In this document: positions 1 to 64,000 of the stretch, in pieces
Numbering within the stretch: the first letter of the stretch is position 1
How the letters are laid out: the number at the start of each line of letters is the position of its first letter
From: Terriglobia bacterium
GTDB lineage: Bacteria > Acidobacteriota > Terriglobia > Terriglobales > Acidobacteriaceae
Direction of reading: 5' to 3'
DNA length: 64,000 nucleotides
Assembly: GCA_020072645.1 (NCBI GenBank)
Contig: JAIQGK010000006.1
Coordinates: 124,001 to 188,000, forward strand
The notes under the pieces: generated by a model
Database searches by the model: none
The model's input: only the letters and a program-made list of their open reading frames with translations
Told to the model about the DNA's origin: nothing
Translations under genes and position numbers: made by a program

Positions 1-51
1 TGCAGTGACGAGCACGAAGGCATGCGGATGAAGTTTGTGGTTTTGCCATAA
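1..51 (+). CDS. C-terminal end of an unidentified protein (partial)
   Basis: The first frame is open from the window edge for 16 codons and ends in TAA; the other two forward frames stop sooner. The residues end in GMRMKFVVLP. This could be the tail of a gene entering from the left, in the same direction as the next gene, but so short an open frame can arise by chance. No function can be assigned. Confidence 0.3.
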   Translation, partial: CSDEHEGMRMKFVVLP

Positions 52-120
52 AAGTTCTGTTGTGACTGGAAACGCTCGCGTCTGCTCCCCAGCAAAACTG
101 AACATTTCAGGAGATTTCCA

Positions 121-522
121 ATGAACAAATCGATGTACAAATTGCGCGCGACGTTTTTCTTGACTGCACTTGCCCTGTTGTCTTTCTATTCATTTGCGAA
201 AGATAAGCCCAAAGACGCCACTGTGGCGCTGCATGGCTCCATCATGGATAGCCAGTGCGCCTACAACGTGCACTCTGATGCGCATTCCCATGACTGGATG
301 ACGAAGCGCGGCATTCAGGGCGCCACCGATGAAGAGAGCTGCACTCACCATTGCGTAAAAGATATGGGAGGCAGTTACGTCCTGGTGGTAAAGAAGGACG
401 TTTATAAACTTGACGATCAGGTTAAAGCCGAGCAATTTGCGGGCAAGAAAGTAAAGATCAGCGGAACTTTAGATGCCGACACCCATACCCTCCATGTCTT
501 CGACATGGAAGAAGATAAGTAG
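121..522 (+). CDS. Small secreted protein, DUF5818-like, unknown function
   Basis: A 133-residue protein with a clear signal peptide (basic start, hydrophobic residues about 9-25, cleavage near FAKD), so it is probably periplasmic or lipid-associated. The mature part has a HGSIMDSQCA stretch (Cys46) and a CTHHCVKDMG stretch (Cys74, Cys78), then a short beta-rich end (AGKKVKISGTL). I associate this arrangement with small acidobacterial secreted proteins of the DUF5818 type; that is recognition from memory, not a search result. The paired cysteines and histidines could bind a metal or form a disulfide. AGGAGA six bases before the ATG supports the start. It stands alone and is followed by a strong terminator. 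Confidence 0.75.
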   Translation: MNKSMYKLRATFFLTALALLSFYSFAKDKPKDATVALHGSIMDSQCAYNVHSDAHSHDWMTKRGIQGATDEESCTHHCVKDMGGSYVLVVKKDVYKLDDQVKAEQFAGKKVKISGTLDADTHTLHVFDMEEDK

Positions 523-558
523 CCGTTCAACTTTCTTTTAACGAGATTGGCAAATTAC

Positions 559-586
559 ACGGCTGCGCTTAAGCGCAGCCGTTTTT
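559..586 (+). terminator. Rho-independent terminator
   Basis: A perfect self-complementary stem (ACGGCTGCGCTT followed at once by AAGCGCAGCCGT) runs into five T residues. It lies 36 bases after the stop of the small secreted protein and ends that transcription unit. The opposing gene at 614-1027 stops just beyond it, so the stem separates two convergent genes, although the T tract favours the plus strand. Confidence 0.9.
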
Positions 587-613
587 GGTTAAACAGCAGA
601 AGAAAAGCCTGGG

Positions 614-1027
614 TCAGGCAGTTTTCTCCATAGTTAATGGTCGGTACATGGCGGTGGCTTCCGCATTGCGGGCTACCGTCATAGTCGCTTGTTCAATTGA
701 AGCCAGAGACTCTTTGAGCGGACACGCTGAATGGTGGAGAAGCCGTAGCATCTCAGTGACCTGGCCCAGGCGGAGGCTTTGTTGTGCGTAATCCACCCCG
801 TCCGCATTGATTCGCGCCGCGGCGGATTCGATATAGCACCACAAAAACTGGCTGAGCAGGTCAACTGCCTTCTTCAAGTCCTGGCCTAATCCGGCATTCA
901 ACAAATTGTTCAAGATGCGGTCTTGATCGCCGGAATCGGCGTCCTGGAACGTGGACCATCGCAATTTCGCATGTAGGGCCTTCAGTTCTTGAGTAATATT
1001 TTCAATCTGATCTGAGAGATCTTCCAT
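614..1027 (-). CDS. Hypothetical helical protein
   Basis: A 137-residue soluble protein with no signal peptide or membrane segment. The N-terminal third (EDLSDQIENITQELKALHAKL) looks amphipathic and coiled-coil-like and the rest is also mostly helical. No catalytic motif is visible and I do not recognise the family. AAGGA eight bases before the ATG supports the start. Codon use resembles the neighbours. The gene converges on the secreted protein at 121-522. Confidence 0.65.
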   Translation of the reverse strand: MEDLSDQIENITQELKALHAKLRWSTFQDADSGDQDRILNNLLNAGLGQDLKKAVDLLSQFLWCYIESAAARINADGVDYAQQSLRLGQVTEMLRLLHHSACPLKESLASIEQATMTVARNAEATAMYRPLTMEKTA

Positions 1028-1423
1028 TGTCTAATCCTTGCACTGCAAGTATTTGGGACACCCTAGACATCGGAAGAAGTGGCATTACAGCTCTACAGAC
1101 GACCGGAACAGTGGCTCACAAGAAGTAGCTTAAAACGTGAGATGCTGGATGTCTTCTCCGCGTTGAGTTACTGAGGTACATGGTTCTTCGTCCAATGGGG
1201 CCAACATGGATGGGACACGCTAAATCCTTGATGTGGAACAAGAAAGGTTACAGGCCCGCGTCATTCGATCTCTCCGCGTTGATCGGACATGAAAGAGAGG
1301 CTTGTCCTGGAAGATCTCTTAAATCCGAGGGCATCAAGGGAATCACCAGAGTTGCTGGGTGGGTTACCGCCGTTACGTTGTGGCCGGAATGCAAACTGGG
1401 CTCCAATAGCCCCAGGGAGTCCT
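1028..1423. other. Divergent intergenic region
   Basis: About 400 bases between the start of the minus-strand hypothetical gene and the start chosen for the TPR gene. Open frames cross it but none has a ribosome site or family-like content. It presumably holds the two divergent promoters; I could not pick convincing -35/-10 pairs. Confidence 0.4.
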
Positions 1424-2899
1424 ATGCGATTGCCACGCCTGATGTTTGCGCTCTTTCTGGCCGCCGCTATAACTGCGGCGTATCCCCAAACCACGGTCAA
1501 GTCCAAAGCGGGCAAATCCGAGAAGTTTCCGGTGACCACCTCATCAGCGGCAGCAGCGCGATACTTTGAGACGGGCATGGTCCATTATGAGAACCATCGC
1601 TGGAATTTTGCCCTGCGTGACTGGCGCGAAGCGGTTGCGCTCGATCCGAAGTTCGCACTCGCTTACACATGGATTTGCTTTACGACTACCGACCCCGCCG
1701 AGGAGAGCCAGGACCGCGCCAAAGCCAAGGCGCTCTTGAACCACATCACACCAGCAGAGCAGTCAATGGTCCGCTGGATGGCCGGCGTGCATGAGAACAA
1801 CTACGTGGAAGGCATCCAGGCCATGAACGACGTGGCCCAGGCGTATCCGCATGACAAGCGCTTGAACTTTCTCATCGGATACTGGCTTTACAAGCTCGAC
1901 GAGTACGAGCGCTCCAAGACCTTTACTTTGCAGGCGCTGGAAGATGATCCGGCCTATGCTACCGCCTACAACCAGCTGGGATATCTGTATTCGCGCAGCC
2001 GCGAGTATGACAAGGCGATTGACGCCATGGGGAAGTACGTAAAGCTTCTTCCCAATGAACCCAACCCGCATGATTCTTACGGCGAAATGCTGCGCCTCTC
2101 CGGACGATTTGATGACGCGCTGGAGCAGTACCACATCGCCCTGAAGATCGATCCGACCTTTTATATATCTCAGAAAGAGCTGGGTGAGACATACGCGGTG
2201 ATGGGCCAGGAAGAACGTGCGCGTACGGAGTATGCCAAGGCCATTCAGGAAGCTCCGGGCAACGGACTGAAAGCGGAATACCTGCAGAAATCCGCCATGA
2301 CCTACCTGCGCGATCAAAAATATGACGACGCGGACAAGGCCTATCGCCAGGCCGCTGCGAGCGCCCACGCCATGGGACAGTGGGTATGGGAAGCGCGTGC
2401 CTATCGCATCATGGCCATGTATCAGAATGATCGTGCAGCCGCGGCCGACGATTTGAACCGCGCCGATACGGTTTTGACAGAAAACAGTTTGTTGGTGGCC
2501 GAGTCTGATCTAGACGAAGAGCGCGCGCGCATCCTGCGCGTCCGCCTGGAGAAGGCTGTCGCTGCCAATGACTTCTCGATTGCAAAGAAAATACTCAGCG
2601 AACTCGCGAAGATGAGCGCCTCCGGCTCCATCAGCATCGAGAGAACTTACTCGGGCGCGGCTGGGACGCTCTACCTGGCGCAAAAGAAGTATCGTGATGC
2701 CGCCGCACAGCTTGAACAGGACTTCATGAACCCTGTCTCCATCCGGTTGCTTATAACCGCGGATCGCAAAGCCAACGCAAAAGCTGCGGCCGAGGAATGG
2801 CGCATGAAGCTTCTCGACTGGAAGATACCTACGGTTGAAGAAGCGCTGGTTGTCCCTGCCTATCGCGCACAGCAAGAAGCGGTTGCGGCGAAGAAGTAG
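1424..2899 (+). CDS. Secreted tetratricopeptide-repeat protein
   Basis: A 491-residue protein opening with a signal peptide (MRLPRLMFALFLAAAITAAYPQ) and then a series of TPR-like helical pairs, for example around DDPAYATAYNQLGYLYSRSR and PNEPNPHDSYGEMLRLSGRF. TPR domains are protein-protein interaction scaffolds; it should act in the periplasm. An in-frame ATG 45 codons upstream exists, but this ATG has AGGGAG six bases before it and starts exactly at the signal peptide. No enzymatic domain is visible. The gene appears monocistronic or leads the Nudix gene after an 84-base gap. Confidence 0.8.
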   Translation: MRLPRLMFALFLAAAITAAYPQTTVKSKAGKSEKFPVTTSSAAAARYFETGMVHYENHRWNFALRDWREAVALDPKFALAYTWICFTTTDPAEESQDRAKAKALLNHITPAEQSMVRWMAGVHENNYVEGIQAMNDVAQAYPHDKRLNFLIGYWLYKLDEYERSKTFTLQALEDDPAYATAYNQLGYLYSRSREYDKAIDAMGKYVKLLPNEPNPHDSYGEMLRLSGRFDDALEQYHIALKIDPTFYISQKELGETYAVMGQEERARTEYAKAIQEAPGNGLKAEYLQKSAMTYLRDQKYDDADKAYRQAAASAHAMGQWVWEARAYRIMAMYQNDRAAAADDLNRADTVLTENSLLVAESDLDEERARILRVRLEKAVAANDFSIAKKILSELAKMSASGSISIERTYSGAAGTLYLAQKKYRDAAAQLEQDFMNPVSIRLLITADRKANAKAAAEEWRMKLLDWKIPTVEEALVVPAYRAQQEAVAAKK

Positions 2900-2983
2900 T
2901 TAGTATGGTTGTTCTTCCTTGACTGCGTTCCCGCGTTTGGTCTAGGTTTCAATCCGTGCCTAGGCGCATAGGGAGAGACGACC

Positions 2984-4144
2984 ATGGGCTTTGAGCCGCA
3001 AAAATTCTTTATCGGCGTAATAGACCTCTTTTCCGTGCTCTTGCCCGGCGCGGTGCTTACCTTCTTGCTGAAGGGGCCTCTGTGGCGATTGCTTGGATAC
3101 AAGCCCGGCTCGGATGAAATCGTTATCTTTCTCGTCGTAAGTTATCTGCTCGGACATTTTATTTTCCTCATCGGCTCCGCGCTGCTCGATGACCGTATTT
3201 ATGATCCGGTCAAAGGGGCGACTTTTGCGGAGCAGGTCAGGAGGGTGGCCAAAGGCGAAAAGCTTTCTCCTACCTGGGCGAGATTACTGGCAAAGGTTTT
3301 TGTCAAAAGTGATTCGGCCCCGCCGGTCAGCCACGCTGTGAAGATCAAGGAATACTATCTTGATCGACTCAAGGCGTCTCTTTCAATCAATGCTTTTCAG
3401 TGGGCCAAGGCACAGTTGACACTCGACCATCCTGAAGCCCTAGCATCGGTCCAGCGCTTCGAGGCCGACTCCAAGTTTTTCCGCAGCCTGTTTGTGGTGC
3501 TTTGCATTATTTGTCCTTGGAGCGTGGTTACGCGTCAATATCCTCTTGCGATCGCCTGCCTGCCTCTTCTGGTGCTGGCCTTTTGGAGATACTTTGACCA
3601 GCGCATAAAGGCCACAAACCAGGCTTATTGGTATGTCATCACGCTGGAGAGTCAGCGGAAAGACGGATACCGCGCCACGGCAACCATGCCGCCGAGCGAA
3701 TTCACACATGCAGGCGGCGTGGTCTACCGCCGGACGAGCGTCGATCCTTCTAATGGCGGGACAAAGGATAAGCTTGAGTATCTTTTGGTGCAAGCTACAG
3801 ACGATCCACTGAAATGGGTGTTGCCCAAAGGCCACATCAATCCGGGAGAGAAATTGCAGGAAACTGCAGTTCGCGAAGTTCGCGAGGAGAGCGGGGTTTG
3901 GGCCGGCATCAGGGGTCCGCTGGGCGAGTCGTCTTACACCTTCAAGGATGAGCCGATCAAGGTGCAGTTTTATCTGATGGAAGCCCTGAAGCAGGAAAGG
4001 CCAAAAGAACGCAAGCGTGAGCATCTATGGCTTATTCTGGAGGAAGCTCTGAAGCGCAACGCGGTGGAACGACATCGGAAATTGCTCAAGCTGGCCGATG
4101 AAGAGCTGATGGCAGCAACGACCAGTCTCAGCGCAGATATTTAA
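2984..4144 (+). CDS. Nudix hydrolase with N-terminal membrane domain
   Basis: A 386-residue protein in two parts. Residues 1-75 hold two hydrophobic segments and residues about 160-205 two more, so it is membrane-anchored. The C-terminal part, from about residue 245, is a Nudix fold: the Nudix box lies at about residues 283-305 (GHINPGEK then REVREESGV), matching G-x5-E-x7-REUxEExGU. Nudix enzymes hydrolyse nucleoside diphosphates linked to another group; the substrate cannot be predicted. Most bacterial Nudix proteins are soluble and about half this length, so the membrane extension is unusual. GGGAG lies upstream of the ATG. Confidence 0.82.
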   Translation: MGFEPQKFFIGVIDLFSVLLPGAVLTFLLKGPLWRLLGYKPGSDEIVIFLVVSYLLGHFIFLIGSALLDDRIYDPVKGATFAEQVRRVAKGEKLSPTWARLLAKVFVKSDSAPPVSHAVKIKEYYLDRLKASLSINAFQWAKAQLTLDHPEALASVQRFEADSKFFRSLFVVLCIICPWSVVTRQYPLAIACLPLLVLAFWRYFDQRIKATNQAYWYVITLESQRKDGYRATATMPPSEFTHAGGVVYRRTSVDPSNGGTKDKLEYLLVQATDDPLKWVLPKGHINPGEKLQETAVREVREESGVWAGIRGPLGESSYTFKDEPIKVQFYLMEALKQERPKERKREHLWLILEEALKRNAVERHRKLLKLADEELMAATTSLSADI

Positions 4145-4154
4145 GCGAATCTTT

Positions 4155-4178
4155 AACGAAACTGTTATAATCTGTAGA
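4155..4178 (+). promoter_or_regulatory. Extended -10 promoter, predicted leaderless transcript
   Basis: TGTTATAAT at 4163-4171 is a perfect extended -10 element (TGnTATAAT). Counting the last T as -7 puts +1 at 4178, the A of the helicase ATG. There is no Shine-Dalgarno sequence between the element and the ATG and no good -35. The geometry predicts a leaderless mRNA. Confidence 0.6.
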
Positions 4179-7100
4179 TGCTTCCTCCCGTCCCGGAATC
4201 CCTGGCCTGGGCCCATCCCCTGGTGCAGGAATGGTTCATTAATAAATTCGGCACGCCCACGGAGCCACAGGAGCAGGGCTGGCCGCATATTCTGGCCGGA
4301 CGAACTACGCTTATCTCGGCGCCGACCGGATCAGGCAAGACGCTGGCAGCGTTCCTGATTTGCATTGATCGGCTCGTGCGCAAGGCGTTGAGTGGCGATC
4401 TTACCGACCGCACAGAGATCCTTTATATATCGCCGCTAAAGGCCCTGGGCAATGACATTCAGAAGAACCTGGAAGGCCCGCTCGGTGAGATCATAGCGCT
4501 GGCCGGCGAAAAGGGGATGCTGATGCCGGAGATTCGCACCGCGGTGCGCACCGGCGACACGTTGACGCAGGACCGAGTGCGGATGCTTAAACGGCCTCCT
4601 CATATTCTGGTGACCACTCCGGAATCTTTATACATCTTGCTCACGGCGCAGAAGAGCCGCGGCATTCTCACCCACGTAAACACCATCATCGTCGACGAAA
4701 TCCACGCCGTGGCCGACGATAAGCGCGGCGCGCATCTTGCCCTTTCTCTTGAACGCCTGGACGCGTTAACCGAAAAACGCGCTGTGCGCATTGGTCTTTC
4801 CGCCACGCAGAAGCCGATTGAAACCGTCGCTCACTTTCTGACTGGCAATCACCGTCCCGATCCAGTTGTCGTCAATGTCGGCCACAAGCGACAGATGGAT
4901 CTGGCGATCGAAGTGCCTGGGCAAGAGCTTGGACCTGTTGCCAGCAACGAACTGTGGGACGAGATTTACAACCGCATCTGCGAGTTGGTCCAGCAGCACC
5001 GCTCAACGCTGGTGTTTGTGAACACGCGGCGACTGGCTGAGCGCGTTTCTTTTAACCTGGCCGAACGCATGAGCGAAGACGTGGTGGGAGCGCATCATGG
5101 CAGTCTGGCGCGCAAGCTTCGTCTGGATGCGGAAAGCAAGCTCAAAAATGGCGAACTCAAAGTTCTGGTGGCCACCGCTTCGCTCGAACTAGGAATTGAT
5201 ATCGGCCATGTAGATCTGGCTCTGCACATTGGCTCTCCGCGATCTATCGGCGTGTCACTCCAGCGCTTTGGCCGCGCGGGCCACTGGCGTGGCGCTGTAC
5301 CCAAAGGCCGATTCTTTCCCACTACGCGCGACGAGTTGATCGAATGTGCCGCGCTGGTACGCTCCATCCATCACGGGGAACTTGACCGCCTGATCATTCC
5401 TGACGCTCCGCTCGATATTCTGGCGCAGCAGATTGTGGCGATTTGCGCTGCTGAAGAATGGGGCGAGGACGAGCTCTTTACGTTGGTCAAACGGGCCTAC
5501 CCTTATCGCGAACTTGAGCGGAAAGAGTTTGACGATCTGCTGACCATGCTGGGCGATGGTATTGCCTCACAGCGTGGCCGATTTGGCGCATATCTGTATC
5601 GCGATCGTATGAACAAGCGGCTGAAGGCCCGCCGCGGCGCGCGGATGATTGCCATTATGAATGGCGGCGCAATCCCTGAGACCGCACTTTATACCGTTGT
5701 CGCCGAGCCGGAAGGGACCGTCGTCGGCACGCTGCATGAAGACTTTGCCGTAGAAAGTCTGAAGGGCGACATAGTCCTTTTGGGTAACATGAGCTGGCGT
5801 ATCCGCCGCGTGGAATCTGCGGGACGCATCCTGGTGGAAGATGCGCACGGCGCACCGCCTTCGATTCCTTTCTGGCTCGGCGAAGCTCCGGGACGCACGG
5901 AAGAACTTTCTAGACAGATCGGCGAACTGCGCCAGAAGATCAGCGACCTCACGCCCCATACAGTGCCCGGATTCGTCAACCAGAAATCGCCGGAAGTTTT
6001 GAATGCCGTGGAATGGCTTAAGCACGAGTGTGGGCTGGATGATTCCGGCGCAGAGCAGGCCATTGAATATATTGTGACCGGACGCACCGTGCTGGGCGCG
6101 GTCCCCACAACAAATACCGTCATAGCCGAGCGCTTCTTTGATGAAGGCGGCGGCATGCAATTGGTCGTGCATGCTCCGTTCGGCGCACGCATTAACAAAG
6201 CCTGGGGACTCTCTCTGCGCAAGCGTTTCTGCGTCTCTTTTAACTTTGAATTGCAGGCAGCCGCAACAGACAATGGCGTAAATATTTCTTTGGCCGAGCA
6301 GCACAGCTTCCCGCTGGCTGATGTTTTCCACTTCCTGCACGAGAATACAGTGAAAGAAGTTTTGCAGCAGGCGGCGCTGCTCTCTCCGCTGCTGGAAACG
6401 CGCTGGCGCTGGGACGCAAACCGCGCGCTGGCTCTGCTGCGCTACTGGAATGGCAAAAAGATTCCGCTGCAGGTACAACGCACCCGTTCCGCTGATCTGC
6501 TGGCTTCCGTATTTCCCGATGTGGCCCAATGCCAGGAAAATGCCGACGGACCGATCGTCGTCCCCGACCATCCTCTTTTGCGCGAGGTGATGAAAGATAT
6601 TTTCCAGGAAGCGCTCGACCTTGAAGGCCTCAAGGATGTTTTACGCAAGATGCGGTCGGGCGAGATCAAGTGCATCGCCGTCGATACGCCGGTGCCCTCA
6701 GTCTTTTCCCACGAGATTCTCAACAGCAATCCTTACGCATATCTCGACGATGCTCCTTTAGAAGAACGTCGCGCGCGCGCCGTGGAGATGCGGCGCACGT
6801 TGCCTGAATCAGTCTTGCAGGAAGTTGGCGCGCTTGATCCAGCGGCGATTGCTGAAGTTAGGGCCGACGCGTGGCCTGACGTGCGAGACGCCGACGAACT
6901 GGCGGATACGCTGCATACGCTGATTGCTCTGCCAGAAAGCTTTGTGCCCCCCGATGGCCGTTCGCCAGCGGAAGCATGGCGTGGCTACTTTGGCAGTTTG
7001 CGTGAATCCAATCGTGCGACCAGGGCGAGAATACCCGCAGTTGTACCCGCGCAGCCGGGGGCGGCCGCGCTCCACAATTCATACAATTCATGTGGACCGC

Positions 7101-8557
7101 AGGCGCCCTCGCCTGCGAGCGATACATTTTGGGTATCAGCAGAAAAAGCCAAAGCCTTCGCGGCAATTTATCCAGAAGCGGAGTTTGAAGACCAGCTGCC
7201 GGTGGTTGAAAGAGAGATACCATCGCAAGAAGATGCGCTCAAAGCCATGGTCACTGGGTGGCTCACGCATCTGGGGCCGACCAATGCATCAGCACTGGCC
7301 GCGTTACTGCGTCTGCCTGTCACCGAAATAGACAAGACGCTGTTGCGCATTGAAACCACCGGCCTGATTCTGCGCGGCAATTTTGATAAGACGATGGGTG
7401 AGGAGACGCAGTGGTCAGAACGCCGATTGCTGGCACGAATTCATCGCCTGACGCTGGGAACGCTGCGCAAGCAGATTGAGCCGGTCACATCGGCCACGTT
7501 CATGCGCTGGCTGCTGCGCTGGCAGCATGTTGCGCCGGGAACGCAGGCGCGGGCCGAACATGGCACGCTGCAAGTGCTGCGGCAGTTGCAAGGTTTTGAG
7601 GTACCGGCCAGCGCGTGGGAGCGCCATATCCTCGCGCGAAGGATCAACAATTATGATCCGCAAGTTCTGGACCAGCTTTGCCTTACGGGCGCAATCGGAT
7701 GGGGACGGCTTACGCCTCATCCGGCAATGCTTGAAGATTCTTCCGGCGGCGGACGTCGAGTGGTTCCTACAAGCGTTGCTCCCATCACGTTCTTCGTTCG
7801 CGATGAAGCGGAATGGATGGCTTTGCCCAGCGTGAAATCGGCACATCGTGATGCCGAGCAGGAAGTTCGCGGCCTTGGCGCAGGTGCGCGTGAAGTCCTT
7901 ACGTTTCTGCGAACGCGCGGCGCGTCTTTCTTTGCCGATATCGTGCGCGGCACGGGCAAGCTAAAAGCGGAGATTGAAACCTCGCTCTGGGAATTGGTGG
8001 CTGCGGGCCTGGTTACGGCCGATGGGTTCGACAACCTGCGCGCGCTCATCGATCCCAAGCGGCGCGCCGGGCAGGGAAGCGGCAAGAACAATCGTCCACG
8101 GCACAGCGCCGGACGCTGGTCATTACTGTACCCGCCACATGGTGAGGACAGCGGACGAGCAATTGAATCTGTCTGCCGCGTGCTTCTTGAGCGCTATGGC
8201 GTGGTCTTCCGTGAACTGCTGGTGCGGGAAAGCATGCTGCCGCGCTGGCGTGACCTGTTGATTTCGTTCCGGCGACTCGAAGATCGCGGTGAAATCCGCG
8301 GTGGACGTTTTATCAGCGGCTTCATCGGCGAACAATTTGCCTTGCCCGTGGCCGTTGAATCTTTGCGCGCAATGAAGACCATTCCTCCCACTGGTGAAAT
8401 CGTAACGATCTCCGCTGCCGATCCGTTGAACCTTGCAGGGATCGTGGTACCCGGGGAGCGCGTGCCCGCGATTTCCGGCAAGTACCTTAGCTTTAAGGAT
8501 GGAGCGTTGGTTGAGACACCTGAAACTCCGATTCTGAGTATGGCGGGCAGGCTATGA
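4178..8557 (+). CDS. lhr: Lhr-family large ATP-dependent helicase
   Basis: A 1459-residue protein. The N-terminal third is a superfamily 2 helicase core: Walker A APTGSGKT at residues 48-55, DEIH at about residue 172, GLSATQ, and the motif VI region RFGRAGHWRG. Then come the winged-helix and Lhr-specific domains, and a C-terminal extension after about residue 980 that resembles the Lhr-CTD (AlkZ-like) part. The length fits full-length Lhr proteins (about 1500 residues) rather than Lhr-Core. These helicases unwind RNA:DNA or DNA substrates with 3'-5' polarity and are linked to DNA repair. Residues 958-980 are encoded by an inverted repeat pair and form a linker between the two halves. The stop overlaps the next small gene by four bases. 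Confidence 0.93.
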   Translation: MLPPVPESLAWAHPLVQEWFINKFGTPTEPQEQGWPHILAGRTTLISAPTGSGKTLAAFLICIDRLVRKALSGDLTDRTEILYISPLKALGNDIQKNLEGPLGEIIALAGEKGMLMPEIRTAVRTGDTLTQDRVRMLKRPPHILVTTPESLYILLTAQKSRGILTHVNTIIVDEIHAVADDKRGAHLALSLERLDALTEKRAVRIGLSATQKPIETVAHFLTGNHRPDPVVVNVGHKRQMDLAIEVPGQELGPVASNELWDEIYNRICELVQQHRSTLVFVNTRRLAERVSFNLAERMSEDVVGAHHGSLARKLRLDAESKLKNGELKVLVATASLELGIDIGHVDLALHIGSPRSIGVSLQRFGRAGHWRGAVPKGRFFPTTRDELIECAALVRSIHHGELDRLIIPDAPLDILAQQIVAICAAEEWGEDELFTLVKRAYPYRELERKEFDDLLTMLGDGIASQRGRFGAYLYRDRMNKRLKARRGARMIAIMNGGAIPETALYTVVAEPEGTVVGTLHEDFAVESLKGDIVLLGNMSWRIRRVESAGRILVEDAHGAPPSIPFWLGEAPGRTEELSRQIGELRQKISDLTPHTVPGFVNQKSPEVLNAVEWLKHECGLDDSGAEQAIEYIVTGRTVLGAVPTTNTVIAERFFDEGGGMQLVVHAPFGARINKAWGLSLRKRFCVSFNFELQAAATDNGVNISLAEQHSFPLADVFHFLHENTVKEVLQQAALLSPLLETRWRWDANRALALLRYWNGKKIPLQVQRTRSADLLASVFPDVAQCQENADGPIVVPDHPLLREVMKDIFQEALDLEGLKDVLRKMRSGEIKCIAVDTPVPSVFSHEILNSNPYAYLDDAPLEERRARAVEMRRTLPESVLQEVGALDPAAIAEVRADAWPDVRDADELADTLHTLIALPESFVPPDGRSPAEAWRGYFGSLRESNRATRARIPAVVPAQPGAAALHNSYNSCGPQAPSPASDTFWVSAEKAKAFAAIYPEAEFEDQLPVVEREIPSQEDALKAMVTGWLTHLGPTNASALAALLRLPVTEIDKTLLRIETTGLILRGNFDKTMGEETQWSERRLLARIHRLTLGTLRKQIEPVTSATFMRWLLRWQHVAPGTQARAEHGTLQVLRQLQGFEVPASAWERHILARRINNYDPQVLDQLCLTGAIGWGRLTPHPAMLEDSSGGGRRVVPTSVAPITFFVRDEAEWMALPSVKSAHRDAEQEVRGLGAGAREVLTFLRTRGASFFADIVRGTGKLKAEIETSLWELVAAGLVTADGFDNLRALIDPKRRAGQGSGKNNRPRHSAGRWSLLYPPHGEDSGRAIESVCRVLLERYGVVFRELLVRESMLPRWRDLLISFRRLEDRGEIRGGRFISGFIGEQFALPVAVESLRAMKTIPPTGEIVTISAADPLNLAGIVVPGERVPAISGKYLSFKDGALVETPETPILSMAGRL
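7050..7117. repeat. REP-like inverted repeat pair inside lhr
   Basis: Two 27-base arms, 7050-7076 and 7091-7117, are inverted relative to each other with 22 of 27 positions matching, separated by a 14-base A/T-rich spacer. Each arm has a GC-rich core with a GTCCACA or CTCCACA end facing the spacer (CCACA ... TGTGG). This is the layout of REP/BIME-type elements, which are usually intergenic. Here the pair is read in frame and encodes a Pro/Ala/Ser-rich linker. The family assignment is inference; the symmetry is directly visible. Confidence 0.7.
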
Positions 8558-8733
8558 GCGGATCCGATCTGGTGGAAGGCGAAGACTACTACCTGGAAAG
8601 AGGGAACTGGGTCTTTACGGCAAAATACTTGCTCAATCGCGGATATTGCTGCCGTTCCGGATGTAGACATTGCCCGTATGGGTTTGCGAAAGATAGTGTC
8701 CAAAGTCCCGAGCGCAGCGAGGGATCACTATGA
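8554..8733 (+). CDS. DUF5522-like small cysteine-rich protein
   Basis: A 59-codon gene whose ATG overlaps the lhr stop (ATGA), suggesting translational coupling. The protein reads LVEGEDYYLERGNWVFTAKY, then LLNRGYCCRSGCRHCPYGF. The YCC-x2-GCRHCPYG cysteine cluster is the hallmark I know from DUF5522 proteins and suggests a small zinc or Fe-S site; function is unknown. The last 11 or so codons (SVQSPERSEGSL) come from a GAGCGCAGCGAG-type repeat rather than from the conserved domain, so the original stop may have been lost. Confidence 0.75.
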   Translation: MSGSDLVEGEDYYLERGNWVFTAKYLLNRGYCCRSGCRHCPYGFAKDSVQSPERSEGSL

Positions 8734-8872
8734 CCTCCATACTCTTTGGTGGAAGAAACAGCAGTATGTATTACATTCTGACAAAAATTAATTCATTCAC
8801 GCTAACGTCTACGCGCGCCTTTTCTACCCGAAGAGCATAGCGATTATAGGGGTCCTTCACTGCGTTCGGGAT
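8705..8872. repeat. Inverted pair of short GC-rich repeats
   Basis: A 21-base unit at 8705-8725 (core CCCGAGCGCAGCGAGGG) and a diverged inverted copy at 8852-8872 (core CTTCACTGCGTTCGGG) match at 16 of 21 positions after reverse-complementing. The first copy supplies the C-terminal codons of the DUF5522-like gene; the second lies between that gene and the convergent permease gene. The stretch between the copies shows no other feature. Confidence 0.5.
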
Positions 8873-8913
8873 TAAAGAAAAAGGCCAATTGCCATTTGCT
8901 AATTGCTAGCTGC

Positions 8914-10164
8914 TTACTCGTATCTCAGCGCCGTCACCGGATCGAGCCTTGCCGCTTTGACTGCAGGATAAATCCCGAAAAATAAGCCTACGCTGCATGC
9001 CACCGCGAGCGCCAGCAGGATTGCCCAAATGGGCACGGACGACGGAAAATGCGCGAGCTGCATCAGGAAGCTGAAGATCAGAGACAAGATAACACCCAGG
9101 AATCCCCCAATGCCCGTCAACGTCATGGCTTCAGTAATAAATTGAAAGCTGATATCGCGCTTGCGGGCGCCAATGGCTTTGCGGACGCCAATTTCCCGAG
9201 TTCTCTCAGTGACTGACATCAGCATAATGTTCATCACTCCTACGCCACCGACAAGAAGCCCGACGGAAACCACGGAGACCACTAATTGGAAGATACCTTG
9301 CATAATGTCACGAAACTGAACGCCCAGTTGCTCGGCGCTGCTGATGCCAAAAGTGTCCGGCTTATTAGGCGGCACGCGGCGGCGGGTGCGCAGGAGCCCG
9401 CGAATCTGATCTTCGGCAACGCTCTTCATTCCGGGATACGCGGCGGCGATCAGCGCAATCTCATCATCCTGGGGATAATGCTTTTTGTACGTTCGGAAAG
9501 GAATGAAGACTTCCACATCGCCGGCCTGGTTCAACGTGCTCTTCTTTTTATCGAACACGCCGATCACGGTATATAGATTGCCATCCACCAGCAGCTGCTT
9601 GCCTTCAGCGGTTTCATCGGGAAAGAGGCTTTTCTCCGCGTCAAAGCCGAGCACTACTACATCGGCGCGATGAAGGTCTTCCTGCTCGGTATAGAAACGG
9701 CCTTCTTTCATGCGACCATTGACGACCTCAGCATAGCTGGAGGTCATCCCGCGAAAGAGAATATTTGTGAGCTCATGGCTCTTATAGCGCGCTGTGCGGA
9801 TCGGCTGCGGACCTTGTCCAATGCGCGAAAGGATTTCTATTACCACGTCCTTTACCGCCGGCAGCTCTTGTTTGATGGCAATGCCATCCTCATACGTCAG
9901 CGGTTTGCGTGTGCGTTCTTCAGGCGACAGACGGCCAAATCGAATGCCGGGATCAAACTTTAAAACGAACAAATTATCAACGCCAAATTCATTTAGCGAA
10001 TCCTGGACATTCTTCTCAACGCCCAGCAGGATCGAAGCGACAAGGATCGCGACCATGGTCCCAATCACCACGCCCAGCACGGTTAAAAACGATCTGACCT
10101 TGTGGGTGCGGATGGTCTCCAGAGCCATCTTCACGTCTTCCATCACCATGTTGGAGTGAGTCAT
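8914..10164 (-). CDS. MacB/FtsX-type ABC transporter permease
   Basis: A 416-residue permease: one membrane segment near residues 23-45, a large periplasmic MacB-PCD-like domain, then three C-terminal membrane segments with the FtsX signature (VMNIMLMSVTERTREIGVRK). Proteins of this type couple ATP hydrolysis by a separate LolD/MacB-like ATPase to export or envelope-lipoprotein traffic. The start overlaps the stop of the upstream permease gene by four bases (ATGA), so the two are co-translated and probably form a heterodimer. No ATPase or periplasmic adaptor gene is adjacent, so partners must be encoded elsewhere. Confidence 0.9.
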   Translation of the reverse strand: MTHSNMVMEDVKMALETIRTHKVRSFLTVLGVVIGTMVAILVASILLGVEKNVQDSLNEFGVDNLFVLKFDPGIRFGRLSPEERTRKPLTYEDGIAIKQELPAVKDVVIEILSRIGQGPQPIRTARYKSHELTNILFRGMTSSYAEVVNGRMKEGRFYTEQEDLHRADVVVLGFDAEKSLFPDETAEGKQLLVDGNLYTVIGVFDKKKSTLNQAGDVEVFIPFRTYKKHYPQDDEIALIAAAYPGMKSVAEDQIRGLLRTRRRVPPNKPDTFGISSAEQLGVQFRDIMQGIFQLVVSVVSVGLLVGGVGVMNIMLMSVTERTREIGVRKAIGARKRDISFQFITEAMTLTGIGGFLGVILSLIFSFLMQLAHFPSSVPIWAILLALAVACSVGLFFGIYPAVKAARLDPVTALRYE

Positions 10165-11474
10165 GCTTCAAACCTCAGTGCCTCAATGGGATTCAGCTTG
10201 GAAGCTTTGTACGCCGGATAGACGCCGAAAAATACGCCAACCGCGGTAGATACAAGCACGCCGATGATGACCCAGCGTATCGGCAGATCCATGGGAAACG
10301 GAGTCAGTTTTCCCACGGCAAAAGAAATCACTGCGGCAACCACCACGCCCATGATTCCGCCAATGGTCGCCATTACCCCGGATTCAACCAAAAATTGCAG
10401 CAGGACATCGCGCCGCGTGGCGCCAAGCGATTTGCGGACACCGATCTCCCGCGTTCTTTCCGTGACGCTGGCCAGCATGATGTTCATAATCACGATTCCG
10501 CCAATCACGAGAAAGATGAAGACGACAAAAATTGAACCGCTGGCCAGTGAGCCGGTCAGGCTGTTGTAAAGCTCCATGATCGCAGAAGGCTCCACCACGC
10601 CGAACGTATCATCCTGTTTCCCGGCCAGATGCCGGCGTGCACGCATCAATACGCGGGCTTCGTCTTCAGCAGGCTGCATCAGGTCCGCGGCCGCGGCCTT
10701 GACGTTGATATTCATTGAACTATTGCTGCCGTACACCTTGCGCCACGTTTGGATGGGGATGTAGACAAAACTATCTTGCGACTGGCCAAAGGCGCTTCCC
10801 ATCTCCTTGGCCACGCCCACTACTTCGTAAGCCTCGCCATCAATGTAAATGGACTTGCCCAGGGGATCGACGCCGGCAAAAAACCGTTTGGCCACGTCAT
10901 TTCCTATCATCGTCACGTTCGCCCGATGCACGTCATCCGCATCTGTGACGTAACGCCCCAGCACAGGCTCTTCAGTATCAATGCCTCCCATATTCGCGGT
11001 GACGCCGCGGACATCAATATCTTCAATCGACTCCGTTTTATATTTGACTTTTCCGTTGCGCCGCGCTTCCAGCCCCACGGCGTCGGCAAATGTCATGTTG
11101 TCGCGGACGTACTCATAGTCTTCCCAGGTAATATTCTTATTGCTACGCGAGAGTTTCACGAACTGTTCCGCACTGGTGATCAGGGGAAAGCGCATCACCA
11201 GAAAAACGTTGGAACCGAAGTTAGCAACTTTTTCCGCAACATATTTATTTGCGCCCTGCACCATGGAAACCACAATGATTAAGGTTGAAACGGAGAGGAT
11301 CACGCCCAGGAGCGTGAGGAACGATCGCAGCTTGTGCGCGCGCAAAGTTTCCAGAGCGATAAGCATCGGCTCTTTGAGCGAGACACCCCTGCGCGATGAC
11401 CGGTCGAGGTCTTGGTCATTAGTCCCGGTCTGTTTGACTGGAATATTCTCCGGAGCTGATGCTGGAATATGCAT
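10161..11474 (-). CDS. MacB/FtsX-type ABC transporter permease
   Basis: A 437-residue paralog of the downstream permease with the same architecture: N-terminal membrane segment around residues 48-70, extracytoplasmic MacB-PCD-like domain, three C-terminal membrane segments, and the signature IMNIMLASVTERTREIGVRK. It begins with a 35-residue polar extension that its partner lacks. An alternative start at Met37 would give a length close to the partner; the ribosome site at the ATG used here is weak. It is the first gene of a two-gene operon with the permease at 8914-10164. Confidence 0.88.
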   Translation of the reverse strand: MHIPASAPENIPVKQTGTNDQDLDRSSRRGVSLKEPMLIALETLRAHKLRSFLTLLGVILSVSTLIIVVSMVQGANKYVAEKVANFGSNVFLVMRFPLITSAEQFVKLSRSNKNITWEDYEYVRDNMTFADAVGLEARRNGKVKYKTESIEDIDVRGVTANMGGIDTEEPVLGRYVTDADDVHRANVTMIGNDVAKRFFAGVDPLGKSIYIDGEAYEVVGVAKEMGSAFGQSQDSFVYIPIQTWRKVYGSNSSMNINVKAAAADLMQPAEDEARVLMRARRHLAGKQDDTFGVVEPSAIMELYNSLTGSLASGSIFVVFIFLVIGGIVIMNIMLASVTERTREIGVRKSLGATRRDVLLQFLVESGVMATIGGIMGVVVAAVISFAVGKLTPFPMDLPIRWVIIGVLVSTAVGVFFGVYPAYKASKLNPIEALRFEA

Positions 11475-11595
11475 TTCTAAGCGTTCGAATGTGGCTGATG
11501 TTTACCTTTTCCTGTATACAAGACGAAAATTCAGGCAGTTGGTTCCAAATATCATAAAAAATCCTTCTTGTTGGACGTTCCGCAGCACCTTTGGT

Positions 11596-11624
11596 TTGAC
11601 GAATGCACCCCGGTCAGCGAGAAT
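11596..11624 (+). promoter_or_regulatory. Probable sigma-70 promoter of tRNA-Ala
   Basis: TTGACG (11596-11601), a 17-base spacer and GAGAAT (11619-11624) lie 16 bases before the mature tRNA 5' end. The -35 matches five of six consensus bases and the -10 four of six. Confidence 0.45.
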
Positions 11625-11640
11625 AGTAGAGTACCACTGT

Positions 11641-11716
11641 GGGCCTGTGGCGCAGCTGGGAGCGCGCTTCCATGGCATGGAAGAGGTCGTCGGTTCGATC
11701 CCGACCAGGTCCACCA
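11641..11716 (+). tRNA. tRNA-Ala (GGC anticodon)
   Basis: The 76 bases fold as a complete cloverleaf: acceptor GGGCCTG with CAGGTCC, D stem GCGC/GCGC, anticodon stem CTTCC/GGAAG around loop ATGGCAT (anticodon GGC, reading GCC alanine codons), T stem GTCGG/CCGAC with loop TTCGATC, discriminator A and an encoded CCA end. It converges on the dch gene with 11 bases between them. Confidence 0.97.
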
Positions 11717-11727
11717 TTTTCAATCAC

Positions 11728-12537
11728 TTACAGCATCTTTTCGCAAGGAGTTTCGGAAAGCATCTGGTCTGCCACCCAGTGCGGCTGGCGTTTTTCCAGG
11801 AAAGCCAGCACTCCTTCCACGGCGTCGGGCTGCCCCATGAGCTGGTCGAGGTAAAGTCGTTCGAGGGCCGGCAAATCGTTCTCCAGCGCGCGCATCAGCG
11901 ACCGTCGACATGCCTGCGCGGCAAAACGCAATGCCGCAGCCGAGCGAGGCAGAAAATCTGACTCGAGCCAGGCATCCAGCTGCCGATCAAGATCGCCGCT
12001 GGAGAAAACTCTGTTGACTAATCCTGCTACATACGCGCGTTCGGCGGTCCAACTGGACCCGGTCAGCACCAATTCCGCAGCGCGCCCCGAACCGATACGC
12101 GCTGGCAAGAGCGCAGCACCTGCCGGAGGAAAAACTCCCAGCTTGATCTCTGGCAGCCCGAGCTGCGCGCTGTCTTCCGCAACAATCAAGTCGCATGCCA
12201 GCGCCAGTTCGAATCCGCCGCCCAGACATTGCCCACGGACCACCGCGATCATCGGCGCGGGTGCAGCCGCCATTTTCAGCAGGAGGTTCCGCAGCTGCAT
12301 CAGCGTATCGCCGATTCGGTCCGGCAGATGCTCTTCGATACTCGCGCCAAAGCTGAAGTGCGCGCCCGCTCCCGCCAGTACGATTGCTTTCAGGTTTTTT
12401 TGCGCGGCCAATTCATTCAATGCCGTACCAAGCCCCAGCATCATGTCTTTGTCCAGGATATTGGCTTTGGGCGCAGCCAGTGTGATCCGCGCGACTTGGC
12501 CGCTGTGTGTAAGTTCCAGCCGGACCTTGTTCCCCAT
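11728..12537 (-). CDS. dch: Cyclohexa-1,5-dienecarbonyl-CoA hydratase (Dch)
   Basis: A 269-residue enoyl-CoA hydratase-superfamily enzyme. The oxyanion-hole regions are visible as HFSFGASIEEHLPDR and RGQCLGGGFELALACDL; the EEHLP and EIKLGVFPP stretches are what I recall as typical of Dch rather than ordinary crotonases. It would hydrate cyclohexa-1,5-diene-1-carbonyl-CoA, the benzoyl-CoA reductase product, to 6-hydroxycyclohex-1-ene-1-carbonyl-CoA. It is the last gene of the minus-strand benzoyl-CoA operon, two bases after oah, with AAAGGTG as ribosome site. Context with Oah, Had and the reductase makes the assignment firm; alone it could be a generic enoyl-CoA hydratase. Confidence 0.88.
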   Translation of the reverse strand: MGNKVRLELTHSGQVARITLAAPKANILDKDMMLGLGTALNELAAQKNLKAIVLAGAGAHFSFGASIEEHLPDRIGDTLMQLRNLLLKMAAAPAPMIAVVRGQCLGGGFELALACDLIVAEDSAQLGLPEIKLGVFPPAGAALLPARIGSGRAAELVLTGSSWTAERAYVAGLVNRVFSSGDLDRQLDAWLESDFLPRSAAALRFAAQACRRSLMRALENDLPALERLYLDQLMGQPDAVEGVLAFLEKRQPHWVADQMLSETPCEKML

Positions 12538-12539
12538 GA

Positions 12540-13658
12540 TTACACCTTTGCCAGTTCCTCTTTGGATGTCTCTGTTCTAGCAACCCACGGCGCGATCTCT
12601 TCAATCAGCTCTTCTCCCCAGCGAGCGCCTTCACCCAGACGTTGCCGCAGCCTAACAAAATCAACTTCACGCTGCTCTTTCGTTCCAAAGTGAAACGCGC
12701 GGAAGCCGGCGTTGGCCTCGGTCATCATATTCAGCGCCAGCCATGCGCGACTGGTCTCACGATTGCGGTCCCAGTGCTCCAGCTTGTGTTTGCGTAGGCT
12801 TTCCACGGTCTTGGTCAGGCAGTCTGGCATGGTGTAAAGCAGTTTGGTGCACATACTCTCCACTGCGTCATCCAGAAGCTTCAGATCAACTATTCCCTCC
12901 GCCATAATTTTCTTGGCCAGACCTTTTTCCTCGCCTGTCTTCCATTCACCCAGCGCCATGCGTCCGTACTCATCCAGAAAGTGGTCGGTGATGACTAGCG
13001 GATTGGCCGTCCATCTTCCATTCACCTTCAGCGCGGGAACAATCTGCGTGAGCCCGCCCAGCGCATAAAAGCGATGCGCGCTCCACGGTTCGCACAAGGT
13101 TGCGCTGGCTATGGCCCGCTCGATTCCCACATACAGTGGCAGAAAGTCTGTGCTGCCGCCATCCGGTACGGAGCCGTGTTTGGGACCGGCCTGGCTGAAG
13201 ATTGCCAGATCGCTGGCAATGGAAAAATCGCAGGCCATGCCGATTTCCTGTCCGCCGCCAACGCGCATGCCGTTCACTCGGCAGATCACCGGCTTGTCGC
13301 AATGCAGGATCGCCGTAACCATGTCATTGAACAGCCGCATGTACTGGCGATATTCCGCGGGAGCGCCGGCATAGATCTCGGCATATTCGCGCGTGTTGCC
13401 GCCACTGCAGAAAGAGCGCGTGCCTGCGCCGGTCAGCACCACCGCCACCGCGGCGCGATCGTTGCTGGCCTGGCGCAATGCCAGGATTACCTCTTTCGCC
13501 GTAGACGTGGTGTAGCTGTTCAGCTCCGCCGGATTGTTCAGCGTGATCCACACGTTGTGGAGTCCGGGAACGGCGCGGCCATCGCGATCATGCACCGGCC
13601 GCTCTTCCACCAGGATTTCTTGAGGAACAAAGTTTTCAACCAGATTGTGGTCTTTCAT
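12540..13658 (-). CDS. oah: 6-oxocyclohex-1-ene-1-carbonyl-CoA hydrolase (Oah/BamA)
   Basis: A 372-residue ring-cleaving hydrolase of the crotonase superfamily, longer than usual crotonases as BamA/Oah proteins are. Recognisable parts are NNPAELNSYTT, FCSGGNTREYAEIYAG, RVNGMRVGGGQEIGMACDF, GPKHGSVPDGGSTDFLPLY and the C-terminal HWDRNRETSRAWLALNMM. It hydrolyses the C-C bond of 6-oxocyclohex-1-ene-1-carbonyl-CoA to give 3-hydroxypimelyl-CoA. The start was set at 13658 because GGGAGG precedes this ATG and an earlier in-frame codon would overlap had. bamA/oah genes are widely used as markers of anaerobic aromatic degradation. Confidence 0.95.
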   Translation of the reverse strand: MKDHNLVENFVPQEILVEERPVHDRDGRAVPGLHNVWITLNNPAELNSYTTSTAKEVILALRQASNDRAAVAVVLTGAGTRSFCSGGNTREYAEIYAGAPAEYRQYMRLFNDMVTAILHCDKPVICRVNGMRVGGGQEIGMACDFSIASDLAIFSQAGPKHGSVPDGGSTDFLPLYVGIERAIASATLCEPWSAHRFYALGGLTQIVPALKVNGRWTANPLVITDHFLDEYGRMALGEWKTGEEKGLAKKIMAEGIVDLKLLDDAVESMCTKLLYTMPDCLTKTVESLRKHKLEHWDRNRETSRAWLALNMMTEANAGFRAFHFGTKEQREVDFVRLRQRLGEGARWGEELIEEIAPWVARTETSKEELAKV

Positions 13659-13674
13659 CGCAGCCTCCCAGGCA

Positions 13675-14742
13675 TTAATTTGGCACAAGCACCACGCGGC
13701 GGCGGAACGCATGCCGCGCGACCCCCAACAGTACTTCCGGCGTTTCGGTTAACGAATGGCGCTCAATGAATGGTTCAATCTTGATCTTCCCGCCCAGCAC
13801 CAGGGCGAGCGCTGCGGGATATTGCTCTGCCGGACAGCCCCAGTTGCCGCAGGCCGTGGCGTCAAAGGCCATCAGGTTTGACAGGCGCACTTCAACTTTC
13901 TTCGGCGTGAATCCAACCACCGCCAGGTAAGCGCCGAAATCGAGCAGGCTGAACGCGGTGACCTGTCCTGCCGCAGCGCCGCTCATCTCAAAAATTTTCA
14001 GCGTCGAGCCGGAAGCCGCCTGCTCGCTGAAAAAGTTGCGCACGCTCGATCGCAGTTGTTTCTCGTCGCTGCGGTCGGCGTTCAGCACCAGAGAAGCTCC
14101 ATATTGCTGGGCAAGTTCCAGGCGTTCCGTATCGATATCGACCGCGACTGCCTTCGCCCCTATAGCTGCGGCAATCTGCACGGCAAAGCTGCCAATGCCG
14201 CCCGCGCCCACAATCACTGCCACCTCGCCGGCCTTCAGCCCGGAACGGCGAATCGCTTCATAAGGCGTGGTCACCGCATCGGCCACCACAGACAGTGCCT
14301 CAAGAGAAACGCCTGCGGGCAGCTTGTCCGGAACGTGGCACAGCCCTCGCGCCGGCACCCGCACATGCGTGGCAAAACCTCCGTCGCCATCATTGCCCGG
14401 CATGAACTGCCGCCGGCACGTAGTTGGCCGGCCTGCTTTGCAGGCTGGGCATTCGCCGCAGGCGATTACCGCCGGCACAATCACTGCCTGCCCAATCCAC
14501 TGGCTAGCCTTGTCGCCCGCGGCAACCACATGTCCGGCAATCTCATGTCCCAGCACCAGTGGAAGCGCATGCCGCGTGGCCACGCCCTCAGCGGCAAAGC
14601 CTACGTCGGTGTGGCAGACGCCGCATCCCGCCACCTTGACGATGACTTCATTTTCCTCCGGCTCAAGTTTCGGCAGCTCCGCCAGATCCAGCGGTTTCCC
14701 AACGGTCGAAAGCTGATAGCCGTATGCTCCCTGGATCGCCAT
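13675..14742 (-). CDS. had: 6-hydroxycyclohex-1-ene-1-carbonyl-CoA dehydrogenase (Had)
   Basis: A 355-residue zinc-dependent medium-chain dehydrogenase. Catalytic zinc ligands Cys40 and the GHE motif are present, with Cys43-His44; the structural zinc site is CGECPACKAGRPTTC; the NAD-binding loop is VGAGGIGSFAVQIAAA. In this setting it would oxidise 6-hydroxycyclohex-1-ene-1-carbonyl-CoA to the 6-oxo compound with NAD+. The substrate is inferred from its place between the reductase genes and oah. GAGGGG stands just before the ATG and only eight bases separate it from bcrD. A general alcohol dehydrogenase is the alternative, made unlikely by context. Confidence 0.9.
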   Translation of the reverse strand: MAIQGAYGYQLSTVGKPLDLAELPKLEPEENEVIVKVAGCGVCHTDVGFAAEGVATRHALPLVLGHEIAGHVVAAGDKASQWIGQAVIVPAVIACGECPACKAGRPTTCRRQFMPGNDGDGGFATHVRVPARGLCHVPDKLPAGVSLEALSVVADAVTTPYEAIRRSGLKAGEVAVIVGAGGIGSFAVQIAAAIGAKAVAVDIDTERLELAQQYGASLVLNADRSDEKQLRSSVRNFFSEQAASGSTLKIFEMSGAAAGQVTAFSLLDFGAYLAVVGFTPKKVEVRLSNLMAFDATACGNWGCPAEQYPAALALVLGGKIKIEPFIERHSLTETPEVLLGVARHAFRRRVVLVPN

Positions 14743-14750
14743 AATTCCCC

Positions 14751-15548
14751 TCAGTTCCTGCTGGCCAGGCGGCGCAAACCCAGCACCGCCGCGCCCAGCG
14801 CGCAGACGTATTCACAATCTTCAGCCACATTCACCTTCACGTTGAGCCGCTGCTCCAGCGCTCGCACCATTCCCTGCTGGTGCGCCACACCTCCGATAAA
14901 GGTCAGCTCGTCTTTTAGCCCCACGCGCTTCAGCAGCGCGCCGGCGCGGTCGGCCAGCGAGTCGTGAATGCCGCGCAAAATATCTTCCACGCTCACGCCG
15001 CTGCTCACGTGGTTGATAATCTCGCTTTCCGCCAGCACCGCGCATACGCTGCTGATGGGGTGCGCATGGGCGGCATGAAGCGAAAGGTCGCCCACCTGCT
15101 CCAGCGGGACCTCCAGATATTTCGCCGCGCGAGCAATAAACATCCCAGAGCCCGCCGCGCACTTGTCATTACTCTTGAAGGTGTTCACGCGGCCGTTATC
15201 TTTTACCGCGATGGCGCGCGTGGTCTGGCTGCCAATATCGAGCACGGCGCCGGGCCGGGGAAAAAGAAAGAAGGCACCGCGCGCGGCAGTGGTAATTTCA
15301 GTGATCGCAATATCGCGAAAGCTCAGGTTGTAGCGGCCAAAACCAGTCGCAGCAATGTAGTCCAAGTCTGCACGCATATTACCCGCCAATGCCTGCTCCA
15401 GCGCTTCGCTGGCTGCCTGGTCAACGTTGATTCCACTCCGCGTGCGCCCGCGGCCCAGGATTCTTAGCTCGCTTCCCGGCGCGTCCTGCGCGGCCACCAG
15501 CGCTTTGGTAAAGCCCGATCCGCAATCAATCCCCGCTACTAACGGCAT
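14751..15548 (-). CDS. bcrD: Benzoyl-CoA reductase ATPase subunit D
   Basis: A 265-residue ASKHA-fold ATPase of the BcrA/BadF/HgdC family. The first phosphate loop is GIDCGSGFTKA; the Fe-S ligand cysteines appear in DKCAAGSGMF and VCAVLAESEI; the second phosphate region is DIGSQTTRAI. With subunit A it hydrolyses ATP to drive electrons from a ferredoxin through a bridging [4Fe-4S] cluster to the BC module. GGAGGGAGC before the ATG at 15548 supports this start over one 24 bases upstream. It overlaps the end of bcrA by 23 bases. The A versus D label follows gene order and is less certain than the family. Confidence 0.9.
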   Translation of the reverse strand: MPLVAGIDCGSGFTKALVAAQDAPGSELRILGRGRTRSGINVDQAASEALEQALAGNMRADLDYIAATGFGRYNLSFRDIAITEITTAARGAFFLFPRPGAVLDIGSQTTRAIAVKDNGRVNTFKSNDKCAAGSGMFIARAAKYLEVPLEQVGDLSLHAAHAHPISSVCAVLAESEIINHVSSGVSVEDILRGIHDSLADRAGALLKRVGLKDELTFIGGVAHQQGMVRALEQRLNVKVNVAEDCEYVCALGAAVLGLRRLASRN

Positions 15549-16365
15549 GCTCCCTCCAAACACTGGATTCAAAACTTTCGCCCAGCTTCTCCAGCGAGAA
15601 CAGCGTAGCGCCCACCGCGCCCATAAACTGTGCGTCCGGCGTGACGATGATTTTTTGTCCCAGCACCGTTTCCAGCGCCTGCACCATGCCCACGTTGCGG
15701 GCCACGCCTCCGGTCATCGTGACAAGCGGTTCAATGTTCACGCGGCGCGCCAGTGACATCGTGCGCTTGGCAATCGCCAGGTGCACGCCTCCCATGATGT
15801 CTTCAGGACGCTTGCCTTGTGAGAGGTAAGAGAGAATGTCAGATTCCACAAAGACCGTGCATACCGTTGCGATTTTCACAGGGCGAGTCGCGCGGAGAGA
15901 CAGCGGGCCAATATCGTCCAATCCGATGCCCATCACCTCGGCGGCATTGGCCAGGAAGCGCCCGGTTCCGGCGGCGCATTTATCGTTCATCACAAAATCC
16001 AGCACTTCGCCGGAAGGGCCCACGCCGATGGCCTTTGCGTCCTGCCCGCCCATATCGATTACCGTGCGTGTGCCGGGACAGAGAAAGTGCGCGCCGCGGG
16101 CATGGCAGCTGATCTCCGTCATCTGTGTGTGGCCGAAAGAGATGTTGTAGCGGCCATAACCTGTGCCCACCACAAAGCCCACATCGGCCTGCGCGACGCC
16201 CGCCGCCTGGCAGCACTCATCGAAAGCCTTTTCCGCCGCCTTGCGCACGTTGGCGCCGGTATCAATCAGCGAACGCGACAGCACCTTCACGCCGTCTCCG
16301 TTGGTGCCCATCAGCACCGCTTTCGTCTGCGTTGATCCTACGTCCACTCCTGCTGCAATTCTCAT
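15526..16365 (-). CDS. bcrA: Benzoyl-CoA reductase ATPase subunit A
   Basis: A 279-residue paralog of the downstream subunit: GVDVGSTQTKAV phosphate loop, DMGGQDAKAI second phosphate region, and cysteines in DKCAAGTGRF and VCTVFVESDI that should bind one side of the shared [4Fe-4S] cluster. It forms the ATP-hydrolysing AD half of class I benzoyl-CoA reductase. GAGG six bases before the ATG at 16365 favours it over a GTG at 16377. The presence of two different ATPase subunits plus B and C subunits distinguishes this from 2-hydroxyacyl-CoA dehydratase systems, which use a single activator. Confidence 0.92.
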   Translation of the reverse strand: MRIAAGVDVGSTQTKAVLMGTNGDGVKVLSRSLIDTGANVRKAAEKAFDECCQAAGVAQADVGFVVGTGYGRYNISFGHTQMTEISCHARGAHFLCPGTRTVIDMGGQDAKAIGVGPSGEVLDFVMNDKCAAGTGRFLANAAEVMGIGLDDIGPLSLRATRPVKIATVCTVFVESDILSYLSQGKRPEDIMGGVHLAIAKRTMSLARRVNIEPLVTMTGGVARNVGMVQALETVLGQKIIVTPDAQFMGAVGATLFSLEKLGESFESSVWREHAVSSGD

Positions 16366-16373
16366 TTGTGACC

Positions 16374-17651
16374 TCACGCGCTCACGGCGTGTGCTGCCGT
16401 GCGCTTGGCGTGCTCAAGAGATTCAAAGAATGCGTCGATCCGGTTCTTGGTTTGGGCTTCAGCAAAATAGCGCGGGTCTTCCAGGTCAGACTCGATGTAT
16501 AAAGTCGGTACGCCCAGTTGCTTGGTGAAGTAGTCGCGCATATCGCCCTGTCCGGCAGAAAACAGGCGGCAGCTTTTCACAAAATGGATGATCACTCCGT
16601 CGGCGTTCCATTCCTGCACATAGCGCCGGATCTGGTCATAGCGCTGCAAATAGTTACGGTTGGTTACGTTTTGCGCCAGCATGTGCATGGCTACCGATTC
16701 AAACGGAGTTTTTGCATCGTGCCGGAAGCCAAACTCCCACAACCCGCCGACCGTGGAGTACGTGGACGCCACGGCCACCGCCTTCCAACTGGCAAACATG
16801 TCACGGAAGCTGCGGAAATAGGGATACGGCGGCGGCCCTTCCACCACGACGCGGAAACGCTCCTGGTCATAAACACCCTCACCGGCTTTGACCTTCTGCT
16901 GCAGTTCGTTTAATGCCGAGCGAAAGAACTCCACGCCCTCGCGTTTTCCGCGATAGACATATAAAGGTCCCATTAGAGTGATGGCGTCAAAATATGCGTC
17001 AAACGGGGACGGAGAATTTTTTGCCAGGTGCTTGATCTGTGACCACAGCTCCTCAACTTCGCTGGAGTAAGCCACGGACTGGCGGAAACGGTCGTAATCG
17101 AACTTGCGTCCAATCAGCTCCTCCATCTGCCCCACAACTTCCTTGAGCTGTCGCACGACATAGTCAATGTCCGCCTGCGATGGCGTGTCATTTCGCAGAA
17201 ACGGTACATCCAAAACGAAGAGCGGCGCTCCGGTAAAGGCAGCCACGTGCTCAAACCACTTCACGTAGGTATTGCACCCCACGAAGTTGCACAGCACCAG
17301 CGTGGGCTTGGGCAGCCGGCCCCCGGTAGGCGTGATGCCTTTCAGCATGCAACCGATATCGGCCTTCACATAGGCGCAGTTGTCTCCGGCGTAACCCATC
17401 TCCTCGGCCGCAAGAATCGGCTCCAGCGACTGGTGCCGTATCGCCAGTTGCAGCGCATTTACCTCTGGATACTGCGGAATGGCGCCAAAGCCTTCCAGCA
17501 ACTCGACGCAGTTGCCGGAGATCATCATCGATACGGTGGGCGGCTCTCCAGTTTCGGCCGCATGGTCCAGACGCTGGTACCAATCCAGCATCAGGTCTTT
17601 CTGCTGCTGGTGAATGCTTCCGCGATATTCGCTTACGGGTTTCTCGGCCAT
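16374..17651 (-). CDS. bcrB: Benzoyl-CoA reductase subunit B
   Basis: A 425-residue protein of the HgdB/BcrB family, which holds the [4Fe-4S] clusters and part of the benzoyl-CoA site. Conserved-looking cysteines occur in SGNCVELLEG, KADIGCMLKG, NFVGCNTYVKWFE and HFVKSCRLFSAG. With subunit C it accepts electrons one at a time from the ATPase module and reduces the aromatic ring to the 1,5-diene. AGGAG nine bases before the ATG at 17651 sets the start; an in-frame TTG lies 21 bases upstream. It follows bcrC after about 60 bases and lies directly against bcrA. Confidence 0.93.
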   Translation of the reverse strand: MAEKPVSEYRGSIHQQQKDLMLDWYQRLDHAAETGEPPTVSMMISGNCVELLEGFGAIPQYPEVNALQLAIRHQSLEPILAAEEMGYAGDNCAYVKADIGCMLKGITPTGGRLPKPTLVLCNFVGCNTYVKWFEHVAAFTGAPLFVLDVPFLRNDTPSQADIDYVVRQLKEVVGQMEELIGRKFDYDRFRQSVAYSSEVEELWSQIKHLAKNSPSPFDAYFDAITLMGPLYVYRGKREGVEFFRSALNELQQKVKAGEGVYDQERFRVVVEGPPPYPYFRSFRDMFASWKAVAVASTYSTVGGLWEFGFRHDAKTPFESVAMHMLAQNVTNRNYLQRYDQIRRYVQEWNADGVIIHFVKSCRLFSAGQGDMRDYFTKQLGVPTLYIESDLEDPRYFAEAQTKNRIDAFFESLEHAKRTAAHAVSA

Positions 17652-17711
17652 CGAGTCAGCTCCTAAAATCAATCTGTTTCGTTCGGTCTGGTTTGCTTAA
17701 TCCTTGTTTTC

Positions 17712-18866
17712 TTAATCAAAGACCAGGGACTCGACAAACGTTTCCACTTCCGTCCGCAGGCGATCGAAGGTGAAGAGCTTTTCTTCAAACTCCAGCAGCA
17801 AGTGGGGCAGCCCCATTTCGTCGATCTTCTTTTTGAACAGCACAAAATCGAAATACGCCGGCTCGCAGAACTTCGCGATCAGGAAAATCACAGCTTCAGC
17901 CCGCGTGCTGCGTACCTTTTCTGCCAGGCCTTCCCAGCGCGGTTTGGAAAAATCATGTCGTACAGACGAATACACCGAGCGATGCACATAACTTTCGGCC
18001 AGCGCGCGGACCGGGTCGCCGCTGATGGGCACGTCTTCTGTAAACCACCGCTGCGCAATGGCCAGATCGTCTTCCACCACGTCACAGCCGGCGTTCTCCA
18101 GAAGACGAATGAGTTCTAGAGGCGGCTGCTCGCAGAACGCGCCTTCAATCACTACCCGGACCGCGTCCCGCTTCTTCCCTGGCCGCGTCGGGAGATAGTC
18201 CAGCGCCTGTTTCAGTATCTTGATGTGCTCTTCCACCGGCATGAAGTTGCCGCTGCGGATGAGCACGTAGGATTCCCAGGCGCGCAACAGGTGCGGGCTT
18301 TGCGCGCGCAGCTCATAGAGTTGCCGCACCAGACTCCGCTGGATGTTATAGAGCGCGATGCTATGGCGGAGCGCCGCGGGCTGTATCGGCGCTCCACCCA
18401 GGCGCTCCAGTTCAACGATGATCCGGCGATATTCCTGCTCCAGAAACTCGACGCTGGAGTCCGACGTACTGTGCGGCAGATGCAGAAAATCCACATATAT
18501 CTGCGGGTAGTTGCGCTTAATTACGAAGCAGAGGTTGCGGGCCGAATCGCAGATGGAAGAAAAAAGCAGGCCGTCAAATGGCTCCAGGTGGCCGGTCATG
18601 GCCATTTCCATGGTGGTTTTGATGATGGAGCAGATGAAGGAACCGAAGCGGGAATCGGCATGCTGTATATCCAGCCGGTCGCCCGCGCCGCTCAATAGCA
18701 CCGGGAGCATGCCTGCGGCATGGACCAGCTCCACGGGCGCATACACGGGAAAGAAAGCCACGGATTTCGCGCCCGGATGCTGTTCTTTCCAGCGCCGTAC
18801 GCTGGCAAACGAGAGGTCCTGCATCTCTTCATAAAAACTATCGAACGTTCGTTCGAATACTTTCAT
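17712..18866 (-). CDS. bcrC: Benzoyl-CoA reductase subunit C
   Basis: A 384-residue HgdB-fold partner of BcrB. Cysteines in RFGSFICSII, SSICDSARNLCF and LIAKFCEPAYFDF fit the cluster-binding pattern of the C subunit. It is the first gene of the operon bcrC-bcrB-bcrA-bcrD-had-oah-dch. Two starts are possible: ATG 18866, or an in-frame GTG 15 bases upstream that touches the GAGGGG sequence; GAGGGG is about 14 bases from the ATG, which is long. A CRP/FNR-like palindrome ends 35 bases upstream of the ATG. A ferredoxin gene, found next to these genes in some denitrifiers, is absent. Confidence 0.93.
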   Translation of the reverse strand: MKVFERTFDSFYEEMQDLSFASVRRWKEQHPGAKSVAFFPVYAPVELVHAAGMLPVLLSGAGDRLDIQHADSRFGSFICSIIKTTMEMAMTGHLEPFDGLLFSSICDSARNLCFVIKRNYPQIYVDFLHLPHSTSDSSVEFLEQEYRRIIVELERLGGAPIQPAALRHSIALYNIQRSLVRQLYELRAQSPHLLRAWESYVLIRSGNFMPVEEHIKILKQALDYLPTRPGKKRDAVRVVIEGAFCEQPPLELIRLLENAGCDVVEDDLAIAQRWFTEDVPISGDPVRALAESYVHRSVYSSVRHDFSKPRWEGLAEKVRSTRAEAVIFLIAKFCEPAYFDFVLFKKKIDEMGLPHLLLEFEEKLFTFDRLRTEVETFVESLVFD

Positions 18867-18900
18867 GAAAATAATAATCACCCCTCGCCGCTAGAAGGGA

Positions 18901-18916
18901 TGTGACGTGCGTCACT
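18901..18916. promoter_or_regulatory. CRP/FNR-family-like palindrome before bcrC
   Basis: TGTGA-CGTGCG-TCACT is a near-perfect copy of the TGTGA-N6-TCACA layout bound by CRP-type regulators; the inner GTGAC/GTCAC arms are perfect. It lies 35 bases before the bcrC ATG. On the minus strand a -10-like TAGAAT (complement of 18945-18950) lies upstream of it, which would make the palindrome a downstream, repressor-like site; a TATTAT at 18871-18876 (complement) downstream of it would suit activation instead. The regulator is not in the window. Confidence 0.5.
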
Positions 18917-19052
18917 TAAGTGTAGGGGTGATATTCTTGCGGCTATTCTACTGTTGGCAGGCCTTCGACTGCAGCCCCACCATTAGCCATCCCGAATCAA
19001 ACACTTCCAGGGATTGTCGGCGAACCTGGGTTCCGTTTACCAAAAGCGATTT

Positions 19053-20756
19053 TCAATCTCCTTCGCCGAACGTCTTGCGATCGACAAATGCCCGGAGCCT
19101 GCGCGAGCGCGAAGGGTGACGCAGTTTCCGCAACGCCTTTACTTCAATCTGGCGGATGCGTTCACGCGTTACCTGGAAGTTCTGTCCTACTTCTTCCAGC
19201 GTATGCTCAGACCCATCTTCCAGCCCGAATCGCATTTTAATGATGCGTTCTTCCCGTGGGTTGAGTGTGCGCAGTACGCTGGCAGTCTGCTCTTTCAGGT
19301 TCACGCGGATCATGGCCTCAGCGGGGGAAACACCGGTCGTGTCCTGAATGAAATCGCCCAGGCGCGAATCTTCTTCTTCGCCCACGCGGCTCTCAAGAGA
19401 GATAGGCTGCTGAGCGATTTTCAGCACTTTGCGGACGCTCGATACCGGAATGTCCATGCGTTGAGCAACTTCTTCTGACGTTGGTTCACGGCCAAGCTCC
19501 TGCACCAACTGTCGCGAAGCGCGAAGCAGCTTGTTAATGTTCTCAATCATGTGGACCGGAACGCGAATCGTGCGGGCCTGATCTGAAATTGCCCGGGTTA
19601 CCGCCTGGCGGATCCACCACGTTGCGTAGGTGGAAAACTTGTAGCCACGGCGATACTCAAACTTGTCCACGGCCTTCATCAGGCCCATGTTGCCTTCTTG
19701 AATCAAATCCAGAAACTGCAGGCCGCGGTTGGTATATTTTTTGGCAATAGAGACGACCAGGCGGAGGTTTGCTTCCACCAGTTCGCGCTTGGCGTATTCC
19801 GCGTCCACGTTACCCTGAGTGATTTCCCGTTGCGTGCGGGAAAGTTCTTTGTAATTGACGCCGGCTTCCTGCTCCAATTGTTTCAGGTCGGAAAGACAAC
19901 TCTTCTGCTGCCGCTTGTACTCAGCGCGATGTTCCTCATTGCGCGTGCCGTCAATTTTCTTTTCCAGCCGCTGCGCCTGGCGGTCCAGCGAACGCATGGT
20001 GTCGGTGGTGGTGGTCACACGATCGATCAGCCGTTTTCTTTCCTGCGGAGTGTACTTGAAGCTGCGTATGACCCGCGAAACCGCAACCCTTTCCCGCCCC
20101 AGCTTCCACTGGCAGCGGCGATACGGCTTGGGATTTTGCTTGCGGCTGATGCTTGCAAGTTTCTCCTCCAGCTTCTGTGCTTTGTTGTAGTGCTCCACCA
20201 TTTTTTCAATCTCATCAATGGTGGCCTGGGTCCGCGCGGAAAGAATATCGTCAGTGACGTCTTCTTCATTAAAGACAACAACCTCTTTAATGGAACGCGA
20301 GCCCGACTCAAGGTCTCCGCCAAGAGTTTTGATCTCCCGAATGACGATTGGACAACGTGAAATTGCCTTAAGCACCCTCAGATGCCCACGTTCAAATCGC
20401 TTGGCGATCTCGATTTCTCCCTGGCGCGTAAGCAGCGGTACCGTGCCCATTTCACGCAGATAGAGTCGTACCGGATCGCTGGTTTTATCCAGAACGCTGG
20501 GAGCAACGCTGGTATCGAGTTCTTCCTGATCGTCGAGTCCAAAACCGGTTTTTCTGCGGCGCTGTGAAGGCAGTTCGCCCTCGGTCAGATCAATGCCTTC
20601 AGTATCCAGCGTCATTACAAGGTCATCAATGTCATCTGCTGAAGTAACCTCAGTGCCAATAAAGCTGCTGGCTTCATTTGGAGTGAGGTATTCCTTGTCC
20701 TCGTCTTCAGGATCTACTTGCTTCCAATCAGGGTCGAATTTATCGTGGGTGGCCAA
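19053..20756 (-). CDS. rpoD: RNA polymerase primary sigma factor (sigma-70)
   Basis: A group 1 sigma factor of about 567 residues. Region 1.2 begins at [18 protein letters not shown]; the non-conserved region with charged helices follows; region 2 is unmistakable ([50 protein letters not shown]), as are region 3 and the region 4 helix-turn-helix ([20 protein letters not shown]). No ATG lies near the expected start; I chose TTG at 20756, about ten bases after AGAGG, but a TTG at 20789 is also in frame. It lies upstream of and in the same direction as the benzoyl-CoA operon, with 186 bases to bcrC and no clear terminator. Confidence 0.95.
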
Positions 20757-20969
20757 CAGTGATTTACCTCTCGCGTTGCGGGCGAGCAAAGATTACGGGC
20801 GGGACCGCGCAAACTGGCGACTCTTAGCCACATTTACGCGATCCCATCCTTGAAGATGGTTTAACCGCCGTAGGACTTTACTCGGCAGCGGGTCACGGTT
20901 CGTGCTCGGTTCAACGCAGTAACTCAGGGGGCGATGATCGCCCTCGAATTGCTTTCAAAATATCTGATA

Positions 20970-21164
20970 TTAATCTGCGGAAACGGGCTTAACGCCAAGT
21001 GAATCGATTTCCTTGAGAATGGTCTGGAGTCGTTGTTCCAGCTGTTTTTTGGTTCGCGGTTTTCTTTCTGTTCTTGTAAATTGCCCGTAATTGGCAATGG
21101 AGCGCCGGTAAAAATCGGCAGTTTTCACCAGCAGGTCAGCCTTAGGATCATTTTGGGTGGACAT
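20970..21164 (-). CDS. Small hypothetical protein
   Basis: A 64-residue soluble, basic, mostly helical protein (AKTADFYRRSIANYGQF-like helix, then KKQLEQRLQTILKEIDSLG). No known domain is recognised. The ribosome site is weak. It lies upstream of rpoD in the same direction with a gap of about 200 bases. Codon use and a protein-like heptad pattern make it plausible, but it could be spurious. Confidence 0.5.
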   Translation of the reverse strand: MSTQNDPKADLLVKTADFYRRSIANYGQFTRTERKPRTKKQLEQRLQTILKEIDSLGVKPVSAD

Positions 21165-21211
21165 GATTCTATTCTATAGGAGAATCTGTCAAGTGTGTTC
21201 CTAATAAGAAC

Positions 21212-21242
21212 AGGTCTTTAGCGGTATTTCCGCCAAAGACCT
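21212..21242 (-). terminator. Hairpin after the DEAD-box helicase gene
   Basis: AGGTCTTTAGCGG and CCGCCAAAGACCT form a 13-base stem with one mismatch around a TATTT loop. On the minus strand it is followed by GTTCTTATTAGG, a weak T tract. It lies 45 bases past the helicase stop and probably ends that transcript. Confidence 0.6.
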
Positions 21243-21287
21243 TTAAAACACCTGTTTGCAGGATAGCGGCTCCCGGACTCGCAAGTC

Positions 21288-22520
21288 TTAGACCGTATAT
21301 CGTTGAAAAACCTCTCCGGGAAGGCGAACCATCCTGGATCCAGGCTTCACCGGCTCCGGCCGCATGCTGGAAACGTCCACCGGCATGGCCCGTTCTTCCC
21401 GCACAAGAGCGGTATCAACGTGGCCGCGACGCATCTTCAGTTGCAGAGTGCGCTCGATTCTAGCCAGGTCGGAGCGCTCCACTCCTGAGAAGAACGTAAT
21501 GGCTGAACCTGTGGCTCCGGCCCTTCCCGTCCGTCCCACGCGATGGATGAAGTCCTCCGGTATCGCCGGCAGATCGTAATTAATGACCTGGGCAATATCG
21601 TCAACGTGGATTCCGCGAGATGCTACATCCGTGGCCACCAGCACGCGCGACGTCCCATGCTGGAAGGCTGTCAGAGCGCTGTTCCGCTGCGATTGGCTTC
21701 GGTCGCCATGTAACACGCTTACCGCAAGTCCCTGGCGGTTTAGTTTTTCAGCCAGCCGTTCGGTCGCTCGCTTGGTGCGAACAAAAATCAGGGTGCGGCC
21801 GGTTTCCTCATTAAGCAAGCGCTTCAACAGTGAAAGCTTCTGGTCCGCATGGACTTCGTAGGCCACCAGATTGACCGATTCAGAGGCTTTGGTGGTCGAG
21901 CCAAAAGCCAGCCGTACGGCCCCACTTGCGTACTCATCGACCAGGTATTGGACGGAAGGCTCCAGCGTGGCGGAGAAGCACAGTGTCTGCCGCGACCTTG
22001 GCAGCCTGCTGATAATCCTGCGAATGGCCGGGATGAATCCCATGTCCAACATTCTGTCCACTTCGTCCAGCACGAGCGTTTTAATGCCGGCCAGTGAAAT
22101 CAATTCACGATCATAGAGATCTTCAAACCTGCCGGGCGTGGCGATGATCAGCCTAGCCCCGGAACGCACGGCGCGCAGTTGCGATCTCTCCGCAACGCCG
22201 CCAATCAGCAGCGCCGCGGGCGGCAGTTTCTTGCCGCGCAGTTGTTCATATTGTTTTCCGATTTGCAGTGCCAGTTCGCGGGTTGGCACCAGAACCAGGG
22301 CGCCGGGCCGCGATTCTGTCTGCTGCATCAGCTTGTCCATCACCGGAACCAGGAAGGCAAGAGTCTTGCCGGTACCGGTCTGGGCTGTGGCGACAACGTT
22401 TTTGCCGCTGGCGGCATGCGGAATGGCGGCCGCCTGGACTTCAGTGGGGGTTACGAATTCGGACGCACGAAGGCGATCCAGTAGATATGGAGATATGGGA
22501 AGTTCTTTAAACGTAGACAC
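21288..22520 (-). CDS. DEAD-box-type ATP-dependent RNA helicase
   Basis: A 410-residue RNA helicase with the full motif set: Q motif region FVTPTEVQAAAIP, Walker A ATAQTGTGKT, PTRELALQ, TPGR, motif II DEVD, SAT, and C-terminal VATDVASRGIHV and HRVGRTGRAG. It resembles RhlE/CsdA-type enzymes used in ribosome assembly or RNA decay, often at low temperature. Motif II reads DEVD instead of DEAD; the catalytic D-E pair is kept. The start codon is GTG with no clear Shine-Dalgarno sequence, after about 270 bases of upstream non-coding sequence. Confidence 0.93.
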   Translation of the reverse strand: MSTFKELPISPYLLDRLRASEFVTPTEVQAAAIPHAASGKNVVATAQTGTGKTLAFLVPVMDKLMQQTESRPGALVLVPTRELALQIGKQYEQLRGKKLPPAALLIGGVAERSQLRAVRSGARLIIATPGRFEDLYDRELISLAGIKTLVLDEVDRMLDMGFIPAIRRIISRLPRSRQTLCFSATLEPSVQYLVDEYASGAVRLAFGSTTKASESVNLVAYEVHADQKLSLLKRLLNEETGRTLIFVRTKRATERLAEKLNRQGLAVSVLHGDRSQSQRNSALTAFQHGTSRVLVATDVASRGIHVDDIAQVINYDLPAIPEDFIHRVGRTGRAGATGSAITFFSGVERSDLARIERTLQLKMRRGHVDTALVREERAMPVDVSSMRPEPVKPGSRMVRLPGEVFQRYTV

Positions 22521-22649
22521 TTAGAGTTTTTTGCTTTCTTTTGATCGGCGGCGGGTGCTGACAAAGACGTTTATCGAAACGTCAGGGCAGAGTGATCTCA
22601 TGCCGATATTTTTTCAATTTTCGCCGTAGACAATCGGAGGTAAGTCAGT

Positions 22650-22754
22650 ATGGGAATCCTGGACCAGATCTCGATCTTGAGGAGCCCTGCAACCGCGGAT
22701 CTAAAGCAAGATCAGTATAGCACAATTTTGGTGCAATCGGTCGTAAGCGTGTGA
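22650..22754 (+). CDS. Possible very small ORF
   Basis: A 34-codon open frame (MGILDQISILRSPATADLKQ and onward) with a good GGAGG nine bases before the ATG, in the otherwise empty region between divergent and convergent neighbours. Its opening resembles no family I can name with confidence. It may equally be chance within the upstream region of the helicase gene. Confidence 0.2.
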   Translation: MGILDQISILRSPATADLKQDQYSTILVQSVVSV

Positions 22755-22793
22755 CTAAGGTTTGCTACTTTGCTTTCAGCAGCTTGGGGCCGA

Positions 22794-23189
22794 TCACAGC
22801 AGCATTTCACTCTTTAGCTTTTGATATCCGGCCTGGGTCAGCCTGCTTAGTTCCTCGAACCAGTCTGGGTTTGCCGTGGTGAAGTTAAAACAAGCCTGTC
22901 CTTGCATGGTTTTCTTCAGGGAAGGGGAGATTCGGTCTGAGAGATCAGGAAACATATATAAAGAGGGAAGATAGAAGCTGACGTAATTTTTCTTGATTTT
23001 GGCACCGGCAAAGAACATGCGTCGTCCATTCATGCTTGAAGAACGTGTTTCCAGATAGCAGTTTCCGGGTTTGTCAGTGCGGATGGCCAACTCGCCTTCA
23101 TAGGGTTTAAGCAACTGCCGAAGCACGGTAAAAATTGCGCTATGTCCCTCTACTCTGGCGGTTGCCGCTCCATTATTCTCAACAGCCAT
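22794..23189 (-). CDS. Hypothetical protein
   Basis: A 131-residue soluble protein rich in beta-type segments (RRMFFAGAKIKKNYVSFYLP) and ending in helices (WFEELSRLTQAGYQKLKS). I recall similar conserved acidobacterial proteins without a known function. The ATG at 23189 has AGGAAG just upstream; an in-frame TTG at 23282 overlapping the previous stop is the alternative and would add 31 residues. It forms a probable pair with the small cysteine-containing gene upstream. Confidence 0.7.
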   Translation of the reverse strand: MAVENNGAATARVEGHSAIFTVLRQLLKPYEGELAIRTDKPGNCYLETRSSSMNGRRMFFAGAKIKKNYVSFYLPSLYMFPDLSDRISPSLKKTMQGQACFNFTTANPDWFEELSRLTQAGYQKLKSEMLL

Positions 23190-23278
23190 ATCGCTTCCTG
23201 GGCTGAAAATTTCAAGGGCCAGCCGGTCCCGTAAGTTCAAAGTTTCAACGTTCAGTCCGGCCAAATCAACCCCTAACT

Positions 23279-23452
23279 TCAAAGGCCCGGCAGCTCGATT
23301 GTTCCCTGGTGCTTACGTTCCTGAATGTGGTCCCAGACAAGCTTATCCGCCACAAAAGACGCCTGCTTTCGCGAGAGCTCTGCGTTTTGCGGCGAAGATT
23401 CAATGCGAATGGCGTACCGTTGTCCGCATTTGCTGCAGACAACGGTTTCCAT
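23279..23452 (-). CDS. Small protein with one Cys-x2-Cys motif
   Basis: A 57-residue protein starting METVVCSKCGQRYAIRIES, with a single CxxC knuckle followed by a charged helical region (KQASFVADKLVWDHIQERKH). One CxxC is not a full zinc ribbon; dimerisation or His ligands might complete a metal site. The start chosen is the first residue before the CxxC region but lacks a visible ribosome site; in-frame ATGs up to 23518 exist. It ends at or next to the start of the 22794-23189 gene, suggesting an operon. Confidence 0.5.
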   Translation of the reverse strand: METVVCSKCGQRYAIRIESSPQNAELSRKQASFVADKLVWDHIQERKHQGTIELPGL

Positions 23453-23511
23453 AAGGGTTTCATTGGAACCAGCTTCCGCTGTCCCTCGCATACGCCGAGC
23501 TACGCTGGGTC

Positions 23512-23862
23512 TTACCAACGGGGTTCACGACGCTGACGCGGTCCACGATCATTGCCGCCACGGTCGTTTCCACGGCCCCGGCCACCACCGCCTCCGCCTC
23601 CAAACCCGCTACGGGGAGCTTGCGGTCTCGCTTCATTTACCGTAAGTGCCCGCCCGCCGGAGTCTTTGCCGTTCAGTGCTGCCATCGCTTTTTCTGCTTC
23701 ATCATCGTTGGGCATCTGGACAAAACCAAAACCGCGGGACCGGCCTGTATCGCGATCGGTCGCGACCGATGCGCTGTCAATGGCTCCAAAAGGCTCAAAC
23801 AGCGCCCTGAGTTCAGGTTCTGTCATGTGGAATGAGAAATTGCCAACGTAAATCTTCTTCAC
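23512..23862 (-). CDS. RNA-binding protein with RRM domain and Gly/Arg-rich tail
   Basis: A 116-residue protein. Residues 1-80 form one RNA recognition motif with RNP2 (IYVGNF) and RNP1 (RGFGFVQM). The tail after residue 88 is an RGG-like Gly/Arg-rich stretch. Such bacterial RRM proteins bind single-stranded RNA and are often cold-induced in cyanobacteria and other groups. Start is GTG with AAAGGAG six bases upstream. It lies near an RNA helicase gene, so both may serve RNA remodelling, although they are not in one operon. Confidence 0.9.
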   Translation of the reverse strand: MKKIYVGNFSFHMTEPELRALFEPFGAIDSASVATDRDTGRSRGFGFVQMPNDDEAEKAMAALNGKDSGGRALTVNEARPQAPRSGFGGGGGGGRGRGNDRGGNDRGPRQRREPRW

Positions 23863-23983
23863 TGCGACTCCTTTGTCGTTGTTGCTAGGGGTGGTGCTGT
23901 TCTCAGCAGAAATAGGCAGGGACGAATGCGGGAAATGTGTCTATCTGAGTCGAGGACAACTAAACTTCTACTTAATACTACAC

Positions 23984-24008
23984 CTTTGGGCGGGAGCGCC
24001 GCCCAAAG
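23984..24008 (-). terminator. Perfect 10-bp hairpin after a small gene
   Basis: CTTTGGGCGG and CCGCCCAAAG pair perfectly around a five-base loop, three bases beyond the stop of the gene at 24012-24218. There is no U-rich run on either side. It may act as a Rho-assisted terminator or as a structure in the leader of the RRM gene. Confidence 0.5.
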
Positions 24009-24011
24009 TGC

Positions 24012-24218
24012 CTAAAAATCGTGAAACCCGAAACCTTCCGGAATGCCTTCTTCGTTATAGGTAACGGTCAGGTCTTTGGGCTTTTCAGGAGCGTTGGGGG
24101 CCGTCTCCTGGTCTTGTGTCTTGCGTTGCAGCTTGCGTTGGGCTTTTTCAGCCTGTTTCTCCTGCCGCTGCCGCTCTTTTTGGCGCTTTGCAAAGGTAGT
24201 TCGAGAGCTTCCAGCCAT
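24012..24218 (-). CDS. Small highly charged hypothetical protein
   Basis: A 68-residue protein. Residues 8-35 form a long basic/glutamine helix (FAKRQKERQRQEKQAEKAQR) likely to be coiled coil or nucleic-acid binding; the end (TVTYNEEGIPEGFGFHDF) is acidic and probably folded. AGGAG six bases before the ATG at 24218 fixes the start; an in-frame ATG 39 bases upstream lacks one. Function unknown. Confidence 0.7.
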   Translation of the reverse strand: MAGSSRTTFAKRQKERQRQEKQAEKAQRKLQRKTQDQETAPNAPEKPKDLTVTYNEEGIPEGFGFHDF

Positions 24219-24442
24219 GAGCACTCCTGAGATTTCAGATTTTATGAGGAGAGCCAACCAGCCCGCCCTTTTCTCTATTGTACGTTATGCGCGCTCGTGA
24301 CGCACCACAGAAAGCAGTTTTACTCATCTCAACGAATAACATAACGCCGCTGCATTTGAGTTTTCTCGACCCAATCGCGAAAACAGCGTGTTGTTGCCTC
24401 GCATCCTAATTTCTATAGTCCAGGATGAAGGAGAGTGTCGCG

Positions 24443-26203
24443 ATGGCCAAAACTGCTGCTGATGTGTTGATTGAAGGATTGATCGACTGGGGAGTCGATG
24501 TCATTTTTGGGTTGCCGGGAGATGGCATTAACGGAATCATGGAATCTTTGCGGACGCACCAGGATCAAATTCGTTTTGTTCAGGTACGGCATGAAGAAGC
24601 TGCCGCCTTCATGGCCTGCGCTCACGCCAAGTTTACGGGAAGGCTCGGCGTGTGCCTCGCCACTTCAGGCCCAGGAGGAGTTCATCTGCTGAACGGGCTT
24701 TATGACGCGAAGCTTGACGGCGCTCCCGTCTTGGCCATTACTGGTCTGCCATATCACGACCTCAATGACACGTTCACGCAGCAGGATGTCGCGCTGGACC
24801 GTCTTTTTATGGATGTGGCTGCTTACAACACGCGCGTGATGGGCCCAACTCATGTTGAAAACATCACCGAGCTAGCCTGCCGCACGGCCACCGTCTATCA
24901 CAAAGTGGCGCACATCGCTTTTCCCACAGATATTCAGGACATGAAGGCCGAACGCAAAACCGCATCCAAGCGCAATATCAAGGGACATGTATCGCTTGTT
25001 CATGCGGATGGCGGTCACTTTCCCAATGAGTCCGACCTGCGTCGCGCCGCGGATGTGCTCAACGCTGGAAAAAAGATAGCGATCCTTGCCGGGCAGGGCG
25101 CATTGCATGCGACTGACGCGCTGGAACAGGCCGCGGAAAAACTCGGCGCGCCTATCGTGAAGGCGCTGCTGGGCAAAGCGGCGGTTCCCGATGAGAATCC
25201 ATACACGACCGGCGGCATCGGACTTCTTGGCACCAAGCCTTCACAGGAAGCTCTGGAAAATTGCGACACGTTATTAATTGTCGGCTCATCTTTTCCTTAT
25301 ATCGAGTTCATGCCAAAGCCCGGGAAAGCGAAAGCGGTGCAGATAGATCTTGATCCTGTACGCATTGGGTTGCGGTATGACGTTGAAGTTGGCCTGGTGG
25401 GAGACAGTCGCCGCACGCTGGAAGCGCTGCTGCCGCTGGTGAATCGCAATAAAGATCGCAGCTTCCTGGAGACAGCGCAGAAGGGAATGAAAGAGTGGTG
25501 GGAGCTGATGAGCAAGCGCTCCACTAATACGGAAAAGCCGATGAAGCCACAGGTGATTGCCCACGAGTTAGGGAAGCGGCTGCGCAATGATGCGATCGTC
25601 AGCTCCGACAGTGGGACGATTACCACCTGGTGGGCCCGCCACATTCTGGCCAAACGCGGACAGATGTATTCCTGTTCCGGCACGCTTGCCACCATGGCAT
25701 GTGGATTGCCCTATACGATCTCCGCGCAAATTGCGCACCCGGATCGCCAATGCGTTGCGTTTGTGGGCGATGGCGGCTTTAGCATGCTCATGGCGGAACT
25801 CGTGACTGCTGTGAAATACAAACTTCCGATCATCGTGGTAGTGGTGAAGAACAACACTCTGGGCCAGATCAAGTGGGAGCAGATGGTCTTTCTCGGCAAT
25901 CCAGAATATGGGGTGGATCTTGCGCCAATCGATTTTGTGAAATTCGCGGAGGCGTGCGGTGCTGTCGGCTTCCGTGTTGACGATCCTAAAGATTGTGGCG
26001 CCATTCTGGACCGTGCACTCACCTCCAATGCCGCCGGTCCGGTGGTGATTGAAGCAGTGGTCGATCCATTTGAGGCTCCTATGCCCGCAAAAATTACATT
26101 TGAGCAGGCAGCGAAATTTACGGAGTCCCTGGTTCGTGGCGAGCCCAACCGCAAAAAGATAATTGCCACGCAGATTGCCGACAAAGTGAGAGAGTTGGTG
26201 TGA
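24443..26203 (+). CDS. ThDP-dependent pyruvate oxidase-like enzyme
   Basis: A 586-residue thiamine-diphosphate enzyme with the three-domain acetohydroxyacid synthase/pyruvate oxidase layout: N-terminal Pyr domain with the catalytic Glu (QVRHEEAAAFMA), a central FAD/nucleotide-like domain (KIAILAGQGAL), and a C-terminal PP domain with the ThDP motif GDGGF followed by KNNTLG. It most resembles PoxB/YdaP-type pyruvate oxidases or pyruvate:quinone oxidoreductases, giving acetate or acetyl phosphate from pyruvate. Acetolactate synthase is less likely as no regulatory subunit gene follows. AAGGAG precedes the ATG at 24443, which is preferred to an in-frame ATG 18 bases earlier. Confidence 0.88.
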   Translation: MAKTAADVLIEGLIDWGVDVIFGLPGDGINGIMESLRTHQDQIRFVQVRHEEAAAFMACAHAKFTGRLGVCLATSGPGGVHLLNGLYDAKLDGAPVLAITGLPYHDLNDTFTQQDVALDRLFMDVAAYNTRVMGPTHVENITELACRTATVYHKVAHIAFPTDIQDMKAERKTASKRNIKGHVSLVHADGGHFPNESDLRRAADVLNAGKKIAILAGQGALHATDALEQAAEKLGAPIVKALLGKAAVPDENPYTTGGIGLLGTKPSQEALENCDTLLIVGSSFPYIEFMPKPGKAKAVQIDLDPVRIGLRYDVEVGLVGDSRRTLEALLPLVNRNKDRSFLETAQKGMKEWWELMSKRSTNTEKPMKPQVIAHELGKRLRNDAIVSSDSGTITTWWARHILAKRGQMYSCSGTLATMACGLPYTISAQIAHPDRQCVAFVGDGGFSMLMAELVTAVKYKLPIIVVVVKNNTLGQIKWEQMVFLGNPEYGVDLAPIDFVKFAEACGAVGFRVDDPKDCGAILDRALTSNAAGPVVIEAVVDPFEAPMPAKITFEQAAKFTESLVRGEPNRKKIIATQIADKVRELV

Positions 26204-26231
26204 CGTTGGAAAAGAATGGCTATTAAGAAAG

Positions 26232-26266
26232 AGGCGAAGCTTCCGGGTGCTTCGCCTTTTTCTTTT
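26232..26266 (+). terminator. Rho-independent terminator
   Basis: AGGCGAAGC and GCTTCGCCT pair around an eight-base loop and run into TTTTTCTTTTT. It ends the pyruvate-oxidase-like gene, 29 bases beyond the stop. Confidence 0.9.
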
Positions 26267-26301
26267 TCGCCCTGACCTGTCAGGTCTTGGTTGCTGGGCG
26301 C

Positions 26302-26526
26302 CTACTTCTTTTTGGGCACCTTCGCGCCCTTCTCACGCGCTTCAGAGAGTCCGATCGCTATTGCCTGTTTGCGGCTCTTCACCTTGCCGCCTTTGCCACC
26401 CTTGCCGGATTTAAGCGTACCTTTTTTCTTTCTATGCATGGCGCTCTTCACTGACTTGCCGGCTGCCTTGCCGTACTTGCGACCGCTGGATTTCTTTTTC
26501 GAACTGGAACGTTTCTTGTTTGCCAT
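26302..26526 (-). CDS. Small basic DUF6496-like protein
   Basis: A 74-residue protein dominated by Lys, Ser and Gly (MANKKRSSSKKKSSGRKYGK), ending in SRKQAIAIGLSEAREKGAKV. The last segment is the part I associate with DUF6496 proteins. The strong positive charge suggests DNA or RNA binding, as in histone-H1-like proteins, but no function is established. GGGAGG just before the ATG fixes the start. Convergent with the pyruvate-oxidase-like gene. Confidence 0.8.
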   Translation of the reverse strand: MANKKRSSSKKKSSGRKYGKAAGKSVKSAMHRKKKGTLKSGKGGKGGKVKSRKQAIAIGLSEAREKGAKVPKKK

Positions 26527-26735
26527 TTTTCCTCCCTGATTATTGAGAAGCATCAGAGCGGAATTGAGTTGCGCCTTGGCAGGTGCTGTTCAAGCGGCGA
26601 AAGATAACCTCCAAAGCGAAGCTGAGCTGCGCGAAACTCCTTCCACCTGCACCATCCTCTCGCCAGAAAAGTTCATCCTTCTTGAATGAGACATTCAGTA
26701 CAAGAATTTGAAGAGTTCGCAAAAGGAGAGGAATC

Positions 26736-26795
26736 ATGGCGCGGCGTCCCGCTACACAGAAAAAGACATCAAAGCCCAGTCCAAAGGCAAGCTGA
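26736..26795 (+). CDS. 19-codon leader ORF coupled to the SDR gene
   Basis: ATG at 26736 has the strongest ribosome site nearby (AAAGGAGAGG, five bases away) and opens a 19-codon frame encoding MARRPATQKKTSKPSPKAS. Its TGA shares one base with the SDR ATG (TGATG). The arrangement is typical of a translationally coupled leader peptide. It is too short to be certain; a sequencing or assembly frameshift fusing it to the SDR is an alternative. Confidence 0.45.
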   Translation: MARRPATQKKTSKPSPKAS

Positions 26796-27691
26796 TGGCG
26801 TTTGAAACAAAATCATCAAAAATTCAACAGAAAGAGCCGAAGCCGCCTTTTCCCAAACAGCACCAGCCTCATCCAGGGATTGAAGCGGACGTGGAGCCTC
26901 GCCCAAAATATAAAGCCCCACTGTATCGAGGAGCGGACAAGCTTCGCGATAAAGTCGCCTTGATCACCGGTGGAGATTCCGGAATCGGCCGCGCCGTCGC
27001 CGTTCTCTATGCGCGCGAAGGCGCAGATATTGCCATAGTCTTTCTTCCAGAAGAACAGAAAGACGCGCAGGAAACCGCCAAAGCGGTTGAAGCTGAAGGG
27101 CAACGTTGTGTATTGATTCCGGGGGACGTAAAAGATCCGGATTTCTGCCGCGACGCCGTGGAGCAAACCGTGGAGGAATTGGGCCACCTTGACATTCTGG
27201 TGAATAACGCAGCTTTTCAGCAGCACCAGGAATCCATCGAGGACCTAACTGAAGAACAGTGGGAAAATACTTTCCGCACCAACATATTCGGCTACTTTCA
27301 CATGACCAAGGCCGCGCTGTCTCACCTGAAACCCGGCAGCGCAATTGTGAATACCGGTTCCATTACCGGACTGCAGGGCAATAAAGATCTTCTCGATTAC
27401 GCTTCCACCAAGGGCGCAATCCATGCCTTCACTAAATCGCTGGCGCAAAATCTGGTGGAAAAGAAGATCCGCGTGAACTGCGTAGCTCCAGGTCCGGTAT
27501 GGACTCCACTTAACATCGCCGATAAACCTGCAGAGAAGGCGGCAGAGCACGGAAAGGCGACACCCATGGAACGTCCCGCCCAGCCGGAAGAGGTTGCGCC
27601 TGCTTTTGTGTTTTTTGCTTCTGAGGCGGATTCCAGCTATATCACTGGCGAAGTGTTGACCCTGCTGGGTGGCGAAACTACTGCCGCCTGA
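26795..27691 (+). CDS. Short-chain dehydrogenase/reductase (YhdF/YghA-like)
   Basis: A 298-residue classical SDR. After an extended polar N-terminus (PKQHQPHPGIEADVEPRPKY) typical of this subgroup come the cofactor motif TGGDSGIGRAV, the NNAA motif (LVNNAAFQQ), catalytic Ser (NTGSITG) and Y-x3-K (YASTKGAI). It reduces or oxidises an unknown carbonyl compound with NAD(P)H. The start at 26795 overlaps the stop of a 19-codon ORF with a much better ribosome site; its own (AAAGGC) is weak. A TTG start at 26708 in the same frame is possible but lacks support. Confidence 0.88.
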   Translation: MAFETKSSKIQQKEPKPPFPKQHQPHPGIEADVEPRPKYKAPLYRGADKLRDKVALITGGDSGIGRAVAVLYAREGADIAIVFLPEEQKDAQETAKAVEAEGQRCVLIPGDVKDPDFCRDAVEQTVEELGHLDILVNNAAFQQHQESIEDLTEEQWENTFRTNIFGYFHMTKAALSHLKPGSAIVNTGSITGLQGNKDLLDYASTKGAIHAFTKSLAQNLVEKKIRVNCVAPGPVWTPLNIADKPAEKAAEHGKATPMERPAQPEEVAPAFVFFASEADSSYITGEVLTLLGGETTAA

Positions 27692-27697
27692 AGAGAT

Positions 27698-27750
27698 TTT
27701 GTGCGCGACAATCCAGATTAATTTTTAAATTGTCGCGCACAAACTATTTT
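27698..27750 (+). terminator. Terminator with 15-bp perfect stem
   Basis: TTTGTGCGCGACAAT (27698-27712) and ATTGTCGCGCACAAA (27729-27743) are perfect inverted copies around a 16-base A/T-rich loop, followed by CTATTTTTA. It lies seven bases after the SDR stop. The stem is longer than usual for a terminator and the A/T loop is large. Confidence 0.8.
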
Positions 27751-27829
27751 TATGGATGGATTCAAGTTGCTATTTTTATAAAAAGTGCTATCCATCGCGA
27801 CTCGATAGACTCAATGCGGCCGAATAGCT

Positions 27830-28207
27830 CTAATGATTCTGGGTGAACTCAAATCGCACTTCAATCTCGCTCTCACGGTCTGCTGATTCATACTTCCACT
27901 TGCGAACCGCCTGGACCAGAGAAGCTACCAGGACCGGATTGCCGCCAAGTTCCTTCACCCCAACTACTTTGCCCTCCGGTGTGACGGTAAGCAGCACGCG
28001 TGCCACGCCCTGGATGTTCATCTTGCGTGCAAGCTCCGGATATTCCGGCGGCACACTGACTTTGAGCTTACGTGTGTTGGCTTGCGCTTGTGTGGTCTGC
28101 GAAATCGCCGGCGACATAGCAAGCGTATTCCAAAGTAGTGTGGCGATCAAAATAGCGAAGCTCGATCTAAAGAAACGAAATGTGCGGTTTGAAAAGTTGA
28201 GGATCAT
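27830..28207 (-). CDS. Secreted TonB C-terminal-domain protein
   Basis: A 125-residue protein with a signal peptide or membrane anchor (residues about 10-38) and a TonB-C fold: PPEYPELARKMNIQGVARVLLTVTPEGKV, then ALR-type helix AVRKWKYE and a final strand. Such proteins transmit proton-motive energy to outer-membrane receptors or occur as free periplasmic domains. No proline-rich linker is present, so it is not a classical TonB. The start is uncertain: 28207 fits the signal peptide better, 28234 is in frame. It diverges from the TonB-dependent receptor gene. Confidence 0.8.
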   Translation of the reverse strand: MILNFSNRTFRFFRSSFAILIATLLWNTLAMSPAISQTTQAQANTRKLKVSVPPEYPELARKMNIQGVARVLLTVTPEGKVVGVKELGGNPVLVASLVQAVRKWKYESADRESEIEVRFEFTQNH

Positions 28208-28234
28208 AGTCTCGCTTGCACTCTTGCAATCCAT

Positions 28235-28704
28235 GGGAGTTTGTCAAAACTCTTTTTGCAGCGGTTAGTTTTTAACGGCGTTTATGCATATGAATATTGC
28301 TCTAAATATCGCGTGCACTCCAGTACAAAAACATTCGCGTGCTCACGGAAGTTAACACGGCATTGCCCTTTTGTAATTGCTCACTACGCCACATTACTTT
28401 CGTATAGCTGGGTTTTCTGTAGTTCCAAAATGGAACAGGGCTAATAAAACATGGGTCACTTTATAAAGCGGGACCCGGTAACCCATATGCGAACATGCCG
28501 CTGCTATCCGGAACGAGTTCCAAAATGGGAAAGCGCCACTAAACAAATCAGCAGAAAGCCTCTGGTAATACGACCCAAGTAACTAACACGTATTGTTTGC
28601 AGCATAGATAATCAGCCCGCACAGAATCACTGCAACTGGATCGGTGGAGCGTCCATGGGACGAACAACCGAAGTTGCGCAAACCAAAGTGGAAGAGGAAA
28701 GAAA
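28235..28704. other. Regulatory-looking intergenic region before the TonB receptor
   Basis: About 470 bases without a credible gene. It holds a perfect inverted repeat GTTCC-AAAAT-GGAAC (28422-28436), a second copy of its core GTTCCAAAATGG at 28517-28528, 95 bases apart, and an imperfect inverted repeat ATGGGTCAC/GTAACCCAT (28451-28459 and 28478-28486) flanking TTTATAAA. These look like operator sites for the receptor or the divergent TonB-C gene; the regulators are unknown. Confidence 0.5.
28422..28436. promoter_or_regulatory. Palindrome GTTCC-N5-GGAAC, candidate operator
   Basis: A perfect five-base inverted repeat around AAAAT. The first 12 bases recur at 28517-28528, where the right arm is altered to GGGAA. 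The 95-base distance is close to nine helical turns, so two bound dimers would face the same side of DNA. Confidence 0.4.
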
Positions 28705-31587
28705 ATGCTGCAAAGGCTACTTCGTCGTCAACCAATATTGATCGGTTCACTTGTTCTTTTGATGTTGCTTTTAGCTCAGGCCATGGTTGCCCAGTCTGAT
28801 GCCGGCGCAGGTGGTCTGCGCGGTGAGATCAGCAATGCGGACGGTACACCCGCCGCGAACGCAGCCATTACAGTCCGAAACGCTGAGACCGGCTATGTGC
28901 GCGAATTGCATACCAATAGTCGCGGGCAGTTTGAGGCCCAGGCGCTGCCGGTGGGCCGTTATTTTGTCCAGGCCTCGCAAGCCGAGTTTAAGACAGATGA
29001 AGTAGAAGCGATTGTTACTGTGGGCCGCAGCCACACAATGGCATTGGCGTTAAAGTCCGCCAGCCAGGATACGGGCGGCAAAGAGCAGACCGTGCAGACG
29101 CAGACGATGGTGATGAATACAGATAGCCCAATTGACACGCATGATGTGTCGAGTTCTTCGAGCGTCTATTTGCGCTCGATTACGTCGGCTCCTATCCGTG
29201 GCCGCGCTTTCCCTGATTTTGTGCAGCTGACCCCAGACATTTACCAGGAATCAGATCGCAACGGCCTGGTAATCTCCGGCCAGCGTTCCATCAATTCTTA
29301 TGTTGCGCTCGATGGCGCGGACTTCAATGATCCGCTGCAAGGCAACCAGCGCGGCGGTAATGATCCAGTGTTCTTCTTTCCGTTGGCTGCCGTACGAGAG
29401 TTCCAGGTAGTGCGCAGCGGTCTTGATGCCGAAGTCGGGCGCACGAACGCCGGCTTTGTGAACGCCGTAACCAAGTCAGGGACCAATGACTGGCATGGTG
29501 AAGGCTTCTACATGAATCGCAACTCTGACCTTACTTCACCGGACGCGTTCGGCAATCCGGCGGTCAATATGCAACACCAGTTCGGTGGGTCTCTGGGCGG
29601 ACACCTCAAGAAAGACCGCACATTCTTTTTTGTCGCCGCCGAGCAGAATTTTCTGGACCTGCCTTTCACCGTTCAGTTCCAGCCACAACCTGCGGGCGTA
29701 ACGCTGCCCGCCAGCCTACTGGCTTTGCAGGGAGTGGACAACGGAACAAATAACGTAACTTCCACCTTTGGCCGTTTGGACCATTCCATCACTTCCAAGC
29801 ACATGCTGAATGTGGAAGTAATGTACGCGAACCTCGACGCACAGAATTTTGGGCTGTCGCCGCGCACGAATGACATTGCAGAGTCCACGAACTTTGATCG
29901 TCAAGGATCCAGCGTCGCGGGCAAGGTCAGCCTGGTATCCGCATTCAGTTCTTCCTTGTTGAACGAACTTCGCGGGCAGTACGCCACGGATTATCGCTTT
30001 GAACAACCCAATGCGCAGACGTCCATGGTGGTGATCACTGGTGTCGGAACGCTCGGCACTGAAGTCACGCATCCACGTATGTTCGATAACAAGCGTTATG
30101 AATTGACTGACAATTTCAGCATCACCAAGGGCCGCCATTCGATTCGCTTTGGCGCGGATGGCAATATCACTCCTTCCCGCCAGCTACGTGAAACATTCAT
30201 GGCCGGCCGGTACGATTTCAAGTCACTGGCTGATTTCGAAGCTGGCAAAATTGCCCGCTATCGCATCACGCTTCCGACGAATGGCGATCCAAATTCGTTG
30301 ATCTATGACGCCACTCAGCACGAACTGGGCTTCTTCATTCAAGACAAGTTCGCGCTTACCCGGAACCTGATGGTCAACGCCGGTTTCCGCTGGGATGGCC
30401 AGTGGAATCCGCAGCCGCCGAATCCGAATCCGGCTTTCGCCGTGACGCAAACGATTCCCAACGATCTGGCCATGTGGCAGCCGCGACTCGGACTCGCCTG
30501 GGATCCCAGAGGCCACGGGACAACCGTGATCCGCGCCTCTGCCGGCATGTACGATGCACGCACTCCGGCCAACCTGTTCCAGCGCATGTTTACTGACAAC
30601 GGATTGAACACCCTTGTCTTTGATAGCAAGGTCGACAAAAAGCTCCTCAACTTCGTTCAATTCCCGAACACCCTGGTTGGTATTCCTGCCGGCGTAGCTC
30701 CGGCCCCAACGAAGGTCGTCGGCTTCGATCCCAACTTCAAGAACCCGCGTTCATTCCAGGCCAGCGCCAGCGTGGAAACTGCCATCGGTGATGCATGGTC
30801 GATTTCCGGCGGTTACACTCGCAACTCAACCTGGAACCTGCAACGCCGCCTGGACCAAAACCTCTTTCCCGCTACGTTCGACGCGACCGGTATGCCGATT
30901 TTTCCAACCGTCCGTCCCAATCCGTCAATTGGTCCTTTGTCAGTCAATCAATCTGAAGCGCATTCCACGTATGACGGATTTGATTTCGCCGTCAACCGCC
31001 GCCTGAGCCACCACCTGCAGTTCCAGGCGGGGTACACGCTGGCATGGAATCGCGATGACGAATCAGGGGAGCGCGTATTCAACCGCGAAGGAGCGCTTGA
31101 TCCGCTATTGCCTGAATTAGATGCCGGTCCTTCAAAGAATGACATTCGCAACAACCTGCGTTTGAGCGGCATTCTGGACCTGCCGCACGGCTTTACTATC
31201 AGCGCCATTACGCTGAACCGCTCCGCTGCGCCATTCACTCCGCTGATCGGGTTCGATACGCAGAATGATGGCAACGACGATAACGACCGCGCCATCATCA
31301 ACGGACATGTGGCGGGACGCAATAGCATGCGCGGAAGCCCCTTCAATGATCTCGACATGCGTATTCTGAAGTCATTCCGCACCGGCGAGCATTCAAAATT
31401 AGAGACGTTCGCTGAATTCTTTAACGTGACGCACAACACCAACAAAGGCTACGGTCCCGACGCAGTGAGCTTATACGGGAACGCGGCCGCTCCTAATCCC
31501 ACTGCGGGCCAGGCGCTGTTTGCGCCGTTCACCACCAGGTTTGGTGGCCCCAGACAGGTACAGATGGGAGCACGGTTCAGCTTCTAA
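28705..31587 (+). CDS. Oar-like TonB-dependent outer-membrane receptor
   Basis: A 960-residue protein: signal peptide (about residues 1-30), an N-terminal carboxypeptidase-regulatory-like beta-sandwich (about 33-115, GLRGEISNADGTPAANAAIT), a plug region (about 150-260, with YVALDGADFNDPLQGNQRGG) and a large beta-barrel ending in the terminal aromatic ARFSF typical of outer-membrane proteins. Receptors with this extra domain are numerous in Acidobacteria and are linked to uptake of polysaccharides or other large ligands; the substrate here is unknown. GAGGAAAG precedes the ATG. The TonB-C protein encoded divergently and the secreted Asp-box protein downstream may be partners. Confidence 0.92.
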   Translation: MLQRLLRRQPILIGSLVLLMLLLAQAMVAQSDAGAGGLRGEISNADGTPAANAAITVRNAETGYVRELHTNSRGQFEAQALPVGRYFVQASQAEFKTDEVEAIVTVGRSHTMALALKSASQDTGGKEQTVQTQTMVMNTDSPIDTHDVSSSSSVYLRSITSAPIRGRAFPDFVQLTPDIYQESDRNGLVISGQRSINSYVALDGADFNDPLQGNQRGGNDPVFFFPLAAVREFQVVRSGLDAEVGRTNAGFVNAVTKSGTNDWHGEGFYMNRNSDLTSPDAFGNPAVNMQHQFGGSLGGHLKKDRTFFFVAAEQNFLDLPFTVQFQPQPAGVTLPASLLALQGVDNGTNNVTSTFGRLDHSITSKHMLNVEVMYANLDAQNFGLSPRTNDIAESTNFDRQGSSVAGKVSLVSAFSSSLLNELRGQYATDYRFEQPNAQTSMVVITGVGTLGTEVTHPRMFDNKRYELTDNFSITKGRHSIRFGADGNITPSRQLRETFMAGRYDFKSLADFEAGKIARYRITLPTNGDPNSLIYDATQHELGFFIQDKFALTRNLMVNAGFRWDGQWNPQPPNPNPAFAVTQTIPNDLAMWQPRLGLAWDPRGHGTTVIRASAGMYDARTPANLFQRMFTDNGLNTLVFDSKVDKKLLNFVQFPNTLVGIPAGVAPAPTKVVGFDPNFKNPRSFQASASVETAIGDAWSISGGYTRNSTWNLQRRLDQNLFPATFDATGMPIFPTVRPNPSIGPLSVNQSEAHSTYDGFDFAVNRRLSHHLQFQAGYTLAWNRDDESGERVFNREGALDPLLPELDAGPSKNDIRNNLRLSGILDLPHGFTISAITLNRSAAPFTPLIGFDTQNDGNDDNDRAIINGHVAGRNSMRGSPFNDLDMRILKSFRTGEHSKLETFAEFFNVTHNTNKGYGPDAVSLYGNAAAPNPTAGQALFAPFTTRFGGPRQVQMGARFSF

Positions 31588-31705
31588 AGTTTTGCAGAGC
31601 ATCTCCCCCAACGGATGAAAGGCAACGGTACTAGTAATTGTTCCGTCTTCCGGTAGGTCATAGATCGCCCGCGGCACTGTAATCGCCGCCGGCAAGGAGA
31701 TATTT

Positions 31706-33100
31706 GTGCACAACCAAAAGCTGTCTTTCCATGTACTGATCGCTATGCTGGTTCTTCTGGTGGTCCCGGTTTCCGCGCAGGTGGTAAAAGGAAACGTGTG
31801 GACCGCCGAGAGCCTTCCGCAGCAAGGCCACATAACCGGCGGCCCCTGGACCCTCCAGCAGCGCGGGGCCAGCAATGCTGCTCCGTCCGCGGGATATTGC
31901 ATCAATGGTGTTCCGCAACCCAATCCTGGTACGCAGCGGATGGCGCCTTACTATTTTGCCTTTGTTACAAATTCAGGCAAAACGATGCACGGCTTTTTCG
32001 ACTATCGTCCGCGCAACAGCAATGAAGCCGTTGTGGCGGCAACATCCACTGATTTCGGCCAGACCTGGCAATTCACGCAGGAGGTTATGGAGTTGAACAA
32101 AGGGATCTGCCCGGCCAGCGACAACGTTGATCTGGCAAGCGAAGCCGGCCTCGGTCATCCTTATGCGATGACGATCAACGGTCATCGTTTCCTGTACAAC
32201 CTTGATCGCCGCGCCAGCCAGGTTGATGTCAGCGGGCTCGTGGTTCATGAGTTGTTTCCGGAGGCGGGCGCTCCACTGAACCCGTTACCCGCAACCGTGG
32301 ATTTTGCCGCGCCAAGGACAACAGGTCTTTTGAATCCGGACGGCATCATTGCTGAAATTCCGGGCTCTTCGCCGAAGACGATTCTGTATGTGCAGAAAAT
32401 CCTGAATGGCGACAAAACTGGCGCGACGGCGTTGCCGTTAGCTCAGCAATGCGGCAAGCCGGTAGCTTTCGGTGAAACGGCGGCCAGCCATGACATCTCC
32501 ATTCCGCGCATGGCTTCAACTGAAGACGGAATCAACTTTACCGATCTCGGCCCAATCAATGGATTGAACGACATCGCCGGCGTTGGCCCCACGGACATTC
32601 GCTATGTTGGTCCGCGCGGAACACTGATGCAATTTGGAGACGGCACCTGGGGATTGATTTTCTCCGGCGGAAACTGCCTGGATGGAGACTCTGACGCGTT
32701 CCATTTCCTGGGCTTTGCACAATCGACCGACCTCCGTAACTGGACCGTCATCAATGGCATCCAGAACCCCATTGCATCCACCATCCCGCTGACGGTGAAT
32801 GTAAACGGTACGGATGTGACTATTCCGGCGAACCGGCCTGTGGTTGGCGATTCTCTGGGCTGGTTTAATGGCCGCATTTACGGCCCGTCATTTGTTCGCA
32901 TGGGCGAACACGATGGCGTGATGACTTTTACCGGATATCACACACCCAAGCCTAATGACGATCGCGGCGACACGCGCGGTATCGGTAGCGTTCGCCTGCA
33001 TAGCTCACAAAACATCGTGGCCATCAGCAACGGCGATGATGAACAGCCGCCCAACGATGGTGACGACAGCCATCACGATCAGGGCAAAGACGACAGATAA
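31706..33100 (+). CDS. Secreted Asp-box (sialidase-like) propeller protein
   Basis: A 464-residue protein with a signal peptide (residues 1-24). STDFGQTW near residue 114 is an exact Asp-box (S-x-D-x-G-x-T-W), and FSGGNC, DSDAFHFLGFAQSTDLRNWT and GWFNGRIYGPSFVRM suggest further propeller blades of the kind found in sialidases and other glycan-active enzymes. No catalytic set can be assigned. The C-terminal 25 residues are strongly acidic and histidine-rich (DDEQPPNDGDDSHHDQG), perhaps a metal-binding tail. Start is GTG with AAGGAGAT upstream. It follows the TonB receptor in the same direction after about 120 bases. Confidence 0.7.
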   Translation: MHNQKLSFHVLIAMLVLLVVPVSAQVVKGNVWTAESLPQQGHITGGPWTLQQRGASNAAPSAGYCINGVPQPNPGTQRMAPYYFAFVTNSGKTMHGFFDYRPRNSNEAVVAATSTDFGQTWQFTQEVMELNKGICPASDNVDLASEAGLGHPYAMTINGHRFLYNLDRRASQVDVSGLVVHELFPEAGAPLNPLPATVDFAAPRTTGLLNPDGIIAEIPGSSPKTILYVQKILNGDKTGATALPLAQQCGKPVAFGETAASHDISIPRMASTEDGINFTDLGPINGLNDIAGVGPTDIRYVGPRGTLMQFGDGTWGLIFSGGNCLDGDSDAFHFLGFAQSTDLRNWTVINGIQNPIASTIPLTVNVNGTDVTIPANRPVVGDSLGWFNGRIYGPSFVRMGEHDGVMTFTGYHTPKPNDDRGDTRGIGSVRLHSSQNIVAISNGDDEQPPNDGDDSHHDQGKDDR

Positions 33101-33120
33101 TCAACGGGGGTCAAGCAAAA

Positions 33121-33155
33121 AAACTGGGGTCTCTCGCGAGGCCCCAGTTTTCTTC
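33121..33155 (+). terminator. Bidirectional terminator
   Basis: AAACTGGGG and CCCCAGTTT form a stem with A residues before and TTTTCTT after. It ends the Asp-box protein gene and may also act for the convergent SCO1-like gene. Confidence 0.85.
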
Positions 33156-33178
33156 CATTAACATCTACTCATTGAGCA

Positions 33179-33865
33179 CTATTCGTTGATCGCAGGATGT
33201 CTCTTAAATTCGCGCGGGATAGCAAATCCAATTTCCTGCGCCATCCACTCGGGCTCGCCGCTGCCCTGGCAAGTGCCCCATAAAGCCATCGGCTCATTTC
33301 CGTACCGAATCATTCCGCTATGCCTCGCTTTGTCCTTGTCGATCTCAGGATTGGGATCGGCAAAGCCGGTCAGGTGCCGAAGCATGTCAACTTCCTCCGG
33401 CTTGCCGGTGAGAAAGGTCCAGTATTTGTCGTTGATGCCGTGCATCTTCGCATATTGCTTGAGCTTGGCAGGTGTGTCCTGTTCCGGCTTGACGGTCATG
33501 GAATAAATGAAGATCTCGTGATTGATCTGCTCATGCAGGATCTTCTGCACGTGCTTGAGGTTGGCTGTGATGGTGGGGCACACGCCTTCGCAATCGGCAT
33601 ACATCATGTTGAGAATTACGATTTTGTCTTTCAGCACATCATCGTAAAACTTCACTTTTTTGCCGGTGTGCGTCACCAGTTCGACGTTGGGAAAGTACCG
33701 CCGGCGCAGGATCTCGCGCCCAGGCAGCGGAGGGGCGAACTTATGAGCAGGCGCGACAGTACTGCTTGTCCGAGCGCCGGTTTCTTCACCGTGGGCCGCT
33801 AGCGCTCCCAGAAAGGGCACAGCGGCAAACCCGGCGAACAACTTTCTTCTGCTGACTTCTGACAT
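33179..33865 (-). CDS. SCO1/SenC-family copper chaperone-like protein
   Basis: A 228-residue exported thioredoxin-fold protein. The N-terminus has a twin-arginine pattern (SRRKLFAGFAAVPFLGALA). The SCO signature CxxxC is DCEGVCP, within a YADCEGVCPT stretch as in this family; a distal His (ARHSGMIRYG) could be the third copper ligand. SCO proteins insert copper in cytochrome oxidase or act in thiol-redox control. AGGAG nine bases before the ATG at 33865 sets the start. It is downstream of, and oriented with, the multicopper oxidase gene, which suggests a shared role in copper handling. Confidence 0.88.
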   Translation of the reverse strand: MSEVSRRKLFAGFAAVPFLGALAAHGEETGARTSSTVAPAHKFAPPLPGREILRRRYFPNVELVTHTGKKVKFYDDVLKDKIVILNMMYADCEGVCPTITANLKHVQKILHEQINHEIFIYSMTVKPEQDTPAKLKQYAKMHGINDKYWTFLTGKPEEVDMLRHLTGFADPNPEIDKDKARHSGMIRYGNEPMALWGTCQGSGEPEWMAQEIGFAIPREFKRHPAINE

Positions 33866-33930
33866 CTTTGAAACTCCTTTCAAGTATTTGGTGGCAGCAG
33901 ATCGCGTGCATATGCTGCTGCCGGCCGGGT

Positions 33931-35895
33931 TTACGGATTTGTCTTGGTGTCGCCGGTTGTGCCCACGTCGAAGCGCAACATCATGGCGTGATCTTCGTGA
34001 ATCACGTTATGGCAGTGCATCACGTAGCGTCCAAGCCAGTCGCGGAAGCGCATCCGGATGGTTGCATTGGCTTTCGGTACCAGACGGACGGTATCTTTGC
34101 GCGCCAGGTTTACACCGGTCGGAGAATTACTCGTACATCCTGACCAGCAGTACTGGCTGCTGTAGCGGCTGTAGTCCCATGAATCGTCGCTGCTGCTGCC
34201 GTACAGGCCAGGCGCACCCTGAGTGACCTGGTGCTCTTCCATGTGGACGTGAATCGGATGCGACCAGTTCCACCCATTATCGAGATACCATTGCTCCAGG
34301 CTGTTCTGCTGCACGGTGAAGCGCGCCGTAGTGCAACTGAAGAGGCTGCCATTGATGGTCCACTGGCCATTGCGGCCCTGGTCAAAGTTAAATGTGCGGC
34401 TCACGCGCGGCGTGCCGCTCACGCTGGGCAGGGCGTAATAGCTCGGCGGCGTTGCCGGGTCTACGCTGTTGTCCTGCGCGGCGGGCTGGTCCACCACAAT
34501 CCGTAGCATCAGGAATCCCTGCCCTGGAGATGAGACAGACCCCGTGGGGCCACCCTGTCCGTTCGGTTGAAGCAGGCGATTCTCGAGATAGATCGTCTTG
34601 CCTGCATACTTCGAGAAGTCGATAACCACGTCCGCGCGTTCCGCTACTCCCAGCGCGACCGCCGGCACCTGGATCGGCTTCGGCAGCAAGTTGCCGTCAT
34701 TCGAAATCTGCCAGAACGGCTGTGAAGTGGTGAGGTTGTTCAGGTCCGTCAGGTGAATCTGGAGGAACCGAGACGGCCCGGTATTGATCCAGCGGAAGCG
34801 ATAGCGCCGCGGACTCACGTGCAGCACCGGCTGGATCACTCCATTGACCAGGAACTTGTCGCCCAGGATGCCGTCAGTGTTGAACGTATCGAACACCAGG
34901 TCGCCGGTAGTCGCATCAAAGCACCGGTCGGCAAACATCATTGGAATGTCATAGGTTGGGAACGACGGCAGGCGGAACCCGGTGGTCTCGTCTCCGGTGT
35001 CGTAGTTATTGAACAGGATGTAATGACCGACCAAGCCTTTGTAGACGTTCTGCGCCGTGAAGCCTTCGCGATGATCGTGATACCACAGCGTGCTCAGCGC
35101 CTCATTGATGTCGCCGTTCGTCGATACGTGATCAGAGAGGAAGCCAGCAAGCTGGTTGGGATAGTACTGGTCATAATACTGGCCGGAAGCGAAGTAATCA
35201 CAAGGGAAGCCGTCACTCTCTGAAGGCGTGTGGGCGTTGTGCAGGTGCGTGGAAACCGAGTTGATTCCAAATCCGCCGTTGTCAGAAGGCAGGTTGTTGT
35301 AATTGCGGATCAGGATCGGCGTGCCGTAGTGGCTCACGTAAGTCGAGCCGGGGCTCATGCCGTCAAAGGTCCACAATCTTTGCATAGGCAGGTCGGGCGA
35401 CATGCTCACATTCGCCACCTGCTGGCTGACTTGATACACGGTTGCCGCAGGAAAGGGAAGATTCCCATTGCTGCCGATGGGTGACTGATGCGCCCGCGTG
35501 CGGCCTTCATACGCAATGCCAGTTGCGGGATTGATTGCGTTGTTAGGAGCGATGGTCGGCGCCGGCCCGGTGAGTGCGGAAAGAGCGATAGGCTGCTTTA
35601 CCGGCGGAATGGGCATGTTCATTACCCACGGACGCGTCGTAGGACTGGCACAGTTGCCGCAGCCGCTGCTTCCGGAATAGCAGTTGCTGCCGCTGCCCCA
35701 CGTGTCGGCCCATGCGCGGCTGCTCAGGCCTTTCTTGGCGATCAGCATACCTGCGCCGGTCAGCAGGCCCATTCTCATCAGATCACGGCGGCTGGTTAAT
35801 CCGGCTTTTACAAGCTCCTGCCGGTTTTTAAAGGCGTTGTACATCTCTTTCCATCGTGCGCGAGAGACTTTCTCTCCATTCGCGTTGAAATACAT
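33931..35895 (-). CDS. Tat-exported multicopper oxidase
   Basis: A 654-residue multicopper oxidase. A twin-arginine signal (TSRRDLMRMGLLTGAGMLIA) begins around residue 34, so it is folded with copper in the cytoplasm and exported. All four copper-ligand motifs are visible: HLHNAH, WYHDH, HPIHVHMEEH and MHCHNVIHEDHAMM, giving type 1, 2 and 3 sites. After the signal lies a Cys-rich stretch (NCYSGSSGCGNC), which is unusual. It may oxidise metals (Mn, Cu, Fe) or phenolics. The start at 35895 has GGAG five bases upstream; the ATG 33 bases earlier lacks one. The SCO1-like gene follows after 65 bases. Confidence 0.93.
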   Translation of the reverse strand: MYFNANGEKVSRARWKEMYNAFKNRQELVKAGLTSRRDLMRMGLLTGAGMLIAKKGLSSRAWADTWGSGSNCYSGSSGCGNCASPTTRPWVMNMPIPPVKQPIALSALTGPAPTIAPNNAINPATGIAYEGRTRAHQSPIGSNGNLPFPAATVYQVSQQVANVSMSPDLPMQRLWTFDGMSPGSTYVSHYGTPILIRNYNNLPSDNGGFGINSVSTHLHNAHTPSESDGFPCDYFASGQYYDQYYPNQLAGFLSDHVSTNGDINEALSTLWYHDHREGFTAQNVYKGLVGHYILFNNYDTGDETTGFRLPSFPTYDIPMMFADRCFDATTGDLVFDTFNTDGILGDKFLVNGVIQPVLHVSPRRYRFRWINTGPSRFLQIHLTDLNNLTTSQPFWQISNDGNLLPKPIQVPAVALGVAERADVVIDFSKYAGKTIYLENRLLQPNGQGGPTGSVSSPGQGFLMLRIVVDQPAAQDNSVDPATPPSYYALPSVSGTPRVSRTFNFDQGRNGQWTINGSLFSCTTARFTVQQNSLEQWYLDNGWNWSHPIHVHMEEHQVTQGAPGLYGSSSDDSWDYSRYSSQYCWSGCTSNSPTGVNLARKDTVRLVPKANATIRMRFRDWLGRYVMHCHNVIHEDHAMMLRFDVGTTGDTKTNP

Positions 35896-36344
35896 ACAAG
35901 CTCCGTCTGACTTAAGTTTTGGTGGCATTTGAGGACACGTATGCTGTCTTTCCGCGGCTATGGCTGCGGAGACAAGGTTTCACGTGGCTAAGGGACCCGG
36001 AAGCTTATGGCAAAGACCGCTGGAATCTTATTTTGCGCGATTGTCAGCACCCGAACTGATCCGGAAAACGGCCTTGTTCTGATTGATTTGTCATAAGGAT
36101 TCGACCAAGCGATGCAAAGCATCGAGTCCAAATCCTCTCGTCTACATCCGTCGTATTGTGAAGCTTGGTGGGATAGTAAACGCGGCGGCAATGCCGGTCA
36201 ATAAGTGATTTTAAGTAAATCTTAATTTTGGGCAGACCGGTTTCCATCAGCGCAATGAAGAAGCGCTCGGCCTCAACCCGTCGCGCTAATTGCTTTGAGG
36301 GATGACGGATTTAACTGCGATAGGAAATGCTATGGGGCGTAGCC
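35896..36344. other. Intergenic region with a long imperfect hairpin
   Basis: No convincing gene. A hairpin of about 45 bases lies at about 36095-36140: GGATTCGAC and GCGATGC pair with GCATCG and GTCCAAATCC around AAA, the inner CGATGC/GCATCG part being perfect. It could be a small RNA, a terminator or a decayed tRNA-like sequence; I cannot fold a tRNA from it. Open frames in this stretch look non-coding. Confidence 0.35.
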
Positions 36345-36374
36345 AAAAAAAGAGACGCAGCAGGTCTGCGTCTC
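36345..36374 (-). terminator. Rho-independent terminator of the BON gene
   Basis: GAGACGCAG (36352-36360) and CTGCGTCTC (36366-36374) form a nine-base stem with a five-base loop; on the minus strand seven T residues follow. It lies just after the BON-domain gene. Confidence 0.93.
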
Positions 36375-36395
36375 AGTCAGGTGAATTGCTTATTT

Positions 36396-36965
36396 TTAGC
36401 CTTTCTTCGGTTGTTCCACTTGCAGATTGTTCTGCACGGAGAAAACTCCGGGAACACCATTGGCGCGGATGAACGCATCATCCTTGTCTGCCTGGGTCCT
36501 TACCATTCCTACCAGCTCCACATGGCCGTTCTTCACTATGATGTGGATTGGCGGCGTGGGCTGGATCCCATAATTGAACAAGCGGGAATCGTTAAATACC
36601 GCCATTGCCACTCGATGGCGAATGCGGTCGTCATTGAACGAAGCCGGGAGTATCTCGATCTGGTTATCTACTCGCTCCACGCCTTCCAGATGCTTGACGC
36701 GGGCTTCTGCCGAATCCTTCACAATCGCATCCCGCACCTGCCCGTACAGCGTTACGGTGCGGCCGTTCACACGGTAAGCGAGATTATCGAACACGGTAAA
36801 TTGTGGAATCATATTCAGTTCATGGCGGACTTCGCCGGTAAGCCGTTGTTCAATTCGCGCATCGGAACTTGATGCGACCTGCTGGTCAGCGGACGCGGCG
36901 AACGCCAATCCTGTGGTTCCTAATGCCAGGACCGCAGCTAAAAATATGTTCAAACGCTTTCTCAT
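36396..36965 (-). CDS. Periplasmic BON-domain protein
   Basis: A 189-residue protein with a signal peptide ending near AFAASA and two BON (OsmY-like) domains: the first around VFDNLAYRVNGRTVTLYGQV to VEGVERVDNQIE, the second around IQPTPPIHIIVKNGHVELVG to VFSVQNNL. BON domains bind phospholipid surfaces; OsmY-type proteins help envelope stress survival. GGAGG in front of the ATG at 36965 fixes the start. Its own terminator follows. Confidence 0.9.
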   Translation of the reverse strand: MRKRLNIFLAAVLALGTTGLAFAASADQQVASSSDARIEQRLTGEVRHELNMIPQFTVFDNLAYRVNGRTVTLYGQVRDAIVKDSAEARVKHLEGVERVDNQIEILPASFNDDRIRHRVAMAVFNDSRLFNYGIQPTPPIHIIVKNGHVELVGMVRTQADKDDAFIRANGVPGVFSVQNNLQVEQPKKG

Positions 36966-37302
36966 AGCCTCCTCCAAAATTCTTCGCCTTTTATAGGTTA
37001 ACTGTTTAGTTAATTGTTAGATGTCAAGGCGGAAGATGGGATTCGGACGGATTCCCTCAGGTAACAATTCTTAACCCTGCCCTGACAGGGTCAAGCTTAA
37101 GGCAAATGAAGATCGAATTAGATTCGGAATAAGGCGAACTTAATAGGCCTGCCGGCAAGCTACCGGCAGTGAGGCTTTTGTGTATTCTATTAGAGTGCTT
37201 TGGCCCCTCCGACTGCGATTGCCTGAGAGGTAAAAGACGCTAGAGGGAAGTAACCCCGCAGCCGGCGATTCACATCTCAAGTATTTGCAGGAGTGTTCCC
37301 CC
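36966..37302. other. Intergenic region with hairpin and possible RNA leader
   Basis: CTGCCGG (37149-37155) and CCGGCAG (37163-37169) form a hairpin followed by TGAGGCTTTTG. A -10-like TATTCT lies at 37183-37188, giving a start near 37195 and a leader of about 108 bases before the ATG at 37303. The leader is GC-rich and can pair CTGCG with CGCAG over about 50 bases. I could not match it to a known riboswitch. Confidence 0.4.
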
Positions 37303-37995
37303 ATGAAATCTGCAAGAGCGGTAATTTTTATCCTGATGTTTTGTCTCGGGTTGGGCGCCGTTGGGCAGCAAGCGCCCGTGCCTCAGCAGATGCAAGATAC
37401 GCCACAAACTGACCTGAACACCATTCTCCTGCAAGTCCAAAAGGCCACCAGTTCAGCCAACGTCAACCTGGGAAAGCTGCGCATTGAAAAATGGAAGACT
37501 GATTCGCAGCAAAAACAACAGATGCAGCAAGTGGCGGATTCATTGCAGAAGAACATCGCCAATGCCGTTCCCGGCCTGGTTAGCGATGTCCAGACCAGCC
37601 GCGGTGGAGTGCTGGCTAGTTTCAAGCTGTATCACAACTTGAACGTGGTTTATGAGTTTCTCAGCTCCATGGCAGAGGCCGCAGGCGCTTATGGCAAGAA
37701 AGAGGAGTATCAGCCCCTGGAGGGCGACGCCACCGCCTTGGATACCGTACGGCAAAACTTATCGACATATATAGAACAGGCGGCTGGGAAAATGGAAGCC
37801 GAGAACCGGGCTGCCGCCAATTCCGTTCAGGCAAGGCAGAGCCCGGGCGCGGTGGTTCCGGGTCGAAAAGTGGTCGTGATCGACGAGAACGATACTCCTG
37901 CTCGCAAGCGCTCAAAATCTACAAAGAAAAAGACTTCAACTCCAGCAGCCCATGCCTCGCCGACTCCGGCACAGGCTTCCTCTTCTCCTCACTAA
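37303..37995 (+). CDS. Secreted hypothetical protein with Lys/Ser/Pro tail
   Basis: A 230-residue protein with a signal peptide (residues 1-22), a helical middle (KATSSANVNLGKLRIEKWKT, QQKQQMQQVADSLQKNIANA) and a low-complexity basic tail (RKRSKSTKKKTSTPAAHASP). Helices with Gln-rich heptads suggest a coiled coil. No catalytic motif is seen. AGGAG nine bases before the ATG sets the start. I recall similar acidobacterial proteins without known function. Confidence 0.75.
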   Translation: MKSARAVIFILMFCLGLGAVGQQAPVPQQMQDTPQTDLNTILLQVQKATSSANVNLGKLRIEKWKTDSQQKQQMQQVADSLQKNIANAVPGLVSDVQTSRGGVLASFKLYHNLNVVYEFLSSMAEAAGAYGKKEEYQPLEGDATALDTVRQNLSTYIEQAAGKMEAENRAAANSVQARQSPGAVVPGRKVVVIDENDTPARKRSKSTKKKTSTPAAHASPTPAQASSSPH

Positions 37996-38139
37996 ATTTC
38001 CAAAGATTCTGGAACTTGTGCCCCCCAGGTGGGGTCTATTTACCTGAAGGAATTGCTGTATCCCCTGAGTAGATTACCGCCGTTACCACTAAAGGTAGTT
38101 GTAGAGGGGCCCATATCTTGAGAAAATTGGGGTGACGCC

Positions 38140-38859
38140 ATGAGAAGAGTGGCGGGAGCAACAGCATTGGGAAACATCGCCAGCGCAATCGGCGTAAGAG
38201 CCGAGGAAGCCTCTATTGTTGCCGAGCTAAAGGCCGGCTCTGAAGAGGCTTACAACTGGCTTGTGACCCACTATCACCAGCCGATTTACAGCCTTGTGTA
38301 CCGCATTCTGACTGACCCTGCAGATGCTGCGGATACCACACAGGAAGTATTCCTTAAAGTCTTTCGCGGCATGAATCGTTTCAACGGCGAATGCAGCCTG
38401 AAGACATGGCTCTACCGCATCGCGATACATGAGGCTTCCAACCAGAGGCGTTGGTGGTTCCGGCACAAGAGCAAAGAGACTTCCATGGAAGCCCACGTGG
38501 ATCAGGACGGAAACTCCTATGGCCTGTGTGACACGCTGGCAGACAAGAGTGAATCGCCCATGGAGATTCTTGCCCATGAGGAAGTGCGCGCACGGGTGGA
38601 GATGGAATTGAAACAAATCCCGGAGCCTTATCGTACAACCGTAGTGCTGCGCGATATTGAAGGGCTTGCATATGAGGAGATCGCTGAAGTTTTGCAGATT
38701 TCGCTGGGAACTGTGAAGTCCCGCCTGATCCGCGGCCGCGATGCTCTGAAGAAACGACTGGAGACTTTCGTTAACGAAATGGGTGCTGAGGTAGGGGGAA
38801 GCAAGCCGGAAGCGAATCACCGTTCTCCGGCGCAATCAGAAGTGGAGGCACAGTCATGA
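38140..38859 (+). CDS. ECF-type RNA polymerase sigma factor
   Basis: A 239-residue ECF sigma factor. Region 2 is visible in DAADTTQEVFLKVFRGMNRF and CSLKTWLYRIAIHEASNQRR, region 4 in PYRTTVVLRDIEGLAYEEIA and VLQISLGTVKSRLIRGRDAL. It is longer than average for ECF factors because of N- and C-terminal polar extensions. It recruits polymerase to stress or envelope genes when released by its anti-sigma factor, whose gene overlaps it by four bases (ATGA). Confidence 0.93.
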   Translation: MRRVAGATALGNIASAIGVRAEEASIVAELKAGSEEAYNWLVTHYHQPIYSLVYRILTDPADAADTTQEVFLKVFRGMNRFNGECSLKTWLYRIAIHEASNQRRWWFRHKSKETSMEAHVDQDGNSYGLCDTLADKSESPMEILAHEEVRARVEMELKQIPEPYRTTVVLRDIEGLAYEEIAEVLQISLGTVKSRLIRGRDALKKRLETFVNEMGAEVGGSKPEANHRSPAQSEVEAQS

Positions 38860-39515
38860 GATGTACAGAGGCCCGGCCCCTGTTCTCATCATATCTGGAC
38901 CGCGCCGTCAGTGGTACGGAGATGCACGAGATCTTCGCCCATCTGGAACAATGCGCGGGATGCCAGAAAGAATACGCGCTTTTGGAAAATACCCGCTCGC
39001 TGGTTTCATCACTTGGACGCCGTCAGCCCCCCTCTGATCTGGCGTTGAAGATCCGCGTGGCCATTTCCAGCACCCGCGCTCGCAATTCGCTAAGTTTGTT
39101 CCAGCGTTGCGTCTTGCGGCTGGAAAATACCTTTCAGGGCGTCATGGTCCCGGCCACAGCAGGCGTGCTTTTCGCGGTAGTCTTCTTTGGCGTGTTGATC
39201 GTTTTGCTGGTGCCGGCTCAGGTCAGCGCCAATGACGACGTTCCATCAACTTTTTACACGCCGCCACGGCTCCAGGTTTCTGAATATCCTGAAGACCAGT
39301 TGAACCTGGATTCGCCCGTCGTGATTGAGACGTACGTGGATTCCAGGGGGTTTGTGGAAGATTATCGCATCATTTCCGGGCGCGATGACGATGAGGTGCG
39401 GGCGCAGTTGGGCCGCGCGCTGCTCCGTACTCTATTTATTCCGGCCCAATCCTTTGGCCGGCCTGTTCCAGGAAAAGCGATCATGTCCTTTTCCCATATA
39501 AACGTGAAGGGATAG
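38856..39515 (+). CDS. Anti-sigma factor with zinc finger and TonB-C-like domain
   Basis: A 219-residue membrane protein. The cytoplasmic N-terminus has the anti-sigma zinc-binding motif H-x3-C-x2-C (HLEQCAGC) with an upstream CTEARPLFSSYLD; one membrane segment lies at about residues 96-122; the periplasmic part ends in a TonB C-terminal-like fold (VVIETYVDSRGFVEDYRIIS, then LLRTLFIPAQSFGRPVPGK). The zinc-finger part should hold the ECF factor; the periplasmic domain would sense a signal. A TonB-C-like sensor on an anti-sigma factor is not the usual arrangement. A terminator follows. Confidence 0.85.
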   Translation: MRCTEARPLFSSYLDRAVSGTEMHEIFAHLEQCAGCQKEYALLENTRSLVSSLGRRQPPSDLALKIRVAISSTRARNSLSLFQRCVLRLENTFQGVMVPATAGVLFAVVFFGVLIVLLVPAQVSANDDVPSTFYTPPRLQVSEYPEDQLNLDSPVVIETYVDSRGFVEDYRIISGRDDDEVRAQLGRALLRTLFIPAQSFGRPVPGKAIMSFSHINVKG

Positions 39516-39531
39516 GCTTTCCGCTCGTCTG

Positions 39532-39571
39532 GAAGGGTCAGGCCCTCAGGGTTTGACCCTTTCTATTTTTC
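39532..39571 (+). terminator. Rho-independent terminator
   Basis: AAGGGTCA and TGACCCTT pair around a 13-base loop and lead into TTCTATTTTTC. It separates the sigma/anti-sigma pair from the following operon. Confidence 0.85.
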
Positions 39572-39599
39572 TAGCCTAAACTTAAGTTTCCCAACACAT

Positions 39600-41132
39600 T
39601 TGGAGGGGACCCTGAAGCGGAAACTTCAACCATTGGTCTGGTCTGTGCTGCTGCTCGTGGCGGCGTCTGGCACGTCTCTGGCTCAGACCACCAAAGCGCA
39701 ACTGGAAGTTAGCGAGACGTTTTTTACCCTGGCTGCTGCCTTAAATAGTTGCGGCTACGATGCCGGCCTGGAAACGTCTATGCCTCTCAGGCAAGTGGTG
39801 CGGACGGAAGTGAGCGCCTCGTTAACGCAATCCGCAGAAGCCAAACAGACCGGAAACGCCATCTGCCAATTTTGGATCGATCACCAACTGCCCGGCAAAG
39901 ATAATGACGTAACGCCTTATCTCTCGCTCGCGTTGGATTTGGGCCCGCCGCCTGACTTTGCTCCCACTATTCCTGAAGCTGATCTTGCCCCTGACGCCGG
40001 ACGTGTGCTGGGCGTTCTCTCGCCGCTGAAAAAGTTTTATCAGGCAGCAAACATTGGGGGCCTCTGGCGAAAGCATCAACCGGAATATCAGGCGCTGGTC
40101 AGTCAGCTTCACGATCCTGTATCCCAGCTGCTTACGCAGACTGATCTGTATTTGAAAGTGCCGTTCAGCAATTATCCCGGCCAGAGATTTGTGATTTATA
40201 TGGAGCCGCTGCTTTCCCCGGCTCAGGTGGACTCAAGAAATTTTGGCAGCAATTACTACATGGTTATATCGCCCGACCATGAAACACATGTGCGTTTTCC
40301 GGAGATCCGCCACACGTATTTACATTTTGTGCTCGACCCCATGGCGCTTTCTCACGGAAACACTCTGAAACAGCTGGAACCGATATTGGAAGACGTGAAA
40401 ACTGCGCCCATGGCGACAGCCTTCAAGAACGATATCTCGCTCATGGTAAATGAATGCCTGATTCGCGCGATTGAAGCGCGTACCACCATTCCAAAATCCA
40501 ATGAGGCAGCCAGAAGCGCTTACGTGCAGCGATCGGTCGAAGAAGGATTCGTGCTGACTCGGGTCCTTTATGATCAACTCGGCGATTTTGAAAAAGACTC
40601 AACTGGGCTGAAGAATGCTTACGGTAACCTGTTGCACACAATTAGTTTGGAACGTGAGCGCAAAAGAGCGAGAGAGGTTGTGTTCCGCGAACAGGCAACG
40701 CCGGAGATCGTGAGCGCAGTCCAACCTGCCCCCAATGAAGATCGCCTGTTGAATATCGCGGAGCAGAAGCTTGCAGCCGGTGATCGCGAAGGCGCGGAGA
40801 AGCTGGCGAATGAGGTGCTCGCGCACAATCACGGCGGCGAAGCGCCTGGACACGCGGTTTTCATTTTGGCCAGGATCGCGACTTTAACTGGAAAAATGGA
40901 AGAGGCACGCGCCAGCTTTGAGCAGGCAGTTCAATCTGTGCATGACTCCCGCATGCTGGCCTGGAGCCACATCTACCTGGGGAGAATCTTTGATATTCAG
41001 GACAAGCGCGACGTTGCTGTGGAGCATTATCGCGCAGCGCTTGCAGCCGGTGATCCCTCGGCAGACACAAAAGCAGCTGCGGAGCGAGGTCTGACAGAAC
41101 CCTACCAGGCTCGGAAGACGGCCAAACCATGA
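39600..41132 (+). CDS. Secreted TPR-containing hypothetical protein
   Basis: A protein of about 506-510 residues with a signal peptide (KRKLQPLVWSVLLLVAASGT) and TPR-like helices in the last 150 residues (LLNIAEQKLAAGDREGAEKL). The middle contains RHTYLHFVLDP, which is reminiscent of metallopeptidase-like DUFs but lacks HExxH, so no activity is claimed. The start is unclear: TTG at 39600 is the legal start, yet GGAGGGG overlaps it, and CTG at 39612 sits at ideal spacing from that ribosome site and begins the signal peptide. It overlaps the next gene by four bases. Confidence 0.75.
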   Translation: MEGTLKRKLQPLVWSVLLLVAASGTSLAQTTKAQLEVSETFFTLAAALNSCGYDAGLETSMPLRQVVRTEVSASLTQSAEAKQTGNAICQFWIDHQLPGKDNDVTPYLSLALDLGPPPDFAPTIPEADLAPDAGRVLGVLSPLKKFYQAANIGGLWRKHQPEYQALVSQLHDPVSQLLTQTDLYLKVPFSNYPGQRFVIYMEPLLSPAQVDSRNFGSNYYMVISPDHETHVRFPEIRHTYLHFVLDPMALSHGNTLKQLEPILEDVKTAPMATAFKNDISLMVNECLIRAIEARTTIPKSNEAARSAYVQRSVEEGFVLTRVLYDQLGDFEKDSTGLKNAYGNLLHTISLERERKRAREVVFREQATPEIVSAVQPAPNEDRLLNIAEQKLAAGDREGAEKLANEVLAHNHGGEAPGHAVFILARIATLTGKMEEARASFEQAVQSVHDSRMLAWSHIYLGRIFDIQDKRDVAVEHYRAALAAGDPSADTKAAAERGLTEPYQARKTAKP

Positions 41133-41938
41133 ACCGACTCATGCAGCTCACGTTACCCCTGGCATTCGTGCTGCTTGGCAGCGCAGCGTTTGGCCAGGCA
41201 AAACCCCAAACCTCCAATGCACAACCGGCGGGCAAGCGTGTCTTGCAGCCCAAGACGCAAGCTGAATTTAACGATTACAAAGTGGCCTATGCCATCTCCG
41301 GGGGCGCGGCGTCAGAGAAAGCAGCAGACGATTTTGCCGCCAAGTATCCTGCTAGCGAGCTGAAGTCCACACTGTTCGCAAAAGCAATGCATGAGTACCA
41401 GACTGAAAATAACGCGGCCAAAATCCTTTCCACTGGACAAAAAGTCTTGCAGGTCGATCCGGACGATGAAGTCGCCCTGGTCCTTACCGCGAACGTGCTC
41501 GCTGACTCGCTGAGTGAAACCGATTCGGACCGCGACAAAAAGGCTGCTGAAATAAGAAAGAACGGCAGCCGTGCGTTGCAATTGATGGATACAAACTTTT
41601 CTCCCGTGGCCAATGCCAGTCCTGAACAGATTGAGGCTTACAAAAAAATGTTGCAAGCCTTGGCCCATTCCGCGCTGGGAATCACGTCATTGAAAATGGG
41701 GGACGATCCTGGTGCTGAAAAGGAATTGAAAGCGGCCTCACAGGCGAATCCGAGCCAACCCGATCCATATATCTGGTACCACCTGGCGCTGGCGCAAGAC
41801 CACCAGAAGAAGTATGACGAGGCGCTTATTTCCGTGAAGCACGCTGTCGAGAATGCGGCGTCCAACCCGGAAATTGGGGCATTGGCACAAAGCGAGCAAA
41901 GCCGATTGCTCACCCTTACCGGGGGAACTTCGAAGTAG
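41129..41938 (+). CDS. Secreted TPR-like protein, paralog A
   Basis: A 269-residue protein: signal peptide (residues 1-23), then helical repeats such as FNDYKVAYAISGGAASEKAA, EVALVLTANVLADSLSETDS and YIWYHLALAQDHQKKYDEAL. TPR folds mediate protein contacts; its place in a run with rnc and signal peptidase genes gives no specific role. Its sequence is clearly related to the next gene (shared YPASEL, ALVLTA-x2-LADSL, YHLALAQDH-KKY), so the two arose by tandem duplication. The ATG overlaps the previous stop (ATGA). Confidence 0.82.
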   Translation: MNRLMQLTLPLAFVLLGSAAFGQAKPQTSNAQPAGKRVLQPKTQAEFNDYKVAYAISGGAASEKAADDFAAKYPASELKSTLFAKAMHEYQTENNAAKILSTGQKVLQVDPDDEVALVLTANVLADSLSETDSDRDKKAAEIRKNGSRALQLMDTNFSPVANASPEQIEAYKKMLQALAHSALGITSLKMGDDPGAEKELKAASQANPSQPDPYIWYHLALAQDHQKKYDEALISVKHAVENAASNPEIGALAQSEQSRLLTLTGGTSK

Positions 41939-41953
41939 AATGCAGTTGTATTT

Positions 41954-42841
41954 ATGAGTTCAGGACATATAGATGTTACGTGCGCTCGATCCACGGCCCG
42001 GTCTCCGCGCCGGCAGGTCGTGTTTGAGCGAATAGCGTTGTCTCTGGCTATCTTGCTTTTTTTCTTGGGTCCGGGCAGCGGACTCAAGTCGGCGCTAGCG
42101 CAGAGTGCGCCGCAGGAAGATCCATCAGCCGCGCGTCCCTTGGCGAGAAGCCAACAGGAGCGCGCGGATTTCAATACTGCTTACGCATTGACCGGCGCTG
42201 CAAAGGAAGAGGCCGCCGCGATTGATTTCTCCAATCGCTACCCTGCGAGTGAATTGCGCCGTTATCTTTATTCCAGCGCAATGCTGCAGTACCAGCGAGA
42301 GAACAATCCGATAAAAATGCTGGCTATGGGCGAACGTGTGTTGGCGCTCGATCCAGACAATCCCCTGGCGCTGGTGCTTACAGCCACGGCATTGGCAGAT
42401 TCGCTGGGTGATCGCGATCGGGACCGGGACAAGAAAGTCAGCACAATCAAGCACAATGCATCGCGCGCTATTCAGGCCGCTGAAGCAGGCTATTCAGGGG
42501 AGTCAGATGGGGCGGCGGTTTACAAGACGACGCTCCAGTCCATGGCGTATTCGGCTCTTGGAATCACGAAGTTGAAAACAGGCGATGACGCGGGCGCGGA
42601 AAAAGACCTGAAGATGGCGACGGAGCTGGCCAAATTCCGTCCCGATGGCCATACCTGGTACCACCTGGCGCTGGCGCAAGACCATCGAAAGAAATATGCT
42701 GCCGCTCTTGGTTCCGTGGAGCAGGCATTGCAACTGGCTAGTTCCGATCCTGAATTGCAGAAACTGGCGGAAGTTGAGCATGAGCGGCTGGCCGGACTAG
42801 CCAGAGGCCCGCGCAATGGATCGCCAACGGAGCCACAATGA
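41954..42841 (+). CDS. Secreted TPR-like protein, paralog B
   Basis: A 295-residue protein related to the preceding one: shared segments include FN-x-AYAL/ISG, the YPASEL motif, ALVLTATALADSLGDRDRDR and WYHLALAQDHRKKYAAALGS. A membrane or signal segment lies at about residues 24-48 after a longer basic N-terminus; the ribosome site at the ATG is weak and a GTG at 42020 would put the start nearer the hydrophobic segment. It overlaps rnc by four bases. Confidence 0.8.
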   Translation: MSSGHIDVTCARSTARSPRRQVVFERIALSLAILLFFLGPGSGLKSALAQSAPQEDPSAARPLARSQQERADFNTAYALTGAAKEEAAAIDFSNRYPASELRRYLYSSAMLQYQRENNPIKMLAMGERVLALDPDNPLALVLTATALADSLGDRDRDRDKKVSTIKHNASRAIQAAEAGYSGESDGAAVYKTTLQSMAYSALGITKLKTGDDAGAEKDLKMATELAKFRPDGHTWYHLALAQDHRKKYAAALGSVEQALQLASSDPELQKLAEVEHERLAGLARGPRNGSPTEPQ

Positions 42842-43614
42842 GCTCCCTCGCCATGAATTCTGATCTCGCTGCACTACAATCCGCGCTGGGGCATACCTTT
42901 AAGCGTCCGGAGATGCTGGAGCGAGCGCTAACGCATAGTTCGCACGCGCATGAGGAATCGAAGGCCGGTGGTCCGGATGCCTGTGCCGAGATACTCGATA
43001 ATGAGCAGTTTGAGTTTTTAGGAGATGCAGTGCTCGGGCTGGTGACAAGCCAGCTGCTATTTGAGAAATTTCCTACCTTTCACGAAGGTCAGCTATCGAA
43101 GCTCAAAGCGCACTTGGTGAGCGCAGAACATCTTGTGGGCGTAGCAACCAGGATTGGATTAGGGAAATATCTGCGGTTGGGACGTGGTGAAGAGCGCAGC
43201 GGCGGACGGTCAAAAGGAACGCTGCTTTCCGATGCCATCGAGGCCGTAATCGCCGCCATGTACCTGGACGCGGGGCTGGAAAAGACCAGGGAATTCATCA
43301 TCCGTCAGGTTCTCGAATCCGAACTTGAGACGATCACTGCCGACGGCGAAAATGAATTTAGCCTCACCGATCATAAGTCCGCGTTGCAGGAATTGTTGCA
43401 ATCGAGTGGCAGGCAACAGCCTGTTTATGTCACAGTGAAGGAAGAAGGGCCGGACCATCGCAAGACTTTCACCGTGGAAGCGCGGATTTATCAACAGGGA
43501 CAAAGCAAGATGGAATATGTAGCCCGCGCCGAAGGCGGAACGAAAAAGAAAGCGGAACAACTTGCCGCAAAGCAGGCGCTGGAGCATCTACGCGCCCAGG
43601 CTGAGAACCAATGA
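42838..43614 (+). CDS. rnc: Ribonuclease III
   Basis: A 258-residue double-strand-specific endoribonuclease. The catalytic signature NEQFEFLGDAVLG is complete, the second acidic site DAIEAVIAAMYLD is present, and the C-terminal dsRNA-binding domain (DHKSALQELLQ to KKKAEQLAAKQALEHL) follows. It processes rRNA precursors and regulates mRNAs. The gene overlaps both neighbours by four bases (ATGA), so it is translated with paralog B upstream and signal peptidase I downstream; rnc next to lepB is a well-known linkage in bacteria. Confidence 0.97.
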   Translation: MSSLAMNSDLAALQSALGHTFKRPEMLERALTHSSHAHEESKAGGPDACAEILDNEQFEFLGDAVLGLVTSQLLFEKFPTFHEGQLSKLKAHLVSAEHLVGVATRIGLGKYLRLGRGEERSGGRSKGTLLSDAIEAVIAAMYLDAGLEKTREFIIRQVLESELETITADGENEFSLTDHKSALQELLQSSGRQQPVYVTVKEEGPDHRKTFTVEARIYQQGQSKMEYVARAEGGTKKKAEQLAAKQALEHLRAQAENQ

Positions 43615-44480
43615 GTGATCAGGACCAAACCCGGACCGAAGAAGCTTTGGCAGCCGCGCCGGTTGAAGCCGTGCCCGCACAGGTTAAGATCGAGCCTCAG
43701 ACAGTTGAGTCTGATGGCATTGTGCCAGAAAATGCGCCTCTAGCCGCTCCAGAACACAAGGGCCATAGAGAGCCGAAAGACCTTCTCGGGATACAAGCGT
43801 TCTTCACCGTCGTGATCTTTAGCATCTACGTGATCACATTTATCGTTCAGGCATTTCAGATCCCTTCCGGCTCAATGGAAAATACGCTGCTCGTCGGGGA
43901 CTTCCTGCTGGTGGACAAGCTGCATTATGCCGGCTTGCCGGGATCGGCGCACCTGCTGCCGTATGGAAAAATCGAGCGAGGCGACATCGTAGTTTTTTAT
44001 TTTCCTGTCGATCCATCGCAATTTCTGGTGAAACGCGTGATTGGAATGCCAGGAGACCACGTCCGGCTGCGCGACAAAGTCGTCTATGTGAACGGCCAGC
44101 CGCTCCAGGAAAATTACGCGGTGCACAAGCAATGGATGCCTGATGGATATCGCGATAATTTTCCCAATCAGCGAGGCTATTCGCGGGACATTGATCGCCA
44201 TTGGCGGTATGAATTATCGAATTACGTAAATGGCGGCGAACTGGTGGTGCCTGCGGGCCATTATTTTGTAATGGGCGACAATCGCGACAACAGCCTGGAC
44301 AGCCGCTATTGGGGATTTGTACCTCGAGCCAACATCGTGGGCAGGCCCTTGGTAATCTATCTCTCGGTTCGAGGTTCGGAACCCGGACGCTCCAGTGATA
44401 AACTCATTCATTCAGGACAGACACTGGCCCACCTGCTGGATTTGGCGCGATGGGACCGCATGTTTCGTCTGATTCGCTGA
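43611..44480 (+). CDS. lepB: Signal peptidase I, copy 1
   Basis: A 289-residue type I signal peptidase. After a polar N-terminus of about 60 residues one membrane segment (FFTVVIFSIYVITFIVQAF) leads to the catalytic serine in QIPSGSMENTL (Ser88); the general-base lysine is in FLVKRVIGMPGD, and the C-terminal box GDNRDNSLDSRYWGFVP is intact. It removes signal peptides from Sec and Tat substrates at the outer face of the inner membrane. It overlaps rnc and is first of three tandem copies. Its long acidic N-terminus distinguishes it from the other two. Confidence 0.96.
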   Translation: MSDQDQTRTEEALAAAPVEAVPAQVKIEPQTVESDGIVPENAPLAAPEHKGHREPKDLLGIQAFFTVVIFSIYVITFIVQAFQIPSGSMENTLLVGDFLLVDKLHYAGLPGSAHLLPYGKIERGDIVVFYFPVDPSQFLVKRVIGMPGDHVRLRDKVVYVNGQPLQENYAVHKQWMPDGYRDNFPNQRGYSRDIDRHWRYELSNYVNGGELVVPAGHYFVMGDNRDNSLDSRYWGFVPRANIVGRPLVIYLSVRGSEPGRSSDKLIHSGQTLAHLLDLARWDRMFRLIR

Positions 44481-44509
44481 TCAATCCATAGTCTGAGCAG
44501 GAACCGCGT

Positions 44510-45277
44510 TTGTTCGACAAGAGCAAAGAGAAAAAACCGGAAAAGGAAAAAGAAAGCCTGCCTGAATCAATCTCCGGGATTGCTTCAGTGTTGGTATCTG
44601 GGCTGTTCATCCTCACGTTCATGGTGCAGGCGTTTGAGATCCCATCGGAATCCATGGTCCAAACGCTGCTGGTGGGCGACCATGTTTTTGTCGATCGCCT
44701 TTCACCCACGTCGAAAGCCGCATATGTGGGGCCGTTGATTCCGTATCGCGAGATCCGCCATGGCGACATTATTGTTTTCCTTCATCCGAAGGAACCAGGA
44801 ATGTATGTGGTGAAACGGATCATCGGAATCCCGGGAGACCGCATTCACCTGCGCGATGGCAAAGTTTATCGAAATGGCGAAGCCCTGAATGAGCCGTATG
44901 TGGTCCATTCCGGACCAAGCTATTCACCATATCGCGACCAATTTCCCGCGGTCTCCCCGGACGGTGACTCAAACGTAAATCCGGAATGGCCCATTGTGAT
45001 GCGGGGACATTTGAAAGATGGTGAACTGGTAGTCCCGCCGGACAATTTTTTTGGCATGGGCGATAATCGCGACGTTAGCCTGGACAGCCGGTTCTGGGGT
45101 TTCATTCCCAGGGAAAACGTGATCGGGCGACCGCTCTTTATTTATTGGTCGTTTAATACGCCGAAAGACCAATACGAGCGCACCTCTATGGCAGACCGTG
45201 TAGGTTTTCTGGTTCATGTAGTTACTCATTTTTTCGGTGAAACCCGCTGGAGCCGCATGTTCCATCTGGTGCATTAA
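44510..45277 (+). CDS. lepB: Signal peptidase I, copy 2
   Basis: A 255-residue type I signal peptidase. It starts at TTG with AGGA eight bases upstream. A short charged N-terminus (KSKEKKPEKEKESLPES) precedes one membrane segment, then the catalytic serine in EIPSESMVQTL, lysine in YVVKRIIGIPGD and the box GDNRDVSLDSRFWGFIP (Val where the others have Asn). All catalytic residues are kept. It lies 29 bases after copy 1 and closely resembles copy 3. Confidence 0.94.
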   Translation: MFDKSKEKKPEKEKESLPESISGIASVLVSGLFILTFMVQAFEIPSESMVQTLLVGDHVFVDRLSPTSKAAYVGPLIPYREIRHGDIIVFLHPKEPGMYVVKRIIGIPGDRIHLRDGKVYRNGEALNEPYVVHSGPSYSPYRDQFPAVSPDGDSNVNPEWPIVMRGHLKDGELVVPPDNFFGMGDNRDVSLDSRFWGFIPRENVIGRPLFIYWSFNTPKDQYERTSMADRVGFLVHVVTHFFGETRWSRMFHLVH

Positions 45278-45296
45278 TCCAATTCAGGAATACATT

Positions 45297-46067
45297 TTGC
45301 CGTTATTTAAAAGAAATCAAGAAAAGCCGGAGCGCCCAAAAGAGACACTGCCGGAGTCGATCGCTGGAATTGCGTCTGTGCTCGTTGTGGGACTTTTTAT
45401 TCTTACCTTTGTGGTCCAGCATTTTGAGATTCCGTCACGCTCCATGGAGCGAACTCTGTTGGTGGGAGATCATGTATTTGTCGATCGTCTCACACCGCTG
45501 AGCGGCGGAAAGCTGGGCTGGGTCTTGCCGTATCGTGGAATTCATCGCGGGGACACAGCGGTGTTCCTCACTCCGAATCCCGCCGAACAAGGCATGTATC
45601 TGGTGAAGCGCATTATTGGTGTGCCGGGAGACCGGATTCGGTTGCATGATGGTGTGGTCTATTTGAACGGCGTCAGGCAAGCTGAGCCATACGTGATTCG
45701 CAACGGAACTTACGACACATATCGTGATGAATTTCCTAACGCTTTCAGCTATGGGATGGGCCAGATTTCGCCGGAGTGGGCTGCAACTCTTCAAGCTAGT
45801 ATTCGAGGGGATGAGGTAGTCATTCCGCCAGACCATTACTTTGCCATGGGCGACAATCGCGACAATAGTCTGGATAGCCGCTATTGGGGATTTGTGCCCA
45901 AAGAAAATATTATTGGGCGTCCGTTGGTCGTCTTCTGGTCGTTTGATGTGCCTGAAGAAAACGGCGAGCCGAAACCGATCGGTGATCGCGTGGCTGCGTT
46001 TGTAAACGTTACCGTACATTTTTTTAGTCTCACGCGATGGAACCGCCTCTTCCACCTGGTGCATTAA
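45297..46067 (+). CDS. lepB: Signal peptidase I, copy 3
   Basis: A 256-residue type I signal peptidase: catalytic serine in EIPSRSMERTL, lysine in YLVKRIIGVPGD and the box GDNRDNSLDSRYWGFVP are all present. The start was set at TTG 45297, which has AGGA nine bases upstream and aligns with copy 2 (LPLFKRNQEK ... ETLPESIAGIASVL against SLPESISGIASVL); a longer in-frame start would overlap copy 2. With copy 2 it is evidently a recent duplicate. Confidence 0.93.
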   Translation: MPLFKRNQEKPERPKETLPESIAGIASVLVVGLFILTFVVQHFEIPSRSMERTLLVGDHVFVDRLTPLSGGKLGWVLPYRGIHRGDTAVFLTPNPAEQGMYLVKRIIGVPGDRIRLHDGVVYLNGVRQAEPYVIRNGTYDTYRDEFPNAFSYGMGQISPEWAATLQASIRGDEVVIPPDHYFAMGDNRDNSLDSRYWGFVPKENIIGRPLVVFWSFDVPEENGEPKPIGDRVAAFVNVTVHFFSLTRWNRLFHLVH

Positions 46068-46069
46068 TC

Positions 46070-48628
46070 ATGACGTCCACCAGAAAAAAAATCGTTGCTG
46101 TTGTGCTGGTAGTGCTTGCGTTGTGCATTTTTCTGCCTCCCAACATTAACGGCGCACGCTTCAGCAACAGGCTGGCCTCAACTTTGAGCGCCGCGCTGGG
46201 AAGGGAAGTCAAGATTGGGTCGGTTAAATACCGTCTGTTTCCGCGCCCTGGATTTGATCTTTACGATTTTAAGGTGATGGACGATCCTGCTTTCGGCGCG
46301 GAACCGCTGCTTTTTTGCGGCAAGGTCACGGCCGATCTGCGACTGACTTCTTTGTGGCAAGGCCGGCTGGAAATCGCCAATCTTAAGCTGACCGATGATG
46401 TCGCTCCGCCCAGCCTGAATCTTGTGTATGCGCGCGATCACTGGAATTTGGAGTCGCTGTTACTGCGTGTCGAGCAGGTGCCGACTGCGCCGACAGCTAA
46501 ACGTCGAGCCGAGCAGCGCTCCCGCTTTCCCTATATCGAAGCCAGCGGTGGGCGAATTAACCTGAAACTTGGCCAGGAGAAGAAGCCTTACGCCCTCACC
46601 AATACGGATTTTGCATTCTGGCTGGCCTCGGAAGATACATGGCACATAAGGCTGGAGGGTCATCCCGTTCGCACTGACATGAACTTGAGCGATACGGGAA
46701 CGGTGCGCGTGGATGGCGACGTAAAACGCTCCGCCAACCTTCGTGACATGCCGGTAAAGCTGCAGGTTTCGTGGGAGAAATCGCAACTGGGACAATTTTC
46801 CAGTCTGGTCATGGGGCAGGATAAAGGGTGGCGCGGTGCATTGGATGCAACCGCCGAAGTAGCCGGTACGCTGGCGGATCTGCACATTAGTGGTACCGCT
46901 GACTTAGATAGCTTTCGCCGTTTCGATATCAATCGCAACGCCATGCCGCGCGTCCGCACGCGTTGCCTGGGCGACTATACCAAAGGAAATCTTGGGCTTA
47001 AATGCGATACGCCTTTGGGCATCGGCGGACTCTTGATAACGGCCCACTTTACGCCAAGCGCGCAAAACTACGATCTTTCCTTGGTGGCGAACCGTGTGCC
47101 TCTTTCTCTACTGGCGGCGGTTGCGCGCCAGGCGCGCCGATCTCTGCCCGATGACTTCACCGCCAGCGGCGATCTGAATGCCGCGTTTGGTTTTCACTGG
47201 CACGCGGGCGTGCGTGATTTTCATGGAACGGGCATGAGCACGCCGTTCCTGCTGCAGTCCTCGGCTGGAGACAAACCTTTTCCAGTGAGCGCGGTCAGGT
47301 TCCACATTGGGGCGGGCGATACGCCAGCGGCGTTGGTGGTGAAAAAGAAAAAATCCAGCGCCCCAGTGCAGCCAACACCAGCAGCAGCTCCCAGTGCCGC
47401 TTATGATTCGGGTTCGCTTACGGTTGATGCCTTCTCGGTACAAATGGGACCATCAACCACTCTGGAAGTGCAAGGAAGCCTGGATAGCAAGGGTTACTTT
47501 GTAAGCGCCAAGGGTATGGTGCCAATGGAAAGACTTCTGGCGTTTGGCCGTACTACGGGATTCCATTCACAAATCTCAAATACAACCGCTTCGGCGCTGG
47601 TGGACTTAAACGTAAGTGGTCCCTGGGCAAATTTTGCCGCGCCCAGGCTTCACGGCACGGCCCACCTGCAAAATCTGGCGGCATGGATTCCAGGAGTGAA
47701 AGACCGGCTGGTGATGTCGGAGGCTGACGCGCAGATTACCGATACGGCGCTGGTGCTCAGCAAAATTACTGGCCAGTTTGAGCATAGTCCGATTGCATTC
47801 ACTGGCTTGGTGAGCAGCCCGCTGAACTGTACCGGCAATGCTCCGTGTCCGCTTCAGTTTGACCTGCATCTGGATTCACTGGCTATACCCGATGTTGCCG
47901 ACCTGATGGGATTTACGAATAAAGGATGGAGTCTGCCCTTCCTTTCAGAATCAGAGAATAAGCTGCCAGATTTCCGGGCTCAAGGCAGTCTCGCGGTAGG
48001 CGAATTGGATATCGCCAATATGCCTTTAGAAAAATTTACCGCGCATCTTGAACTGGGCGACCACGCACTTACAGTGAATCGCGTGACTGCCAGGGTGGGC
48101 GGCGGAACGACGCAAGGCGAATGGAAGATTGATTGGAGCGGCAGCCAGCCGCGCTATAGCGGTAGCGGTTCCCTGGAAGGCGTTACGCTGGAGCGGGTGA
48201 GCCCGCAGAATACCGTGGGCGGCCAAGTGGCGCAATGGATCGCAGGCAGAGCCCAGGTGAGTTATTCGGCCCACTTTGAAGGCAAGACACCTCAGGAAAT
48301 GGCAACAAGTGCGGGCGGCAGGGTGGAGTTTCAAGTGACCAATGGAACATCGAGAGCCTTGGCGCTTGATGCGGGCAGGCCCCTCAGGTTCAACGGAGCC
48401 CAGGGCGCGCTGGAAATCGATAAGCAAGCTATAAAGATCCTCCCAAGCAAATTTAGGGCAGAGAACCGCATCTATCAATTGAGTGGGACTATGTCTCTGG
48501 CCAACAAGCAGGCAAAGCTGAAGGTGAATACCACCGGTACTCAGTGGGAAATCACTGGGACACTGGAAAAGCCGGAAATTACGCCGCAACCGTTGACCGC
48601 GCAGGCGGCTCCCGCGCACGCTAAATGA
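46070..48628 (+). CDS. AsmA-family envelope protein
   Basis: An 852-residue protein with an N-terminal membrane anchor (residues 6-25) and a long periplasmic beta-rich body with AsmA-like repeats: N-terminal GREVKIGSVKYRLFPRPGFD with LYDFKVMDDPAFGAEPLL, and a C-terminal AsmA_2-like part (GGRVEFQVTNGTSRALAL). AsmA/TamB-type proteins form hydrophobic grooves that move phospholipids between the membranes. ATG 46070 follows two bases after the signal peptidase stop; the ribosome site is weak. The stop overlaps the next gene (ATGA), which encodes a probable partner. Confidence 0.88.
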   Translation: MTSTRKKIVAVVLVVLALCIFLPPNINGARFSNRLASTLSAALGREVKIGSVKYRLFPRPGFDLYDFKVMDDPAFGAEPLLFCGKVTADLRLTSLWQGRLEIANLKLTDDVAPPSLNLVYARDHWNLESLLLRVEQVPTAPTAKRRAEQRSRFPYIEASGGRINLKLGQEKKPYALTNTDFAFWLASEDTWHIRLEGHPVRTDMNLSDTGTVRVDGDVKRSANLRDMPVKLQVSWEKSQLGQFSSLVMGQDKGWRGALDATAEVAGTLADLHISGTADLDSFRRFDINRNAMPRVRTRCLGDYTKGNLGLKCDTPLGIGGLLITAHFTPSAQNYDLSLVANRVPLSLLAAVARQARRSLPDDFTASGDLNAAFGFHWHAGVRDFHGTGMSTPFLLQSSAGDKPFPVSAVRFHIGAGDTPAALVVKKKKSSAPVQPTPAAAPSAAYDSGSLTVDAFSVQMGPSTTLEVQGSLDSKGYFVSAKGMVPMERLLAFGRTTGFHSQISNTTASALVDLNVSGPWANFAAPRLHGTAHLQNLAAWIPGVKDRLVMSEADAQITDTALVLSKITGQFEHSPIAFTGLVSSPLNCTGNAPCPLQFDLHLDSLAIPDVADLMGFTNKGWSLPFLSESENKLPDFRAQGSLAVGELDIANMPLEKFTAHLELGDHALTVNRVTARVGGGTTQGEWKIDWSGSQPRYSGSGSLEGVTLERVSPQNTVGGQVAQWIAGRAQVSYSAHFEGKTPQEMATSAGGRVEFQVTNGTSRALALDAGRPLRFNGAQGALEIDKQAIKILPSKFRAENRIYQLSGTMSLANKQAKLKVNTTGTQWEITGTLEKPEITPQPLTAQAAPAHAK

Positions 48629-49287
48629 TCTCTAGAATTGTTTTAACAATATTGCTGGTGGCGAGCGTAATCTTTATCGTCCAGGAAGGGCCCGCCTCGG
48701 GGCAGCAGCCGTCTTCTGGAGCCAGCCCAATTGCTGCGGAGCAATCTACCGCCCGTCAGTCTTCGGCTCCGCATGGATCTGGACATCGTCTCGCTGACAG
48801 CCTGCAAACCAAACTGGATCATATCCAGCAGAATGGTGAACAAGAGCATCCAGATCAAGCGCCAACCGTAATGACTGAAGAAGAAGTCAATGACTACATT
48901 GCGTCGGGAAGGATTGTGCTTCCACAGGGCGTGAAAAAGCTGAAGATGGAAGGCCGCAGCGGGGTTGTGACGGCATTTTTGAATGTCGACTTCGATGAGA
49001 TTCGAGCGGGACAAAATTCCTCCAACCCTTTGCTTTCAGTCTTCAGCGGTCAGCATGACGTTCGAGTTGAGGCTGATGCATCCGGTAGCGGACGCGAAGG
49101 GCGCGTGCATGTACGGGAAGTGGATATTGATGGATTTAGCGTGCCGCGGATGGCGCTGGAATATTTTGTCAGCAAATACATTACGCCCAAATACCCCAAC
49201 GTGGGCATTGATTCCGAGTTCCAATTGCCGAACAAGATTGACATAGCTACAGTGGGCTACCACAAGGTAACGGTCACCCAGAAGTAG
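48625..49287 (+). CDS. Secreted hypothetical protein, LmeA/DUF2993-like
   Basis: A 220-residue protein with a signal peptide (residues 1-27), a Ser/Gln-rich linker and a beta-rich domain (VTAFLNVDFDEIRAGQ, VHVREVDIDGFSVPRMALEY, DIATVGYHKVTVTQK). The domain order recalls lipid-binding DUF2993/LmeA-type proteins; this is tentative. Four-base overlap with the AsmA-like gene implies joint function in outer-membrane lipid handling. Confidence 0.65.
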   Translation: MISRIVLTILLVASVIFIVQEGPASGQQPSSGASPIAAEQSTARQSSAPHGSGHRLADSLQTKLDHIQQNGEQEHPDQAPTVMTEEEVNDYIASGRIVLPQGVKKLKMEGRSGVVTAFLNVDFDEIRAGQNSSNPLLSVFSGQHDVRVEADASGSGREGRVHVREVDIDGFSVPRMALEYFVSKYITPKYPNVGIDSEFQLPNKIDIATVGYHKVTVTQK

Positions 49288-49329
49288 CCTGGCCATCGGC
49301 CCCGCCCTGTTTCCGATAAAATAACCAAC

Positions 49330-49701
49330 ATGCTTAAACACATCTGTTGGAATGATGTTGAACTGGAAAAACTGAATCCTTTGCTGGATCGCCAGATGAT
49401 CACGGGCGAAAACCTGATGCTGGCCCGCGTGCTGTTAAAGAAAGGCTGCGTGGTGCCGGAGCACAGCCATTTGAACGAGCAGCTCACTTACATTGTGGAA
49501 GGCGCGCTGAAGTTCTGGATTGACGGCAAGGAAATTATTGTCCGAACAGGCGAAGTGCTCTGTATTCCTCCGCACATGCCGCACAAAGCCGAAGCGATAG
49601 AAGACACAGTTGACCTGGACGTGTTCTATCCGCCGCGCCAGGACTGGTTGAACAAGTCAGACGTTTATCTGCGGAACGCTGAGCCGGCTGCCAGCCGCTG
49701 A
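49330..49701 (+). CDS. Small cupin-domain protein
   Basis: A 123-residue single-domain cupin. Metal ligands are visible in motif 1 (VPEHSHLNEQLTYIVEG: H-x-H-x3-4-E) and motif 2 (PPHMPHKAEA). The preceding strands and the GALKFWIDGKEIIVRTGE turn fit the fold. It probably binds Fe or Mn and acts as a small dioxygenase, isomerase or sensor; no substrate can be deduced. It is last in the plus-strand run. Confidence 0.85.
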   Translation: MLKHICWNDVELEKLNPLLDRQMITGENLMLARVLLKKGCVVPEHSHLNEQLTYIVEGALKFWIDGKEIIVRTGEVLCIPPHMPHKAEAIEDTVDLDVFYPPRQDWLNKSDVYLRNAEPAASR

Positions 49702-50341
49702 CCCCGGGCTTTCGCCCGTGTGCTGACGACGCGCAGCTGAGAACTCATAGGGAGGCTGATTGGAGAAAAACCAGCCTCCCCAGTGGTGGATTAACTGCGT
49801 CAAACGCAGTCCAAGCTGAAAACAGCAAACGCGCACCCGAGATCAACGTGGTTTCGCGGCAAGGGATTACTCCCGAGCACAGATTACCCGTCAATCTTCG
49901 TTACACCGACGCTTCTGGGGGAGGAAAAAGGTATCCTTGCCAAATGCGCCGCAGTCGTGTTGTGTTGCCGTCTTCTGTCCCCGATTGATTGCTGCGCCGG
50001 TCGAGCGGGCCAGCGCGTGCAATGCTGAGCAGCGAACTATTTCCACACCCGATTAGCGGGATCGTGATGTCGAACCAGAACACCGCCCGTCCCCAGGGCA
50101 CACTCCAACCACCACACCACTCCGTGCGCTCGCCTTCATCCTTGTCACAGCACGGGCTTACACTTCATTACCGAAATTTCAAATGGCGACTTGCTGATAA
50201 TGGCTTTTTCATTTCAACAGCAGCGATTTAAGGGTGGATTAGTGTTTGATTAAAATTTCTCATCGGGCTTTTGCAGAATATCGGCATCGTGATTCCATGC
50301 AGTGGATATCGAATGACCATTAACGCGGAGACCGACCTGAA
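49702..50341. other. Long intergenic region without a credible gene
   Basis: About 640 bases. GGGAGGCTG (49750-49758) and CAGCCTCCC (49772-49780) form a nine-base hairpin that may terminate the cupin transcript. Short open frames occur on both strands but have no ribosome sites or recognisable protein content. I see no mobile element, tRNA or repeat; it may be decayed coding sequence. Confidence 0.4.
49750..49780 (+). terminator. Hairpin after the cupin gene
   Basis: Nine-base perfect stem GGGAGGCTG/CAGCCTCCC with a 13-base loop, but no following T tract. Possibly a Rho-assisted end. Confidence 0.4.
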
Positions 50342-52177
50342 CTAAGAAACATCGAGTCCGATGGATTTCATTAGTTCTATTCCATTGCTGGTGGTGACCA
50401 CACCGGGGCGGAGACGATAATCGAAAGAAAGCCTGTCGTCTTCAAAGCGTTCCTGGAAATGGGCGTTGCGTACATGCTCGGAAAAAACTTGCTCCAGAGA
50501 AGTGAGGGCAAGGTCGTGGGTTGTGACAAGACCGATAGCGCCGTTGCGAACCAGTGTGCGCAGCACACCCTCTGTGCCTACCCGCCGATCATGCGAGTTT
50601 GTGCCCTGCAAAACTTCATCGAGCAGAAACAATGCTGGCTGTGTAGACGAAAGGTCCACGACTTGGCGGAGCCTTTTGATTTCGGCATAAAAATGGGAAA
50701 TGCCTTTCTGCAGCGAGTCAGAGACACGCATGGAAGCGCCTACTGCAACGCGGGAAAGCCGCAAGCGCTTGGCTCGCACGGGAGCGCCCATCATCGCGAG
50801 GGCCGCATTGATGCCGATCACGCGCAAATATGTGCTCTTACCGGACATGTTGGAGCCGCTCACCAAAAGCACCTGGCTGTTCCCCCCCAGCTGGACGTCA
50901 TTGCGCACGCATTTGTCGTCGGGTAAAAGAGGATGGCCAAGGCCATCGCCCTGGAAACAGATTGCAGCCTCGGGCGGCGCGAATTCCGCGAACTGGTCCT
51001 GGGGATGCTCGTAAGCGTAAGCCGCAATTGAAACAAGGGTCTCGATTTCTCCCACGACATCCAGCCATGCCTTTATCCCGCCGCCGTAGGTGCGACGCCA
51101 GCGCTCCAGCGCAAAAGCAATTTGCATCGAGTAAAGCAGTGGGATATCAAAGATCCGCACGAACCAGTTGTGGCGCGAATCATCCAGATCAGCCAATGTG
51201 TCAAGGCGTGCGATACACGCCGATGGCGGCAAACCATGGGTAAGAAGTCGTGCCTGCAATTGCTGAAGCAAGGGAGAATCAAACTTTTCTGTTTCGATGC
51301 GACGCAGCAGCAATGCCAGCGAATCAAGATCCTTATGGGTGTCGCTCACACCGGCAAAGATCTTTTGCAAACGATGGCGGGCCCGGGAGGTAATGATGCC
51401 ATTGATCAGCAAAAGAATAATAAAGGGCGTCCACATCACCATGAAGCCGAAGACCAGCGCAGCCATGCTGAGAATGGCCAGACCCAACGCCCACCATCGG
51501 CCATCCTTCAAGCCGCTTTCTTCCTGCGCCCAGGCGGTCAGCGCTTCAGGTTTGGCGGCAATGCGCTCGCTTTCGCCGCTTACCGCAAGGTCTTCCCGAA
51601 AATCAAGTCGCGACCTCAGTTCGGCGACCGCGGCTTGCCGCTCCTGGATTTCCTTCACCTCAGCATGAGACAGGAGCCAGCGTGCCAGACACTGCTTGCC
51701 CATGTTGGTGCGTGCGGTCGATAGCAACTGGAACAGGCTGCCTTCGCCAAGAATATCCAGGTCTTCCGCGTACAGATGTAGCGGATCTTTGAATTCTTCA
51801 CCTGTTGCACCGCTTCCGGCCCAGCGATCTTCCATGCGTGCGAGTCCGAGGCTATAAACGGAAACCGCTCGCTTCGCCATATTGAGCGCAGTCACTACGC
51901 GGCGGTGTGCGACGACGAGGACGGCGAATAGAGCAATGGGAACTAGCAGCCAATAAAGAGACGGAGAGCCGGTTTTGCCGGTGATCCAGCACTGGACGAA
52001 TATCGCGACAAAAAGGACGATGCGCGCGTTGCCGAGCCAAAGATGCTTGCGTTGGAGCTGCGCAGCTAGAGTTTCACGGTCTTTAAGGCGACGTGAATAC
52101 TCCTGATGTGGAGCGGAGGCCGTCACCGTCGCCGGGGTTGGGGGAGTTTCTCGTTCTTCAAGGATGTGATCGTTCAC
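50342..52177 (-). CDS. Membrane-anchored MutS-family ATPase
   Basis: A protein of about 611 residues related to MutS in its C-terminal ATPase domain: Walker A GSNMSGKST, Walker B LDEVLQGTNS, and THDLAL as in MutS. Unlike MutS it lacks the mismatch-recognition domains and has two pairs of membrane segments (about residues 50-85 and 220-260). Such MutS-like membrane proteins are found across Bacteroidetes and Acidobacteria; function is unknown. A GTG at 52222 is rejected as start because it lies inside a terminator hairpin; GTG at 52177 or 52180 is proposed without a strong ribosome site. Confidence 0.85.
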   Translation of the reverse strand: MNDHILEERETPPTPATVTASAPHQEYSRRLKDRETLAAQLQRKHLWLGNARIVLFVAIFVQCWITGKTGSPSLYWLLVPIALFAVLVVAHRRVVTALNMAKRAVSVYSLGLARMEDRWAGSGATGEEFKDPLHLYAEDLDILGEGSLFQLLSTARTNMGKQCLARWLLSHAEVKEIQERQAAVAELRSRLDFREDLAVSGESERIAAKPEALTAWAQEESGLKDGRWWALGLAILSMAALVFGFMVMWTPFIILLLINGIITSRARHRLQKIFAGVSDTHKDLDSLALLLRRIETEKFDSPLLQQLQARLLTHGLPPSACIARLDTLADLDDSRHNWFVRIFDIPLLYSMQIAFALERWRRTYGGGIKAWLDVVGEIETLVSIAAYAYEHPQDQFAEFAPPEAAICFQGDGLGHPLLPDDKCVRNDVQLGGNSQVLLVSGSNMSGKSTYLRVIGINAALAMMGAPVRAKRLRLSRVAVGASMRVSDSLQKGISHFYAEIKRLRQVVDLSSTQPALFLLDEVLQGTNSHDRRVGTEGVLRTLVRNGAIGLVTTHDLALTSLEQVFSEHVRNAHFQERFEDDRLSFDYRLRPGVVTTSNGIELMKSIGLDVS

Positions 52178-52212
52178 CACACACCATTCTGGCTGGAGCG
52201 CGAGGCAAATGC

Positions 52213-52239
52213 AAAAGGGCACGGCTGAAAACCGTGCCC
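52213..52239 (-). terminator. Rho-independent terminator of the M13 peptidase gene
   Basis: GGGCACGG (52217-52224) and CCGTGCCC (52232-52239) form an eight-base stem, followed on the minus strand by TTTT. It ends the peptidase transcript and shows that a more distal GTG cannot be the start of the next gene. Confidence 0.85.
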
Positions 52240-52269
52240 CTGCTAATGACTACATCAAACCCTCACGCC

Positions 52270-54441
52270 TCACCATACCCTGCACGCATTTTCAGGCGCC
52301 ATGGGCTGGCCGGGTTTGCATCCGAAAGCTTTCTGAAATTCTGGCATGTTGCGCACAACGCCGTTCACGCGCCATCTGCCGGGGGAATGCGGATCCACGC
52401 GGACCAGCATTCGTGACAGCTCCGGCGTGGTGTTCTGGCACCAGACGCGGCCAAAGCCCAGGAAGAAACGCTGATCGGGCGTGTAACCATCAATCTTTTT
52501 GTCAGGATCTTCTTTGGCCTGGGCCATGAGGTCGTGCAGCGCCATCAGAGCGATGCGAGCGCCGCCATTGTCTGCGGTATTTTCACCCAGGGTTAAGCGG
52601 CCATTCAGTTTGAGGTCGTCAACAGCGGTAAATGAGCTGTATTCATCGGCCACGCAACTTGCGCGTTGTTCAAATTCTTTACCGTCTTCAGCGGTCCACC
52701 AATCGCGAAGATTGCCTTTGGGATCGAACTTGCGGCCCTGATCGTCAAAGCCGTGAGTAAGTTCATGCCCGATCACCAGTCCAATGCCGCCCATGTTGAC
52801 GGCATCATCCAGCGTGCGATCGAAGAATGGCGGCTGAAGAATACCGGCGGGGAAGACGATCTCATTGTGGCTTCCGCTGTAATAAGCGTTCACAGTGGGC
52901 GGAGTCATGCCCCACTCCAGCTTGTCCACCGGCTTGCCGATCTTTTGCAATTGCCGGTTGGATTCAAATTCGCTGGCGCGGTAAAGATTGCCAATCATGT
53001 CTCCGCGAACGACCTTTAGTTTGCTGTAATCGCGCCATTTATCGGGATAGCCGATCTTGTTGCGGATGGCGGCCAGCTTGACCAGCGCTTCTTTTTTGGT
53101 GGTTTCGGTCATCCAGGGCAGAGTAGTAATGTCACCCTTTAGTGAGTGTTCCAGCGCGTCCACCATCTTGAGCATGCGCGCCTTTCCTTCCGCGCCAAAG
53201 GTGGCGTCCACGTAAGGCTGGCCCAGGGCCTCGCCCAAAGCATTGTCAGTTGCGTTGATGCAGCGCTTCCACCGTACCGGCAATTCCTTTTGTCCTGTGA
53301 TCGCCTGCTGGAATTTAAAGTCTTCCTGCACAAAATCGTCTGAAAGCCAGCTGGCGGCATGGTTCACCATTTGCCAAGTCATATAGGTTTTCCAGGCGTC
53401 CAGCGGAGTGGAGTCGATCACCGGGTTGATCGCCTTGAAGTACTCAGGATTGCCCACATTCAGCTCAGCAAAAGATGGCGCGCCGCTGGCTGCGAAATAG
53501 CGGTCAAGGTGGAAGTTGGGAGCCAGCGCCTCAGCCTGCGCGACCGTCATTTTGTGGTCGCGATTTTTGGGGTCGCGACGCAGTGTGCGCTCCATGAAGG
53601 CTTTGGCCAGATCAGTTTCAATCTTCAGAACGGTTTCGGCGCTTTGGGCAGCTTGCTCAGGCGATTGCCCGAGCAATGAGAACACCTTTTTCATGTGATC
53701 GACAAACGCAGTGCGAATGGCGACAGTTGGAGCGTCATCTTTCAGGTAATAATCGCGGTCAGGCAGAGAAAGGCCGCTCTGGTCAATAGCGGCAATCGTC
53801 TGATCTGCGTTGTGCAAGTCAGGACTGGAGCCAAAGCCCAAGAGGGGGTTAGGACCAATCAGTTGCTCATGCGCCATCACTTCAATCATCTGAGTCTTGT
53901 CTTTGATGGCTGCAATACTGTCCAATTCCGGCTTCAGCGGCGTGGCGCCAGCTTTATTCGCGGCGGCTTCATCCATGCATGAGGCGTAAAAGTCGCCGAT
54001 CTTTTGCGTCACGGCGTTGCGTCCCGGATCATTTTGGGCTGCTTTTTCCAGAATTTGGCGCAGAACCTCCAGATTGTGCTCGTACACTTCAGCAAAGCTG
54101 AGCCAAATGGGCTGGTCGCCGGGGATGGGATTATTTTTGAGCCAGTTTCCACAGGCATACTGGTAAAAATCCACGCAGGGATCAACCGTCTTATCAATAT
54201 TGGCGATATCGAATTTGGGCGCTGGACGGGCCGGAGCATCACTGACCTTTGCGGTCATTGGATTTGCCGGGGGAGTAGTAGGACCGGCGTTCTGAGTCTT
54301 GGCATTCCCCGCCTTTTTTGTGGACTTTAAGTCTGGCTTTTGTGGCGTAGGTTGTGGTGATTGGGCAAGCGCCACGCCGGCGGTAAACAATACCAATCCA
54401 ATGAAAGACAAGACAGACTTGTAAAACAGGTATTTGCGCAT
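52270..54441 (-). CDS. M13-family (neprilysin-like) zinc metallopeptidase
   Basis: A 723-residue secreted peptidase with a signal peptide (RKYLFYKSVLSFIGLVLFTA) and a Pro/Lys-rich linker. The catalytic zinc motif HELTH is at about residue 555 (IGHELTHGFDDQGRKFD), the third ligand motif ENTADNGG follows, and the substrate-binding NAYY motif (NAYYSGSHNEIVFPAG) is present. It cleaves short peptides in the periplasm or outside the cell. GGGGAG nine bases before the ATG at 54441 fixes the start; an upstream in-frame ATG at 54543 lacks a signal peptide. Confidence 0.94.
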   Translation of the reverse strand: MRKYLFYKSVLSFIGLVLFTAGVALAQSPQPTPQKPDLKSTKKAGNAKTQNAGPTTPPANPMTAKVSDAPARPAPKFDIANIDKTVDPCVDFYQYACGNWLKNNPIPGDQPIWLSFAEVYEHNLEVLRQILEKAAQNDPGRNAVTQKIGDFYASCMDEAAANKAGATPLKPELDSIAAIKDKTQMIEVMAHEQLIGPNPLLGFGSSPDLHNADQTIAAIDQSGLSLPDRDYYLKDDAPTVAIRTAFVDHMKKVFSLLGQSPEQAAQSAETVLKIETDLAKAFMERTLRRDPKNRDHKMTVAQAEALAPNFHLDRYFAASGAPSFAELNVGNPEYFKAINPVIDSTPLDAWKTYMTWQMVNHAASWLSDDFVQEDFKFQQAITGQKELPVRWKRCINATDNALGEALGQPYVDATFGAEGKARMLKMVDALEHSLKGDITTLPWMTETTKKEALVKLAAIRNKIGYPDKWRDYSKLKVVRGDMIGNLYRASEFESNRQLQKIGKPVDKLEWGMTPPTVNAYYSGSHNEIVFPAGILQPPFFDRTLDDAVNMGGIGLVIGHELTHGFDDQGRKFDPKGNLRDWWTAEDGKEFEQRASCVADEYSSFTAVDDLKLNGRLTLGENTADNGGARIALMALHDLMAQAKEDPDKKIDGYTPDQRFFLGFGRVWCQNTTPELSRMLVRVDPHSPGRWRVNGVVRNMPEFQKAFGCKPGQPMAPENACRVW

Positions 54442-54641
54442 TCGCAATTCTCCCCTCAGGCAAAACATGTCATTGTATAAGACGGACAGAAACAAAAGAC
54501 GTTGGCATTCGCCAATGAGCTGGGATATTCCGATGGCATCCAAGCTGCGCTTTTTGCGGTGAACGGAAGCTTTCCCTTATAGGATCCATCGCTCGCCTTC
54601 GTCTTTACCCCGTGAACGCGATATGATGTTTCTTATCCCGC

Positions 54642-55106
54642 ATGGAACAAGATCTGACAACTTTGAAAGATGATATGGTGGCCTTTATTGAGGGCCATGG
54701 GCTGCGCCGCTTCAGTGCGTACGTGAGCGATGAGGTCGCCAATGTGCCCTGGTCCACCGACGAAGACCATCCTGATGGCTGGAAAGACTTTGTGGAGCTA
54801 GCCAAGGCTTCGAACGTGAGTTTTGTCACCATGAATCACGTTTCGCTGGACAAAGAAGACGTGGACCTGCTGGTGAACCGGCTCCAGGAAATTGAGTACA
54901 TGAATGAAGAAGAGTTGGAAGAGGCCGGTTGGCTGCGCAGCTTTGTCGGCAAGGTGGGCTATCTTCAGCTTGGATTTCCCTGCCAGGGCGTGATGTTTTT
55001 ATATGAGGTTTCCACCCCGTGGTATGACACGTACCAGCGGCTGGAGAGCGCGGCCGATGATTATGACGGTATCCTGATTGACGATACCGATCAGGACGAC
55101 GAGTAA
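54642..55106 (+). CDS. Hypothetical acidic protein
   Basis: A 154-residue soluble acidic protein (ends DGILIDDTDQDDE) with mixed alpha/beta content (RRFSAYVSDEVANVPW, FVGKVGYLQLGFPCQGVMFL). I recall conserved acidobacterial homologs without known function. A -10-like TATGAT at 54622 lies 15 bases before the ATG and no strong ribosome site is visible. It is followed directly by recJ and may be co-transcribed with it. Confidence 0.7.
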   Translation: MEQDLTTLKDDMVAFIEGHGLRRFSAYVSDEVANVPWSTDEDHPDGWKDFVELAKASNVSFVTMNHVSLDKEDVDLLVNRLQEIEYMNEEELEEAGWLRSFVGKVGYLQLGFPCQGVMFLYEVSTPWYDTYQRLESAADDYDGILIDDTDQDDE

Positions 55107-55112
55107 GAGCCG

Positions 55113-56870
55113 GTGCGCTGGTCATTTGCGAATCCCGATGCGGCCCAGGTGGAAACGCTTTGCGCCGAAGCCAACGTCTCCCCAATTGTCGCCCGACTTC
55201 TGGCCCTTCGCGGAATTACTGCGTCCAATGCGGCGAATTTCCTTTCGCCTTCACTCGATCATCTGTATTCCCCCTATCTGATGCGCGGAATGGCGGCTGC
55301 CGTGGAGCGCCTGAGTGCGGCCATCGCCAACAAGGAAGGCATTCTGATTTATGGCGACTATGACGTGGACGGAACCACTGCCGTAGTGATCCTGAAAACC
55401 GCGATTGAGCTATGCGGCGGCGCAGCGGACTTTCACGTTCCGCACCGGATCAAAGAGGGTTACGGCATCAAGGACGATGTCATCGAGCGGGCCGCTGCGG
55501 GTGGAATAAAAGTCGTTATCAGCGTGGATACTGGCATAAGGGCATTTCAAGCGGCTGAGACAGCGCGGCGCGTCGGCATTGATCTGATCGTTACAGACCA
55601 TCACCTGCCTGAAGCGCATGAAGGCGTACCGAACGCGTGGGCAGTACTCAATCCCAACCAGCAGGGCTGTGATTATCCCTGCAAAGAACTGTGCGGCGCA
55701 GGGGTCGCGTTCAAGATTGCGCAGGCGCTATTTGCCAAATTCAAAGATCAGGTGGACCAGGCAAAGCTGATTCCGTCTTTTCTCAAGATGGTAGCCATTG
55801 CCACCATCGCGGACGCGGTTCCGCTGGTCGGAGAGAACCGTACGATCGCGCGTTTAGGCTTGGAGGGGCTGCGGCGTCCGGTCAACGGAGGACTTAGAGC
55901 TTTAATGGAAGTTTCCGGCCTGACCGGCGAGCGCGCAATTGGCGCTGGCGACGTCGGCTTTCGCCTGGGGCCTCGCATCAACGCAGCAGGACGAATGGAC
56001 GTGGCTCGCGACGTGATCGAACTCTTCACGTGCAAAGATCAGGACCGTTGCAAAGATATCGCGGAAAAGCTGAATCAGCTGAACCTGGAGCGCCAGTCAG
56101 AAGAGCAGCGCATTGTGGCGGATATAGATGAGCAGCTTGCAGCAGAGCCCGATCTTACAGGGAAGTTCTGCATGGTTTTTGATGGCGATGGTTGGCATCG
56201 AGGCGTTGTTGGGATTGTGGCATCACGGGTCGTGGAGAAGACCGGCCGCCCGGCACTCGTAATTGCCAAGGATGCGGAAGAAGCTCACGGGTCGGGCCGC
56301 TCCATCAGTGCGTTCCATCTGCTGAATGCGCTCGAATCTTGTCATGATCTATTTACGCGCTTTGGCGGCCATGCCCACGCAGTCGGTTTTGCCATGCCCA
56401 GCAAGGATGTTCCTACCTTAAGGCAAAGGTTGAATACTTACGCGCAAGCCATGCTTAAACCTGAAGACTTGCTGCCGGAACTGAGCATTGATGCTGAAAT
56501 TCCTCTCAGTTCGGTGACGCCAGAGTTGCTTAATGATTTAGGCCGATTAGAGCCATTCGGCCACGGTAACCGTGAACCGGTGTTTTCCAGTTGCGGCGTG
56601 AGCCTATTGATGCCGCCAAGGATTCTGAAGGAGAAGCACATTAAGTTGCGGGTCAATCAGAGACTGCCAAATGCCAGGGCCAGCTTCAACTATGAAGCCG
56701 TGGGCTGGCGGATGGCAGAACGGGCCCAGTCAGCAGCTCTGCAATCGGGTGACAATCTGGATGTCGCCTACAAAATCGGGCTGAACTTTCATCCCGACTT
56801 CGGAGGTCTGGAATTGACTTTAGAGGATTTTAGAAAGTCAGCTCCGGCCGCAATTTCTGTTTGCGGCTGA
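55113..56870 (+). CDS. recJ: Single-stranded-DNA-specific exonuclease RecJ
   Basis: A 585-residue 5'-3' exonuclease of the DHH superfamily. Motif I YGDYDVDGTTA, motif III TDHHLPE, the DHHA1 domain with GSGRSISAFHLL and FTRFGGHAHAVG, and the C-terminal OB domain (ELSIDAEIPLSSV onward) are in order. It works in recombination and mismatch repair from the cytoplasm. The start is GTG, six bases after the previous stop. Confidence 0.95.
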   Translation: MRWSFANPDAAQVETLCAEANVSPIVARLLALRGITASNAANFLSPSLDHLYSPYLMRGMAAAVERLSAAIANKEGILIYGDYDVDGTTAVVILKTAIELCGGAADFHVPHRIKEGYGIKDDVIERAAAGGIKVVISVDTGIRAFQAAETARRVGIDLIVTDHHLPEAHEGVPNAWAVLNPNQQGCDYPCKELCGAGVAFKIAQALFAKFKDQVDQAKLIPSFLKMVAIATIADAVPLVGENRTIARLGLEGLRRPVNGGLRALMEVSGLTGERAIGAGDVGFRLGPRINAAGRMDVARDVIELFTCKDQDRCKDIAEKLNQLNLERQSEEQRIVADIDEQLAAEPDLTGKFCMVFDGDGWHRGVVGIVASRVVEKTGRPALVIAKDAEEAHGSGRSISAFHLLNALESCHDLFTRFGGHAHAVGFAMPSKDVPTLRQRLNTYAQAMLKPEDLLPELSIDAEIPLSSVTPELLNDLGRLEPFGHGNREPVFSSCGVSLLMPPRILKEKHIKLRVNQRLPNARASFNYEAVGWRMAERAQSAALQSGDNLDVAYKIGLNFHPDFGGLELTLEDFRKSAPAAISVCG

Positions 56871-56898
56871 AGGCCAATGGAGTTATAGTGCCCCTGCT

Positions 56899-57534
56899 AT
56901 GCCAGAAAACTTTATCTTTTGCTCCAAGTGTGGCACGCAGAACCCTGCGACGGCCCAGTTTTGCCAGAGTTGTGGCTTAACCCTTTCCAGTGGCCTTGCC
57001 CCAAATCAGGCAGCAGCTCCGGCGCGTGCTTATGCCGCTGCTCCTCCGGCCGCGTATGTTGCGGCTCCCGCTGTGCCTTATGGCGGTTTCTGGATTCGTT
57101 TTCTGGCGCACTTGATTGATCACGTTATCCTGAGCGCGGTAGCGGCTCCTCTGTTTTTTATCATGGTCTTGCCGGCAATTATTCGCATCGCACATGAAGC
57201 GGAGCAGAATCAGGAACCGCCTTCTCCAGAGCTCATCGTCACGATTTTAAGTTCGATCTTCATTTACATTGCGCTGGCCTTTGTCGGCCAGTGGCTTTAT
57301 GAAGCCCTGCTCACCAGTTCCTCATGGCAGGGAACAATAGGGAAAAGAGTTCTGCGCCTAAAAGTGGTGGATGAAGCAGGTAACCGGATTGGTTTCGGGC
57401 GCTCCACCGGACGGTTCTTTGCCAAGATTCTTTCTTCCATATTTTTCTATATCGGCTTCATCATGATTGGGTTTACTGACCGCAAACGCGGATTGCATGA
57501 CATGCTGGCAGGCACGGTGGTGATGAAGTACTAA
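56899..57534 (+). CDS. Zinc-ribbon plus RDD-family membrane protein
   Basis: A 211-residue protein. The N-terminal zinc ribbon has two CxxC knuckles (FCSKCGTQ and FCQSCGL). After an Ala/Pro-rich linker comes an RDD domain with membrane segments at about residues 70-100, 113-135 and 180-200, containing the RDD-like IRFLAHLIDHVIL and GKRVLRLKVVDEAG. Function of RDD proteins is largely unknown; transport has been suggested for some. A TATAGT ending ten bases before the ATG could give a nearly leaderless mRNA. Confidence 0.85.
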   Translation: MPENFIFCSKCGTQNPATAQFCQSCGLTLSSGLAPNQAAAPARAYAAAPPAAYVAAPAVPYGGFWIRFLAHLIDHVILSAVAAPLFFIMVLPAIIRIAHEAEQNQEPPSPELIVTILSSIFIYIALAFVGQWLYEALLTSSSWQGTIGKRVLRLKVVDEAGNRIGFGRSTGRFFAKILSSIFFYIGFIMIGFTDRKRGLHDMLAGTVVMKY

Positions 57535-57596
57535 GCTCTTGTTTGTTTTTGATTCCACGGGAATGTCGCGTTCTTTGTCATTTACCATAAAGGCAA

Positions 57597-59831
57597 ATGT
57601 CCTTTGATCCCAAGCGGCTAAGAAAAGTCTTTGCCGGCGGCGCTGTGATGGTGTTCGTCATCGCCCTGGGATTCTATTTGCGTGGGTTCTTTAAGCCGCA
57701 GGACAAGATTCCTGATATGCCCAAGAACATCCCTTCTGGCGTGGAAAAAAGCGCAACAGGTTTCAATCTCTCCAAGTCAGAAGGCGGAAAGACGCTCTTT
57801 ACCATCCATGCAGCCAGCGTCCAGCAATATAAAGAGGGTGGACGCGCGGCGCTGCACGATGTCAGCATCACAGTTTTTGGACGCAACCAGGACCGCTCCG
57901 ACCAGATTTACGGCGCCGATTTCGGGTATGATCCGGTCGCAAAAGTTGTCTCTGCGGAGGGGGAAGTCCGCATTGATCTGGAGGCTGTTTCCTCCGCTGC
58001 AACTCCCGCAGGCGGGCCAGCGGCGGAAACCAAGAACCTGATTCACGTAAAGACGAGCGGTCTTACCTTTAGTGAGAATACCGGAATTGCCCAGACCAAA
58101 GCGGCGATTGAGTTTCGCGTGCCGGAAGGAAATGGATCGGCGGTGGGTGCAACGTACGATTCGCACGGCGGCGTGCTTACGTTGAAGTCGGCTGTGCGAA
58201 TTACCAGCACCGGTCCGCGCAAAGCCACCATCACAGGCCAGAGCGCCACAATCACCAAAAACCCGAGCAGGATCGTGATGCAGTCTGCCAAAGTCGAGGA
58301 ACAACAGCGTGTGATTTCCGCTGATAAAGTCACGGTTTTCATGAGCGATGACAATAATATTGAGCGCGTTGTTGGTTCTGGGAACCTGCATGCATCCAGC
58401 ACCGGCGCAAAGGCGTTTGAGATTAACGCTCCTGAAGGTGAGCTGGAAATGACGGGCGCGAACCAGGCGCGAAGAGGCGTTCTTTCCGGTGGCGTAACTT
58501 TCCTGAGCAAAGGTGATTCTCCTGCGCAAGGCAAGGCTGGCAAGATATTACTCACGTTTGTGGCTGATAATCGGCTAAGCAAGGCAAGGGCGGAAGATTC
58601 AGTCCAACTGAAACAGGGCCCAGCCGGAAAGTCACAGGAGTTGCATGCAGTTGCACTGGATCTTTCTGTGAAGGATGGCCGCCGATTGGAGAAGGCCGTT
58701 ACTTCCGGCGGACCGGCGGAGATTGTACGCGAGCAGGCTACGGGCAAGACCACGATCAGCGCAGGACATTTTGAAACCGTTTTCAATGACCAGAATCGTC
58801 CGGTATCTCTCTATGGAACGCCCGATGCCAAAATTGTTGATTCTGTTCCGGGCAAGCCGGACCGCATTCTCACATCGCGCGAACTCACGGCAAAGTTCAA
58901 TGACAAAGGTGAGATTGTTTCAGCCGATCAGACCGGCGATTTCCGTTATCAGGAAGGAACACAAACGGCTTCTGCCGAGCGCGCCAAATATGCCGCAGCC
59001 GAGGAAACGATCCTTCTTTCCGGATCACCACGTGTCATTGACGCGAACCAGGGTATTGCGCTCACAGCCGACAGCATCCAACTAAATCGCAAAACTCGCA
59101 ACGCTTTTGCCCAGGACAACGTAAAGACCACTTATTCCAAGATGGGTGCCCAGCCGGGCGGGGCCATGCTGGGCTCGGCTGACCCAATCCATGTTACGGG
59201 CTCAACTGCCACCCTGAACTCTGCTACCGGAGTCGCCCGCTACGCCAAAGCCCGTCTGTGGCAAGGTCCAAACATCGTGGAAGCGCCAACCATCAGTTTT
59301 GATCGGACGAAGCGCAGCCTTCAAGCCCAAGGTGGACAGGGTGACCATGTTGCATCAGTTTTTGTGCAAAAGGATAAAAATGGCAAGCTAACCCCGGTAA
59401 ATGTGATGTCAGATAGGCTCTCTTACGTCGATGCGGAGCGCAGGGCGGTCTTTAGCGGCAATGTGGTGGTCCGGGCCCAGGATGCCACTATCACGTCAGC
59501 CAGCGTTCAGGTGATCCTGCTGCCAAAGAAAGGCCAAGCCGAAAATCAGAGTGCCAGCCAGCTGGAACGTATTGAAGCGCAAGGAGATATCAAGATTGAG
59601 CAAGGAAGCCGGAAGGCCACTGGGAACAAGCTGGTGTATACCGCTGCAGAGGAAAAAATGGTGCTTACTGGCACCTCGGAAAAACTCCCTAGCATTTTTG
59701 ATGCCGAACGGGGCCAAATTTCGGGCGATTCGTTGACTTTCTTTACCCACGATGGTAGGGTTCTGGTAGGTAGCGGAGAAACATCCAAAACCGAGATTCC
59801 AAACAGGATTCCAGACGCGAGCAAGAAGTAA
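57597..59831 (+). CDS. LPS transport protein, LptC-LptA fusion-like
   Basis: A 744-residue protein with one N-terminal membrane anchor (residues 13-30), an LptC-like domain (SKSEGGKTLFTIHAASVQQY with Asp/Arg-rich strands) and then several OstA/LptA-type beta-jellyroll stretches (GSGNLHASSTGAKAFEINAP, KAVFSGNVVVRAQDATITSA, LVYTAAEEKMVLTGTSE). In most proteobacteria LptC and LptA are separate, each about 180-190 residues; here one chain could form the whole bridge carrying LPS to LptD. It abuts lptB without a gap. Confidence 0.85.
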   Translation: MSFDPKRLRKVFAGGAVMVFVIALGFYLRGFFKPQDKIPDMPKNIPSGVEKSATGFNLSKSEGGKTLFTIHAASVQQYKEGGRAALHDVSITVFGRNQDRSDQIYGADFGYDPVAKVVSAEGEVRIDLEAVSSAATPAGGPAAETKNLIHVKTSGLTFSENTGIAQTKAAIEFRVPEGNGSAVGATYDSHGGVLTLKSAVRITSTGPRKATITGQSATITKNPSRIVMQSAKVEEQQRVISADKVTVFMSDDNNIERVVGSGNLHASSTGAKAFEINAPEGELEMTGANQARRGVLSGGVTFLSKGDSPAQGKAGKILLTFVADNRLSKARAEDSVQLKQGPAGKSQELHAVALDLSVKDGRRLEKAVTSGGPAEIVREQATGKTTISAGHFETVFNDQNRPVSLYGTPDAKIVDSVPGKPDRILTSRELTAKFNDKGEIVSADQTGDFRYQEGTQTASAERAKYAAAEETILLSGSPRVIDANQGIALTADSIQLNRKTRNAFAQDNVKTTYSKMGAQPGGAMLGSADPIHVTGSTATLNSATGVARYAKARLWQGPNIVEAPTISFDRTKRSLQAQGGQGDHVASVFVQKDKNGKLTPVNVMSDRLSYVDAERRAVFSGNVVVRAQDATITSASVQVILLPKKGQAENQSASQLERIEAQGDIKIEQGSRKATGNKLVYTAAEEKMVLTGTSEKLPSIFDAERGQISGDSLTFFTHDGRVLVGSGETSKTEIPNRIPDASKK

Positions 59832-60560
59832 ATGCAGACCTTGGCCACGGACGAAATCGCGAAATCGTACCGCGGGCGCAGGGTAGTCAACGGCGTCAGT
59901 CTTCATATCAACCAAGCTGAAGTGGTCGGGCTTTTGGGCCCCAACGGCGCCGGCAAAACTACATCTTTTTACATGATTGTGGGGCTTGTGCCCCCGGATA
60001 GCGGCCGCATTCTTGTGGACGGTCAGGACATCTCCAATGTTCCCATGTACCTGCGCGCCAGGAATTACGGCATCAGCTATCTTCCGCAGGAGCCTTCGGT
60101 ATTTCGCAAATTGAGTGTGGAAGAAAACATTATGGCTGTGCTGGAAGTGCAGCCCATCTCATGGCAGGAGCGCCGGCGCAAGCGTGATCAGTTGATTGAT
60201 GAGCTAGGGCTTGGACATATTCGCAACAATATGGGCTATGCGCTTTCCGGTGGAGAGCGGCGCAGAGTGGAAATCGCGCGCGCGCTTTGTATTGCACCAA
60301 AGTTCATTCTGCTGGATGAACCATTTTCAGGCATTGACCCCATTGCCGTGCTCGACCTGCAAAAGATAATTTTTGATTTGAAGGGAAGCGGCATCGGTGT
60401 GTTGATCACTGATCACAACGTGCGCGAAACGCTGTCAGTGACGGATCGCGCTTATATCATCAATGAAGGCCGCATTTTCCGCACCGGTACGCCGGAGCAG
60501 CTTGGCAACGATCCAGAGGTGAAAAGAGTCTATCTGGGAGAGAGTTTTTCATTTGTTTAA
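59832..60560 (+). CDS. lptB: LPS export ABC transporter ATPase
   Basis: A 242-residue ATPase: Walker [13 protein letters not shown] loop ([10 protein letters not shown]), signature [15 protein letters not shown], Walker [13 protein letters not shown] and switch His in ITDHNVRE. The order lptC/A-lptB-rpoN-hpf matches the conserved chromosomal block, and the [10 protein letters not shown] signature is typical of LptB. It powers LPS extraction from the inner membrane with LptFG, which are not in the window. The ATG follows the preceding stop directly. Confidence 0.95.
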
Positions 60561-60633
60561 TTGCGTCAGGTAAGAAGCAAAAATAGTCGAATTACGACGG
60601 TACTCTTTTGGGCCACGGGCCAGCGTGTGATAG

Positions 60634-60639
60634 TAGAAT
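60634..60639 (+). promoter_or_regulatory. -10-like TAGAAT upstream of rpoN
   Basis: TAGAAT, matching five of six consensus bases, ends 18 bases before the rpoN ATG, in the 97-base gap after lptB. No convincing -35 is seen. The same hexamer occurs upstream of bcrC on the other strand. Confidence 0.3.
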
Positions 60640-60657
60640 TTAACTAAAGAAGCAGGG

Positions 60658-62328
60658 ATGGTTTTACTCCAAAACAAACTGAATCTGAGAGTCTCGCAAA
60701 AGCAGATTCTCACTCCAGGGCTGGTCCAGATGGTGAGCGTGCTCGCGCTCAACAAGCTGGAGCTCAAGGAGATGATCAACACGGAAATGGTGGAGAACCC
60801 CGTGTTGGAGGAGCTGGATTCCACTGTCCCACTGCTGGATGAGATTGCCGGAAAGCAAGAGGCCCATGAACGCCAGGACGCAATCGACATTAAAGAGAAG
60901 GATGAAACCGGCCCCGAGGCCGAAAAGAAAGATCCCTTTGATGAGATCGATTTCGGCTCATTCTTCCGCGATTACCTTGATCCCGGCTATCGCAACTCCG
61001 CCGATCTGGAAGAGATCGACCGGCCATCCTTTGAAAATTTCCTCTCCAAACCGGGGACTCTCTCTGACCATCTCATGTGGCAGTTAGGTTCCGTCACAGT
61101 ACGTCCTGCGGTCTATGCCCCAGCGGAACTGGTGATTGGCAATTTAAACGAGGAAGGCTACCTTACTGCTTCAGACGATGAGTTAATGGGGGTGGCACAC
61201 GCCCAGGAATCCGAAGATCCTGCTCCTGAAGTTGCACCTACAGATGTCACTCTGGCGGATACGCCAGCCGAACCTTCTCACCTGGAACTGATCGTCTCCC
61301 ATGAGCCCACGCCGGAAGCAGTTGCGGCAGAGAAGAACAATGGGTTTGCTCCGGTTCTGCAGTTCACGCGCGATGACCTGCGAGAAGCGATCGCGCTGAT
61401 CCAGCATTTTGATCCAGTAGGCGTGGCGGCGCGCGATCTGCGAGAGTGCCTGATGGCCCAGCTTGAGCACCTGATCAAGACGCGAGACATGGAAGGTTCC
61501 GACGATCCTGAAAACGATCAAGTGGTTGAAGACGCTTTAAAGATTGTAGACAAGCAACTCCACTTTCTGCAGAACAAGCAATATAAAGAAATCGCCAAGG
61601 CCATTGCGCGCCCCATGGAAGCGGTGATCCAGGCGCATGAGTTTATTCGCACGCTCGATCCCAAGCCGGGTCTTCGCTATAACAAGGTTGAGCCCAAGCT
61701 GATTGAGCCGGACGTTGCCTTTGTGAAGCATGGTGACGAGTATCTGGTCCTGATGAACGATGAAGACCTGCCGCAGCTTCGCGTGAGCCCGACATATCGG
61801 AAGATGCTGAACCAGAATGGCGGCGTGGAGAAGGACGTAAAGTCCTACGTGAAAGAGCGCTATAAATCCGCGGTGCAACTGATTAAAAACATTGAACAAA
61901 GACGGCAGACGATCCTAAAAGTTTGTTACGCCATCATCGGACGGCAGCGGGATTTTCTTGATCAGGGTATTGACCAGCTCAAGCCGATGATGATCAAAGA
62001 GGTCGCAGAAGAGATTGGAGTTCATCCATCCACGGTGAGCCGGGCAGTTGCCAGCAAATACGTTCATACTTCGCAAGGTGTGTTTGAACTGCGCTACTTT
62101 TTCTCAGAAAGCGTGCAGGGCCCTGAAGGCGCGGGCACATCGCTGCTGATCCTGAAGCGCCGCGTTAAGAAGCTGATTGAAGAAGAAGATCCTGCCCATC
62201 CGCTGACCGACGACCAGATCACACGCGTCTTGCAGTCGCAAGGCATCCAGGTGACGCGGCGCACAGTGGCGAAATATCGCGAAGACATGAAGATACCCAG
62301 CACGCATCAAAGGAGGACGAAGAGCTAA
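60658..62328 (+). CDS. rpoN: RNA polymerase sigma-54 factor
   Basis: A 556-residue sigma-54. Region I is typical (LNLRVSQKQILTPGLVQMVS); region II is unusually long and acidic (about residues 75-230); the core-binding domain and the HTH (EEIGVHPSTVSRAVASKY) follow; the RpoN box is TRRTVAKYRE near the end. It directs activator-dependent transcription from -24/-12 promoters. It lies between lptB and hpf as in many diderms. Confidence 0.96.
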   Translation: MVLLQNKLNLRVSQKQILTPGLVQMVSVLALNKLELKEMINTEMVENPVLEELDSTVPLLDEIAGKQEAHERQDAIDIKEKDETGPEAEKKDPFDEIDFGSFFRDYLDPGYRNSADLEEIDRPSFENFLSKPGTLSDHLMWQLGSVTVRPAVYAPAELVIGNLNEEGYLTASDDELMGVAHAQESEDPAPEVAPTDVTLADTPAEPSHLELIVSHEPTPEAVAAEKNNGFAPVLQFTRDDLREAIALIQHFDPVGVAARDLRECLMAQLEHLIKTRDMEGSDDPENDQVVEDALKIVDKQLHFLQNKQYKEIAKAIARPMEAVIQAHEFIRTLDPKPGLRYNKVEPKLIEPDVAFVKHGDEYLVLMNDEDLPQLRVSPTYRKMLNQNGGVEKDVKSYVKERYKSAVQLIKNIEQRRQTILKVCYAIIGRQRDFLDQGIDQLKPMMIKEVAEEIGVHPSTVSRAVASKYVHTSQGVFELRYFFSESVQGPEGAGTSLLILKRRVKKLIEEEDPAHPLTDDQITRVLQSQGIQVTRRTVAKYREDMKIPSTHQRRTKS

Positions 62329-62459
62329 ATCGGGAAGCGCGGACACATCCGAGCCGGCGCTTTTCGGGCAGACGTTAAAAAGCCGCCTGTACCCGTGCCG
62401 TATCTCCCAAAGCACCCGGCAGACGACTCTCAGTTGGACCCAATTTCAGGAGGGAGTCA

Positions 62460-63062
62460 ATGAACGTCGAATATACTGGCCGCCAGTACGAAATCACTCC
62501 TATCACCCGCAAGCAGGTCGAAGGCGGGCTTGAAAAAATCCAGAAAATCCTTGGCACATTTGAGACGCACGTGATTCTCTCAACGGAGAAACGCCGTCAT
62601 ATTGCGGAGATCACAATTACAGTGCGCAATCACGCCCCGATTGTTGGCCTCTCTGAAGCCCAGGAGATGAATACAGCAATAGGAGGAGCGCTGGACAAGA
62701 TCGAGCGCCAGGCCGTGAAATACAAGACGCGATGGAAGAGCAAGAAACGCCAGGCACGAAAAAAAATGGAATTAGCCGGCGAGTCGCAACAAGAACCCAC
62801 GATCGCCATTGCAGTAAACGGCGACCTGACGACGGCTGTGCCGGTAAAGGTCCACAGTTTTCCCAGCAGAGTAAAAGTGACTGAGACGCACGTGACCAAG
62901 AGCTCTGATTCGGTCTCATACAAGCCTTTGACTTTGGAGGAAGCGGTAAAAGAAGCAGAATTTCGCGACCGCGAAGTATTTGTTTTTCGCGATCTGGAAG
63001 GCAGAGTGAAGGTGCTGCATCGCAAGCGTGACGGGAAAATGGAGTTGATCGAAGCGCCGTGA
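62460..63062 (+). CDS. hpf: Ribosome hibernation promoting factor, long form
   Basis: A 200-residue protein: residues 1-105 form the HPF/YfiA domain that binds between the 16S rRNA head and body (MNVEYTGRQYEITPITRKQV, then IERQAVKYKTRWKSKKR); a linker follows; the C-terminal part (KPLTLEEAVKEAEFRDREVF) is the dimerisation domain of long HPFs, which pair 70S ribosomes into 100S particles directly. AGGAGG seven bases before the ATG fixes the start. It follows rpoN, the usual position. Confidence 0.95.
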   Translation: MNVEYTGRQYEITPITRKQVEGGLEKIQKILGTFETHVILSTEKRRHIAEITITVRNHAPIVGLSEAQEMNTAIGGALDKIERQAVKYKTRWKSKKRQARKKMELAGESQQEPTIAIAVNGDLTTAVPVKVHSFPSRVKVTETHVTKSSDSVSYKPLTLEEAVKEAEFRDREVFVFRDLEGRVKVLHRKRDGKMELIEAP

Positions 63063-63120
63063 TTTTCACATTTGGCATTCAAACAGTTCCATTATCGTGG
63101 ACTGTAACGATTTAGATATA

Positions 63121-63152
63121 AAAACCCGCTGAGCTCAGGCCCAGCGGGTTTT
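63121..63152. terminator. Bidirectional terminator
   Basis: AAAACCCGCTG (63121-63131) and CAGCGGGTTTT (63142-63152) pair perfectly around a ten-base loop, with A/T runs on both sides. It serves hpf and the convergent DJ-1/PfpI gene. Confidence 0.92.
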
Positions 63153-63179
63153 GTCATAGCTTATACGTTATTTTAAATC

Positions 63180-63749
63180 TTACGCGGCTGGCCGCTTTTG
63201 TTGAACTCCTGCGCTAAACAGCTCGATCATGGCGCGATTGAATGCGGGAATATCATCGGGCTTGCGGGCTGTCACAAGATTGCCGTCGGTGACTGCTTCC
63301 TTATCGACCCACTCCGCACCGGCATTGCGGATATCAGTCTTGAGCGAAGGCCACGACGCGATCTTGCGGCCGCGCGCCACGCCGGCTTCAATGATCGTCC
63401 ATGGACCATGGCAGATTGCCGCCACGGGTTTGCCTGCGTCAAAGAACGATTTCACGAAAGCGACGGCCTTCGGTTCCATGCGCAGCTTGTCTGGGTTGAT
63501 CACTCCGCCGGGAAGCAGTAGAGCGTCAAAGTCTTCCGGCTTTGCGTTATCAAGCGTGAGATCTGCCGGGACTTCCTTGCCCCACTTTGTCATGTCCCAG
63601 CCCTTTACGGGCCCTTCTTTCAGCGATACGACTTTGGTTTCAGCACCGGCTTTGTTCAAAGCTTCGCGAGGTTGCAATAGCTCGACTTGCTCAAATCCAT
63701 CGGTGACCAAAATTGCTATTTTCTTGCCTTTCAGATTTTCATTAGCCAT
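63180..63749 (-). CDS. DJ-1/PfpI-family protein (protease/glyoxalase-like)
   Basis: A 189-residue single-domain protein of the PfpI group: GKKIAILVTDGFEQVELLQP at the start with the conserved Glu, PGGVINPD in the middle and the nucleophile elbow AICHGPW (catalytic Cys-His). Members act as glyoxalase III, deglycase-like or general stress proteins. AGGA nine bases before the ATG at 63749 sets the start; the longer open frame upstream has no signal. The gene ends next to a shared terminator. Confidence 0.93.
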   Translation of the reverse strand: MANENLKGKKIAILVTDGFEQVELLQPREALNKAGAETKVVSLKEGPVKGWDMTKWGKEVPADLTLDNAKPEDFDALLLPGGVINPDKLRMEPKAVAFVKSFFDAGKPVAAICHGPWTIIEAGVARGRKIASWPSLKTDIRNAGAEWVDKEAVTDGNLVTARKPDDIPAFNRAMIELFSAGVQQKRPAA

Positions 63750-63865
63750 TTTGTGATTCCTTTCCTTCAGAAATAAATGCTTTTCAATATGAGTGTGTTT
63801 GGAATAAATGACAGACGCGCGCCGGTATGAGCCGGCGCGGTCTGCCAACAAATCAGAGAATGCGA

Positions 63866-64000
63866 CTAAGCTGCGGCTCCATTTGCCCACGGATCAAGAA
63901 CAACCTTGGTGCAATGGTCCTGCTTGTCGCGGAACACTTTGTACATCTCAGGGGCCTTGTCGATGGGCACCCGGTGGCTTATGACAAAGCTGGGATCGAT
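63866..64000 (-). CDS. Zinc-dependent alcohol dehydrogenase, C-terminal end (partial)
   Basis: The last 44 residues and TAG of a gene that runs off the right edge. It begins [20 protein letters not shown] and continues [20 protein letters not shown], a typical end of medium-chain zinc alcohol dehydrogenases of the glutathione-independent formaldehyde dehydrogenase type (SHRV-x-ID-APE-MYK-FRDK). Function beyond family cannot be given from this part. It is transcribed toward the DJ-1/PfpI gene and may share an operon with it. Confidence 0.8.

What the first reader, a model, noticed from the sequence alone, without database searches (positions are those of the whole stretch)
11728..18866. Complete class I benzoyl-CoA reductase operon in a putative acidobacterium
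Seven closely packed minus-strand genes (bcrC, bcrB, bcrA, bcrD, had, oah, dch) encode ATP-dependent benzoyl-CoA reductase and the three subsequent enzymes to 3-hydroxypimelyl-CoA. The cysteine and ATPase motifs are directly visible. This pathway is established in Thauera, Azoarcus, Magnetospirillum and Rhodopseudomonas; I do not know it as an established trait of Acidobacteria. Its presence would imply anaerobic or micro-oxic aromatic degradation in this lineage.
Basis: partly seen in the sequence, partly recalled or inferred. Interest (0 to 1): 0.78.

Follow-up and report, generated by a model that had tools for sequence, protein, structure and literature searches.

The report
Acidobacterial benzoyl-CoA reductase operon with aromatic regulon
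An acidobacterium carries a complete set of genes for breaking aromatic rings without oxygen, built around a version of the ring-reducing enzyme that belongs to a broad, apparently unstudied branch found in many uncultured bacteria, and probably switched by a DNA site that lies inside the start of the first gene.

Summary
In detail: window 11728-18866 (minus) encodes bcrC-bcrB-bcrA-bcrD-had-oah-dch, intact, in an Acidobacteriota genome. Had and Oah pass curated cut-offs; the reductase subunits and Dch do not, but all six cluster cysteines are present. The novelty claim is weaker: bcrABCD-dch-had-oah was already reported in acidobacterial MAGs in 2016 (PMC4842900, passages).

What looks new: (1) The reductase is neither Thauera-, Bzd- nor Mbd-type. 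It falls in a separate clade (99/99) of Acidobacteria and, at 56-61% BcrB identity, Elusimicrobia, Rokubacteria, Planctomycetes and others, mostly without Oah in the flanks held. (2) In its family, operons with this reductase and with a Thauera-like one share one Had-Oah lineage. (3) A PaaR-like operator, CGAACGnnCGTTCG, covers codons 4-9 of bcrC. It occurs three times in the 6.4 Mb genome, each at aromatic genes: bcrC, the 4-hydroxybenzoyl-CoA reductase operon, a TetR/BoxB-like cluster. Its Arg codon is the rare CGA in 21 of 21 genes.

Best reading: a benzoyl-CoA pathway under a TetR repressor and probably a CRP/FNR-type regulator. I found no biochemistry on this clade.

The parts
17712..18866 (-). 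bcrC-like large subunit of the reductase (HGD-D fold); Cys 84, 111, 339 in ORF numbering
   Evidence: ATG at 18866 (ORF opens at 18881 with GTG)
16374..17651 (-). bcrB-like large subunit; Cys 99, 133, 368 in ORF numbering
   Evidence: AlphaFold model pLDDT 82.7, best PDB match MbdO 9g87_A, TM 0.85
15526..16365 (-). bcrA-like ATPase/activase, short form (the Thauera-like BcrA of the same family is 445 aa)
   Evidence: (best PDB MbdQ 9gai_D, E 4e-92)
14751..15548 (-). bcrD-like ATPase/activase
13675..14742 (-). had, 6-hydroxycyclohex-1-ene-1-carbonyl-CoA dehydrogenase
   Evidence: TIGR03201 425.5 bits over cut-off 338.65
12540..13658 (-). oah, 6-oxocyclohex-1-ene-1-carbonyl-CoA hydratase (ring opening)
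   Evidence: TIGR03200 538.9 bits over cut-off 464.45
11728..12537 (-). dch, cyclohexa-1,5-dienecarbonyl-CoA hydratase
   Evidence: best family TIGR03189, 218.6 bits, below cut-off 292.5
18841..18856 (-). palindromic operator TCGAACGAACGTTCGA over the codons for F-E-R-T-F-D (4-9) of bcrC (core GAACGAACGTTC 18843-18854)
18902..18915 (-). CRP/FNR-type palindrome GTGACGCACGTCAC, 36-49 bp upstream of the bcrC ATG
   Evidence: GTGA-N6-TCAC 58-68 bp upstream of the bcrC operator in 15 of 21 loci that have the operator at bcrC
11641..11716 (+). tRNA-Ala(GGC), convergent, ends 12 bp from the end of dch; marks the edge of the operon

Best explanation
The operon encodes an ATP-dependent aryl-CoA (most likely benzoyl-CoA) reductase plus Dch, Had and Oah, taking benzoyl-CoA through cyclohexa-1,5-diene-1-carbonyl-CoA and two further intermediates to 3-hydroxypimelyl-CoA. 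BcrA/BcrD should hydrolyse ATP and push low-potential electrons from a [4Fe-4S] cluster into BcrB/BcrC, where the ring is reduced. The reductase belongs to a distinct clade, a fourth beside the Thauera-, Bzd- and Mbd-types. Expression is probably repressed by a PaaR-like TetR protein that binds CGAACGnnCGTTCG over the first codons of bcrC and releases on an aryl-CoA. The same operator would control the 4-hydroxybenzoyl-CoA reductase operon, the regulator's own BoxB-like/aldehyde dehydrogenase cluster and an outer-membrane receptor. A CRP/FNR-type protein probably acts from a site 36-49 bp upstream of the start codon. Shown here: genes, motifs, phylogeny, operator positions, codon constraint. 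Inferred: substrate, product, electron donor, regulator-operator pairing, effector.
For: Had and Oah over curated cut-offs. All 21 genomes with Oah over cut-off, of 200 in the family, also have a BcrB (12 window-type, 9 Thauera-like), and none of the 170 genomes without a BcrB match has Oah over cut-off. Two deeply separate reductases sit beside one shared Had-Oah lineage, which suggests both make the same product. Cluster cysteines invariant in 85 of 85. Benzoate-CoA ligase 609.5 bits (cut-off 375.25) and 4-hydroxybenzoyl-CoA reductase alpha 1009.7 bits (cut-off 994.55) elsewhere in the genome. Operator (14-bp form) in 3 places genome-wide, each at aromatic genes; of 21 further sites that I chose in 14 relatives, 19 lie at tetR, hcr, had or the receptor. 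CGA is used at the operator in 21 of 21 genes against 4.3% of 581 other Arg codons. The PaaR operator CNAACGNNCGTTNG quoted in PMC6651687 fits exactly.
Against: All four reductase subunits and Dch score below equivalog cut-offs. Most members of the reductase clade lack Oah: 11 of 80 named loci have it within the flanks held (many flanks are cut by contig ends), and 8 of 10 window-type genomes in the phylum draw have none over cut-off anywhere, so the ancestral substrate or route may differ. The benzoate-CoA ligase region (19.9 kb) has no operator. No ferredoxin or 2-oxoacid:ferredoxin oxidoreductase is in the operon; I did not search for one elsewhere. Site counts alone are not significant: the reversed control occurs twice in the own genome against 3, and the 12-bp core 15 times against 17; 93 of 200 genomes have a 14-bp site, many of them without a reductase, and most of those sites were not examined. 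The in vitro-selected PaaR consensus in the same paper, AACnAACGTTnGTT, has another spacing; by eye the bcrC site fits it with one mismatch and the hcr site does not. Hcr gamma and beta score below their cut-offs.
Confidence: 0.78

Rival explanations
1. The reductase acts on a substituted or different aryl-CoA (for example hydroxy- or methylbenzoyl-CoA), not mainly benzoyl-CoA; the operon then serves a lignin-type monomer.
For: Closest solved structure by sequence and fold is 3-methylbenzoyl-CoA reductase. Many clade members are beside other genes, such as amidohydrolases or BadH-like dehydrogenases, and lack Oah.
Against: Hcr, at the same operator, would yield benzoyl-CoA itself; Had and Oah here are orthologous to those beside a reductase whose BcrB passes the benzoyl-CoA reductase subunit B cut-off (712 bits, cut-off 487).
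Confidence: 0.25
2. BcrB/BcrC-like subunits form a 2-hydroxyacyl-CoA dehydratase or other double-cubane type enzyme, unrelated to dearomatisation.
For: Same fold and Pfam family; HadB is the second protein in the fold ranking (29% identity). The activases also match the dehydratase activators.
Against: BcrB and BcrC score best with benzoyl-CoA reductase models; the tree separates the clade, with Thauera-like and Mbd-like enzymes, from HadBC and Bzd (100/99); BcrC C250 is shared with those two groups and absent from the Bzd and Had sequences tested; the operon contains had-oah-dch. Only one dehydratase was in the tree.
Confidence: 0.05
3. The palindrome over the bcrC start is an RNA hairpin or a conserved peptide, not a protein-binding site.
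For: It lies in the coding sequence and is flagged as a terminator-like stem by a scan that found 14 such stems against 8.7 in shuffles.
Against: It recurs just upstream of hcr, tetR and receptor genes; a conserved peptide does not explain 21 of 21 CGA codons; it fits a published TetR operator.
Confidence: 0.1

Closest known systems
Thauera/Rhodopseudomonas-type class I benzoyl-CoA reductase (BcrCBAD / BadDEFG)
   Same: Four subunits, cluster cysteines, operon with had and oah; genes of this type exist in the same family (L081-L083) with orthologous Had-Oah
   Different: BcrB about 42% and BcrC about 39% identical to the family's own Thauera-like copies, short BcrA (280 aa against 445), separate clade, below all equivalog cut-offs
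3-methylbenzoyl-CoA reductase MbdONQP (PDB 9g87, 9gai; Thauera chlorobenzoica)
   Same: Nearest solved structures by sequence and fold; short activase subunits
   Different: MbdO/N group with other acidobacterial loci (L120, L122, L123), not with the window (100/100); 33% identity in the fold alignment
Bzd-type reductase (BzdNO; PDB 8s02)
   Same: Fold and subunit plan
   Different: Deeply separate in the tree; 26% identity; BcrC C250 absent
Acidobacteriaceae bin 07 of PMC4842900
PaaR of Thermus thermophilus (TetR, phenylacetate regulon)
   Same: Operator CNAACGNNCGTTNG, quoted in PMC6651687 (passages), fits CGAACGnnCGTTCG; its own operon there lists PaaA-D and a bifunctional aldehyde dehydrogenase/enoyl-CoA hydratase, comparable with the ech, ALDH and PaaA_PaaC-domain genes here
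   Different: Here the sites also cover bcr and hcr operons; the two regulators were not compared directly; the in vitro-selected PaaR consensus has another spacing

Membership tests
Class I (ATP-dependent) benzoyl-CoA reductase | Four subunits: two HGD-D and two BcrAD_BadFG ATPases, in one operon | tested here: met
   all four at 40% identity or more in 72 of 80 named loci of the clade, cut contigs included
Class I (ATP-dependent) benzoyl-CoA reductase | Conserved cluster cysteines, three in each large subunit | tested here: met
   85 of 85
Class I (ATP-dependent) benzoyl-CoA reductase | Phylogeny with known BCRs rather than dehydratases | tested here: met
   with Thauera-like and Mbd-like groups, 100/99, apart from HadBC; a single dehydratase reference, and no authentic Thauera BcrBC in the tree
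Class I (ATP-dependent) benzoyl-CoA reductase | ATP-driven reduction of benzoyl-CoA to the 1,5-diene | not testable with these tools
   needs protein
Thauera-type BCR (TIGR02259-02263 equivalogs) | Scores over curated cut-offs | tested here: not met
   all four subunits below; comparison: an acidobacterial Thauera-like BcrB (L083) scores 712 against 487, its BcrA 548 against 578
Mbd-type 3-methylbenzoyl-CoA reductase | Clade with MbdON | tested here: not met
Bzd-type BCR | Scores over TIGR03190/03191 and clade with BzdNO | tested here: not met
   117 and 128 bits against 454 and 449
Benzoyl-CoA degradation pathway to 3-hydroxypimelyl-CoA | Oah and Had over cut-off | tested here: met
Benzoyl-CoA degradation pathway to 3-hydroxypimelyl-CoA | Dch over cut-off | tested here: inconclusive
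   best model TIGR03189, 219 of 292.5 bits
PaaR-like TetR regulon | Operator CNAACGNNCGTTNG at the regulator's own gene and at aromatic genes | tested here: met
PaaR-like TetR regulon | Regulator binds the operator and responds to an aryl-CoA | not testable with these tools
   only TetR_N and TetR_C_24 domains shown

The most novel reading that the evidence does not exclude
The window's reductase represents a fourth, uncharacterised subclass of class I aryl-CoA reductases, spread through several uncultured phyla, that works with several different ring-opening modules (Oah; MenB/BadI-like crotonases; amidohydrolases). In Terriglobia it was joined to the Had-Oah module of Thauera-like operons and placed under one PaaR-like repressor that also governs a BoxB-like (aerobic-type) cluster, so one aryl-CoA sensor would cover oxic and anoxic aromatic degradation.
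Probability: 0.5. Interest if true: 0.72.

Novelty: new variant of a known kind. Interest (0 to 1): 0.6.

Why it matters
Acidobacteria are abundant in soils and peat (general knowledge), where aromatic carbon persists under low oxygen. A patchily inherited reductase clade that scores below standard cut-offs may be under-reported in surveys of anaerobic aromatic degradation. The regulon gives a testable link between anaerobic ring reduction, 4-hydroxybenzoyl-CoA reduction, an aerobic-type cluster and an outer-membrane receptor. The operator inside a coding start is a clean case of DNA-level constraint shaping a protein's N-terminus.

Tried and rejected
Rejected: proteobacterial contig (kinship). 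Rejected: Mbd subtype, suggested by the PDB matches, because the trees place MbdO/N elsewhere. Left open: whether Had-Oah of this reductase type form one clade; the best tree does not hold them together but the AU test does not reject it (p 0.133), so the history and direction of module exchange are open. The order of the new, Thauera-like and Mbd-like clades among themselves is unresolved (54/22).

Led nowhere: a plasmid search with a Thauera-like BcrB found only distant proteins, 15 records at 22-26% identity. BoxB proper is not met (243 bits, cut-off 499). None of 12 relatives shares the window's flanking genes within the DNA held (one of the 12 is only 5.7 kb), consistent with mobility but not a test of it. 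Paper searches (10 of 10) listed no paper that I recognised as describing this reductase clade or this regulon in Acidobacteria; the library holds open-licence papers only, most listings were judged by title and start of abstract, and of the papers opened (PMC4842900, PMC13170169, PMC6651687, PMC4424350, PMC10936416) I read passages, none in full.

Rows dropped: 8 loci from the first BcrB+BcrC tree for short or missing BcrC or BcrB (listed), and 14 unnamed loci skipped there as copies of named loci (checked afterwards: 13 agree in all 200-mers, L067 in 64 of 69, its stretch being longer than L131). The 40-row careful tree is a hand-picked subset. In one search, 10 of 50 loci had no Had that passed my length and identity filter, 30 hand-picked rows were kept. 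The 20 regions were chosen by me from a truncated listing, leaving out sites already known at bcrC and favouring genomes with a reductase and congeners. A first count of the CRP/FNR-type site gave 16 loci; re-checking showed that in L073 it lies before the amidohydrolase, not bcrC, so 15.
Full report
Identity and completeness. The window is G000:C6:124001-188000 of a 6.44 Mb, 99% complete genome. The seven ORFs are intact, on the minus strand and tightly packed. Had and Oah pass curated cut-offs; the reductase subunits and Dch are recognised by the expected models but fall below cut-off. The genome is acidobacterial: same genus code as G539, a 17.3 kb stretch of which is contained letter for letter in the named Acidobacteriaceae record DAHUXR010000015.1.

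Distribution. In 396 genomes drawn from the phylum, Oah passes cut-off in 36. In 200 genomes of the family, BcrB matches 30: 19 of the window's type (78-100% identity, one of them partial), 10 of a second type (39-44%), 1 distant (24%). Oah passes in 21 of 200 in the same draw: 12 with the window type, 9 with the second, none without a BcrB. In the window's genus, 5 of 8 genomes drawn have a BcrB. Of the 7 window-type genomes without Oah over cut-off, three have operon contigs that end inside the operon (G564, G398, G491). G457 has 1.3 kb after bcrD without had before its contig ends, and G265, G472 and G497 show bcrCBAD without had-oah-dch in the DNA held.

Which reductase. The second type has a 445-aa BcrA; one of its BcrBs scores 712 bits with the BCR subunit B model, cut-off 487 (L083), so I call it Thauera-like. 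The window's BcrB scores 329. In a 40-row maximum-likelihood tree of BcrB+BcrC the window's clade is one group (99/99), apart from Thauera-like (100/100), Mbd-like with MbdON (100/100), and Bzd (100/100); the first three, with L116, are together separated from Bzd and HadBC (100/99). A 102-row FastTree also holds the clade together (85 loci, support 0.965). By record titles the clade includes, besides Acidobacteria, Elusimicrobia, Rokubacteria, 'Deltaproteobacteria'/Binatia, Planctomycetota, WOR-3, Methylomirabilota, Eremiobacterota and Sulfobacillus, nearly all MAGs or bins.

What the clade is paired with. Of 80 named loci, 11 hold canonical Oah and 12 a weak Oah-like crotonase within the DNA held. 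Two of the latter (L161, L203) were scored and lie between Oah, BadI and MenB, below the cut-offs of all three. Other neighbours seen are an amidohydrolase, BadH-like or other short-chain dehydrogenases, a CRP-family regulator and a Rieske oxygenase. In the family, Had-Oah of window-type and Thauera-like operons form one lineage (26 rows, 100/100; it also holds three rows from other families); holding the 14 window-type rows together is not rejected (p 0.133). So deeply different reductases share a recent downstream module. I infer exchange of modules, direction unknown.

Regulation. The palindrome TCGAACGAACGTTCGA covers codons 4-9 of bcrC (window 18841-18856). Among 80 named loci, 78 with a recognised bcrC, 15, all Acidobacteria or Terriglobia by title, have the core at the bcrC start; 12 of the 13 named loci with had at 45% identity or more have it (L146 lacks it). 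In 21 genes with the site the Arg codon is always CGA, against 4.3% of 581 Arg codons in the rest of bcrC; the genes are related, so these are not 21 independent events. In the own genome the 14-bp form CGAACGnnCGTTCG occurs 3 times (reversed control 2): at bcrC; 66 bp upstream of hcr gamma; 26 bp upstream of a TetR gene heading a cluster with enoyl-CoA hydratase, aldehyde dehydrogenase, BoxB-like (PaaA_PaaC domain) and CoA-transferase genes. The shorter core occurs 17 times (control 15); one more of these is 43 bp upstream of an Oar-like outer-membrane receptor, and the other 13 were not linked to aromatic genes, most of them not examined. Counted by hand, the 14-bp form occurs 38 times against 20 control sites in the 19 window-type genomes, and 17 against 12 in the 10 Thauera-like ones; sites in the genomes without a reductase were not summed. 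Of 21 sites in 20 chosen regions from 14 relatives: 12 at tetR, 2 at hcr, 1 at had of a Thauera-like operon, 4 at the receptor, 2 (L307, L324) at nothing recognised. Thauera-like operons L081-L083 carry the core at the start of had. PMC6651687 quotes the Thermus PaaR operator as CNAACGNNCGTTNG, and gives its own selected consensus AACnAACGTTnGTT (passages). A CRP/FNR-type palindrome GTGA-N6-TCAC lies 58-68 bp upstream of the bcrC operator in 15 of 21 loci that have that operator; 42 such palindromes occur in 555 kb of 34 loci.

Host context. A benzoate-CoA ligase (609.5 bits, cut-off 375.25) and 4-hydroxybenzoyl-CoA reductase alpha (1009.7, cut-off 994.55) are encoded elsewhere. The ligase region has no operator.

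Fold. An AlphaFold model of BcrB (11 sequences, pLDDT 82.7) matches MbdO best, then HadB and BzdO. The fold alone does not separate reductase from dehydratase.

Literature. PMC4842900 (passages) reported hcrAB, bcrABCD, dch, had, oah and boxB in an Acidobacteriaceae MAG in 2016; PMC13170169 (passages) similar genes in two Acidobacteriota MAGs. The pathway in this phylum is therefore not new as a gene inventory. In the 10 paper searches listed under Tried and rejected I found nothing on the subclass or the regulon.

Noticed in passing
window 11641-11716 and 11728: The operon ends 12 bp from the 3' end of a convergent tRNA-Ala(GGC), and none of 12 relatives shares flanking genes with the window in the DNA held, suggesting the operon moves.
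   Followed up: partly
L073:6701-7692 and L072:5201-6180: In two relatives the operator core also lies before an amidohydrolase gene near bcrC (18 bp upstream of the ORF in L073, about 85-95 bp in L072), with a CRP/FNR-type palindrome beside it, hinting at another ring-processing enzyme in the same regulon.
   Followed up: partly
L120, L122, L123: Other acidobacterial families carry an Mbd-like reductase, and L125 groups with Bzd, so the phylum holds several distinct class I subtypes.
   Followed up: partly
L203: A Sulfobacillus benefaciens MAG carries the new reductase clade with crotonase and dehydrogenase genes upstream; unexpected for an organism I recall as an aerobic acidophile.
   Followed up: no
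L271:5079-8216: Oar-like outer-membrane receptor with the operator core 43 bp upstream; possible uptake route for aromatic compounds.
   Followed up: partly
L163, L177: In two Rokubacteria loci the bcrA-like gene starts about 5.6-5.8 kb after bcrB starts; the DNA between was not examined.
   Followed up: no
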